This document shows, in pieces, positions 1 through 42,350 of a stretch of 42,350 bases of DNA. Where the stretch lies: positions 1 to 42,350 of the forward strand of contig NZ_FLQX01000150.1 of assembly GCF_900089955.1 (NCBI RefSeq), written 5' to 3'. The stretch's first letter is position 1. Each line of letters opens with the position of its first letter. Both the position numbers and the translations under genes were made by a program. The notes beneath the pieces were generated by a model. The model was given only the letters and a program-made list of their open reading frames with translations. It was not told the origin of the DNA and did not search any database. Source of the DNA: Candidatus Accumulibacter aalborgensis. GTDB taxonomy: Bacteria; Pseudomonadota; Gammaproteobacteria; Burkholderiales; Rhodocyclaceae.

Positions 1-325
1 CCTCCGGCTGAAACGTGGATCAATTACGCTCCACCTATCCTGCCAGAAGTGCGACCGGCTGTCTAGCCCCCGTGTGCGAAAGTTTTTTCTTGCTACCCAC
101 CGCCAGGCCGTGAAAATACGGGGTTGGAGCCCTCGGGCGTCAGGGCTGTGCGGGCTGGTGAACCCGGCCGTCGGCGCCACCATTCGGCGTGGAGAGAGCT
201 TCGCTCAGTTCCGTCGCGCGCACAATTCAACAGTAAAAGCTAAACATATATTGCAAAAAGTTTAACTTTTAATAATCAATTGCGCCGCCTAAACTGGTCG
301 CACTTACATGGACACGGAGACCCGC
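1..325. other. Non-coding leader upstream of cbbM
   Basis: No convincing gene is visible in these 325 bases; the short open frames have no family resemblance. The last 90 bases are clearly AT-richer than the rest of the window and hold the dyad listed separately. This is the natural place for a CbbR-controlled promoter, since cbb operons are usually activated by a LysR-type CbbR, often divergently encoded. No cbbR is inside the window, so that link is inference. Confidence 0.6.
256..270. promoter_or_regulatory. Perfect 7+7 dyad, candidate cbb operator
   Basis: The sequence AAAAGTT-T-AACTTTT is a perfect inverted repeat with one central base, about 55 bases before the chosen cbbM start, in an AT-rich patch. 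LysR-type regulators such as CbbR bind T-N11-A dyads, and the surrounding bases offer several such pairs. The dyad is seen directly; the regulator is inferred. Confidence 0.35.
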
Positions 326-1705
326 ATGGACCAATCGAATCGTTACGCCGACCTCAGCCTGACAGAAAAGGAGCTCATCGAGGGCGGCAAGCATATCCTG
401 GTGGCCTACAAGATGAAGCCCAAGACCGGCTATGACTATCTGCAGGCCGCCGCGCACTTTGCCGCCGAGTCGTCCACCGGCACCAACGTAGAAGTGAGCA
501 CCACCGACGACTTCACGCGCGGCGTCGATGCGCTGGTTTACCTGATCGATGAGCCGAGCGAAGAGATGCGCATCGCCTATCCGATCGAGCTGTTCGATCG
601 CAATGTCACCGACGGGCGAATGATGATCGTTTCTTTCCTGACGCTGGTCATCGGCAACAACCAGGGAATGGGCGACATCGAGAACGCCAAGATCTACGAT
701 TTTTACATGCCCGAGCGTGCCATTCAGCTCTTCGATGGCCCGGCCAAAGACATCTCCGACCTGTGGCGGATTCTCGGTCGCCCGGTCCAGGATGGCGGCT
801 ACATTGCCGGCACGATCATCAAACCCAAGCTCGGGCTGCGTCCGGAGCCCTTTGCCAGGGCCGCTTACCAGTTCTGGCTAGGCGGCGACTTCATCAAGAA
901 TGACGAGCCGCAGGGCAACCAGGTCTTTGCGCCGATGAAGAAGGTAATGCCCATGGTATACGACGCGATGCAGCGCGCACAGGACGAGACCGGACAAGCG
1001 AAGCTGTTTTCGGCCAATATCACCGCCGACGATCACTACGAAATGTGCGCGCGCGCCGACTTCATCCTCGAAACTTTCGGCCCCGACGCCGACAAGGTCG
1101 CTTTTCTCGTCGACGGCTATGTCGGCGGCCCCGGCATGGTGACCACCGCCCGCCGACAGTACCCCAATCAGTACCTGCACTATCACCGCGCAGGTCACGG
1201 CGCCGTCACCTCACCGAGTTCGAAGCGCGGCTACGACGCCTATGTGCTGGCCAAGATGTCCCGCCTGCAGGGGGCTTCGGGAATTCACGTCGGCACCATG
1301 GGTTATGGCAAGATGGAGGGCAGCGCCGACGACCGCGCGATCGCCTACATCATCGAGCGTGACGAGTATCAGGGCCCGGCGTACTACCAGAAATGGTACG
1401 GCATGAAACCGACCACGCCGATCATCTCCGGTGGCATGAACGCGCTGCGTTTGCCGGGTTTCTTCGCCAACCTCGGGCACGGCAACGTCATCAATACTTC
1501 CGGCGGCGGTTCCTACGGACATATCGACAGCCCGGCTGCCGGCGCCATTTCGCTACGCCAGGCCTACAAGTGCTGGCAGGCCGGCGCCGACCCGATCGAG
1601 TGGGCGAAGGAGCACAGGGAGTTCGCGCGCGCCTTCGAATCCTTCCCCGGCGATGCCGACCAGCTCTATCCGGGCTGGCGCGAGAAGCTGGGCGTGCATC
1701 GCTAG
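326..1705 (+). CDS. cbbM: Form II ribulose-1,5-bisphosphate carboxylase/oxygenase
   Basis: This enzyme fixes CO2 onto ribulose-1,5-bisphosphate in the cytosolic Calvin cycle. The 459-residue protein is collinear with form II enzymes such as that of Rhodospirillum rubrum. It carries the active-site lysine in [12 protein letters not shown] (K166), the carbamylated lysine and metal ligands in [11 protein letters not shown] (K191, D193, E194), the catalytic histidine region HYHRAGHGA, and the loop-6 lysine in [11 protein letters not shown] chose the ATG at 326 over the in-frame ATG at 308 because GGAGA lies 5 bases upstream of it and family members begin MDQS. It is followed by cbbQ and cbbO, which encode its activase. 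Identification is very secure. Confidence 0.97.
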
Positions 1706-1800
1706 CAGCAAGGGCCAGGTTTCAGGGGACAGGTCCTGGGGTCGAGGGTTGGCCGCCCCTGACCTGCACGGCGATTGAATGGGCGAAAAGGGTGCAAGCA

Positions 1801-2604
1801 ATGACCAACAAGGCGCAATACAAGGTTCTCGACGAACCTTTCTACCAGCCGCAGCGCAACGAAGTGGCGCTCTACGAAGCTGCTTACGCGGCGCGCCTGC
1901 CGGTGATGGTCAAGGGACCGACCGGCTGCGGCAAGTCGCGCTTCATCGAATACATGGCCTGGAAGCTCGGCAAGCCGCTGATCACCGTCGCCTGTAACGA
2001 AGACATGACCGCTTCCGACCTGGTCGGGCGCTACCTGCTCGAAGCCAACGGCACGCGCTGGCTCGACGGTCCGCTGACCACCGCGGCGCGCATCGGCGCC
2101 ATCTGCTACCTCGACGAGATCGTCGAAGCGCGCCAGGACACCACCGTCGTCATTCACCCGCTGACCGACCACCGGCGCACGCTGCCGATCGACAAGAAGG
2201 GCGAACTGATTCACGCCCATGCCGATTTCCAGCTCGTCATCTCGTACAACCCCGGCTACCAGAGCCTGATGAAAGACTTGAAACAGTCGACCAAGCAGCG
2301 CTTTACCGCTTTTGAGTTCGACTATCCCGAGGCGGCGCTCGAGACCGCGATTCTGGCCAGCGAAAGCGGCATCGATCCTGCCACTGCTGCACAACTGGTC
2401 AGCATCGGCGCTGCTGCCCGTCGGCTCAAGGGTCACGGCCTCGACGAAGGCATCTCGACGCGTCTCCTGGTCTATGCCGCGACGCTGATCCGCGGCGGCG
2501 TTTCGCCGCGCGACGCCTGCCGCATGGCGCTGGTGCGACCGATCACCGACGACCACGACATTCGCGACACGCTCGACCACGCGATCGACGCGACCTTCGC
2601 CTAG
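1801..2604 (+). CDS. cbbQ: RuBisCO activase AAA+ ATPase subunit CbbQ
   Basis: CbbQ is a MoxR-group AAA+ ATPase that, with CbbO, removes inhibitory sugar phosphates from RuBisCO active sites using ATP. The 267-residue protein has Walker A GPTGCGKS at residues 39-46 and Walker [11 protein letters not shown] at about 101-110. The open frame extends 5' through the end of cbbM, but that part is an out-of-frame read of cbbM. The ATG at 1801 gives the family N-terminus [10 protein letters not shown]. It lies 95 bases after cbbM and 15 bases before cbbO, so the three are likely co-transcribed. Confidence 0.95.
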
Positions 2605-2619
2605 CCGGCGTGCATTGCC

Positions 2620-4908
2620 ATGGCTGAGCACACCGCCGACGGCCGCACAGGCTGGCCCGAGCGCCTGCAGGTGTATCGCGCGCAACTCGATTGCCGATTC
2701 CCGCAGGTCGGCGAAGTGTTCGAGCGCTGCCTGGTCGACGCGCTGGCTGTGCTCTCCGTCGAGGGCGTCAACGCCTACCTCGACTGCGGGCGTTTCCTCG
2801 GCCGCATGGGGCGCGGCGTCGAGCCGGTGCTGGCATTTCTCGAGGAGTGGCCGTCGATCGCTGGAACCCTAGGCGAAGGCTCCCTGCCAATGGTCAGCCG
2901 GACCATTCACGCTCTCTGGAAATCGCCAAACGCCAAGGCGATCACGCCTTTCCTGCAAAACCTGGCGGCGGTTGCCCGGCGGCTAGGGTCGCGCGAGCAG
3001 ATGCAGCGCTACCTGAACCTGACGCTGGACCTGATGGAGCGTACCTCAGGTTCGATTCACGGCATCCACAAGACCTTCGCCAGTCCGTGCCTGGCCGACT
3101 TTTTCGCCCAGTCGCCGAGGCTGCTCAACAACCTCGCCATCGTCGGCCTGACGAACTGGGTCGACTACGGCATCCGCAACTACCCCAACCATCCAGAACG
3201 TCAGCATGCCTACTTCAGCCTGCAGTCGGCCGACAGCCGCGCAGTGCTGCAGCGCGAGCGCCACGGCACGCTGCTGGTCGACAACGAGCGTCGGCTCGAT
3301 TTTTATCTGCGCGCGCTCTGGCACGACAACGCTCCCCTGGTTCCCTACGCGACCGACCTCGACCCGTTGCCGAAATCGCTGCCCTATTACGACCCCAGCG
3401 GGATTCGCCTGCCCGATGTCCTCGACGAAGAGCGAGGTGTCGCCGGTATCGACCGCTATCGCGCCATGCTGGCGCACATCGCCGGCCATCGACGCTGGAG
3501 CGAGGCGATGTTTGCCGACAACTTCAGCCCGATGCAGCGCCTGGCCATCGAGACCTTCGAGGACAGCCGGGTCGAAACGCTGATCCTGCGCACGTACCCC
3601 GGCCTGCGGCGCATCTTCCTGGCGCTGCACCCGAAGCCGGTCGAAGACGCGTGCGACCCGCAAACCCACTCGTGCCTGCGCCATCGTCTGGCGATGTTAT
3701 CGCGCGCGCTGCTCGACCCGCAACATGGCTATCAGGGCGCGCCCTTGCGCGAATTCGTCGTCCGCTTTCAGGAAACGATGGCGCACAGCGAGTCGAGCAG
3801 CGAAGAAGTCGCCGCTCTGGCACTCGCCTACATCGCGCGCACCCGCCGCCAGAGCGACCAGTTGCCGAACGTCCACTTCACCGATGCGGAATTCGGCTAT
3901 CGCGACGACAATCGCCACCTGTGGCGCTTCCACGAACTCAGCGACGACGAGGAGATGTTCGACGAGCTTCGCCCCGCGGCAATGGTCGCTGAGCCCGACC
4001 GCCTGCCGCCGCGCCACTACGCGGAGTGGGATTACCAGAGCCAGACCTATCGCCCGGACTGGGTGAGCCTCTACGAATCGCTCCACCCCACCAGCGACGC
4101 CGGCGTCATCGACCGCCTGCTCGCAAAGCACGCCGCACTCGCCAGGCGCCTGAAGCGTCTGCTTGATCTCCTCAGACCGCAGGAAAGGGTGCGCATCCGC
4201 TACCAGGAAGACGGCAGCGAACTCGATCTCGACGTCGCCATCCGCTCGCTGATCGACTTCAAGGGTGGCGCTACTCCTGAACTGCGCATCAACATGAGCC
4301 ACCGCACCAGCGGCCGCAACCTTGCCGTCCTGCTGCTGCTCGACCTCTCCGAGTCGCTGGCCGACCAGGTCAAAGTCAGTGCATCAGGCGGCGAGCAGAG
4401 CATTCTCGAACTCAGTCAGGAAGCGGTGTCGCTGCTCGCCTGGTCGATCGACCAGCTCGGCGACCCGTTCGCCATCGCCGGCTTCCACTCCGACACGCGC
4501 CACGACGTGCGTTACCTGCACATCAAGGGCTACAGCGAGTGCTGGGGCGATACCGTCAAGGGACGCCTGGCGGCAATGCAGGCCGGCTATTCGACGCGCA
4601 TCGGCGCCGCCATGCGCCACGCGGCGCACTACCTGGGCTCGCAGAAGGCCGAGAAGAAACTGATGCTCGTCCTCACCGACGGCCGACCGTCCGACGTAGA
4701 TGTGCAAGACGAGCGTCTGCTGATCGAAGATGCCCGCAAGGCGGTCGCCGAACTCGACCAGAAGGGCATTTTCACCTACTGCATCAGCCTCGACCGAAAA
4801 GCCGACGACTACGTCAGCGACATCTTCGGCCGGCGGTATTCGGTGATCGACCAGATCGAACGGCTACCCGAGAGGTTGCCGGAGTTGTTCATGGCGCTGA
4901 CCAAGTAG
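2620..4908 (+). CDS. cbbO: RuBisCO activase adaptor CbbO, VWA domain
   Basis: CbbO partners the CbbQ hexamer and carries the substrate-recognition part of the activase. The 762-residue protein has a long helical N-terminal region and a C-terminal von Willebrand factor A domain from about residue 570. The MIDAS motif DLSES is at about 575-579, and the downstream metal-site segment LTDGRPSD is present. The length and the MIDAS at the C-terminal end match the family. The start at 2620 follows the cbbQ stop by 15 bases. Downstream lie about 300 bases of remnant DNA, so cbbO is probably the last gene of the operon. Confidence 0.94.
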   Translation: MAEHTADGRTGWPERLQVYRAQLDCRFPQVGEVFERCLVDALAVLSVEGVNAYLDCGRFLGRMGRGVEPVLAFLEEWPSIAGTLGEGSLPMVSRTIHALWKSPNAKAITPFLQNLAAVARRLGSREQMQRYLNLTLDLMERTSGSIHGIHKTFASPCLADFFAQSPRLLNNLAIVGLTNWVDYGIRNYPNHPERQHAYFSLQSADSRAVLQRERHGTLLVDNERRLDFYLRALWHDNAPLVPYATDLDPLPKSLPYYDPSGIRLPDVLDEERGVAGIDRYRAMLAHIAGHRRWSEAMFADNFSPMQRLAIETFEDSRVETLILRTYPGLRRIFLALHPKPVEDACDPQTHSCLRHRLAMLSRALLDPQHGYQGAPLREFVVRFQETMAHSESSSEEVAALALAYIARTRRQSDQLPNVHFTDAEFGYRDDNRHLWRFHELSDDEEMFDELRPAAMVAEPDRLPPRHYAEWDYQSQTYRPDWVSLYESLHPTSDAGVIDRLLAKHAALARRLKRLLDLLRPQERVRIRYQEDGSELDLDVAIRSLIDFKGGATPELRINMSHRTSGRNLAVLLLLDLSESLADQVKVSASGGEQSILELSQEAVSLLAWSIDQLGDPFAIAGFHSDTRHDVRYLHIKGYSECWGDTVKGRLAAMQAGYSTRIGAAMRHAAHYLGSQKAEKKLMLVLTDGRPSDVDVQDERLLIEDARKAVAELDQKGIFTYCISLDRKADDYVSDIFGRRYSVIDQIERLPERLPELFMALTK

Positions 4909-4948
4909 GGTCGAACGCGGCTCCCTCCAGGTCCGCAGGATGCGCTGA

Positions 4949-5089
4949 GGTACGAAGCGCATCAATCTCAAGCTGGCCGAGCCGCTCGACGGCGGCGCGG
5001 TACCGGAACCGGCAGGCCTGAGCCTGCTTGCCGCCGCCCTGCTGGCGCTTCGCCGGCATAGGCGCCGGCGACTCGCTGGCCCGGGTTGA
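4949..5089 (+). pseudogene. PEP-CTERM protein C-terminal remnant
   Basis: A short open stretch with no start codon, preceded by an in-frame TGA at 4946. It translates to about 46 residues holding a complete PEP-CTERM sorting tail: VPEPAGLSLLAAALLALRRH followed by more arginines, then TGA. The Pro-Glu-Pro motif, hydrophobic helix and basic end are the hallmark of exosortase substrates. It looks like the surviving 3' end of a deleted surface-protein gene just after cbbO. An intact PEP-CTERM gene lies at 16873-17544. Confidence 0.7.
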
Positions 5090-5225
5090 TCTGGCACCTG
5101 GGCAATCTCTGCCCAACCACGACGCCGAACATTTTTCAGCAGGCGGATATTGTGCCCATCCGCCTGCCAGTTTCTTCCACTGGACCACGTCAGATTTGTC
5201 AACTCGCCAGCAGTCAGTACAGGAT

Positions 5226-6455
5226 TCACTGCTTCCCCCTGCTCTTTCCCCCATCCCCGTACCTGTATGCCCATGTATTTTGCTTGTCAATACCATCGCC
5301 AGGAGCCCGGCTGATAAAGATGAAAACATTGTCCACCGGATCATAATCGAGTGCGTGAAAAGTGAGTTTGCCAATCGTTCGGGAAGAACTGTCAGAGCGC
5401 ATCCGTGTTGCTGTCCATCTCCTGGCAATAGGATCAAACGCATAGAACGTGCTGTTGGCTATGCCACCACCAATTATTTTGTTGGTCGAATCATAGGCCC
5501 ATCCTGTCTCGCCGGCATCCGAGAGTGGTGGCATGACGCCCCTCGGGAAAGTCCCGACCAGACCTTTCATTTGTACGATGCTTGACTTCGCGAGGTTGCT
5601 GCGCTCGATGGTCACTTCAAAAATAGTTCCATTGTTCAAGATGTAGTACATCTTGCCATTGGGTGGGTAGTAGACCAGATTCTGAGCGAGACTCAATTCC
5701 GGCCGCACGAAGCTCTTGCGTCTTACAGCAACTTCGCTCGCCGGATCGAAGGAGTAGATCCCCAGCCGCCCGATGATAATCACTTGCCTGGAGATCGGAT
5801 CGTATTCGGCAGCCAGGTGCTCCATCTCTCTGATACCCCATACATCCGGATTACCCGCGGTCGCCCTCCAGATTTTCGTCGTCGGATTATAAATCCATAC
5901 CTTGCCGGGATAGAGGTACCAATCCCGTTTTTCCTGGCAGTGGGCTTGTGGTCCAACAGGTTGAAGCAAAATCAGCTCGCCAGTGTCCTTATCAAAGGTC
6001 ATCATATCGTATGTATGGCGGGTCAACGGATGCCCCGTCGTGATCCATGAGCCCGTTGCCTGGTTGAAATTGGCAAACGTCATATCAGAAACAGGTGTTG
6101 ATGGATAGGCGCTACCCCAGGTCAGGCTACTTCCTTCATTCAGATCGAGAACATCGACATCGGTACGCGGCACCGAGGCGTGACCTCCACCAAACATCAA
6201 CATCTGATTGTGAATCGAGTCATACGAAAAACGGCTATAGTCCGTAATGTGGCCCGATTCCATCTGAGGACAACCAGACAAAGGAGGCGGGTTATATGAC
6301 CCAAGATAATGCGCAGTATTGACCGGAATTTTCGCGAGGATCGAATTCTGGGAAACTGCGACGCTGGAGCGGGCCGCAAGAAATACCAGGGAGAGCAAGA
6401 GAATAGCTCCACTCCCCGGGGAGAACAGGCTGCGCGACGAGCTATGCTGCTTCAT
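5226..6455 (-). CDS. Secreted kelch-like beta-propeller protein
   Basis: This 409-residue protein has an N-terminal export signal (KQHSSSR, then the hydrophobic run AILLLSLVFLAA). It also has repeated blade-like segments such as YDSIHNQMLMFGGG, YDPISRQVIIIG and FYAFDPIARRWTATRM. These are typical of kelch or galactose-oxidase-like propellers, which often bind or oxidise carbohydrates outside the cell. No catalytic residues can be assigned. The ATG at 6455 (GAGGATGGAAG just before it) places the signal peptide at the N-terminus; the open frame extends 12 codons further. It lies 52 bases downstream of the lyase-like gene on the same strand, probably one operon, in DNA less GC-rich than its neighbours. 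Confidence 0.6.
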   Translation of the reverse strand: MKQHSSSRSLFSPGSGAILLLSLVFLAARSSVAVSQNSILAKIPVNTAHYLGSYNPPPLSGCPQMESGHITDYSRFSYDSIHNQMLMFGGGHASVPRTDVDVLDLNEGSSLTWGSAYPSTPVSDMTFANFNQATGSWITTGHPLTRHTYDMMTFDKDTGELILLQPVGPQAHCQEKRDWYLYPGKVWIYNPTTKIWRATAGNPDVWGIREMEHLAAEYDPISRQVIIIGRLGIYSFDPASEVAVRRKSFVRPELSLAQNLVYYPPNGKMYYILNNGTIFEVTIERSNLAKSSIVQMKGLVGTFPRGVMPPLSDAGETGWAYDSTNKIIGGGIANSTFYAFDPIARRWTATRMRSDSSSRTIGKLTFHALDYDPVDNVFIFISRAPGDGIDKQNTWAYRYGDGGKSRGKQ

Positions 6456-6507
6456 CTTCCATCCTCGACTGGTAATGCTCGGTCCCGCCAACGCGAGAAC
6501 GGGCCGG

Positions 6508-8268
6508 TCAGAACGTGGCCGGGCCGATGAAAGACTTCGCCACCACCAGATCCGACAAATATACCGTCATCGGAGATTTGGCCGCGCGCCGGCCGCCGTG
6601 GTACAGATTTAGCCACACGGAATCGAACTTGATATTATTGGCGCCCGCTGGATTGCCCGGCCAGTGGCGTACCCGAAAATCAATTTTTTCAAAGGCCAGC
6701 CGTCCATCGATCCATACCCGAAGAATACCGTCCCGGTTACCGCTGCCGTCGGCATTCACGGTATTCAACTCCATGTATTGATCGATCGCCACCCACTTGT
6801 TCTTCGGTATTACACCAAGAAGTCCATTTCTCCAGTCTAAATCAGACCCCGTGGCGTCGGGCTGGTCTGCCCAATAGGCGTAGTAATGTAGTCCTCTATA
6901 TCCGCTGGCAATCAGCGGATTGTCGGTACGGTTCGGTGAACATTTTCCGCCAGAATCACACTCCTCAGCCGCGAAGCCGCCGCGCGCGCTCCAGCCATTC
7001 TTTCCATTCGATGTCGCACCGCCGTTTCCCGCATACGCTGGCGCATCGGGGCGAATCCACTTCCGACCCGTCACAGGGTTGGTAGCCAGCAACTGGCCGT
7101 TATAGTGCAAGTAAGTTCTCGGCGCCAAATAAGTGCCGTCAAAACCAAAGGGGAATTTTCCGGCTTCGGAGTCGAAATCCGTACCGATGCGCGCATACAC
7201 TCTCATGTAAACCGCATCCGGTTCGTATCCAAGGTTTGACCAGAACGACCATCTGCCAAATTCTCCGCCATAATGGCCGGTTGGTATGGTCATTTTATAC
7301 GCCTTTACTCCGGGTGCAAGAGGGTGAAAGTTCGGATCTGCCGGATCATGATCGCCAATGATCGAGCGATTATTGTTGATGTCAGGAGAACCTGCATCCC
7401 AGTACCAGCCCCGATGATGCATGGCGAGATCAGGAAACTTGTCGACAAAAAGCACGTCTGGATCACCTTCGATTCCCTGGTCGGATGGATAGCGCGCAGC
7501 AATGCCTCGTTGTATGGGGATCGGGGCGAACGAAGCGGTCAAATCAACCGCGTAGACACCAATGGTGCTGCTACCACTACCATACTGTTTGTCTGTCGTG
7601 GTCAGTGAAAGTGTAGCGCTGTTGATGCTTCCCCTAACCGATGCCAGGTCAAACCAGAGAGCCAGTCGCTGATTGCTTCCCGACAGCCCCAGCGTCGTTT
7701 TGAGACCGTGTGTTGACATGGCTGTTGATGACGACATGGAAACATCGCCGCCGGCAACAATCGTGTAGCCGCCGGACGAAGTCATGATCCGTAACCTTGG
7801 CTGCTTGGCGATGTCGGCATATTCCCTGCTATAGAAAGCGGCCGAGACATCGCCTGCGTCGCTCTTGACGATCCAGCCGCGGTTCGGGCTTCTATTGACG
7901 TCCGTGGAGAGCTGGCTGTTTACCAGACTGGTCACATCGAAGACGACGATTTGTTCGGCAGCGATGTTCCGAACCGTAGCCGAACTCCATGGTACAGCTC
8001 CCTGAAGAGAGCCCTTCCTGTCGCGCCAGTCACCACCGGGATGCACCCACGGAACCCCTATCGGCTCATTGACCAGGAAACGCCACACCGTTCCCGTGTA
8101 AGGACTGTCAAAAACCCGTAGAGCCGTTTCCGGGATGATTGCCTGCGCATTCACCGTTTGAGGTGGCGCGGTGGGACCTCCGACGCCCGGCATGCTTTGT
8201 GCCAGCGCACCGGCACTCAAGAGAGCGCTGACCGCGAAGGAGATCATGCAAATGGTATGGCGTTTCAC
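6508..8268 (-). CDS. Secreted DNRLRE plus polysaccharide-lyase-14-like protein
   Basis: The 586-residue protein begins with a clear signal peptide ending near ALAQS. The N-terminal half resembles the DNRLRE beta-sandwich of surface proteins: it ends in a Ser-Arg-Glu segment (FYSREYADIAKQPRLRIM). The C-terminal half resembles polysaccharide-lyase-14-type jelly rolls: GYEPDAVYMRVYARI, GVIPKNKWVAIDQYM, and GNRDGILRVWIDG followed by a VWLNLYHGG strand. The likely role is binding or cleaving an exopolysaccharide outside the cell. The family assignment is from memory of motifs, so the lyase activity is unproven. Its base composition differs from the housekeeping genes on both sides, suggesting transfer. 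Confidence 0.6.
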   Translation of the reverse strand: MKRHTICMISFAVSALLSAGALAQSMPGVGGPTAPPQTVNAQAIIPETALRVFDSPYTGTVWRFLVNEPIGVPWVHPGGDWRDRKGSLQGAVPWSSATVRNIAAEQIVVFDVTSLVNSQLSTDVNRSPNRGWIVKSDAGDVSAAFYSREYADIAKQPRLRIMTSSGGYTIVAGGDVSMSSSTAMSTHGLKTTLGLSGSNQRLALWFDLASVRGSINSATLSLTTTDKQYGSGSSTIGVYAVDLTASFAPIPIQRGIAARYPSDQGIEGDPDVLFVDKFPDLAMHHRGWYWDAGSPDINNNRSIIGDHDPADPNFHPLAPGVKAYKMTIPTGHYGGEFGRWSFWSNLGYEPDAVYMRVYARIGTDFDSEAGKFPFGFDGTYLAPRTYLHYNGQLLATNPVTGRKWIRPDAPAYAGNGGATSNGKNGWSARGGFAAEECDSGGKCSPNRTDNPLIASGYRGLHYYAYWADQPDATGSDLDWRNGLLGVIPKNKWVAIDQYMELNTVNADGSGNRDGILRVWIDGRLAFEKIDFRVRHWPGNPAGANNIKFDSVWLNLYHGGRRAAKSPMTVYLSDLVVAKSFIGPATF

Positions 8269-8507
8269 TATCTATCCTTGATCTGGCAAGCTTCGGGGCA
8301 AGTCCTTGGCAGGTAATCCAGGGGCGTACATCTCTCGTCGCCAGGAGGAAACTGCTTTGCGGAACCAGGCCTTCTCACTGTGCAGATGAGGCGCGCCTGC
8401 GTAGGGTCACTTCGTTCACTCTACTGCAAAGCGCTACCGCCGTCTGCAGGGCAGCACACGGGGAGCACGCCGAAGCGGCATACGCGGGTTCCCGGTCGCC
8501 GATTGCC

Positions 8508-8537
8508 TTGCGGGCAAAGCTTCCCGCGCGCTATAGT
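8508..8537 (+). promoter_or_regulatory. Candidate sigma70 promoter of gcvTHP
   Basis: TTGCGG at 8508-8513 and TATAGT at 8532-8537 are separated by 18 bases and lie just before the first riboswitch aptamer. Transcription would start near 8544, at the base of the riboswitch. The position fits; the -35 is a modest match. Confidence 0.5.
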
Positions 8538-8542
8538 AGCGA

Positions 8543-8735
8543 CGCGAATGGGAGAGCGCGGCAAATGCCACCGCCGAAGGCGCAATCCACCCGGAAACGC
8601 TCAGGCAAAAGGACCTTTCGTGCAAGGAACTCTGGAGAGCGGCGCACGCTTCTGGCCAAGCGCCCACCGATGGGGCAAGGCGGCTGCAAATGACGATTGC
8701 AGCCCGACAATCTCTCAGGTAAATGGACAGGGGGG
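8543..8735 (+). ncRNA. Tandem glycine riboswitch
   Basis: Two consecutive glycine aptamers are visible. The first runs from GGAGAGCGC through GCCGAAGGCGCAA to CTCAGGCAAAAGGAC (about 8550-8613). The second runs from CTGGAGAGCGG through CACCGATGGGGCAA to CTCTCAGGTAAATGGACAG (about 8630-8730). These are the conserved core segments of the gcvT RNA motif, with the usual short linker. It lies directly before gcvT and is followed by an intrinsic terminator. This fits the classic arrangement in which glycine binding favours read-through into the glycine cleavage genes. Confidence 0.93.
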
Positions 8736-8762
8736 TGAACTCGATTCGAGTTCGCCCTTTTT
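8733..8762 (+). terminator. Riboswitch expression-platform terminator
   Basis: GGG-T-GAACTC at 8733-8742 pairs with GAGTTC-G-CCC at 8748-8757 around a 5-base loop, followed by TTTTT at 8758-8762. The hairpin starts where the second aptamer ends, so aptamer folding can compete with it. Confidence 0.8.
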
Positions 8763-8808
8763 CGTTTCGGGAATCAACGTCAACAACCTCCTTTAATGGA
8801 TTGATCCC

Positions 8809-9897
8809 ATGCAAAAAACTGTCCTCAATGAAACCCATCGCGAAAGCGGCGCCAAAATGGTCGATTTTGGTGGCTGGGAGATGCCTGTCCACTACGGATC
8901 TCAGATCGAGGAGCACCACGCTGTTCGCCGGGACGCAGGCATGTTCGACGTTTCGCACATGTGCGCCGTCGATCTCGAAGGCTCCGAGGCGACGCCTTTT
9001 CTGCGCCGCCTGCTCGCCAACAACGTCGACAAGCTGAAGACCGCGGGCAAGGCCCTGTACAGCACGATGCTCAACGATGCCGGCGGCGTCATCGACGACC
9101 TGATCGTCTATTTCCTCGATGACACGCGCTATCGCATCGTCGTCAACGCCGGTACGGCGGCCAAGGATCTGGCGTGGATGACGGCCCGCCTCGATGAGTG
9201 GCGGCTGTCGGCTACCCTTACGCCGCGCCGCGAGGGTGCGAGAGCGCTGGCGATGATTGCCGTCCAGGGACCGAACGCCCGCTCGAAAGTGTGCCAGGTA
9301 CTGCCGGAATATCGTTCCGCCTGCGAATCGCTGCAACCATTCATGGCTACCATGGCCGGCGAGCACTTCATTGCCAGGACCGGCTATACCGGCGAGGATG
9401 GCTATGAAATCACTTTGCCCGCCGAACGGGCTACCTCCTTGTGGCGAGCACTGGACCAGGCCGGCGTGGCGCCTTGCGGTCTGGGCGCCCGCGACACGCT
9501 GCGTCTCGAAGCCGGTATGAATCTCTATGGCCAGGAGATGGACGAGACTGTCTCGCCTCTAGATGCCGGCTTGGCATGGACGGTCGACCTGATTTCACCG
9601 CGCGACTTCGTCGGTAAAGCTGCCCTCGTCACCAGGCCGCATCAATATCAGCTTCTCGGTCTCGTGCTGGCCAGCGGCGGCGTGTTGCGGGCGCACCAGA
9701 AGGTTCTTGCCCCCCAGGGAAGCGGCGAGGTCACCAGCGGCACCTTCTCTCCGACGATGCAGCAGTCGATTGCCCTGGCCCGGCTACCGCTCGCACTGAC
9801 CATCGGCGAGACGGTTCAGGTCGTGATTCGCGACAAGTTGCTCGCCGCCAACGTCGTCAAACCCTGCTTCGTGAGGAACGGCAGCATTCTGGTTTGA
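8809..9897 (+). CDS. gcvT: Aminomethyltransferase (glycine cleavage T-protein)
   Basis: T-protein transfers the methylene group from lipoylated GcvH to tetrahydrofolate and releases ammonia. The 362-residue length is normal. Visible family segments include [16 protein letters not shown] near the N-terminus, [13 protein letters not shown] in the middle, and [20 protein letters not shown]. It is the first gene after the glycine riboswitch and is followed by gcvH and gcvP on the same strand. The start at 8809 gives the expected [10 protein letters not shown] beginning, though the ribosome-binding site is weak. Confidence 0.96.
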
Positions 9898-9949
9898 CAT
9901 CTCGCCCCCATTGGTCCCACTTGACTTTACATCTATTGCAGGAAAAGAC

Positions 9950-10329
9950 ATGAACATCCCAGTCGATCTCAAGTACACCAGGAGTCACGAATGGATCCGT
10001 GCCGAAGCGGACGGAACGATCACCCTCGGCATCACCGACCATGCCCAGGAGTTGCTCGGCGACCTCGTCTTCATCGAGTTGCCGGCAGTCGGCAGCTCGC
10101 TGGCGGCCGCGCAGGAAGCAGCCGTCGTCGAATCAGTCAAAGCGGCCGCCGACGTGTACGCACCGATCGCGGGCACGGTCATCGAAATCAATCAGGCGGC
10201 GGTGGACGCACCTGAAACCGTCAACCAGGATGCCTACGCGGCGTGGCTGTTCAGGATGAAGCCCTCTGCCATCAGCGATCTCGATGCGCTGCTCGATGCC
10301 GCCGCTTACGAGCAGATCGTGGACGCCGC

Positions 10330-10333
<4 letters not shown>
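9950..10333 (+). CDS. gcvH: Glycine cleavage system H protein
   Basis: H-protein is the lipoyl carrier that shuttles the aminomethyl group between GcvP, GcvT and the lipoamide dehydrogenase. The 127-residue protein has the lipoylation segment [14 protein letters not shown], with the modified lysine at residue 64. The ATG at 9950 is preceded by AGGAAAAG at a good distance; the longer open frame from 9911 lacks this. Its stop overlaps the gcvP start by four bases (GTGA at 10330-10333). Confidence 0.97.
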
Positions 10334-13254
<2,921 letters not shown>

Positions 13255-13271
13255 GTTTTGCGGTGAAGAAT

Positions 13272-13297
13272 GTCGGGTGACGCCACGCTCACCCGAC
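13272..13297 (+). terminator. Strong hairpin after gcvP
   Basis: GTCGGGTGA pairs perfectly with TCACCCGAC around an 8-base loop, 17 bases after the gcvP stop. No U-run follows, so it may be a weak or factor-assisted terminator, or an mRNA-stabilising end. Confidence 0.5.
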
Positions 13298-13343
13298 TGA
13301 CGCCACTTCCGCCCCTGCGCACGCCCACCCTGGAGATAGCCCC

Positions 13344-13826
13344 ATGACTGCACCGATCCATGAGTTCACCGCCGACCTTCTCTCAGGCGGCAGCCAAAGC
13401 CTGGGTGACTACGCCGGCAAGGTGTTGCTGATCGTCAACACCGCCAGCCACTGTGGCTTCACGCCGCAGTACGAAGGCCTCGAAGCACTCTACCAGCGCT
13501 ATGGCGCACGCGGGCTGGTGATTCTCGGCTTTCCCTGCAACCAGTTCGGTGCGCAGGAACCGGGGGAGGCGGCAGAAATCGCCACCTTCTGTCAGAAGAA
13601 CTACGGCGTCACCTTTCCAATGTTTGCCAAGATCGACGTCAACGGCGACGACGCCCATCCGCTCTATCGATTTCTGAAGAAAGCGGCGCCCGGCCTGCTC
13701 GGCAGCGAGGGAATCAAGTGGAACTTCACCAAGTTCCTGGTGAACCGCGAGGGTGAGGTGACCGAGCGCTATGCCCCGGCCAGCACACCGGAGACCCTCG
13801 CGCGGCACATCGAAGAGCTGCTGTGA
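13344..13826 (+). CDS. Glutathione peroxidase family protein
   Basis: A thiol peroxidase of the GPx fold that reduces hydroperoxides with glutathione or, in many bacteria, thioredoxin. The 160-residue protein has the catalytic cysteine in [12 protein letters not shown] (C37), the second family motif [13 protein letters not shown], and the active-site tryptophan/asparagine segment [17 protein letters not shown] precedes the ATG. It has no signal peptide, so it is cytosolic. It follows the gcv operon after about 90 bases that contain a hairpin, so it is probably transcribed separately. Confidence 0.93.
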
Positions 13827-13898
13827 CGTTCATGCACGCTGTGCTGCCGACCAGTGACCGGCAGGACCGGCCACACTCGCCTGGCTCAGGGCCGGCCC

Positions 13899-14477
13899 AT
13901 GCCTGCGCCTGACCTAGGCGCCACGCGGCGCTGGCCCAACGTTCCAGCCTGCTATGGCTGGCTGTCGCTCGACCGGCGTGGCCGTTGGCGACTGCGCAGT
14001 GAAGCGGTCACTCATCGCGGTCTGAACGATTTCCTCGATCGCCACTATGCCCACGACGAGCACGGCAACTTCTTCGTCCAGAACGGCCCGCAAAGGGTTT
14101 TTGTCGAACTCGACTATACGCCGTGGGTGGTGCGACTGACGTCCGCAGGCGGGCTCGAAACGCATGTCGGCCGCGCGGTCACCGTGCTTCGCGGCGCCGC
14201 GCTCGACGAGGAAGGCAGCCTCCTGCTCGATACGCCGGACGGCGTCGCGCTGCTCTGCGACCGCGATCTGCCCGCCCTCCTCGGCCACCTGCATTTGCCG
14301 AGCGGCGAACTGGCCGACGACACGTTTCTGCTCACCTTCATCGCGCAGGCAGAAGCCTGTGTCAGCGCGCTGACCCTCGATTGGCGGGACGCCCGCGTGC
14401 CGGTCATCCCGCTGCGCCGCTCGGAAGTGCCGGGACGCTATGGCTTCATTGCCTCGCCGCAGGCAACCGTAGCGTAG
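13899..14477 (+). CDS. Conserved beta-proteobacterial protein of unknown function
   Basis: The 192-residue protein starts with a region of the form WPNVPACYGWLSLDRRGRWR and continues with FVQNGPQRVFVELDYTPWV. This is the style of a conserved DUF2944/DUF2946-type beta-proteobacterial family; I give that family name from memory and do not know a function. No signal peptide or membrane segment is visible. The open frame can begin at a GTG at 13854, but the ATG at 13899 gives the family-like N-terminus. Neither has a strong ribosome-binding site. Confidence 0.7.
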   Translation: MPAPDLGATRRWPNVPACYGWLSLDRRGRWRLRSEAVTHRGLNDFLDRHYAHDEHGNFFVQNGPQRVFVELDYTPWVVRLTSAGGLETHVGRAVTVLRGAALDEEGSLLLDTPDGVALLCDRDLPALLGHLHLPSGELADDTFLLTFIAQAEACVSALTLDWRDARVPVIPLRRSEVPGRYGFIASPQATVA

Positions 14478-14547
14478 TTTCCGTCAGCAGCGGGATGGAC
14501 TATTCCCCCGCCTTCGCCAATAATTGCGGGCTTTCAGCCAACAATAT

Positions 14548-14577
14548 GCCCGCCGCAGCAGATGCGGGCCTTTTTTT
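14548..14577 (+). terminator. Intrinsic terminator upstream of the acidic-protein/clpX-like pair
   Basis: GCCCGC at 14548-14553 pairs with GCGGGC at 14564-14569 around a 10-base loop. C and seven Ts follow (14571-14577). An upstream GCGGGC copy at 14526-14531 could pair with the same left arm instead, so this may be an attenuator rather than a simple end point. Confidence 0.65.
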
Positions 14578-14590
14578 GCCGAGGTTTGTG

Positions 14591-14863
14591 ATGCGCTATC
14601 AGGTTTTCGTGGAAGAAGAGGAAGGCGCCGAGGGATCTGGGGATCTGGCGAATTTCGACCATCTGGACGAGGTCTGGGAGTTTATTCAGAGCCGTTTGCC
14701 GACGGGCGTCTTCAGCGACCGGCGCCTGGTCTGGGTCAAGGACCGGGAGGCCGAGGGAGATGTCTCCTTTTCTCTGACCGGTGAACTCTGGGCCGAGCAC
14801 TGCGAGACGCCGCTTGCCTTCGCTCGCTGCTTCAAGATGTTTTTTGACTTCAAGGGCAAATAG
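14591..14863 (+). CDS. Small acidic protein, unknown, paired with ClpX-like gene
   Basis: A 90-residue protein beginning MRYQVFVEEEEGAEGSGDL, rich in Glu and Asp, with aromatic clusters (EVWEFIQSRL, KMFFDFKGK). I do not recognise a family. The ATG at 14591 has GAGG 6 bases upstream; the longer frame is an antiphase read of the preceding gene. Its stop is 19 bases before the TTG of the ClpX-like ATPase, so the two are almost certainly co-transcribed. Small acidic proteins beside unfoldases are sometimes adaptors; here that is only a hypothesis. Confidence 0.75.
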   Translation: MRYQVFVEEEEGAEGSGDLANFDHLDEVWEFIQSRLPTGVFSDRRLVWVKDREAEGDVSFSLTGELWAEHCETPLAFARCFKMFFDFKGK

Positions 14864-14882
14864 CCGATCTCGAGGTACCACC

Positions 14883-15884
14883 TTGCTAGCCAGAGAAACC
14901 ACGCCCAGCGCGATCGTCCGCTACCTCGATCAGTACGTCATCGGCCAGGAAGAGGCCAAGAAGGTCCTCGCCGTTGCCGTCTACTCGCATTACCGGAAGA
15001 TCGCCGCCTTTCAGACCAGCAAGGGGTCGATTGCCAAGAGCAATATCCTCCTCGTCGGACCGTCAGGGACGGGGAAAACGCTGCTCTGTGACACTCTGTC
15101 GAGAATGCTCGATGTCCCCTTTGTGACCGCCGACGCGACTTCACTGGCGCAGACCAAGTATGTTAACGAAGAGATCGAGGCGGCCTTGCAAAGGCTGCTC
15201 GACAAGGCTGACGGAAAGATAGAAGAGGCGCAGCAGGGGATCATCTTCATCGACGAAATCGACAAACTAAAAGCGACGAACGCGCAGTCGCGAGCCACTT
15301 CAGGCGAGAGCGTGCAACACGCCCTGCTCAAGATCATGGAAGGTTCGCCGGTAAAGCTGAAGAGCGACCAATACATCGATACCAGCAGCATCCTGTTCAT
15401 CTGCGGTGGAGCTTTCGTCGGCCTCGAGAACATCATGTCCAAGACGCATGGTTTCGGCTTTATCGCTACCTCGGGTGACGACAACCAGAACATCCTCGAT
15501 CGGCTGAACAAGCGGGTGAAACCGACCGATCTCTTCGAATTCGGCCTGATTCCCGAGTTCACCGGCCGTCTGCCGGTGATCGCCAACCTGCACCCTCTGA
15601 GCAAGGCAATGCTGGTCAGCATCATGAGCGTGCCGAAGAACTCGATCTACCGGCAATACATCGAGATCTTCCACGGTGAAGGCGTCGAGTTGAGCATCAG
15701 CCAGCGAGTATTCGAACAGATTGCCGAAATCGCCATCGAATACAAGACCGGCGCCCGCAGCCTGCGCGGGATCTTCGAGGAACTGATCACCCCGATTCTC
15801 TACGTCATACCCGATGAGCACGACATCTGCAGGGTTGAAATCGCCTCGCTGTTCGAAGATGCGCGTCTCGTCAGAAGAAAGTGA
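14883..15884 (+). CDS. Short ClpX-like AAA+ unfoldase lacking the zinc domain
   Basis: A 333-residue AAA+ protein collinear with the ATPase core of ClpX but missing its N-terminal zinc-binding domain (canonical ClpX is about 420 residues). Walker A GPSGTGKT is at 59-66, Walker B IIFIDEIDKL at 120-129, and the sensor-2 segment TGARSLR is present. The translocating pore loop, GYVG in ClpX, reads KYVN (92-95). The region of the ClpP-docking IGF loop reads THGFGFIATSG and is altered. TTG at 14883, with GAGG 8 bases before it, is the likely start. It may unfold a dedicated substrate without ClpP (inference). Confidence 0.8.
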   Translation: MLARETTPSAIVRYLDQYVIGQEEAKKVLAVAVYSHYRKIAAFQTSKGSIAKSNILLVGPSGTGKTLLCDTLSRMLDVPFVTADATSLAQTKYVNEEIEAALQRLLDKADGKIEEAQQGIIFIDEIDKLKATNAQSRATSGESVQHALLKIMEGSPVKLKSDQYIDTSSILFICGGAFVGLENIMSKTHGFGFIATSGDDNQNILDRLNKRVKPTDLFEFGLIPEFTGRLPVIANLHPLSKAMLVSIMSVPKNSIYRQYIEIFHGEGVELSISQRVFEQIAEIAIEYKTGARSLRGIFEELITPILYVIPDEHDICRVEIASLFEDARLVRRK

Positions 15885-16752
15885 ACCCGGTTCGACGAAG
15901 TCGCGGCCCTCGCCGGCCATCGGGCGCGCCAGGAGGGCGTGTTCGCGGGCCTCTGCTGTCGCCCGAGCAGCATTGGGCGTCACCGTCTTCAGTGGTCTGA
16001 TCGCCTGCAGCGGAGTCACCATGTTCCAGGATAATCTGCTCTACTACCCCGAAGCCGCCAATGTCGCCGAAATGGTCTCCGGTGGCCTTGCAGCGTGGCC
16101 CAGCGCGGTGGATTTTCGCGGCCTCCTGGCCGAAGCGGACGGTCCGCCACGCGGCACCGCCGTCATCTTCCATGGCAATGCCGGACATGCGGGCCACCGG
16201 GACTTCTACGTGGGTGTGCTCACCAGACTAGGGCTGCGCGTGATCCTCGCCGAGTATCCGGGTTACGGGCCACGCGCTGGAGACCTGGGCGAGACAAGTC
16301 TGGTCGCCGACGCCGAACAGACGATTGCCCTCGCCCATGCGCGCTACGGCGGACCGTTGCTGATCATCGGCGAATCGCTTGGTGCCGGCGTCGCGGCGGC
16401 AGCCAGCGCGCGCCAGCACGAGGCGGTTGCGGGTCTGCTGCTGATCACGCCATGGAACCGGCTTGAAGATGTCGCGCGCCACCACTACCCGCTGTTGCCC
16501 GTAAAGTGGCTCTTGCGCGACCGTTACGACAGCATGATCCACCTGGCCTCGTTCGGGCGACCCGTACTGGTCGCCATTGCCGCCGAAGACCGGATCATCC
16601 CGCCCCGCTTCGGCAGGGCGCTCTACGACGCACTGGCAGAACCCAGGCAGTTGTCGGTCATCAAGGCGGCCGGGCATAACGACTGGTTCGATCGCCTCGA
16701 CGACGCCTGGTGGCGGCAGGCCATCGACTTCCTCCTGACCGGGGATCGCTGA
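15859..16752 (+). CDS. Alpha/beta hydrolase, probable membrane-anchored
   Basis: The catalytic triad of a serine hydrolase is visible: nucleophile in GESLGAG, aspartate in AAEDRIIPP, histidine in AGHNDWFD. The oxyanion segment is FHGNAGHAGHR. The layout resembles Bem46/abhydrolase-12-like proteins; the substrate is unknown. Upstream of the domain is a hydrophobic stretch ending LIACSG, which could be a lipobox. With the ATG at 15859 the n-region is unusually long, so the true start may lie further in. The chosen start overlaps the end of the ClpX-like gene by 26 bases. Confidence 0.75.
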   Translation: MRVSSEESEPGSTKSRPSPAIGRARRACSRASAVARAALGVTVFSGLIACSGVTMFQDNLLYYPEAANVAEMVSGGLAAWPSAVDFRGLLAEADGPPRGTAVIFHGNAGHAGHRDFYVGVLTRLGLRVILAEYPGYGPRAGDLGETSLVADAEQTIALAHARYGGPLLIIGESLGAGVAAAASARQHEAVAGLLLITPWNRLEDVARHHYPLLPVKWLLRDRYDSMIHLASFGRPVLVAIAAEDRIIPPRFGRALYDALAEPRQLSVIKAAGHNDWFDRLDDAWWRQAIDFLLTGDR

Positions 16753-16834
16753 TCCAGCAGGCGCCAATGGCGATCGCCTGACCCTTGGCCGAAAGCCGCG
16801 CAAGCTTCCCGCGCTCGCGCGCCTTAAATGACAA

Positions 16835-16852
16835 GCCCCGCCATGGCGGAGC
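16835..16852. terminator. Possible bidirectional terminator between convergent genes
   Basis: A GC-rich hairpin centred on the palindrome CCGCCATGGCGG (16838-16849) lies between the hydrolase and the PEP-CTERM gene, which converge here. There is no clear U-run on either side, so strength is uncertain. Confidence 0.35.
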
Positions 16853-16872
16853 CATGCTTTAGCGAGGCGTGA

Positions 16873-17544
16873 TTACTGCTTACGCTTGCGGGCCACGCCA
16901 AAACCCAGAAAACCGATGCCGAGCAGGGCGAAGGTTGTCGGCTCGGGAATCGCTGCCTGGCCATCTGTCGAACTGAACGTGGTAAATCCCGTGGCCCCAT
17001 GTGCGAGGAACTGGGCCTGTTGGCCGCCATCGCAGCAGCCTTCCAAGCCATAGATGTTCAGACGGTGATTACCGGCTGAAAGAGTCGCTGCGTAATCGAA
17101 GAACTGGCTGGGATTGGCGTAAGAACCACTCCACCACATATCGTGGTCCATGTAGCCAAGAGCGACCCCATCGAGGAACACCGCGCCACCGAAGCCAAAA
17201 TCGACTCCAGCACGAAAATCCCACGAACCAGCCTGCGCTGCCGTGACGCCAAAGTCGATGGTGAAAGCAAAGGCGACGTTAGAATTTGGGCCACCAAACA
17301 CACTCTGGTTTGAAATATTGTCGAATACGGCCACCGAAGTGCTGCCATAGCCCACTGACGGGATGGCCACCGCAGCCTCGACCGTGGTCTTGTAATCGGC
17401 GGCATTGGCCTGGTACTGGTCGGTGGAATAACCAGTGGCGACGGTGATCATGCTCGCATTGGCACTGCCGATGTACGCCGCCATGGTCGATACGACGAGG
17501 CCGGTCAAGAGTTTTCCGTTGATCCGCTTGATCATTGTTTTCAC
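16873..17544 (-). CDS. CCXG-type PEP-CTERM surface protein
   Basis: A 223-residue exported protein with an N-terminal signal (LLTGLVVSTMAAYIGSANAS) and a C-terminal sorting tail IPEPTTFALLGIGFLGFGVA followed by RKRKQ. An exosortase system recognises this tail. The middle has GLEGCCDGGQQ, the CCXG signature of a PEP-CTERM subfamily, within a beta-rich lectin- or PA14-like domain (AVFLDGVALGYMDHDMWW). The likely place is the cell surface or the exopolysaccharide matrix. GTG at 17544 is preferred because AAGGAG precedes it; the ATG three codons later is possible. No exosortase gene is in the window. Confidence 0.85.
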   Translation of the reverse strand: MKTMIKRINGKLLTGLVVSTMAAYIGSANASMITVATGYSTDQYQANAADYKTTVEAAVAIPSVGYGSTSVAVFDNISNQSVFGGPNSNVAFAFTIDFGVTAAQAGSWDFRAGVDFGFGGAVFLDGVALGYMDHDMWWSGSYANPSQFFDYAATLSAGNHRLNIYGLEGCCDGGQQAQFLAHGATGFTTFSSTDGQAAIPEPTTFALLGIGFLGFGVARKRKQ

Positions 17545-17702
17545 TGTAGCTCCTTGGGTCTGTGGGTGGGATTCCGCGTACAGACGCATTGGAACAGAGA
17601 AAGCATTTGGCCCCTGTGTCGCTTTTCACGCTTGCCAGCCTATCTTCTTCACCGTCCGTCGGTGGGGTGAGTTTGCCCACCCGCGCTGGCTCTTGGCCGT
17701 GT

Positions 17703-18998
17703 TCAGACCAGACCGTCGAACAACTGCACACTGACCAGGTCGCCGACGGCGACCCCGGCGCGATCGTGTTCGAGGACGATGAAGCAGTTGGCGTCGGACA
17801 TCGAGCGCAGGATGCCCGAGCCCTGCGCGCCGGCGGGGCGGACGGACCAGCGGCCATCCGACTGGGTGAGAACGCCGCGCTGAAATTCGCTGCGACCGGG
17901 TACCTTCTTCAGGGCCACCGAGCACACTGCCGGCAGCAGCGGAACGACTGGAAGCGGGTCGGCACCCATCAACGCATACAGCGCGTCGCGGACGAACTGG
18001 TAGAAAGTGACCATCACCGCCACCGGGTTTCCCGGCAGCCCGAATAACCAGGCCGAGGTGGCGCTATCGTGGCCGCGGCCCTCGCCGCCGGCGCCAATCC
18101 GCCCGAAGGCCATCGGGCGACCGGGTTTCATGGCGATTTTCCAGAACAGCACTTCACCGAGTTGGGCCATCAGATCCTTGACGAAATCGGCCTCGCCCAC
18201 CGAAACGCCGCCGCTACTGATCACCACGTCGGCCGCCGCTGCGGCCTGGCAGAAAGCCACCTCGATGGCTGCCGGATCGTCACCCACAACGCCCAGATCG
18301 AGGACTTCGCAGCCCATGCGGGAAAGCATTCCGAAAAGCGTGTAGCGATTGCTGTCATAGACCTCGCCGTCGCCCAGCACTGTGCCGATTGAGCACAGTT
18401 CGTCTCCGGTGGACAGGAAGGCGACGCGCAGGCGGCGGTAGACGCTGACCTCGGCGCAGCCGAGCGAAGCGATCAGCCCCAGTTCTGCCGGGCGAATGAG
18501 CCGCCCGGCAGCGAGCGCCGGCTTGCCAACGGCCAGATCTTCGCCGGCGCGCCGGATGTTCTGGCCACGGCCTTGCCCCGGCGGGATGATGACGCTGTCG
18601 CCGTCGGTGCGAACCTCTTCCTGGATCACCACCGTATCCGCTCCGGCCGGCGGCAAGGCGCCGGTCATGATGCGCACGCATTCGCCCGCGCCGACGCTGC
18701 CGGCAAAGGGCTTTCCGGCCAGCGCCGTACCCGCGATCCGAAGCTGGGTGTGGCCGGCGCCAGCCAGATCCGCATGGCGCAAGGCGTAACCGTCCATCGC
18801 CGAGTTATCGTGCGCCGGCACATTGCACGGCGCGATTACGTCGCTGGCGAGCACGCGGCCGAGGGCACTGCGCAAGGCCAGGCGTTCGTGCGTCCGCACA
18901 GGGGTCAGTTGGCTGCGAATGAAGTCGCTTGCCTGGTGGACCGAGAGCGACTCGGGGTCGTAATCGCTATGGCAACTGAATTGGGCGGCAAGACTCAT
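17703..18998 (-). CDS. moeA: Molybdopterin molybdenumtransferase MoeA
   Basis: MoeA inserts molybdate into adenylylated molybdopterin, the last step of molybdenum cofactor synthesis. The 431-residue protein shows HDNSAMDGYALR near residue 65, the GTGDEL-type segment FLSTGDELCSIG with YDSNRYTLFGML, the SSGGVSVGEADFV motif and the KPGRPMAFG / GLPGNPVAVMVTF loops. It lies 4 bases downstream of moaA on the same strand, so the two form a cofactor operon. Confidence 0.96.
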   Translation of the reverse strand: MSLAAQFSCHSDYDPESLSVHQASDFIRSQLTPVRTHERLALRSALGRVLASDVIAPCNVPAHDNSAMDGYALRHADLAGAGHTQLRIAGTALAGKPFAGSVGAGECVRIMTGALPPAGADTVVIQEEVRTDGDSVIIPPGQGRGQNIRRAGEDLAVGKPALAAGRLIRPAELGLIASLGCAEVSVYRRLRVAFLSTGDELCSIGTVLGDGEVYDSNRYTLFGMLSRMGCEVLDLGVVGDDPAAIEVAFCQAAAAADVVISSGGVSVGEADFVKDLMAQLGEVLFWKIAMKPGRPMAFGRIGAGGEGRGHDSATSAWLFGLPGNPVAVMVTFYQFVRDALYALMGADPLPVVPLLPAVCSVALKKVPGRSEFQRGVLTQSDGRWSVRPAGAQGSGILRSMSDANCFIVLEHDRAGVAVGDLVSVQLFDGLV

Positions 18999-19002
18999 CG
19001 CA

Positions 19003-20094
19003 TCAGCCGCCGGTCATCGACATGAAACGCACTACCTGCGGCGCGTCCATCTGACTGCTGAAGTCATGGCCCTTGGCCTTGATACCCATGGTGTGCATGA
19101 TCGCCGCCCGCAGCGGCCCGTCGTCGGTCGGGTGAGCGCGCAGCAGGGGCAGGAGATGGACGGCATCGTTGTTGCCCAGGCAGGGGTACAGATCGCCGCG
19201 GGCGGTGATACGCACCCGATTGCAGGTATCGCAGAAATTGTGACTGTGCGGTGAGATGAAGCCGACCCGCGTCGCGCTACCGGGGATCCGCCAATAGCGC
19301 GCCGGCCCGCCACTGGTCTCGGTCGAGGGCAACAGCAGGAAACGGGTCTGCAGGCGCGCCAGCGCGTCCTGGCTGCTGAAATAAGTCGACTGACGCGCGT
19401 GACCGATTTCGCCGAGCGGCATTTCCTCGATGAAGGCGATGTCGATCGCCCGCTCGACGGCAAATTCGACGAGATCGATCAACTCGTCGTCGTTGGCGCC
19501 ACGCATCATCACGGTGTTGACCTTGATGCGCTCGAATCCGGCCGCCTGCGCGGCGTCGAGGCCACGCAGTACCCTGCGCAGGTCGCCGACACGGGTAATC
19601 TCGCGGAAGCGGTCGGCGCGCAGGGTATCGAGGCTGACGTTGATGCGCTTGACGCCGGCAGCGCGCAAAGCCGGGGAAAAACGGTCGAGTTGGGAGCCAT
19701 TGGTGGTGATCACCAGTTCTTTCAAACCGGGCAAGCCGGCGATCTGTTCAAGCAGCCAGATTGCGTTGTGGCGAACCAGCGGCTCGCCACCCGTCACGCG
19801 CACCTTGGTCACCCCGAGATCGACAAAGGCACTGGCGATGCGCAAGCACTCCTCAAGCGTCAACACCTGCGCGCGCGGCAGGAAGGTCATCTCCTCAGCC
19901 ATGCAATAGCTGCAGCGGAAATCGCAACGATCGGTAATCGACAGCCGGAGGTAGGTGACGTGCCGCCCATACTTGTCAACCAGCGTCCCGGCAGGATGGC
20001 GGAACGACGCCGACGTGGGGAACGACGGGGCCGGGGGAGTAAAACCGGCCAGCGCAGAGGGCACGGCTTCCGGCGTCAGCGATTCATTGCGCAT
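19003..20094 (-). CDS. moaA: GTP 3',8-cyclase MoaA (radical SAM)
   Basis: MoaA converts GTP to 3',8-cyclo-GTP, the first step of molybdopterin synthesis. The 363-residue protein has the radical SAM cluster motif CDFRCSYC near the N-terminus, a second cluster site CDTCNRVRITARGDLYPCLG, the SAM-binding GGEPL, and the family's essential C-terminal Gly-Gly (SMTGG). The ATG at 20094 is used; the open frame extends 32 codons upstream without family resemblance. It is followed by moeA after 4 bases. Confidence 0.96.
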   Translation of the reverse strand: MRNESLTPEAVPSALAGFTPPAPSFPTSASFRHPAGTLVDKYGRHVTYLRLSITDRCDFRCSYCMAEEMTFLPRAQVLTLEECLRIASAFVDLGVTKVRVTGGEPLVRHNAIWLLEQIAGLPGLKELVITTNGSQLDRFSPALRAAGVKRINVSLDTLRADRFREITRVGDLRRVLRGLDAAQAAGFERIKVNTVMMRGANDDELIDLVEFAVERAIDIAFIEEMPLGEIGHARQSTYFSSQDALARLQTRFLLLPSTETSGGPARYWRIPGSATRVGFISPHSHNFCDTCNRVRITARGDLYPCLGNNDAVHLLPLLRAHPTDDGPLRAAIMHTMGIKAKGHDFSSQMDAPQVVRFMSMTGG

Positions 20095-20269
20095 GGGAGA
20101 GACTCCCTTGAGGCTTGCCTGTGGCGAAGCGAAGATGAGGACGGTTCGCGGCCGATTATAGCCGAAATGGCGCCGCCGTAAGCCCTCCAAGCTGGTGCTG
20201 CCAGCCAGAAACCGCCAGCACCAGGTTCCGCGCGTTCCGCCGGTTGGCTGAGCGCAGGGTAAGCCGACC

Positions 20270-21142
20270 TTATCGCTGCAAGGCCTCGATACGTTGTGCG
20301 ATCGGCGGGTGGCTGGAGAACAATTCCATCCAGCCCGGACGTCCGTTGATCCCCGCCGTGGCGACGTTCTGCGGCAGCTCGCCGGCTTCCATGCCGCCGA
20401 GGCGACGCAGTGCGGCGACCATCGGCCGCGGCGAGCCCATCAAATGCGCGGCGCCGGCATCGGCACGGAACTCTCGCGCCCTCGAGAAGTACATGACGAT
20501 GACGCTGGCCAGGACACCGAAGGCGATATCGCAGATCACCACGGTGATGGTATAGCCCATTCCCGGCCCCGATGACTGGTCATCAGCCTTGCGCAGCGCC
20601 GAATCGACGAACCAGCCGACGACGCGGGCGAGAAAAATGACGAAGGTGTTGACCACACCCTGGATCAGCGTCAGCGTCACCATGTCGCCGTTGGCGATAT
20701 GCGCGACCTCGTGGGCAATCACCGCCTCAGCCTCCTCGCGCGTCATGCTCTGCAGCAGACCCGTCGACACGGCAACCAGCGAGCTTTTGCGGCTGGCCCC
20801 GGTGGCAAAGGCGTTCGGCTCGCCGTCATAGATCGCCACCTCGGGCATCGGCAGGCCGGCTTTGTCGGCGAAACGGCGCACCGTTTCGACCAGCCAGAAT
20901 TCGGTGGAATTGGCCGGCGTTTCGACGACCTGCGCGCCGGTACTCCATTTAGCGATGGTCTTCGACATCCACAAAGAGATGAACGAGCCGCCGAAGCCCA
21001 TGATCAACGCAAAGAACAACAGCTTGCCAAGATCGAGGCCACCACTCGTGAAGAACCTGTTCGCGCCGGTGAGCGTCGCGACCACTCCAAGCACGATGAC
21101 GATTGCCAGGTTGGTCGCGATGAGCAGCATTACACGTTTCAT
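20270..21142 (-). CDS. htpX: Membrane protease HtpX
   Basis: HtpX is an inner-membrane M48 zinc metalloprotease involved in quality control of membrane proteins. The 290-residue protein has two N-terminal membrane helices, the zinc motif HEVAH at 144-148, further hydrophobic segments (about 155-215), and the downstream glutamate ligand region [17 protein letters not shown]. The C-terminal motif [14 protein letters not shown] is typical. It follows hpf after 86 bases on the same strand. Confidence 0.96.
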
Positions 21143-21228
21143 GATTTGACTCCGTAAAAACTCTTGCCATGCCCGCCGTTCTTGACCAATGCCGATAACG
21201 CCTGTGAGCTGGCAAGGAAGTTGAAGAT

Positions 21229-21618
21229 TCAGCCTTGTGCAACAGCCGGCGCAGCGTCGTCGGCAGCCGGCGAGTTCGCCGCAGAGAGCATATCACGACG
21301 GCTGCCATGCCGATGCTGGCGCTGGCGTGCCAGCCGCCGCGCCAGCGTCCGCCCGGCGCGGTCGATGGATCGGTCGATGGCCATGTAGAGATCAGCTTGC
21401 GTGTCGTCGACCAACACGTCCGCTGTACCGGGAACGGCGACCTGGATGTGGCAGCGCTTGTCCTCGCCGCCGCGCGGTCCGTTAACGTCGGAAAGAACGA
21501 CGGAAATCCGGCTGACGTGGTCGTGCGCCCAGTCGAGGGAGAAACACAGGCGCCGCTCGATGCGCTCGCGCAGTCCTGCCGTAAGATCAAAGCCTCTGGC
21601 CTGGATGACGATCTGCAC
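21229..21618 (-). CDS. hpf: Ribosome hibernation-promoting factor, HPF/RaiA family
   Basis: A 129-residue protein with the S30AE fold that binds the small ribosomal subunit during stress and stationary phase. The core [24 protein letters not shown], read as separate strand and helix, and [21 protein letters not shown] match the family; an Ala-rich tail follows. There is no long C-terminal dimerisation domain, so it is a short form. It lies upstream of htpX, a common stress-gene neighbour. Confidence 0.85.
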
Positions 21619-21666
21619 TGAAATACTCCTCTTGAGGTGAACGGAGAACGCAGTCTAGGGCATCAA

Positions 21667-21697
21667 AAGACATCTGACAAATCGAATATAATGTCTT
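21667..21697 (+). promoter_or_regulatory. Dyad and -10 box before nhaR
   Basis: AAGACAT (21667-21673) and ATGTCTT (21691-21697) form an inverted repeat around a perfect TATAAT (21687-21692), about 32 bases before the nhaR start. No good -35 is seen. LysR-type genes are commonly autoregulated through such sites; this is an inference. Confidence 0.4.
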
Positions 21698-21728
21698 GAT
21701 AATTCATTTTTCTGGACCTTTTACGATC

Positions 21729-22739
21729 ATGGCCGCGCTCAACTACAAGCATCTGCGCTACTTCTGGATGGTCGCCAAGTCCGGTGCCATTGCTCGCGCC
21801 GGCGAGCAGTTGCACCTGACCCCGCAGGCGATCAGCGGCCAGTTGCGCGAACTCGAAGAAGCGCTCGGCATCGAGCTTTTTCGCCGCGTCGGCCGCGGCC
21901 TGGAACTCACCGACGCCGGCCGCCGCATCCTCAGTTACGCCGAGGAGATCTTCGCGCTCGGCGATGAACTGCTCGAAGTTGCGCGCGACCAGACGACCAG
22001 AAAGAGCCTGCCGTTCACCGTCGGCATTGCCGATTCGGTGCCGAAATCGGTCGCTCATCGCCTGGTCGAACCGGCGCTGCGTCTGCCGGAAGCGGTCCGC
22101 CTGATCTGTCGCGAGGGCCGCCTGACCGCACTCCTTGCGGATCTGGCCGTGCATCGCCTGGACATGGTCATCGCCGACCGACCGATGCCGCCGAATCTGA
22201 ATGTACGCGGCTACAGTCACCTGCTCGGCGAAAGCGATCTGACCGTTTTCGGCGCACCGGCACTGGTGCAGACACTCAACGGAGCATTCCCGGCGCTACT
22301 CCAGGGCGCCCCCTTTCTCATGCCGGGCGATGATGTCGCCATCCGGTCGCGGCTCCAACAATGGTTCGAAGTCCTCCGGTTACATCCGCGCATCGTCGGC
22401 GAATTCGACGACAGCGCACTCCTCAAGTCTTTCGGACAGGCAGGAGCCGGACTCTTCGTCGCTCCGACAGCGATTGCGGCCTACGTCACCGATCAGTATC
22501 GCGTCAGCGCCGTCGGCCGGATCGATTCGATCAGCGAACAGCTTTACGCCATCACCACCGAGCGCCGCCTGAGCCACCCCGCGATCGTGGCCATCATCCA
22601 GGTTGCACGTGACGAGGTCTTCGCTGACGCGACGTTCGGCGCCGGTGTCAACGGCGCTATTCCTGACCAGCAGACGCCGACGCAGACCCGCCCGGCGCGG
22701 TCACGCAGGCCATCGAGATCGACCGGGATGACCCGGTGA
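21729..22739 (+). CDS. nhaR: LysR-type transcriptional activator NhaR
   Basis: NhaR is a LysR-family activator that in E. coli responds to sodium and controls nhaA and the polysaccharide operon pgaABCD. The 336-residue protein starts MAALNYKHLRYFWMVAKSG, the conserved NhaR N-terminus, followed by the winged helix (AIARAGEQLHLTPQAISGQL) and a normal effector domain. It is divergent from hpf-htpX. No nhaA or other sodium antiporter gene lies next to it here. Confidence 0.9.
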   Translation: MAALNYKHLRYFWMVAKSGAIARAGEQLHLTPQAISGQLRELEEALGIELFRRVGRGLELTDAGRRILSYAEEIFALGDELLEVARDQTTRKSLPFTVGIADSVPKSVAHRLVEPALRLPEAVRLICREGRLTALLADLAVHRLDMVIADRPMPPNLNVRGYSHLLGESDLTVFGAPALVQTLNGAFPALLQGAPFLMPGDDVAIRSRLQQWFEVLRLHPRIVGEFDDSALLKSFGQAGAGLFVAPTAIAAYVTDQYRVSAVGRIDSISEQLYAITTERRLSHPAIVAIIQVARDEVFADATFGAGVNGAIPDQQTPTQTRPARSRRPSRSTGMTR

Positions 22740-22890
22740 TGGAGTCACATTTCGCCAGAGGTTGACCTGCCTCAACATCTTCGCCGGTGGCCAGAGTATT
22801 TTCGTTGCCATAGTGTCCCGGATCGCTCGGTTCCATATCCAGTCCAGGAGGCGCGGATATGTCTTTCGAACTCCTTGCAGGAGCACGTCA

Positions 22891-23937
22891 ATGAACACAT
22901 CCAAACTGCGCGCATCGGCAGCAATTGCCGCAAGCGCCACCGCGATGCTGATCCCCTCAGCGAACGCCCAGCAGGCTGAACACACCGGCAAGGAGGTCGT
23001 CGACACCGTCTGCGCAGCCTGCCATGCAAAGGGCGAGAACGGCGCGCCGCGGATCGGCGATAACCAAGCATGGACGAAGCGCGCTTCTCAGGGCCTCACG
23101 GCACTCACGGCGCATGCTTTGAAGGGTATTCGTAACATGCCCGCCCACGGCGGCAATGCGGGGCTCAGCGACATCGAGATCCAGCGGGCCATTACCTACA
23201 TGGTTAACCAGTCCGGCGGCCACTGGGTCGAGCCTCTGGCAGGAAGCGCGCCGGCCACCGTGCGCAGCAGCGAGCAAATCGTGCAGACGCAGTGCGCCAA
23301 GTGTCATAAGGACGGCTCGGATGGTGCGCCCAGGATCGGTGATCGCGCCGCCTGGATACCGCGCATGAATAAGGGTCTGGACACTTTGGTGAAGTCCGCA
23401 GTGCATGGTCATGGCCCCATGCCGGCCCGCGGCGGTGTCGCCGACTTGAGCGATCTCGAAATTCAGGGTGCCATCGTCTATATGTTCAACTACGGGGTCG
23501 TGGCAGTACAGACGCCACCTCTTCCGACGGCAGCGCCAGCCAATCCTTATCGCAAGGTCGTCGACGGCACGGATATTTACCTCGGCATTGTCGGGGCGGA
23601 GGCCATGTCGGCCGGCCAACGGCAGGGTGACGTTCCGCGCGGCAAGGGCTACTACCACGTGAACATCTCGCTCTTCGATGCGGAGACCCGAGCCGCCATC
23701 ACCGACGCGCAGGTCAAGCTGACGGTGGCCGATCCGATCGGCGCCGATACGAAAACACTTGATGCCATCTCGGCGAATAACACAGTGAGTTACGGGGGCT
23801 ATTTCCGCATGTCGGGCCAGAACCCCTACAGGATTACGGCGCAGATTCAGCGTCCGGGGTCTGCCACGGTAACCAAGGCGGAATCGACTACAAAGCACGC
23901 TAGGCAGCAGGGCTACGGTCTCGCCAAACGGTCATGA
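22891..23937 (+). CDS. Periplasmic dihaem cytochrome c with extra C-terminal domain
   Basis: The 348-residue protein has a signal peptide ending near SANAQQ and two class I cytochrome domains of the c5 type. Haem sites CAACH and CAKCH are at 41-45 and 135-139. Methionine ligands are probably in NMPAHGGNAGLSD and PMPARGGVADLSD. From about residue 210 follows a 130-residue beta-rich segment (GKGYYHVNISLFDAETRAAI) with no haem site, probably an Ig-like module. The ATG at 22891 has AGGAG 7 bases before it. The likely role is periplasmic electron transfer; no partner enzyme is adjacent. Confidence 0.85.
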   Translation: MNTSKLRASAAIAASATAMLIPSANAQQAEHTGKEVVDTVCAACHAKGENGAPRIGDNQAWTKRASQGLTALTAHALKGIRNMPAHGGNAGLSDIEIQRAITYMVNQSGGHWVEPLAGSAPATVRSSEQIVQTQCAKCHKDGSDGAPRIGDRAAWIPRMNKGLDTLVKSAVHGHGPMPARGGVADLSDLEIQGAIVYMFNYGVVAVQTPPLPTAAPANPYRKVVDGTDIYLGIVGAEAMSAGQRQGDVPRGKGYYHVNISLFDAETRAAITDAQVKLTVADPIGADTKTLDAISANNTVSYGGYFRMSGQNPYRITAQIQRPGSATVTKAESTTKHARQQGYGLAKRS

Positions 23938-24134
23938 CTTGCATGAATCCTCAAATGCCGATCAATCCTGTCCGTGACGTTTTCCCTGGAGAGTCGAAAT
24001 GCCACGGCAATGTCGGCATAGGACCGCCCAGCTTCCCAGGCGGCGACAATTCTCAAATCGCGATTGTGTCGCTTTAAGCGTTCTCGGGCAGCTTGATCAA
24101 GGACAGTCAAGGGCGTGTTCTCATCTACTGGCAA
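23913..24134 (-). CDS. Possible small helix-turn-helix protein
   Basis: A 73-residue open frame from TTG at 24134, overlapping the 3' end of the cytochrome gene by 25 bases on the opposite strand. Its middle (AWEAGRSYADIAVAFRLSRE) reads like a helix-turn-helix of the sigma-region-4 type. The ribosome-binding site is poor, and no second domain is present. It could be a real small regulator or a remnant. The remaining bases up to 24358 hold no other gene. Confidence 0.35.
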   Translation of the reverse strand: MPVDENTPLTVLDQAARERLKRHNRDLRIVAAWEAGRSYADIAVAFRLSRENVTDRIDRHLRIHASHDRLARP

Positions 24135-24358
24135 AAGACATCCGACATACCGATCTTACCAAACGGAGAAGGCGCCGCGACAGTACCGACAGCATCGGTG
24201 ACGTTCCTGGGTCCCAAAATCCCTGCCTGCCGACGCCTGCCCCGATGCCAGCAACAATCGGTTTATTTGGAAGTATGGTGATCGATAATTCTGCTTTTTT
24301 ATATCTTCGCCGGCCTATACTCTTTGTCTCTCCTTACCCCATCTGACAGGAGACAGCC

Positions 24359-25261
24359 ATGAAAACCCTCTCACTGCTGACAGCCGTTCTGGCTTTCGGC
24401 TTCACACTGATGACCGGCGATGCCGAAGCCGCGAGCAAACGCCTCGGCGCGGGCAAGTCATCGGGCATGCAACGCGAGGCGGTCAGCGCGGACAAATCCC
24501 CCTCGGCGGCCCCGACGCTGGCGCCCAGCGCTGCGAAGTCGCAACCGGCGGCGGCCCAGAGCCAGCCCAAACGTTCGTGGATGGGCCCGCTTGCCGGCCT
24601 CGCCGCCGGTCTGGGTCTGGCCGCTCTGGCCTCCCATTTGGGCTTCGGCGAAGAACTCGCCTCGATGCTGATGATCGGTCTGCTGGTAATGGCCGTGCTG
24701 GTGGTCATCGGCCTCGTCATGCGCCGCCGCACCGCTGCCCATGAATCGGTCATGGCCAGCACCAGTGGCCTGCAGTACACGGCGCCTGATGCTAACGTCA
24801 CGGCGATGAACCGCGGCGGCGCTGATTTGTCGATGCCGGCAGCCGCCACGGGTACACCTCTCATCGCCACTGGCCACATCCCTGCCGACTTCGACGTCGC
24901 CGGTTTCGTGCGCAACGCCAAACTTGGCTTCATCCGTCTGCAGGCCGCCAACGACGCTGGCAACCTGGCCGACATCCGCGATTTCACAACGCCCGAGATG
25001 TTCGCAGAAATCAGGATGAACATCGCCGATCGCGGCAACGCGACGCAGGAAACCGAGGTCGTCATCATCGACGCAGAGGTGTTGGACATCACCGAAGAAG
25101 AGACCCGTTACCTGGTCAGCGCGCGTTTCACCGGCTTGATCCGGGACGACAGGGACGCAGCGGCAGAGACGGTCGACGAGATCTGGCACCTCGTCAAGCC
25201 GCGCGATGGCCAGACCGGCTGGGTGCTGGCCGGGATTCAGCAAGCACAGCAGGCGGCTTGA
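24359..25261 (+). CDS. Tim44-domain inner-membrane protein
   Basis: The 300-residue protein has a signal or anchor sequence, an Ala/Pro/Ser-rich linker (about 35-70), a central hydrophobic pair of helices (about 75-120, including MLMIGLLVMAVLVVIGLVM), and a C-terminal Tim44-like domain. That domain shows FVRNAKLGFIRLQAANDAG, DFTTPEMFAEI and DEIWHLVKPRDGQTGWVLAG. Bacterial Tim44-like proteins sit at the inner membrane; their function is not settled. AGGAGACAGCC gives a good ribosome-binding site. Confidence 0.88.
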   Translation: MKTLSLLTAVLAFGFTLMTGDAEAASKRLGAGKSSGMQREAVSADKSPSAAPTLAPSAAKSQPAAAQSQPKRSWMGPLAGLAAGLGLAALASHLGFGEELASMLMIGLLVMAVLVVIGLVMRRRTAAHESVMASTSGLQYTAPDANVTAMNRGGADLSMPAAATGTPLIATGHIPADFDVAGFVRNAKLGFIRLQAANDAGNLADIRDFTTPEMFAEIRMNIADRGNATQETEVVIIDAEVLDITEEETRYLVSARFTGLIRDDRDAAAETVDEIWHLVKPRDGQTGWVLAGIQQAQQAA

Positions 25262-25269
25262 AACTCACC

Positions 25270-25292
25270 GCCAGCGGCAGCGTACCGCTGGC
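25270..25292. terminator. Bidirectional hairpin between convergent genes
   Basis: GCCAGCGG pairs with CCGCTGGC around a 7-base loop, 8 bases after the Tim44-domain stop and 7 bases after the end of the opposing DUF3047 gene. A T-containing tail (CTTGTTT) follows on the plus side. Confidence 0.6.
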
Positions 25293-25299
25293 GCTTGTT

Positions 25300-26094
25300 T
25301 CAAGTGCGCGGATCGAACCACAGGTCGCCAAAGCGGGCCTCGACCTGGTCGCCGCTGTTGTCGGTATCGGCGCCAACGGCGACGCCGGAGATCGTCGGTA
25401 CGGGATCGCCGAAAGCCGCCCGGAAATCGGCCGCGACATCGCGAACAACGTCGCGCCACTGCCCGACGTGAGCATTGCCTGAATCGACGACGATCATCCG
25501 CAGGCGGTCAGTGTAGGCATTCCAGCCCGACTCACCGGCCGCCTGCGCCGTACCCCAGACGTAGCACAGTGCCGCCACGGGCAATTCGGCACCATGCAGC
25601 AGGCGTGCCGCCGAAATCTTCATCCGGTCGGCGATACTGAGCCGCTCGGGCGGCAGATCAAACAGCAAATACACCCGCGCAGCGTAGTCGTCGCCGGCCT
25701 TGTGGCGCAGATCCGAAGCGCCCACGGCATGCGAGACTCGCCAGCGCCACCTGAGCATCGGCGTCGCCACGGGGTCGACGCGCAGCGCGACCGCCAGCGT
25801 CGACGCCGAGCGGTCGGAAGTCACCCGCAACACCGTGCCGCCTTCGTCGGCCAGCAGGTCGAAACGGTTGGCCCGCTCGACTGAAGGCAAGGTCTGATGC
25901 GTCCATCCGCCAGGCAGACGGTTCCCCGGCTGCGCGGCAGAGAAGCGCGGCGGATCTGCTCGCGTCGGGTCAGGGTTGCCTGCTGCCGCGACGGAATGCG
26001 CCGAGAGCGCACCGGCGGCACCGAGAGCCGGTGTCGCCAGGAGCGCCAGCGAGAGACGACGGCGGTTCGTATTGTTCCGATTCATTCGATCCAT
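25300..26094 (-). CDS. Secreted DUF3047 protein
   Basis: The 264-residue protein has a twin-arginine-like or Sec signal (NRRRLSLALLATPALGAAGA). Its body is of the DUF3047 type: MLRWRWRVSHAVGASDLRHK, DDYAARVYLLFDLPPE, LCYVWGTAQAAGES and RMIVVDSGNAHVGQW. The biochemical role is unknown. Its start overlaps the end of the upstream glycosyltransferase gene by 13 bases, so it is translated from the same mRNA. Confidence 0.85.
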   Translation of the reverse strand: MDRMNRNNTNRRRLSLALLATPALGAAGALSAHSVAAAGNPDPTRADPPRFSAAQPGNRLPGGWTHQTLPSVERANRFDLLADEGGTVLRVTSDRSASTLAVALRVDPVATPMLRWRWRVSHAVGASDLRHKAGDDYAARVYLLFDLPPERLSIADRMKISAARLLHGAELPVAALCYVWGTAQAAGESGWNAYTDRLRMIVVDSGNAHVGQWRDVVRDVAADFRAAFGDPVPTISGVAVGADTDNSGDQVEARFGDLWFDPRT

Positions 26095-26735
26095 GCGGCA
26101 AATCCTTCAAGACTGGCAAGGCGTGCCAGATCAGCCGGCCGATCGACGTCCCACAAAGGCGGTAGCTCGACCCAGCTCAGCGCAAGCTCGGACAGGCGCT
26201 GCCGCGTCTGCACCATCACCCGCTCGCTACCCCACTCGACGCCCGCAAACAATCTTGGCTGCGGGCGCCGCAGGCCGACGAGCACGTAGCCCCCATCCTC
26301 GGCCGGAATGAACACCGCGTCGTTGCTACCCTGCCGCTCATCGACCAGGGCGCCGGCGGCAGCAGCAAGATGCGTCGCCTGCAGTGCCGGACAGTCGCTG
26401 CCGATGAGCAGCAAGGGCCCGTCGTGGGCAGCGAAAGCCGCCGCCATGCGCGCGCCAAGGTCGCCCTCCGACTGACTGCGCACGGCGACTGCGCTGCAGC
26501 GCTGCAGCGCACGAAAAAAACGCTGGCCGCCGTCCGGCGCGCCCCACAGGGTGACAGCGCCGATCGCTGCACGCCTGGCAACTGCCAGCGCATGCAGCGT
26601 CAAGCGACGCTGCAGCCGCGCGGCGCCGGCCGGGCCCAGGGCGGGAATCAGGCGCGTCTTGACAGAGCCCGGCTGCGGCGCACGCGCAAAGACGGCGACG
26701 CCGGCCAACTCAGCGCTGCCGGGGAACATAGCCAT
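26082..26735 (-). CDS. TIGR04282-type arsenosugar glycosyltransferase
   Basis: A small GT-A-like enzyme (DUF2064) of about 217 residues. Visible are the nucleotide-binding start VAVFARAPQPGSVKTRLIP, LLIGSDCPAL with the DxP-type motif, and EDGGYVLVGL. In several bacteria this family pairs with a TIGR04283 enzyme near arsenosugar genes. The ATG at 26735 overlaps the upstream glycosyltransferase gene by 26 bases. No arsenic-specific enzyme such as ArsM or the ArsS radical SAM protein is in the window, so the arsenosugar role is by family only. Confidence 0.85.
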   Translation of the reverse strand: MAMFPGSAELAGVAVFARAPQPGSVKTRLIPALGPAGAARLQRRLTLHALAVARRAAIGAVTLWGAPDGGQRFFRALQRCSAVAVRSQSEGDLGARMAAAFAAHDGPLLLIGSDCPALQATHLAAAAGALVDERQGSNDAVFIPAEDGGYVLVGLRRPQPRLFAGVEWGSERVMVQTRQRLSELALSWVELPPLWDVDRPADLARLASLEGFAAWIE

Positions 26736-27420
26736 AACGAATCGCCAGTTGCTGTGGGTCCGCACCAAAGAAATAGCTCGCCCGCAGACGCCACATCAGC
26801 AGGATCGTGCGCAGGACGCCATGCTTCTCCCAGCGCCGCGCCGAAGTGACGACCCGTTCGCGCAGGCAGGCGGGACTCGCGATCCGCTTGAGGCGTTTCG
26901 ACAGCGCAACGTCCTCCATCAACGGTATTTCGGGATAACCCCCCGCGCTGTCGAATACCTCGCGACGAACGAAGATCGCCTGGTCGCCGGTGGCAATCCC
27001 GGTCAAGCGTGAGCGCTGGTTCATCATCCATTCGACGACACGCAGCAACGGATGGCGGCCATCAATGCGTACATCGAAGCGTCCCCAGGATGCGCCGCCG
27101 ACGATCGCCTGCCGGATCAGGTCGTCGGCGTCCGGCGGCAGCGCCGTATCCGTATGCAGAAAGAGCAGCACCTGCCCCCGACTTGCCCGCGCGCCGGTAT
27201 TCATCTGCGTCGCCCGGCCGCGCGGCGATTCGAGCAGGCGGTCGACGGCGGGGCGCGCCAAGGCGGGCGTGCCGTCGCGACTGCCGCCATCGACCAGCAC
27301 CAGCTCGGCGCCTCGCCTCCTGAGAGCCTCCAATGCGGTCAACTGTGTGGCAACCGTCGCGGCTTCATTCAGCACCGGAAGGATCAAGGAGAGAAACGAG
27401 TGATCGGTCGTGGTTTCCAT
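26710..27420 (-). CDS. TIGR04283-type family 2 glycosyltransferase
   Basis: The 236-residue enzyme has GT2 features: SLILPVLNEAATV at the N-terminus, VDGGSRDGT, the metal-binding FLHTDTALP, and RWGRFD/GDQAIFVRREVF-type acceptor loops with PLMEDVALSKRL. It is the first of three overlapping minus-strand genes, with the TIGR04282-type enzyme and DUF3047. The pairing is conserved in many proteobacteria. Confidence 0.88.
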   Translation of the reverse strand: METTTDHSFLSLILPVLNEAATVATQLTALEALRRRGAELVLVDGGSRDGTPALARPAVDRLLESPRGRATQMNTGARASRGQVLLFLHTDTALPPDADDLIRQAIVGGASWGRFDVRIDGRHPLLRVVEWMMNQRSRLTGIATGDQAIFVRREVFDSAGGYPEIPLMEDVALSKRLKRIASPACLRERVVTSARRWEKHGVLRTILLMWRLRASYFFGADPQQLAIRYGYVPRQR

Positions 27421-27502
27421 ATCCGGTAGAAGAGTGCTTTCATTGACTTCCAGCCACCAAGGCCGCAGTCGGCAACGGGTCGCCCAACTGGCTGGGGCGG
27501 CA

Positions 27503-27805
27503 TCAAAGGCTCAGACAGGACGCCAGCAGGCGCCCGTCGTGCGACCATAGCCGGACGGCCGTTGCCGTCACCCTGGCGGCGTCCCCATGTCGCGGATTCA
27601 ACAGTACATTGAACTCCTCGGGCACGATCGCCGACGACACCATCAGCAGAGACGACCCCAGGCCATCAAGCCAAGCGTTGCCGGCATCTACGGACGCAGC
27701 GGCCGCCGACCCTGCATTCCACCCATCGGCAAGGCCCTTGACCCATAGCCACTGGCGTGTAGCCCAGACTTCGTCAAGTAAGTCAATGCGCACCAGCACG
27801 CGGCG
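27503..27805 (-). pseudogene. RES-domain gene, 3' half
   Basis: The frame VLVRIDLLDEVWATRQWLWV to SSAIVPEEFNVLLNPRHGD is the C-terminal half of a RES domain, with the conserved serine in VSSAIVPEE. RES proteins are NAD-consuming toxins normally paired with a Xre/DUF2384 antitoxin. The 5' half is at 29747-29948. Deleting the element 27806-29746 and one copy of the 10-bp repeat restores one frame reading GGLPLRRVLVRIDLL, so the gene was intact before the insertion. Confidence 0.85.
27796..27805 (+). repeat. Target-site duplication, left copy
   Basis: GCACGCGGCG directly abuts the left terminal inverted repeat and is identical to 29747-29756. Confidence 0.85.
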
Positions 27806-27836
27806 CACGGTAGATTTGTTCTGACCGACCACAGTC

Positions 27837-27856
27837 ATTCCCGCGCAGGCGGGAAT
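27837..27856. repeat. dRS3-like palindrome, left
   Basis: ATTCCCGCGCAGGCGGGAAT matches the form ATTCCC-N8-GGGAAT of the neisserial dRS3 repeat, and similar repeats occur in other beta-proteobacteria. Its inverse is at 29685-29704. Confidence 0.8.
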
Positions 27857-27914
27857 CCAGATTCATCCATCTGTTCAAGATGTTAAAAGACCGATCTAGA
27901 AAAACGAACTGATA

Positions 27915-29683
27915 GGGGTGGTTTCTCATCGAGATTGGCTCGCCTGCCGTCGGGCTTCGACCATGGTGAAAAGCCCAGCCGCAGCGAAGAATGCATTTGG
28001 CCAGCGACAATGGTCGGCATAACACCGGCCAAAGCCCGGACGTTTCTCCTGTTTGCGCAGGAGCGCCCGCAGTCGTCGTCGGATCAGCGCGTCCAGTGTC
28101 TGAAACACGCGCCCTTGGGCATGCTTGAAATAGCCATACCATCCTCTGAGCATCGGGTTGAGGTCGGCAATGATCCGTCCAAGACTGTCGCCTCGCGTGC
28201 GCCGCGTGAGCCGGCGCACTTTATCCTTCAAGGCCGTCAAGCTCTTATTCCTCACCCAGCGCTTGCCCGTTTCAAACCGATAACCGAGAAACTCGAAGCC
28301 TTGCCCTGCGATCCGGCAGTCCCCAAGGTGGGTCTTGTCCGGGTGCAGCGCCAGGCCGTTGGCTTCCACCCACGCTTTGATTTCATCCAACGCTTTCCCG
28401 GCGTCTTCCGCCGTGGGGCACAGAATCACAAAGTCGTCGGCATAACGCACCATCGCATAGCCTTGCCGCGTCACATGCTCGTCCAGCGGATGCAGGTAAA
28501 TGTTCGCCAGCAACGGGCTGATGACCGCCCCTTGCGGGGTGCCGCCCGTCGGCGTCCATCTTTCCAGTCCATGAACAATGTCCTGCCGCAACCGGTCTGC
28601 CAGAAGTTCCAGCAGGCGACCGTCGCTGATGCGCTTTTCGATCCGTTCTTTCAGCCGGGCGTGCGGAATGCTGTCAAAGTAGCTTTTGAGATCTGCATCC
28701 ACCACGTGGGTGTAGCCTTTCTTCAACCACTCGTCGACTTCCCGCAGCGCGTCCTTGCAGCCTCGACCGGGCCGGAATCCGTAACTCGTCGGCAGAAATT
28801 CCTTCTCGAAGATCGGTTCGATCACCCGCTTGACCGCCGCTTGGACAATTCTGTCCTTGACCGTGGGTATGCCCAACGGGCGCGGCTTGCCGCCCGCTTT
28901 GGGTATTTCCACTCGCCGCACGGGAGCCGCTCGGTACCGCCCTTCTTTCAGGTCTTCCGCCAGTTCGCCCAGATACCGTTCGGCATCCGCCGCAAAGCGT
29001 TCGATGCTTTGTCCGTCGATGCCCGCAGCGCCTTTGTTGACCTTGACTTGTTGCCAGGCCGCCATCAGCGTTTGCGGTCGATAGACTTTGTCGATCAGAC
29101 TGAACCATTTGTTTCCTTTGACGCCGTTATCCAGCGCCGCCAACATACGCTCCGTCCAAATGGCGCGGTCGATCCACTCCCGGTTTCCCGGCTGGATGGA
29201 CGAAGCTTGCGTAGCCTTTACAGGCACTACCGCTCCTTCGCTCATGCTCTCGCTCCTCTCAGCGCTCACGTCTCCACCTTCCTACCCGCCTTCCCTCGGC
29301 ACGACTTTGCTTTCCGCGCTTCTCTCGGCTTGCGCCGCGTCGGTACTACGCAGGCTCTGACTCCTGCCGTCTTCACCTCGACGACAGGTCTCCCCGCTTA
29401 TCTCGCGCAAACTTCCCGACATTCCGCCTCCAACCACGTAGGTGACCCGGACATCGCTTTGACCGCCAATACAGCGTGTCCGATGGGTTTCAGGCTTCGC
29501 CATGGAATCGCTGGCTCGCCGTCACTCTCCGCCGAATCGAGTTCGTTATCCTGCGGACTGCCAGTTCGCTTCCGGTTGCTTTTCACCCCGCTTCGCAGCG
29601 ACGCAGTTACCTTCAGCTTCGGGGTCATGGCTTACCCCGGCACGGACTTGCACCCTACTGTTTACGCGCCTTCACGGGCGCAC
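27915..29683 (-). mobile_element. Group II intron, 3' domains not visible
   Basis: On the minus strand the intron begins GTGCGCCCGTG at 29683, the standard 5' boundary, one base after a dRS3-like palindrome. The leader includes the conserved GGGTGCAAGTCC segment of domain I. The reverse transcriptase ORF follows. After its stop, intron-like sequence (GAAACCACC) runs only to about 27915. The approximately 34-base domain V hairpin and domain VI that should come next are not seen; unrelated sequence leads into the left palindrome. The copy therefore looks 3'-truncated and unable to splice by itself. The 3' limit is approximate. Confidence 0.7.
27926..29245 (-). CDS. ltrA: Group II intron reverse transcriptase/maturase
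   Basis: The 439-residue protein has the fingers-palm blocks of LtrA-type enzymes: NKGAAGIDG, KPRPLGIPTVKDRIVQ, PTSYGFRPGRGCKDAL, the catalytic YADD in MVRYADDFVILC, and FLGYRF. A maturase X domain follows (NPMLRGWYGYFKHAQGRVF), with the C-terminal WPNAFFAAAGLFTM. No HNH endonuclease domain is present. The ATG at 29245 has AGGAG 7 bases upstream; a GTG at 29269 is the alternative. The ORF is intact although the intron RNA looks truncated. Confidence 0.92.
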   Translation of the reverse strand: MSEGAVVPVKATQASSIQPGNREWIDRAIWTERMLAALDNGVKGNKWFSLIDKVYRPQTLMAAWQQVKVNKGAAGIDGQSIERFAADAERYLGELAEDLKEGRYRAAPVRRVEIPKAGGKPRPLGIPTVKDRIVQAAVKRVIEPIFEKEFLPTSYGFRPGRGCKDALREVDEWLKKGYTHVVDADLKSYFDSIPHARLKERIEKRISDGRLLELLADRLRQDIVHGLERWTPTGGTPQGAVISPLLANIYLHPLDEHVTRQGYAMVRYADDFVILCPTAEDAGKALDEIKAWVEANGLALHPDKTHLGDCRIAGQGFEFLGYRFETGKRWVRNKSLTALKDKVRRLTRRTRGDSLGRIIADLNPMLRGWYGYFKHAQGRVFQTLDALIRRRLRALLRKQEKRPGFGRCYADHCRWPNAFFAAAGLFTMVEARRQASQSR

Positions 29684-29684
29684 G

Positions 29685-29704
29685 ATTCCCGCCTGCGCGG
29701 GAAT
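29685..29704. repeat. dRS3-like palindrome, right
   Basis: ATTCCCGCCTGCGCGGGAAT is the exact inverse complement of the left copy. The group II intron starts one base beyond it, consistent with introns that insert next to stem-loops. Confidence 0.8.
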
Positions 29705-29746
29705 GACGGTAATTCAACAGCTTAGCTTCAGAACAAATTTACCGTG

Positions 29747-29756
29747 GCACGCGGCG
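29747..29756 (+). repeat. Target-site duplication, right copy
   Basis: GCACGCGGCG, identical to 27796-27805, directly abuts the right terminal inverted repeat. Confidence 0.85.
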
Positions 29757-29948
29757 CAACGGCAATCCGCCGGCATAGAGGTGCACCACCGTTTCCAGGC
29801 AGGCCAGCGCGATGCTCGTGGAGGCATTGACCACCGGCCCGCCGACGCTGTTCCCGCGGCCACCGGTGCGCTCTGCGCCGCGGCCGCTCAGGTCGGTGGC
29901 TGCGATGCTGCGCGACGCGACCGCGATGCGCCAGAGCGCTACGCTCAT
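29747..29948 (-). pseudogene. RES-domain gene, 5' half
   Basis: Starting at the ATG at 29948, the frame MSVALWRIAVASRS to CLETVVHLYAGGLPLRR is the N-terminal half of a RES-domain protein. The arginine of LWR and the glutamate of CLETVVH, two of the three residues that name the domain, are kept. The usual GGRWN tryptophan is glycine here (GGRGNSVGG). The reading frame stops inside the element about 14 bases after its border. No antitoxin gene lies upstream; the adjacent DNA is a transposase remnant. Confidence 0.85.
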
Positions 29949-30002
29949 GCGAGCGTACACGCTACATCCAATGAGTAGTTGTGGTCAATACGTGGTATGG
30001 GG

Positions 30003-30358
30003 TCAGTCAGCAGGATGTCGAGAGGTTTCTGGAACTCCGGCGGGATGGCCAGGCGAGCCTGTCCCGGCGCAGAGAGCGCGGCGCTTGGGAGGGTCTCTCG
30101 GGCACGCATGGGCAAGGTTATTCCAGTCCAGGGCGAAGGCACGCTCATAGTGGTAGCCCTGGTGTTTTTCGACGAGAAAGCCCGCTTCGATGCCCCAGCG
30201 GTGGCGGGCACCGAGGTTGCAGCGCTCATGGACATTGTCGTGGCTGAGCGGCTGGCTGGAGAGCCAGGCGTGGCGCGATGTTTTGCTCACGGTCATGGCC
30301 TGTTGATCGATCGTCTCCCAGCTTTCCTCACTTCAATGACGCGACGGGCTGTCCAGCC
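30003..30358 (-). pseudogene. Transposase C-terminal remnant
   Basis: On the minus strand the frame reads SWETIDQQAMTVSKTSRHAW, then RCNLGARHRWGIEAGFLVEK and HQGYHYERAFALDWN. This is the catalytic C-terminal pattern of a DDE transposase (RWGIE...VEK with GYHYEHAF). The 5' part is missing, a one-base shift seems to separate VIEVR from EESWETI, and the homology ends abruptly after DWN. No inverted repeats were found. It is a decayed IS fragment of undetermined family. Confidence 0.6.
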
Positions 30359-30363
30359 CTAAT

Positions 30364-30849
30364 TTAGCGACCTTGCACGGCATCGCCGACAATGCGCTCG
30401 AAAATCGGGTCCAGTTCGCTAGCCAGTTTATCGAGCTCCGAATTTCGATAAGGCGAGAAGACAACGCTCGGCGTGCGGTAGCTGACAGAGGTCGTGCCGT
30501 CGGCATTCTCGGTGACGTAGATGCGCAGCGGTGCTTCAATGCCTGCGGCGACACTGGCCTTCAACATGCGCACCGCAAAATCGGGACGGAAGACCATCAA
30601 CACGGCATTGCCGGGAATCTTGATGCCCTTGCTGGCAGCACCCTTGCTGGCGCTTGCTTGGGCAACCAGGCCCATCTTGTTTTCGGTGATCGATTTTTCC
30701 AGTTGCTGGACCACGGTATCGAAGGGCTGCAGGCTGTTGATGGTCCTGATTTCAGGCAGGCCGCTGTTACCGGCGGCGTGAACCGAAAATGCAGCAAGGC
30801 CGAAGGCGAGGCCGGCAGCGATGCTGCGCAGGGTGTTGAGATGAGCCAT
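30364..30849 (-). CDS. Secreted DUF302 protein
   Basis: The 161-residue protein has a signal peptide (GLAFGLAAFSVHAAG) and one DUF302 domain: PFDTVVQQLEKSITENKMGL, AVLMVFRPDFAVRML, and LRIYVTENADGTTSVSY. DUF302 proteins are small alpha/beta proteins found near sulfur and metal-stress genes; the biochemical role is unclear. AAGGAG precedes the ATG. It follows the YedE-like gene by 65 bases on the same strand and may close the bufferin operon. Confidence 0.87.
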   Translation of the reverse strand: MAHLNTLRSIAAGLAFGLAAFSVHAAGNSGLPEIRTINSLQPFDTVVQQLEKSITENKMGLVAQASASKGAASKGIKIPGNAVLMVFRPDFAVRMLKASVAAGIEAPLRIYVTENADGTTSVSYRTPSVVFSPYRNSELDKLASELDPIFERIVGDAVQGR

Positions 30850-30914
30850 GGAAACACTCCTTGTGATTCAGGCTGGCAGGACTGCCGGCCGGGTTGAAAA
30901 AACGCTAAATAGGC

Positions 30915-31931
30915 TTACTGACAGCGATCTCCGGAACATGCGACCGGTGCCATGGCGCCCATCCGCCAGCGCATGATGGCAAGAGTGCCGGCCACCCCGG
31001 CCAGCAGCGCAGCAAAGACCGCAACGGCGTGGGCCGAAAAGGTCGGAATGGCGGCCAGCAGCAGCGTGTCATTGCCGCCCGGAACCAGCGTGCCGCCAAT
31101 ACCCATGAGCAGGCCGCCGATCAATCTTGGTGGCAGATCGCCGAGCTTTGGCCGACGTACTCGGAAGGCGCCGCGGTGCCATGACGAAAAAAGCATCCCG
31201 ACGATCAGCGCTACTAATAGAAACGCTTGCCCCGCTGCTGGCGTCGGGCCGGCATTGAGCCACGAGGCTGCTTCGCCGCGCAGGAAATTGGTGTATGTCC
31301 ACGCGCCCTGAACGGCATACAGCGTGCCACCACCGATGCCGAGCACGGCGGCGGCCGACGACAGACGGTAACGGTCGGCAAGCAAGCGACCGAGCAGCCC
31401 TGAATCTCCGGCATGAGCCCGCCAGAGGCGGATCAATTCCCAGGTGGCCCATAGCCAGAGCAGCACCAGCAAACCAGAGCCCCAACTGTGCTGCCAGAGC
31501 CTGCCTGTGTTGATAGGCTGCAGTGAGACGCCCGGCAGTTCTGCCAGCCAGTAGCTCATGCCAAGAAAGCCGAGGACCATGCCGGCCAGCGAAACAAGCA
31601 TGCCCAGTTCGCCATCGGCCAGGCGTTGCAGGGTCGAGAAGGAGCAGCCGCCATTGACCGCCGCACCGATGCCGAAGACGAAACCGCCGAGCAGTGCAGC
31701 CCAGAAAGGCAGGCGTCCATAAACCGGTTGCAGATCGATTGAAAAAAGCACGATCAATGATCCGGAAATCGTTACCGTCCACAACATCGCCTTGGCAAAA
31801 CTGAACAGCATGTAGGCGGTGCCCGAGGTCATCACTTCCATGACAGCTCGCACCGTACAGAGGCTGGCGCGGTGCGCTGCGAAGCCCATGCCGGCGACCA
31901 GCATGAGTGCCAGAAGCAGGTGCAGGGTCAT
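30915..31931 (-). CDS. YeeE/YedE-family sulfur-compound transporter
   Basis: The 338-residue integral membrane protein has about nine hydrophobic helices. It has the glycine-rich, cysteine-containing loops of this family: HRASLCTVRAVMEVM near the start and AAVNGGCSFSTLQRLADGE, plus VPGGNDTLLLAAIPTFSAHA near the end. Characterised relatives import thiosulfate or other reduced sulfur using such cysteines. A terminal CSGDRCQ adds two more cysteines. It begins 15 bases after the DoxX gene, and co-transcription with the bufferin genes is likely. Confidence 0.85.
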   Translation of the reverse strand: MTLHLLLALMLVAGMGFAAHRASLCTVRAVMEVMTSGTAYMLFSFAKAMLWTVTISGSLIVLFSIDLQPVYGRLPFWAALLGGFVFGIGAAVNGGCSFSTLQRLADGELGMLVSLAGMVLGFLGMSYWLAELPGVSLQPINTGRLWQHSWGSGLLVLLWLWATWELIRLWRAHAGDSGLLGRLLADRYRLSSAAAVLGIGGGTLYAVQGAWTYTNFLRGEAASWLNAGPTPAAGQAFLLVALIVGMLFSSWHRGAFRVRRPKLGDLPPRLIGGLLMGIGGTLVPGGNDTLLLAAIPTFSAHAVAVFAALLAGVAGTLAIMRWRMGAMAPVACSGDRCQ

Positions 31932-31946
31932 GGCCGGGATGTTCGA

Positions 31947-32471
31947 TCAGCGCGCTACGCAGCGCTTGGCCAGACAGTGGTCGATCGATATTTTCCCCGG
32001 GCCGCGGGCGATCAGTACCAGCAGCACCGTCGCCCAGACGCCGTGAGTGGGGTAGGCATCGGGGTAGACAAAAATCTGGATGGTCGCTGTCATGACCAGC
32101 AGGGCGAGTGACGAGAAACGCGTGGCCAGGCCGAGCAGGATCAGGATCGGGAAAAAATGCTCGCCGAAGGCGGCCATTGGCGCAGCCAGTTCCGGCGGAA
32201 TCAGCGGCAACTGGTATTCGCTGCGGAACAGTTCGAGGGCAGTATCGGAAAGATTCGGCCAGCCGAACTGGAATTCGCCGGAGACGATGTCGATGGCAAA
32301 GCCCTCGACCTTGGTCTGGCCGGATTTCCAGAAGATGGCGGCAATCGAGAAGCGGCCGACCAGGGCGATCAGTGAATCTGGGATGCGCGAAAACAGGCCG
32401 ATGAGGCCACCAATCAGGCGGGCGATGGGCGAAGACGGCGCGGGGCATGCGCTGGTAACGGAGGTGTTTAT
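31947..32471 (-). CDS. DoxX-family membrane protein of the bufferin operon
   Basis: A protein of about 174 residues with four membrane segments, matching the DoxX protein that accompanies DUF2282/DUF692/DUF2063 genes. Typical segments are FSIAAIFWKSGQTKVEGF, LPLIPPELAAPMAAFGEHFF, and PDAYPTHGVWATVLLVLIAR. No ATG, GTG or TTG lies at the expected start. The best candidate is ATA at 32471, with AGGAG six bases before it, overlapping the preceding stop as ATAA. The other junctions in this window use ATGA overlaps, so this may be a rare AUA start; an internal CTG is the alternative. Confidence 0.82.
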   Translation of the reverse strand: MNTSVTSACPAPSSPIARLIGGLIGLFSRIPDSLIALVGRFSIAAIFWKSGQTKVEGFAIDIVSGEFQFGWPNLSDTALELFRSEYQLPLIPPELAAPMAAFGEHFFPILILLGLATRFSSLALLVMTATIQIFVYPDAYPTHGVWATVLLVLIARGPGKISIDHCLAKRCVAR

Positions 32472-33238
32472 GTTGGGCTCCTTGTTGGATTCAGTGCCGT
32501 AATGGCTGATTTTTGGAGTAACAGGCCAAGGATGCTGACCAGATTGAAATCGGTGTCGATGGACATCGCTTCTGCCGCCGCTCTGCCGAGGCTGGCACCC
32601 GCCTGCAATTCGCAGAGGAAGGCACCGACCGCTGCGGGAATTTGCAGCACTTCGACATTGAGCCCGTGGCGCAGAATAAGGGCGGTTTCCGGGGCATCCG
32701 GCGCAACCGTTGATAGATCCAGGATGCCCTGGTGCGCTGCCCACAACGAGACCACGGCCGAGGTAGAAACGACCACCGACAGCGAGGGATGCAGTGTCAT
32801 GCCCAGTGTCGGCAAGGTGGCTTCGTCAGCCAGTGCGGCGGCGACCGCTTCGGCGCCAACACCTGGCACATCGGCCGCGTGGTAGGCGACGATGCGGCGA
32901 TATTCGAGCCGCGCCACGTCGGCCAGGTAAGGCAGACCAGCTGCGGGCGGAAAGCTTTCGATGAAGTCGGGAAAGCCGGCACCGTAAAAGGCCATCAGGC
33001 GTGATTGCGGCGGACAGGCATAGGCATACAGGCGGGCTATGGCGCGGAAGAATTCTTCACCGACCAGTTCCAGCGTGACTTCGAAGGTGTCGGCCAGCGC
33101 ATCGATCAACGAGACGATGACGTTGTTGCGATAGACCCGGAAGCGCTGTGCCGGGTCAGAGCCATTCCATGCGGCCAAGCCGGCTGGCGCGGGCAGGTCC
33201 GGGTCGAGCAGCGCGGCGGCGAAATCCTGCTGGCTCAT
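32468..33238 (-). CDS. bufC: DUF2063 partner protein of MNIO (BufC/GigC-like)
   Basis: The 256-residue protein has the DUF2063 N-terminal domain ([54 protein letters not shown]). This domain acts as the precursor-recognition partner of the DUF692 enzyme in bufferin pathways. The C-terminal half is the variable region of these proteins. Its start overlaps the bufB stop by four bases (ATGA), and its own stop overlaps the DoxX start. Confidence 0.88.
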
Positions 33239-34137
33239 GCGGCAACCTCGACCCGGCAGGTTTGCAGCCGCTTTTCCGCCTGCTGCGCCTCGGCAAGCAG
33301 CACGGGGAACGCCGGAATGTCGTTGTCGCGCTCGATCAGCGTCGGCAGCGGGCCGGTCCGTTCCAGCGTGTAGCGGTAAAGATCCCAGACCGCCTGGGCG
33401 ATGGGCGCGCCGTGGCTGTCGATGAGCAGCGGAGCACCGGCGGCATCGACATCATCGGCGAAGCCGGCCAGATGGATTTGCGCGGCCGCCGCTAGTGGCA
33501 GGGCCTCGATGAAGGCCTGAGGATCGCGGCCGTGATTGTTGCAGGAGACGTAAACATTGTTGACGTCGAGCAGCAGGCCGCAGCCGGTACGCTTAACGAC
33601 CTCGCTGATGAAATCGGTTTCGGCCAGCGTCGAAGCGGCGAACTCGACATAGGTCGCCGGGTTTTCGAGCAACATGCGCCGGTCCAGGCGTTCATGGACA
33701 CGGTCGATGTGATCGCAGACGCGCTGCAGTGTCGCGGGGTTGTACGGCGCCGGCAGCAGGTCGTTGAGAAAGATGTCGCCGTGACTCGACCAGGCCAGGT
33801 GCTCGGAAAAGGATTGCGGCTCATAGCGGCTAATTAGGGAAGCAAGACGATCCAGATGCTCTTCGTCGAGCGGACCTTCGCCGCCAATCGAAAGCCCGAC
33901 GCCGTGGATGGACAGCGCATAGTCGCGGCGAATCTGTGTCAGGTAGTGATGGAAAGGGCCTCCATCCACCATGTAGTTCTCGGCGTGGATCTCGAAGAAA
34001 CCGAGATCGGGCCGGGTTACAAGAATAGTGCGGAAATGCCCGGGCTTTAGGCCGAGTCCGCTACGAGCGGGTACGGCACCGGCTCGTAGCGTGGAAATGC
34101 CCGCTTCCTTCGGCAGAAAATGGCTGGCTGTCGTCAT
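33235..34137 (-). CDS. bufB: MNIO enzyme (DUF692), bufferin-modifying oxidase
   Basis: Multinuclear non-haem iron enzymes of this family oxidise cysteines of a precursor peptide; in bufferins they form thiooxazoles. The 300-residue TIM-barrel protein keeps the expected metal ligands: [56 protein letters not shown] and ERDNDIP. The N-terminal [10 protein letters not shown] is also typical. It sits between the precursor gene and bufC, in the classic gigABCD/buf order. Confidence 0.93.
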
Positions 34138-34165
34138 GGCAGGCTCTCCGGGTTAATTCAGGAAA

Positions 34166-34462
34166 TCAGGCTTTCCTTTCCTTGAATTCGGCCATTTGCC
34201 CGTGACCGGTCGGCGAAGTCGGTGAGGCGGTCTTTTCGCAAGTACCCTTCGGGACCAGCGACCAAGAGTTGCCCTGGTAATCAATCTTGGAGGTACCGGC
34301 GCAGGTGGTGCCCGCCCCCGCCTTGCAATCATTCTTGCCCTTGAGGGCGACGCCGAAACATTTTTCCTTGTCGGCCATCGGGGCAGCAACCGGGGTGGCG
34401 GCGACAGTCATGGCAGTGCCGAGGGCAAAGGCGAGAGAGGCGGCGGTCAGAGTCTTGTTCAT
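34166..34462 (-). CDS. bufA1: Bufferin-type RiPP precursor (DUF2282)
   Basis: A 98-residue exported precursor with a Sec signal ([20 protein letters not shown]). Its core has four cysteines at 35, 46, 54 and 75: [35 protein letters not shown] and KGTCEK. This is the DUF2282 pattern. In characterised bufferins the two central cysteines become thiooxazoles, the outer ones can form a disulfide, and the product binds copper in the periplasm. AGGAGATTAAACC precedes the ATG. The modifying enzyme and its partner follow immediately. Confidence 0.93.
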
Positions 34463-34509
34463 GGTTTAATCTCCTGGATTGAGGTGCATCGATAGGACTG
34501 GACAGCCAG

Positions 34510-34533
34510 AAAAACTAGCTGCTGTTCCAGCAG
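34510..34533 (-). terminator. Hairpin with U-run before bufA1
   Basis: On the minus strand CTGCTG pairs with CAGCAG around a 3-base loop, followed by CTAG and TTTTT. It lies between the pentahaem cytochrome and bufA1, about 50 bases upstream of the bufA1 start. It either ends the upstream unit or attenuates entry into the buf genes. Confidence 0.5.
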
Positions 34534-34636
34534 TCGGAATTCGGATCAATTTCTTACACGTCGGCACAAATATTTTTTCGCGATATCAAATGGCAGGGCA
34601 TCACCCACCAGCGAAAGATTTATCGTTCGACCTTGA

Positions 34637-35905
34637 TCAGTCGGGGAGTTGCCGGCGCTCTTCAAAGGCGACAAAGCCAGAAGACTCGGCTTGGCGCAGG
34701 GCATCTTGTATCTGTTTTTTGCCCTTGCCGGCGCTACCGTCGGCCAGCAGGGCACGATAAAAGCGGGCATAGAATTCATCGGGTTCGACGCGCAGGCGAT
34801 AGACCAGCGCCGTTGCCCGTGGGTGGCGCGGCAGGGCGTAATCCAGGTGCAGTTCGCCGCCGGGCGGCAGCCGCGTGTCGGCGATCTCACGGGAGAGATC
34901 GAGCGGCACCTGGCGCTGAATGTTACGGTCGCCCCGGGTTTTGGGCAAAAAATGACCTTTGGCGTCGACCTGTTCGATTTCAGCCACGACGCGCGGCGTC
35001 ACGTAGGTCGGGAAATAATGGCCGGTGCCGGTGTTGCGAACGCTTAAGCCGGTGCGCAGCGTGCCTCTGGCCAGCTCAATCTCGTCGGGCGTGAAGCGGA
35101 CACCGCTGCGCACCATCTCCGGATCGTGGATGCCGCGCCACAGGTGGCTGCGCGCGGGCATGTGGCAGGACTGGCAACTCTGCCCGGCCGCTGCCTGGGG
35201 CGAATCTTTCCATTCCTCGTAGGTGTTTTCCAGCAGCTTGCCGTTAAGGGCGAACTCGTCGGGCTGGAACTGATGGCAGGCCGAGCAGAAACGGGCGTCG
35301 GAAAATGCCTGGCTGACGACGAAGCCGCCGTGCGGCAGGTTTTCGGTGTTGGCTGGCGCTGTGCCGTCACGGCGCGGCGGCCCGTAACGGGTGTGGGCGC
35401 GGACATGGCAGGCGGCGCAGATGACCCCGTGTTCGTGCAGGGCGGGGCGCGGCTGACCGGTCGGGGAATGATTGGCTGCGCTGGCGGCCAAGGCCATGGC
35501 GAGGCTGTCGGCCTGCTCGGCTAGCGGCGCATGGCAGCGGATGCAGTCCTGGTGATCATCACGTGCTTCCGGGGCCATGTTGACCAGTTGCCCGATCAGT
35601 CCCGGCCCCATGGCATGGGCATGTAGGGCGGTCTGCCAGTCGCGGTATTGGTCGGCATGGCAGGTGCCGCAATCGACGGGGGAAAGGGAAGCTTCCAGTG
35701 AGCTGAACCCGGGGGGCGCTTTGCCCTGAGGGGCCTGCGGTCGTGCCCAGTGGCGCTCGAGAAATGCAGCACTCGCCGACGCGCCTTCAGCGACCGGTGC
35801 CGGTGAGGCGACTGGCACGCCATCGCGCTCGCCGCAGCCGACCAGGAGGCACAGAAAAACCGGAAGGGCTAACAGTGCACTTCCCGTTTTGGCTTCGAAA
35901 CGCAA
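34637..35905 (-). CDS. Pentahaem cytochrome c lipoprotein (c554-like)
   Basis: The protein is about 422 residues. It begins with a lipoprotein signal (ALLALPVFLCLLVGC) and carries five CxxCH sites: CGTCH, CIRCH, CAACH, CSACH and CQSCH. The pattern DCGTCHADQYRDWQTALHAH resembles cytochrome c554-type multihaem proteins; a beta-rich C-terminal third follows. The open frame runs upstream to 36139, but that part reads the NPCA gene out of frame. TTG at 35905, with GGAG nine bases before it and 16 bases after the previous stop, is the best start. It probably carries periplasmic electrons; the substrate is unknown. Confidence 0.85.
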   Translation of the reverse strand: MRFEAKTGSALLALPVFLCLLVGCGERDGVPVASPAPVAEGASASAAFLERHWARPQAPQGKAPPGFSSLEASLSPVDCGTCHADQYRDWQTALHAHAMGPGLIGQLVNMAPEARDDHQDCIRCHAPLAEQADSLAMALAASAANHSPTGQPRPALHEHGVICAACHVRAHTRYGPPRRDGTAPANTENLPHGGFVVSQAFSDARFCSACHQFQPDEFALNGKLLENTYEEWKDSPQAAAGQSCQSCHMPARSHLWRGIHDPEMVRSGVRFTPDEIELARGTLRTGLSVRNTGTGHYFPTYVTPRVVAEIEQVDAKGHFLPKTRGDRNIQRQVPLDLSREIADTRLPPGGELHLDYALPRHPRATALVYRLRVEPDEFYARFYRALLADGSAGKGKKQIQDALRQAESSGFVAFEERRQLPD

Positions 35906-35921
35906 AGCGCTCAGACTCCGA

Positions 35922-36182
35922 TCAATGCTTTTTAGCAGCGCAGGGGTTCTTGGCAGCGCACGGATTCTTCGCGGCACAAGGATTCTTCGCAGCACAGGGG
36001 TTGGCTGCCTTGGCTGCGCACGGATTGGCTTTCTTGCCGGCACAAGGGTTGGCTTTTTGCATGTGGTCGGACTTGGCGGCACAGGGATTTGTCGGCGCGC
36101 ACGGATTTGCGGCGTGGGCAAACGGAATGGCGAGGGCAAGGGCGGCGGTGCCGAGGGCGATTTTGACGGATTTCAGATTCAT
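35922..36182 (-). CDS. Secreted Asn-Pro-Cys-Ala repeat protein
   Basis: An 86-residue protein with a signal peptide (ALGTAALALAIPFAHA). The mature part of about 62 residues is almost wholly built from eight NPCA units, mostly spaced NPCAAK, with one insert SDHMQK. Every cysteine has the same Asn-Pro-Cys-Ala context, and lysines alternate with them. I know no proven function. It lies at the head of the run leading through the pentahaem cytochrome to the MNIO cluster. A cysteine-based metal binder, or another MNIO substrate, are hypotheses. The DNA is a tandem array of about 18 bp (roughly 35930-36030). Confidence 0.85.
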   Translation of the reverse strand: MNLKSVKIALGTAALALAIPFAHAANPCAPTNPCAAKSDHMQKANPCAGKKANPCAAKAANPCAAKNPCAAKNPCAAKNPCAAKKH

Positions 36183-36245
36183 GGGTTTCTCCTGAGGAAT
36201 GATGGGTCAAACTATATAGCGGAAATGCTGCGGTTTCTTTGCTTG

Positions 36246-36277
36246 GTAGTTCCGGTCAATTGATCGGAGGTAACTAC
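36246..36277. promoter_or_regulatory. Long dyad upstream of the NPCA gene
   Basis: GTAGTT and AACTAC bracket an inner palindrome (CCG-G-TCAATTGA-T-CGG), giving an imperfect dyad of 32 bases. It lies about 65 bases upstream of the NPCA gene start. The position suits a regulator site for the metal/redox cluster, or a hairpin ending the patatin transcript. The cognate factor is unknown. Confidence 0.4.
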
Positions 36278-36341
36278 GGTCATTTCTGCCCGTAAATATT
36301 AGTCGTTAGTACATGGCGATTTATTACACCAGATAGAAAAT

Positions 36342-37772
36342 TTATTTTGTGCGTGGTAGCTGATCCGCAGCAGGCACCGACTGAACTCGCCGCAGAAACG
36401 CAGCGAACTCTGGCGACGCATCAAGCAGCCGACTCGGCAGCGCCCGCAGGGCGTCTACTTTTTCTCGCGCAAGGTGCAGCGAGGTTTCGGTGGTCTGAAA
36501 CTCATGACGTTCCGTGGGGTCGGCGATACGGTCGAAGGAAAGGACTGCAAAATCGACCGTGACCTTCGGGCAGGTCGGGCATCGTCCTGCATTGACATAG
36601 GCGGACCACATGTCGAAGCTCTGCTGCGCGAGCAGCGATGTTTCGGCGTTGAGCAGGTTGGTGGTCGCGTCGGCGAGCGCCTTGGTGGTATCGACCAGGC
36701 CCGGGCCATCCTCCGAGGTGAGCCAATCCCGGCCGGAGACGGTCTGGGTGTTGGAGGCGATGACGAGCACATGCTCAACCCGGGACAGCGCATCGGGTGA
36801 GAAGGCACCAGCCATTTCCAGAACGCGTCCGTAGTGGTTGACCTCGCTCATGATGCTGCCGCGAACGCCGAGATTGTCGACAATGCCGCCGTCGATGAGC
36901 CAGACATTGGGCACGGCTTTGGCATCGCTATAGCTGTTCAGCGCCGTTGCCGCATGAAAGCGGCGGTCTGCCGGGTTGCGCTCGGCCAGTGCCTGCGTCA
37001 CCCAGGGTGGATTGCGTCCGGCGCATGGGCCGGGGTAGTTGCGCAGCACAACGGGGGAAAACAGGAATGGTACGGCCGCCGAAGCAATCACTGCCCGGGC
37101 GACGGAGTAGTTTGAGAGGTCGGAGCACAGATAGTCGAACTGCATTTGTGTAAAGGAAAACGTGGCACCCGTATTGAGGTCTGCTGCATTGAGAATGATG
37201 TAAGGGGTGTTTCCTGAAGATGACAGATCGGCAAAGGTGCGGCGCTCGAAGAGCGTACGGTCGAAATATTCGGCGACCGCGTCGGTGCGACTGAAGTTTG
37301 ACGCGGCAATCCTGGCCAGTTGCCCGGGAGAGAGCAGCGAGAAAATCATGTCGCGCGTCACGTTGCGGTAGAGAAAGCGCTCCGGGAATTCGGTAAACAC
37401 CTGTTCGCCAAAAAGTCCGAAGTAGGCGGCGGTAAAACTGCCTCCGGAGACGGCCGTGATGACGTCGACCTCGTCGAGCAGGCGACGCGGCTGGCCATCG
37501 ACGAGGATTTCCGTGGCGGCAAGTTTTTCGAGAACCCCCAGCGCAAAAGCCGCGGCCCGGGTGCCGCCGCCCGAAAAGGTCAGGACGACGAAGAGCTTGG
37601 GCGAATTGCGGGGCAGACGATTCGCGAAGGTGTACGCCTTGTCCGGTGCGTTGTTGCCGAGCTGCGCGTTGTAAGGCTGGACGGCACATCCGACAATCAG
37701 GGCTGGCAGTGCCACAGCGAGGGCCGCCGCCCGAAGGAATCGATACAAAATCGCTGGCCGGGCGGTGTTCAA
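36342..37772 (-). CDS. Patatin-like phospholipase lipoprotein
   Basis: A protein of about 476 residues with a lipobox (ALPALIVGCAVQ), so probably anchored in the outer membrane or periplasm. Patatin features are the oxyanion loop FSGGGTRAAAFALGVLEKL, the nucleophile elbow AVSGGSFTAAYFG (Ala replaces the first Gly of GxSxG), and the Asp dyad in WLIDGGIVDNLG. These enzymes cleave acyl chains from lipids. TTG at 37772 has GAGGTG before it; GTG at 37781 is the alternative. It follows the metallophosphoesterase-like gene closely. Confidence 0.82.
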   Translation of the reverse strand: MNTARPAILYRFLRAAALAVALPALIVGCAVQPYNAQLGNNAPDKAYTFANRLPRNSPKLFVVLTFSGGGTRAAAFALGVLEKLAATEILVDGQPRRLLDEVDVITAVSGGSFTAAYFGLFGEQVFTEFPERFLYRNVTRDMIFSLLSPGQLARIAASNFSRTDAVAEYFDRTLFERRTFADLSSSGNTPYIILNAADLNTGATFSFTQMQFDYLCSDLSNYSVARAVIASAAVPFLFSPVVLRNYPGPCAGRNPPWVTQALAERNPADRRFHAATALNSYSDAKAVPNVWLIDGGIVDNLGVRGSIMSEVNHYGRVLEMAGAFSPDALSRVEHVLVIASNTQTVSGRDWLTSEDGPGLVDTTKALADATTNLLNAETSLLAQQSFDMWSAYVNAGRCPTCPKVTVDFAVLSFDRIADPTERHEFQTTETSLHLAREKVDALRALPSRLLDASPEFAAFLRRVQSVPAADQLPRTK

Positions 37773-37788
37773 GGCATTCACCTCGCGT

Positions 37789-38691
37789 TTATTGGGGCTC
37801 GCCCGACCAGGATGCAATACGCTCGAAGTACGATAACCAGGCGTCCGATCCGGCAGGCCAGTTCGCCAGAAAGCAGTCTTTCCAGGCCGCATGGTTGTAG
37901 TGTATGAGAATCACATGCGCACCACGCACGACTTCGCCGCCGAGCAGCGCCTGGCTTGGCGGGTGGCGGCTGATGCGCGTGAGCAGGCCACTTTGCCGGC
38001 CTCCCTGGTTGGGCATGCCGGCGGCCCCGTTGTTGCTGAGCAGGCAGTCGCCGATGCGCTTGAGCACAGGGGTGCAGGTGTGGGTGCTGGCAAAGACATC
38101 GACCATGGCGTGTTCGAAGGCGTTTTGCAGCCATCCCGAAGCATTTTCCCGGTCGAGCGTACCGGGGTCGAAGCGCCAGCCGGCGAGCGAATCGGCATCG
38201 CCATGGACGATGCCGACGCGGCAATCGGCAACCCGGTAACGCGCGATCATGGGCAATTCGGCGAGCGCGGCAAGAATTTCCGGGTGACGCGCTGCCGTCG
38301 CCTTGAGCCGGGCATGGATGCGGTTGGAGCGTTCGACGACGCCGCTATCGACGTGCTCAGGATAGGCGCAGCCGCAGCCGGCGGCATTGCCATCGACGCC
38401 GAGTTCGGCCTCGACATTGCCGACGATGGCGTGATGAGCGAGAACGCGGCGGTTGATTTCGGCAAAGCCGGCATCATCGACATTGAACCAGTTGAAATCG
38501 CCGTTGAAGACGAGGGTGACCGGCCCGGCTTCCTGCGCAGCTATCGCTTCAATGGCATCGAGCGCCGGCAGGTTGCCGTAGAGTCCGCCGATAACATAAA
38601 GGGTCTCCGCCTCGACGGTGGGCAGGCGGGCGATGGCTTCGGCGCCGTAGCGGTAATGTAGTGGGCAGGTGCGTCCGGTCTGTTTGCTCAT
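37789..38691 (-). CDS. Metallophosphoesterase-like protein with altered metal ligands
   Basis: The 300-residue protein follows the calcineurin-type layout: YVIGGLYGNLPALDAI, VFNGDFNWFN, IVGNVEAELG, VGIVHGDADSLAGW and STHTCTPVLKR. In the family, motif I is usually D-x-H-G-N, but here it is G-x-Y-G-N, so the first metal ligands are missing. Motif V is STHTCTP instead of GHTHxP. It may be inactive, use one metal, or bind nucleotides. It has no signal peptide. It is downstream of the phn-type transporter genes, so phosphorus metabolism is a fair guess. Confidence 0.75.
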   Translation of the reverse strand: MSKQTGRTCPLHYRYGAEAIARLPTVEAETLYVIGGLYGNLPALDAIEAIAAQEAGPVTLVFNGDFNWFNVDDAGFAEINRRVLAHHAIVGNVEAELGVDGNAAGCGCAYPEHVDSGVVERSNRIHARLKATAARHPEILAALAELPMIARYRVADCRVGIVHGDADSLAGWRFDPGTLDRENASGWLQNAFEHAMVDVFASTHTCTPVLKRIGDCLLSNNGAAGMPNQGGRQSGLLTRISRHPPSQALLGGEVVRGAHVILIHYNHAAWKDCFLANWPAGSDAWLSYFERIASWSGEPQ

Positions 38692-38797
38692 GAAAATTTT
38701 CTCCGCTCAGCTTGTTGGCTAGCTTCAGTCGCCTGAGCCAGAAAACTGGCCGGGAGCCCTGTGGGTGTTGCGGTCAACCGGAAAAAATGACCAATAT

Positions 38798-38914
38798 TCA
38801 TGTCCGCAGCGCCGGCAGCGACTCGCCCTGAACGACGAATTTGAGGGCGACGCCATTGTTGCAGTAGCGCTTCCCGGTCGGCTTCGGGCCGTCGTCGAAG
38901 CAGTGTTTTTGCAA
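38798..38914 (-). CDS. 38-codon Cys-containing small ORF after phnC
   Basis: The frame starts with TTG 12 bases after the phnC stop, preceded by AAGGGA, and reads [20 protein letters not shown], then a hydrophobic end [11 protein letters not shown]. It is in the same frame as phnC, so it could also be a read-through extension or the remains of a longer C-terminus. Two cysteines 13 residues apart and the basic Pro/Gly loop could bind a metal. I do not recognise a family. Confidence 0.4.
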
Positions 38915-38926
38915 TGGGTCGTTCCC

Positions 38927-39742
38927 TTATGAAAACACCGAGCACCGGGTGCTCTCCGGCAATTGCCAGGGGGCTGCGGGAGCGGCCTCGTCCGGGCGAT
39001 ACAAATTGGTCAGTTTTTGATCGTCGACCGCAGCAAGCGGTAAATCGAAGGCGATTCGGCCATTTTTCAGGCCGATGACGCGATCGGCCAGCAAGGGCAG
39101 CAGGGACGGGTTGTGGACAACCGTGATCAGCGCCGCATGGCGCGCTGCCTGGCGCGCTGCCTGGGCCAGCAGGTGGCAGACCTCGCCGGCGGCAGCCGGG
39201 TCGAGAGCGGCCGTTGGTTCGTCGGCGAGAATCAGTTTGGGCTGCTGGACGAGCAGGCGGGCGATGGCGACCTTCTGCCGTTCGCCGCCGGAAAGCTTGT
39301 CGGCCCGTGTTTTGGCGCGGGCGAGCAGGCCGACGGCGTGCAGCGCGGCTTCGGCCCTTGCTATCTCGGCAGTCGGAAAGTGGCGAACCCAACTGCGCCA
39401 CCCAACGACGCGACCGAGGCTGCCAATCAGCACGTTTTCCAGCGCGCTCAGGCGGGCAACCAAGTGCAGGCCTTGATGGATCTGCCCGACATTGCGCCGT
39501 AGGGTGCGCAGTTCATGTGCGGACGGGTTATCGGCTAGATTGCGGCCGAGCACTTCGACCTTACCGTGGGCGGCCGGCATGAAGCCGGTCAACAGGCGGA
39601 GCAGGGTCGATTTGCCGGCGCCATTGTGGCCGACGATAGCAATACGTTCGCCGTGGCGGATGGTCAGCGCACCGACATCGAGCAGCGCTCGTCCATCGGC
39701 AATGCAGCACACCTTCTGCAAGGAAATGGAAATCTCGTTCAT
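38927..39742 (-). CDS. phnC: Phosphonate/phosphite-type ABC transporter ATPase
   Basis: The 271-residue ATPase has Walker [10 protein letters not shown], the signature [13 protein letters not shown], Walker [14 protein letters not shown] and an H-loop VVHNPSL. The Q-loop region [20 protein letters not shown] resembles PhnC. The start overlaps the phnE stop by four bases (ATGA at 39739-39742). The order on the minus strand is phnD, phnE, phnC. Substrates of this class include phosphonates and phosphite; the exact one cannot be read. Confidence 0.88.
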
Positions 39743-40632
39743 GACAGGGCCTGCCGGATGCGTCGACTAACGGTGTCGAAGGCGGAAACCATCAGCACGA
39801 TGACGATCAGTACGGTCGATAACCGGCCCCACTGAAAAAGTGAGGTCGCTTCGGTGATCAGCAGGCCTAGCCCGCCGGCCCCGATCAGACCGAGGATGGT
39901 CGAGTCGCGGATGTTGAATTCCCAGACATACAAATGACTGGAAACGAATTGCGGCAGCACGGATGGCCAGATGGCGTTGAAAAAAACCTGGTCGGGCGTC
40001 GCGCCGACGCTGCGCACGGCGTCGATGGCCGCCATGTCGAGCGACTCGATGGCTTCGGCGAAGAGTTTGCCGTAGGTCCCCATCGAGTGCAGGCCGATGG
40101 CCAGGATGCCTGCGGTCGGGCCGAGGCCAACGATACCGACCAGCACCAGTCCGAAGACCAGCGTGTGTATGGAGCGGGCGACGTCAAGGATGCCCTTGGC
40201 CAGCCAGGCCAGCGGCTTGGGGGCAGCCAGGTTGCGCGCCGTCAGCACGGCCAGCGGCAGGGCAAGCAGGGCGCCGAGCAGTGAGCCGAGGGTGGCGATG
40301 CGGATGGTTGTCCAGGTAGCGCGGCCGAGGCCGGCCAGGTAGTCGGCTTCGACTTCCTGACGGTTCTCGACGCGCAGTACGGTGCCGTCGTCGCTCTTGT
40401 ATTCGAGTTTCGGATTGCCGAACCAGACGTCGAGAAAACTCGGGTGGGCGAATTCGCCCACCGTCTTGACCAGGTTGGCTACGGGATTACGCCCCAGCGA
40501 CAGTTCGTCTTCGCGCGCCAGCGTGCCGAGGCACGCGGCGACGAGCAGCGCGTAGATCAGCGTTAGCCCGAGAAAGCCGAGCCGGCCGCTGAATTTGGCA
40601 ACGAAGGATGTCGTCAGAGCGTGGGCACTCAT
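39739..40632 (-). CDS. phnE: Phosphonate/phosphite-type ABC transporter permease
   Basis: The 297-residue protein has about six membrane helices. The PhnE-type cytoplasmic loop is EAIESLDMAAIDAVRSVGAT, and the characteristic NIRDSTILGLIGAGGLG follows. It immediately follows phnD without a gap and overlaps phnC by four bases. A single permease gene probably forms a homodimer. Confidence 0.9.
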   Translation of the reverse strand: MSAHALTTSFVAKFSGRLGFLGLTLIYALLVAACLGTLAREDELSLGRNPVANLVKTVGEFAHPSFLDVWFGNPKLEYKSDDGTVLRVENRQEVEADYLAGLGRATWTTIRIATLGSLLGALLALPLAVLTARNLAAPKPLAWLAKGILDVARSIHTLVFGLVLVGIVGLGPTAGILAIGLHSMGTYGKLFAEAIESLDMAAIDAVRSVGATPDQVFFNAIWPSVLPQFVSSHLYVWEFNIRDSTILGLIGAGGLGLLITEATSLFQWGRLSTVLIVIVLMVSAFDTVSRRIRQALS

Positions 40633-41508
40633 TTACTTGGCCTGCAGCTTCCCGGTCGCCATGCCGGCATCGCGGATCGGCTTGTAGAAAGCGTTATCAC
40701 GGCTGACGAAACCGGTGTAATGCGGTGGCAGCAGCTTGGGATTGCTCTTCAGCGCCTCACCCGTTTCGCTGAGCGCGGCCTGCAGCTTGCCGATCAGGGC
40801 CTTGTCGCCGGCCAGTGCGGCACTGACGGCGAAGGCGTCGTTGGGCAGCGGGGCCGAGGTCCAGATGATTTTCGAGTCCTCGGCCTTGATCAGACCCTGC
40901 TCGATCATCGCGTTGCGATTGCGGTTGTAGTCAGCGCCAGCGTCGAGCACTCCCTGCGTGACCTGGGTTTCGATCGCCTGGTGCGAGGTGTGGATGACCT
41001 TGCTGAAATACTTCTCCGGGTCGATGCCCAGGATCATGAAGTGGTGCAGCGGGATCAGGTAGCCTGAAGTCGAGCCCTTGTCGCCAAAGGCGAAGGTCTT
41101 GCCCTTGAGGTCGGCAAGCGTGTTGATGCCGGATTTCGGACTGGTGACCGTGATGGCGAAATACTCGGGCTTGCCGTCGTAGAGGATGGTCGAAATGACC
41201 TGGACACCGGCCTGGTGATTGGCCAGTACGTAGCCCCACGGGCCCATTAACGCCAGATCGGTTTCGCCATTGGCCAGCGACTTGGCGAGGCCCTCCCAGC
41301 TATCGACGGTGCGCAACTCGACCGGGCGATTGAGTTTTTTCGACAGGTAGTCGGCGAGTGGGCGATAAGTCGCGTCGTTCTTTTCCCGGTCCGGCTGGAA
41401 GAGGCCGACGCCGAACTTGAGCGGCGGCTCGGCGGCGCTGGCTGCAGTTGCTACGGTCAACAGGGAAAATGAGGCAAAAATGGAAAGAAGGCGGGCGATG
41501 CGTTTCAT
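40633..41508 (-). CDS. phnD: Phosphonate/phosphite-type substrate-binding protein
   Basis: The 291-residue protein has a signal peptide (LLSIFASFSLLTVATAASAA) and the PhnD-family fold: FGVGLFQPDREKNDATYRPL, LALMGPWGYVLAN, KTFAFGDKGSTSGYLIPLHH and an SAPLPNDAFAVS-type hinge. It delivers phosphonate, phosphite or a similar oxyanion to the PhnE/PhnC transporter. The start overlaps the preceding gene by four bases (ATGA). Confidence 0.9.
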   Translation of the reverse strand: MKRIARLLSIFASFSLLTVATAASAAEPPLKFGVGLFQPDREKNDATYRPLADYLSKKLNRPVELRTVDSWEGLAKSLANGETDLALMGPWGYVLANHQAGVQVISTILYDGKPEYFAITVTSPKSGINTLADLKGKTFAFGDKGSTSGYLIPLHHFMILGIDPEKYFSKVIHTSHQAIETQVTQGVLDAGADYNRNRNAMIEQGLIKAEDSKIIWTSAPLPNDAFAVSAALAGDKALIGKLQAALSETGEALKSNPKLLPPHYTGFVSRDNAFYKPIRDAGMATGKLQAK

Positions 41509-42218
41509 GGTTGCTCCAGGGTTTCAAGTCGTTGAATCAGGCTTGGCACGTCGATGGGTAGGTAGGTGGTGATGTCGAGGTCGCGATCTTCAAAAACATC
41601 GCGACCGGGAAGCTTTTCCTGCCTGTCGGCGATGACGGCATCGCGCTGGCGAACAAGCTCTTCGATATACGGCCGGTACAGACGAACCATGGCCGCGATC
41701 CAGCGATTGACCGCCCAGTTCGGAAAGGCGTGCCCGATGGCGAAGAGGTCGAGCATGGCGACGACCTGTTCGGCCGGGTACCACGCTTCGGCCGTCACCC
41801 AGCGATTGGTGCAGAACAGCCCCATCGGGTAACCCCAGGCATCCATCGAGATGGCGACGAGATGGCTGATCGCTTCGTCGCCGGTCGGCCAGGGGTCGCT
41901 GGCCAGCGGGTAGTCGATTGGCCGGCTGCCTTCGGGCATGCCATCGGCGCGCAGGAATGTGTGGAAATGGCCGTGTTCATCGTCGTTACCGCGGTGCGCA
42001 TGGTAGTAATACTGGCCGTGTGTCTCAGCATCGAAGACATCGTCGCTCGGGTAATGCTCGATTTCGACGAAATCTCCCTGGCCGCGCAGGACTTCGCCAA
42101 CGATGTTGAGGCCGCCATTTTCCAAGGCCCGGTAACAGGCTTCAATCTCGCGGCCGGCGGCAAGCATCTCGCGGCGCCGGGCGGTGGGCAGGGCAGTGAG
42201 GTCGATTTCCGGGATCAT
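41505..42218 (-). CDS. Conserved protein of unknown function ahead of phnD
   Basis: A 237-residue cytosolic protein with a His-rich segment (QYYYHAHRGNDDEHGHFHTF), then AISMDAWGYPMGLFCTNRW and FAIGHAFPNWAVNRWIAAM. It is probably of the DUF6969 type (name from memory); no reaction is known to me. The cluster of histidines could bind a metal. It is translationally coupled to phnD by a four-base overlap and has no membrane segment. Confidence 0.7.
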   Translation of the reverse strand: MIPEIDLTALPTARRREMLAAGREIEACYRALENGGLNIVGEVLRGQGDFVEIEHYPSDDVFDAETHGQYYYHAHRGNDDEHGHFHTFLRADGMPEGSRPIDYPLASDPWPTGDEAISHLVAISMDAWGYPMGLFCTNRWVTAEAWYPAEQVVAMLDLFAIGHAFPNWAVNRWIAAMVRLYRPYIEELVRQRDAVIADRQEKLPGRDVFEDRDLDITTYLPIDVPSLIQRLETLEQP

Positions 42219-42224
42219 GCGATA

Positions 42225-42350
42225 TCAGCGGAGGCCGTCATCCCCGCCGACCGGTGTGTCGATCACCCAGCCCAGGTTGAGTTCGGCGTTGGACGAAGCC
42301 GCTACGCGGAGGAAACGGCGGCGCTGTCGTGGTGTTGAAGTCAAGATGTG
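42225..42350 (-). CDS. Possible C-terminal end of an upstream gene
   Basis: An open frame enters from the right edge and ends at TGA (42225-42227), seven bases before the next start. It reads NAELNLGWVIDTPVGGDDGLR at the end. Only 41 codons are visible, so no product can be named. Its position suggests it belongs to the same operon. Confidence 0.35.
   Translation of the reverse strand, partial: HILTSTPRQRRRFLRVAASSNAELNLGWVIDTPVGGDDGLR

Follow-up and report, generated by a model that had tools for sequence, protein, structure and literature searches.

The window analysed here is a 42,350-nucleotide stretch of DNA from Candidatus Accumulibacter aalborgensis (assembly GCF_900089955.1, contig NZ_FLQX01000150.1). 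Profile matches and coordinates confirmed eight genes where the initial annotation had placed them, all on the minus strand (Table 1), and their order of transcription is NPCA, pentahaem lipoprotein, DUF2282, MNIO, DUF2063, DoxX, YeeE/YedE, and DUF302. The pentahaem lipoprotein gene has no ATG start; its start codon is uncertain, TTG or CTG, with TTG assumed in Table 1. For the TTG start, the gap from NPCA was counted by hand as 16 bp (19 bp counting from 35902). The next gap, 174 bp between the pentahaem and DUF2282 genes, contains the second of two promoter-like sites (P2). Further downstream the gaps are 28 bp (DUF2282 to MNIO), –4 bp (MNIO to DUF2063), –4 bp (DUF2063 to DoxX), 15 bp (DoxX to YeeE), and 65 bp (YeeE to DUF302), so that YeeE and DUF302 are near enough to the bufferin genes that they could be co-transcribed with them. 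The codon at the DoxX start position is ATA in the window but ATG in the relatives L167, L168, and L184. A DUF6969 gene lies 5.3 kb upstream of the module.

Table 1. Genes and promoter-like sites in the window, in order of transcription, with an outlying gene last.
Feature	Position	Strand	Details
ECF-type promoter-like site P1	36301..36328	-	TGTAATAAA-N14-CGACT; 146 bp from NPCA start codon
NPCA-repeat exported peptide	35922..36182	-	86 aa, 8 Cys in 8 NPCA units; signal peptide by eye
Pentahaem c-type lipoprotein	about 34637..35905	-	5 CXXCH; lipobox LVGC by eye
ECF-type promoter-like site P2	34532..34558	-	TGTAAGAAA-N13-CGACT; 96 bp from DUF2282 start codon
DUF2282 (Buf1/GigP-type) RiPP precursor	34166..34462	-	PF10048 84.7 bits, cut-off 22.4
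MNIO bufferin maturase BufB	33235..34137	-	PF05114 344.8 bits; NF050167 (MNIO_BufB) 375.9 bits, cut-off 310
DUF2063 partner protein BufC	32468..33238	-	PF09836 90.5 bits, cut-off 27.2
DoxX-type membrane protein	about 31947..32471	-	PF07681 60.4 bits, cut-off 23.6
YeeE/YedE-type membrane transporter, NPC-module gene	30915..31931	-	Sulf_transp PF04143 100.4 bits
Exported DUF302 protein, NPC-module gene	30364..30849	-	40.9 bits
DUF6969 protein, possible outlying NPC-module gene (tentative)	41505..42218	-	PF22308 279.1 bits

By profile scores and canonical order, the genes from DUF2282 to DoxX are an intact bufferin/gig-type cassette, as first proposed, and thiooxazole formation and copper protection are assumed for it from the known type. 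The Buf1-type features are present: a precursor with 4 Cys and a signal peptide (judged by eye), encoded ahead of a BufB-type MNIO, then DUF2063 and DoxX. In the profile search, the window's DUF2063 and DoxX proteins did not reach the NCBIfam cut-offs for HvfC and HvfX. The cassette resembles the Buf1 (DUF2282) type of bufferin/gig (gigPABT)/captophorin systems in its gene order, in its exported Cys peptide, and in having an ECF sigma gene close by in many relatives. It differs in being embedded in a second set of genes, between the pentahaem and YeeE genes; genes for NPCA, YeeE, and DUF302 are absent beside the 27 nearest bufferin loci. NPC, YeeE, and DUF302 go unmentioned in the main text of the landscape paper on bufferins.

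This second set, comprising the NPCA peptide, the pentahaem lipoprotein, YeeE, and DUF302, belongs to a conserved module of its own, the "NPC module", which in most cases is found without MNIO. From 332 named loci carrying the pentahaem gene, we examined the best 80. NPC-repeat genes occurred in 59 of these 80 and reversed or scrambled NPC patterns in none, so the repeats are not due to chance; in 43 of the 59, fewer than 800 bp separate the end of the NPC genes from the pentahaem gene downstream. A SoxA/TsdA-like cytochrome was found in 47/80 loci, a YedE-type transporter in 29/80, and the window-type YeeE in 3/80. DUF302 accompanied 20/59 NPC loci versus 0/21 pentahaem loci without NPC among the same best 80, and DUF6969 27/59 versus 1/21. 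Metal(loid) neighbours of the 59 NPC loci included a MerA-like cluster (18), ArsS (8), and MerT (4). Neither MerR-like genes (7/59 with NPC, 2/21 without) nor CopA-like genes (2/59 and 2/21) were clearly enriched in this sample. Runs of His/Met occur in some of the NPC peptides (L145, L155). The gene set is found in Betaproteobacteria, Gammaproteobacteria, and Magnetococcales, and we found no description of it in the literature searched. The window holds a reduced form, consisting of the Cys-repeat peptide, the pentahaem lipoprotein, the YeeE-type transporter, and DUF302.

The pentahaem protein has five CXXCH motifs and the fold common to the Pentahaem c552/PHC family. It differs from the pentahaem cytochrome c552 of Thermochromatium tepidum (5ze8) and from the ExtKL/PHC family in being a lipoprotein whose gene is a partner of NPC peptides, and by curated score it is not ExtKL (NF040886, 58.4 bits, cut-off 250). 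Relatives have an NPC-tailed cytochrome, absent from the window genome, that shares domain PF21342 with SoxA/TsdA cytochromes (43.7 bits against a cut-off of 27 in the one member scanned); SoxA/TsdA were also its best fold matches, a tentative likeness. It differs from them in having NPC repeats at both ends (32/32 members read) and one haem: the two haem sites expected of a SoxA/TsdA enzyme were not found, with one CXXCH in all 32 aligned members.

We then compared where the two modules occur. Of 18 related genomes picked because they matched NPC or pentahaem (4 of the 18 are <90% complete), 16 gave no MNIO match. Four of the 18 at first gave no NPC match; an NPC gene adjoins the pentahaem gene in two of these (G132, G163), one has an NPC-tailed cytochrome (G004), and one has neither (G156). 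MNIO was present in 2/14 genomes with a pentahaem ortholog versus 94/185 others (Fisher p 0.011). The exclusion between MNIO and NPC may mirror phylogeny. From the other side, NPC, pentahaem, DUF302, and window-type YeeE genes were found in none of the 27 nearest bufferin loci of the family sample, each read for about 6 kb on either side. At one of these loci, a YedE with 35% identity lies about 4 kb off. Together, these counts indicate that NPCA is generally independent of MNIO. With no MNIO match in 16 of the 18 chosen genomes, a general role for NPCA as a second MNIO substrate is rejected; with neither DUF302 nor the window-type YeeE at any of the 27 nearest bufferin loci, so are YeeE and DUF302 as bufferin accessories. 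The initial annotation had described an extended bufferin operon and had proposed a comparison of gene neighbourhoods, with independent placement of the flanking genes counting against it; the cassette is indeed joined to the extra genes, but these are largely placed independently of it, and the counts do not support them as accessories of the bufferin pathway. No result supported its suggestion of cysteine supply for thiooxazole formation.

Both modules carry the same promoter-like motif. In its strict form the motif has three matches in the 4.7 Mb window genome (reversed control, 0), two of which lie in the window, one before NPCA and the other before the bufferin precursor. The best 80 of 332 pentahaem loci held 39 sites versus 0 in the control, 15 of them before NPC genes, and in the 27 nearest bufferin loci 10/10 strict sites stand before DUF2282; because the pattern came from the bufferin stretches themselves and was made stricter once the list of 80 loci was in place, neither count is an independent test. 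At least one site occurred in 18/30 chosen genomes with NPC, pentahaem, or MNIO versus 1/16 with none of these listed (p 0.0004), where the chance level from the reversed pattern is 3 matches in 18 genomes and 5 in 28 genomes. The 18 sites found in the scan that covered 18 genomes, named by eye, stand before NPC (2), DUF2282 (2), ArsS-like (3), thioredoxin-like (3), HD-GYP (2), and other (6) genes; that only two lie directly before an NPC gene counts against the explanation we favour below. At NPC, the motif is missing from six Accumulibacter loci close to the window, even with a looser pattern, which matched 12/46 SoxA-like and 2/39 sigma upstream stretches. A scan for sigma-70 promoters (0 found, 1.5 expected) and terminator-like sites (8 found, 5.9 expected) gave nothing usable. 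A motif before NPCA and another before DUF2282 speak for two start points, and one operon from one promoter is not favoured; read-through could still occur. The presence of the same rare motif before both modules suggests that NPCA represents a second kind of cell-envelope stress peptide.

Joint loci are rare and yet exceed expectation. The best 80 of 332 pentahaem loci, 1.27 Mb in all, contain bufferin cores in 4 cases versus about 0.2 expected. The MNIOs of NPC loci are scattered over several places of the MNIO tree, with at least three label changes forced; the tree counts gains and losses alike, which weakens a claim of at least three separate joinings. The excess of cores, the scatter in the tree, and the common motif support a link between bufferin and NPC genes beyond chance.

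The window genome encodes, unlinked to the window, an ECF sigma factor (TIGR02943, 258.2 bits, cut-off 162.2) followed by a ZAS anti-sigma factor with Cys4, His30, Cys34, and Cys37 (counted from the first of two ATGs). The strict motif is missing from this sigma gene. Members of its family adjoin 14/27 nearest bufferin loci and 25/80 pentahaem loci (the best 80 of 332). At the gene level, the motif before genes and the sigma/anti-sigma pair in the genome fit a sigmaE/MseR-type regulon. The Neisseria regulon of this type (NMB2140-2145, msrAB; PMC2893595) is likewise small and, as described in the text available to us, has the same four anti-sigma residues; its –35 element GTMAGBWTT resembles GTAADRAW here, its –10 element is CGTCT as opposed to CGACT, a difference of one base, and that text names no NPC module. 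As a comparison, gigPABT of Cupriavidus metallidurans is a bufferin cassette adjoining an ECF sigma gene (rpoQ-rsqA) and is reported to be induced by copper and gold (PMC10304878, PMC11022561); in the passages of these two papers available to us, ECF sigma control of bufferin is assumed but unproven. It differs from the system described here in that the gigP/rpoQ gap of strain CH34 has TGTAACC-type sites and no CGACT box, and RpoQ aligns over part of its length, at only 25-36% likeness.

We lean slightly towards the window containing two modules of one ECF-sigma regulon placed end to end, both of which most likely serve one thiophilic-metal or thiol stress response. Points against it include the distance of the sigma gene from the window and its missing strict motif, the six Accumulibacter loci with no motif at NPC, and the absence of a SoxA-like NPC cytochrome from the window genome. 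Judging from gene content, an MseR-like zinc anti-sigma factor encoded elsewhere in the genome would release its sigma factor under such stress. P1 would then drive NPCA and the pentahaem cytochrome, and P2 the bufferin cassette with reading on into YeeE and DUF302. MNIO would make thiooxazoles on bufferin before export, and NPCA would be exported with free cysteines and may bind Cu(I) or another soft metal. The redox state of its thiols could be set by haem proteins: in the window the pentahaem protein, and in many relatives the SoxA/TsdA-like cytochrome as well. More tentatively, and with somewhat less than an even chance, the NPC module may be a previously undescribed counterpart of bufferins that works without MNIO: an exported multi-Cys repeat peptide whose thiols are worked on by periplasmic haem proteins (a SoxA/TsdA-like cytochrome with the same repeats at its own ends and the pentahaem lipoprotein), under the same ECF sigma control and able to replace or join bufferins.

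The main alternative, which we consider rather unlikely, is a sulfur-carrier role, in which NPC peptides and tails work as a series of SoxY-like arms: the SoxA/TsdA-like cytochrome would couple thiosulfate or persulfide to their cysteines, electrons would pass to the pentahaem protein, and YedE/YeeE would move a sulfur compound inward. In Sulfitobacter, sox clusters include DUF302 and YeeE/YedE genes (PMC11034169); this placement favours sulfur chemistry and shifts some weight from the two-module regulon to the sulfur alternative. It is improbable that all eight genes form one extended bufferin pathway, in which sulfur comes from YeeE and DUF302, NPCA is a further MNIO substrate alongside the precursor, and the cytochrome has a part in maturation or copper handling. 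NPC-module genes do flank the cassette in the window; in L128 and L152 it has the NPC gene on one side and the pentahaem gene on the other, and in L102 it follows YedE. The short gaps to YeeE and DUF302 allow read-through, and a few Buf1-Cytochrom_C fusions are reported in the landscape paper. Against this stand the genomes without MNIO, the bufferin loci without these genes, and the separate promoter-like sites. That two unrelated stress modules landed side by side by chance is very improbable, since joint loci, although few (4 of the best 80 of 332) and set against a tendency of NPC and MNIO to exclude each other across genomes, fall in separate parts of the MNIO tree, are co-directional in 4/4 cases, and share a rare motif.

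The proposed two-module regulon gives a name to a gene set for which we found no description in the literature searched and ties it to the bufferin copper-peptide family by a common motif. It also provides a concrete candidate promoter for ECF sigma control of bufferins. Finally, it makes it possible to ask directly whether cells meet one and the same stress with two chemistries, thiooxazoles and plain thiol repeats.

All eight genes that the initial annotation had joined into one extended bufferin operon were found as open reading frames on a single strand. The NPCA protein has 86 residues, is exported and carries eight NPCA units. The pentahaem protein combines five CXXCH motifs with a lipobox, and its gene lacks an ATG start. 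DUF2282 lies 174 bp from the pentahaem gene and opens a bufferin core in canonical order (DUF2282-MNIO-DUF2063-DoxX), whose MNIO maturase scores above the NCBIfam BufB cut-off. The DoxX gene overlaps the stop of DUF2063 and begins with ATA, a position occupied by ATG in the relatives L167, L168 and L184. YeeE and then DUF302 lie downstream of the core with gaps of 15 and 65 bp.

Features of the window and strict-motif sites in its genome
Feature	Position	Strand	Remarks
Strict motif	36328		before NPCA
Strict motif	34558		before DUF2282
Strict motif, third match	contig edge of the window genome		without clear gene
DoxX start codon	32471-32469	minus	ATA
Group II intron reverse transcriptase-like frame	27926-29269	minus	long reading frame; judged by eye
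TIGR04283 arsenosugar biosynthesis glycosyltransferase	26710-27420	minus	277.9 bits, cut-off 182; ~3 kb off
DUF6969 gene, then PhnD/E/C-type ABC transporter-like genes	38927-42218	minus	transporter-like genes judged by eye

Searches of 199 genomes of the same family as the window matched NPCA in 18 and the pentahaem protein in 24; judged by score (E at most 1.5e-79), 14 of the latter are orthologs. We then took the best 80 of 332 relatives from a scan of named genomes with a pentahaem alignment; because flanks were complete in just 33 of these 80 loci, absences partly reflect missing sequence. Results from this showed NPC-repeat genes at 59 of these loci and a SoxA/TsdA-like cytochrome at 47, followed by YedE (29), DUF6969 (28), a cupredoxin-like exported protein (26; match below cut-off, 14.7 bits against 27), an ECF sigma factor (25), DUF302 (20), HD-GYP (12), DsbD-like (11), AhpD-like (10; assigned by eye) and window-type YeeE (3). 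The entire bufferin core occurred in 4. The NPC gene was immediately upstream of the pentahaem gene and co-directional in 43 of the 59 NPC-bearing loci, with a median gap of 83 bp, and the 21 loci that lack NPC contained no DUF302, YedE or cupredoxin-like gene. We name this conserved gene set around the NPC and pentahaem genes the NPC module, of which we found no description in the literature searched; DUF6969 is a common gene of it elsewhere. Pentahaem orthologs without NPC at L153, L154 and L157-L162 come from Rokubacteria and one Terrabacteria record, and 6 of these 8 loci carry an aminopeptidase-like gene (by eye). The NPC-repeat proteins of L079, L082 and L083 have Arg-rich spacers (NPCAAGNPCAPARR) with neither a pentahaem nor a SoxA-like match within reach, and are possibly a second NPC family.

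MNIO does not belong to this module. It was matched in 96 of the 199 family genomes and in 2 of 18 chosen for NPC or pentahaem matches (4 of them <90% complete). An NPC match is present in 14 of the 18; an NPC gene adjoins the pentahaem gene in G132 and G163, G004 has an NPC-tailed cytochrome, and G156 has no NPC match, no NPC gene at pentahaem and no NPC-tailed cytochrome. Left out of the 18 were G007, G084 and G144 (NPC matches at 33-38% identity; MNIO is present in G007, and neither G084 nor G144 figures among the 96 genomes matched) and ten genomes with only weak pentahaem matches. With kinship ignored, MNIO occurred in 2/14 pentahaem-ortholog genomes versus 94/185 others (Fisher p 0.011), or in 1/13 without the window genome (p 0.0028).

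The flanking genes had also been read as parts of the bufferin pathway, and the neighbourhood comparison speaks against this. In the 27 of 32 fetched loci that hold the nearest relatives of the window MNIO in the sample (L166-L185, L189-L195), read over ~6 kb per flank, or a shorter stretch where a contig ended, we found no NPC, pentahaem, DUF302 or window-type YeeE gene; L177 has a YedE, 35% identical, ~4 kb away. Outside the 27 are L186, which is an NPC locus whose MNIO gene lies 11 kb away, L187 and L188, the two further MNIO loci of the window genome, and L196 and L197 (G060). By eye, the gene order of L187 matches Accumulibacter loci among L084-L091, which makes a relationship of the window genome to Accumulibacter probable.

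A link between the core and its neighbours is partly supported. MNIO is not part of the NPC module, yet all four bufferin genes were present and co-directional in 4 of the best 80 of 332 pentahaem loci, against ~0.2 cores expected by chance in the 1.27 Mb scanned. The expectation derives from 142 MNIO match rows (counted by eye, some fragments) in 199 genomes of ~3.8 Mb; the Poisson p of ~8e-5 at 0.22 expected is rough because a rate from a single family is applied to loci from several families. The core follows YedE in L102 (Sulfuritalea), sits between the NPC and pentahaem genes in L128 (Gallionella) and L152 (Burkholderiales), and lies ~5.4 kb downstream of the pentahaem gene in L122 (Acidiferrobacteraceae). 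On an MNIO tree of 37 proteins, which contains two long branches, the six NPC-locus MNIOs require 4 label changes (gains or losses), at least 3 of them forced by well-supported branches. The MNIO closest to that of the window (85%) is at L166, not an NPC locus. The window and L102 lie apart, each among proteins without NPC, and therefore look like separate joinings, distinct from the L122/L128/L152 side.

The two gene sets also share a promoter-like signal. In the stretches read, TGTAAGRAA...CGACT recurs upstream of DUF2282 genes, and a loose motif preceded 21/33 DUF2282, 12/46 SoxA-like and 2/39 sigma genes; it was absent at NPC in six near-window Accumulibacter loci (L084, L085, L087, L088, L089, L091). 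After these listings we set a strict motif, TGTAADRAW-N12-14-CGACT, which has 3 matches in the window genome and none in the reversed control. The 80 pentahaem loci gave 39 sites (control 0), with 15 before NPC or SoxA-like genes, 4 before zinc anti-sigma, 2 each before DUF2282 and HD-GYP, 1 before DUF3179, 7 before other genes and 8 without assignment. The 27 bufferin loci yielded 10 sites, every one of them before DUF2282 (10/26 readable genes; control 0). As the motif was derived from the same stretches, these two sets of counts measure specificity and are not an independent test.

Across whole genomes, 9 of the 18 NPC/pentahaem genomes held 18 sites (control 3). By eye, these precede NPC genes (2; G137, G167), DUF2282 (2, both G163), ArsS-like radical SAM genes (3; L211/G137, L212/G044, L221/G167, all of one genus), exported thioredoxin-like genes (3; G129, G132, G163), HD-GYP (2) and other or unclear genes (6). 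Nine of 12 MNIO genomes held 9 sites (control 3), 6 of which precede a bufferin precursor, all at loci examined before. A site was present in one of 16 genomes for which no MNIO, NPC or pentahaem match was listed (control 2 matches). Thus 18/30 genomes chosen for such matches have a site versus 1/16 without (Fisher p 0.0004).

One ECF sigma family adjoins 25 of the best 80 of 332 pentahaem loci and 14 of the 27 bufferin loci. In the window genome one full ortholog (57% identity) lies on a different contig, and the three further matches are weak (24-30%). The gene after the ortholog encodes a protein of 65 residues that has Cys4, His30, Cys34 and Cys37, numbered from the first of two ATGs. The Neisseria operon of sigmaE and MseR codes for MNIO and DUF2063 proteins. 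In the gigP/rpoQ gap of C. metallidurans CH34 the sites differ from the strict motif. In the available part of PMC2893595, Neisseria MseR has these four residues at equal positions, and the sigmaE consensus (GTMAGBWTT, 12-13 nt, CGTCTAAH) is close to our strict motif. In C. metallidurans, RpoQ control of gig is assumed, not shown, in the available parts of PMC10304878 and PMC11022561.

NPC loci often sit amid metal(loid) detoxification genes. Among the best 80 of 332, a MerA-like cluster was at 18/59 NPC loci versus 1/21 without NPC, ArsS at 8/59 versus 0/21, ArsM at 5/59 versus 0/21 and MerT at 4/59 versus 0/21; MerR-like (7/59 versus 2/21) and CopA-like genes (2/59 versus 2/21) were not clearly enriched. 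One member of each kind was compared with NCBIfam, and for the ArsM member all matches were below cut-off. Most NPC peptides contain chiefly Cys and Lys, and a few have His and Met runs. Runs of His/Met or KHD occur in the NPC peptides encoded next to the pentahaem gene at L145, L148 and L155. A sulfur-carrier role is a serious rival: Sulfitobacter sox clusters include DUF302 and YeeE/YedE genes, according to part of PMC11034169, and the SoxA/TsdA-like domain is in keeping with this. We favour soft-metal or thiol stress as the putative role.
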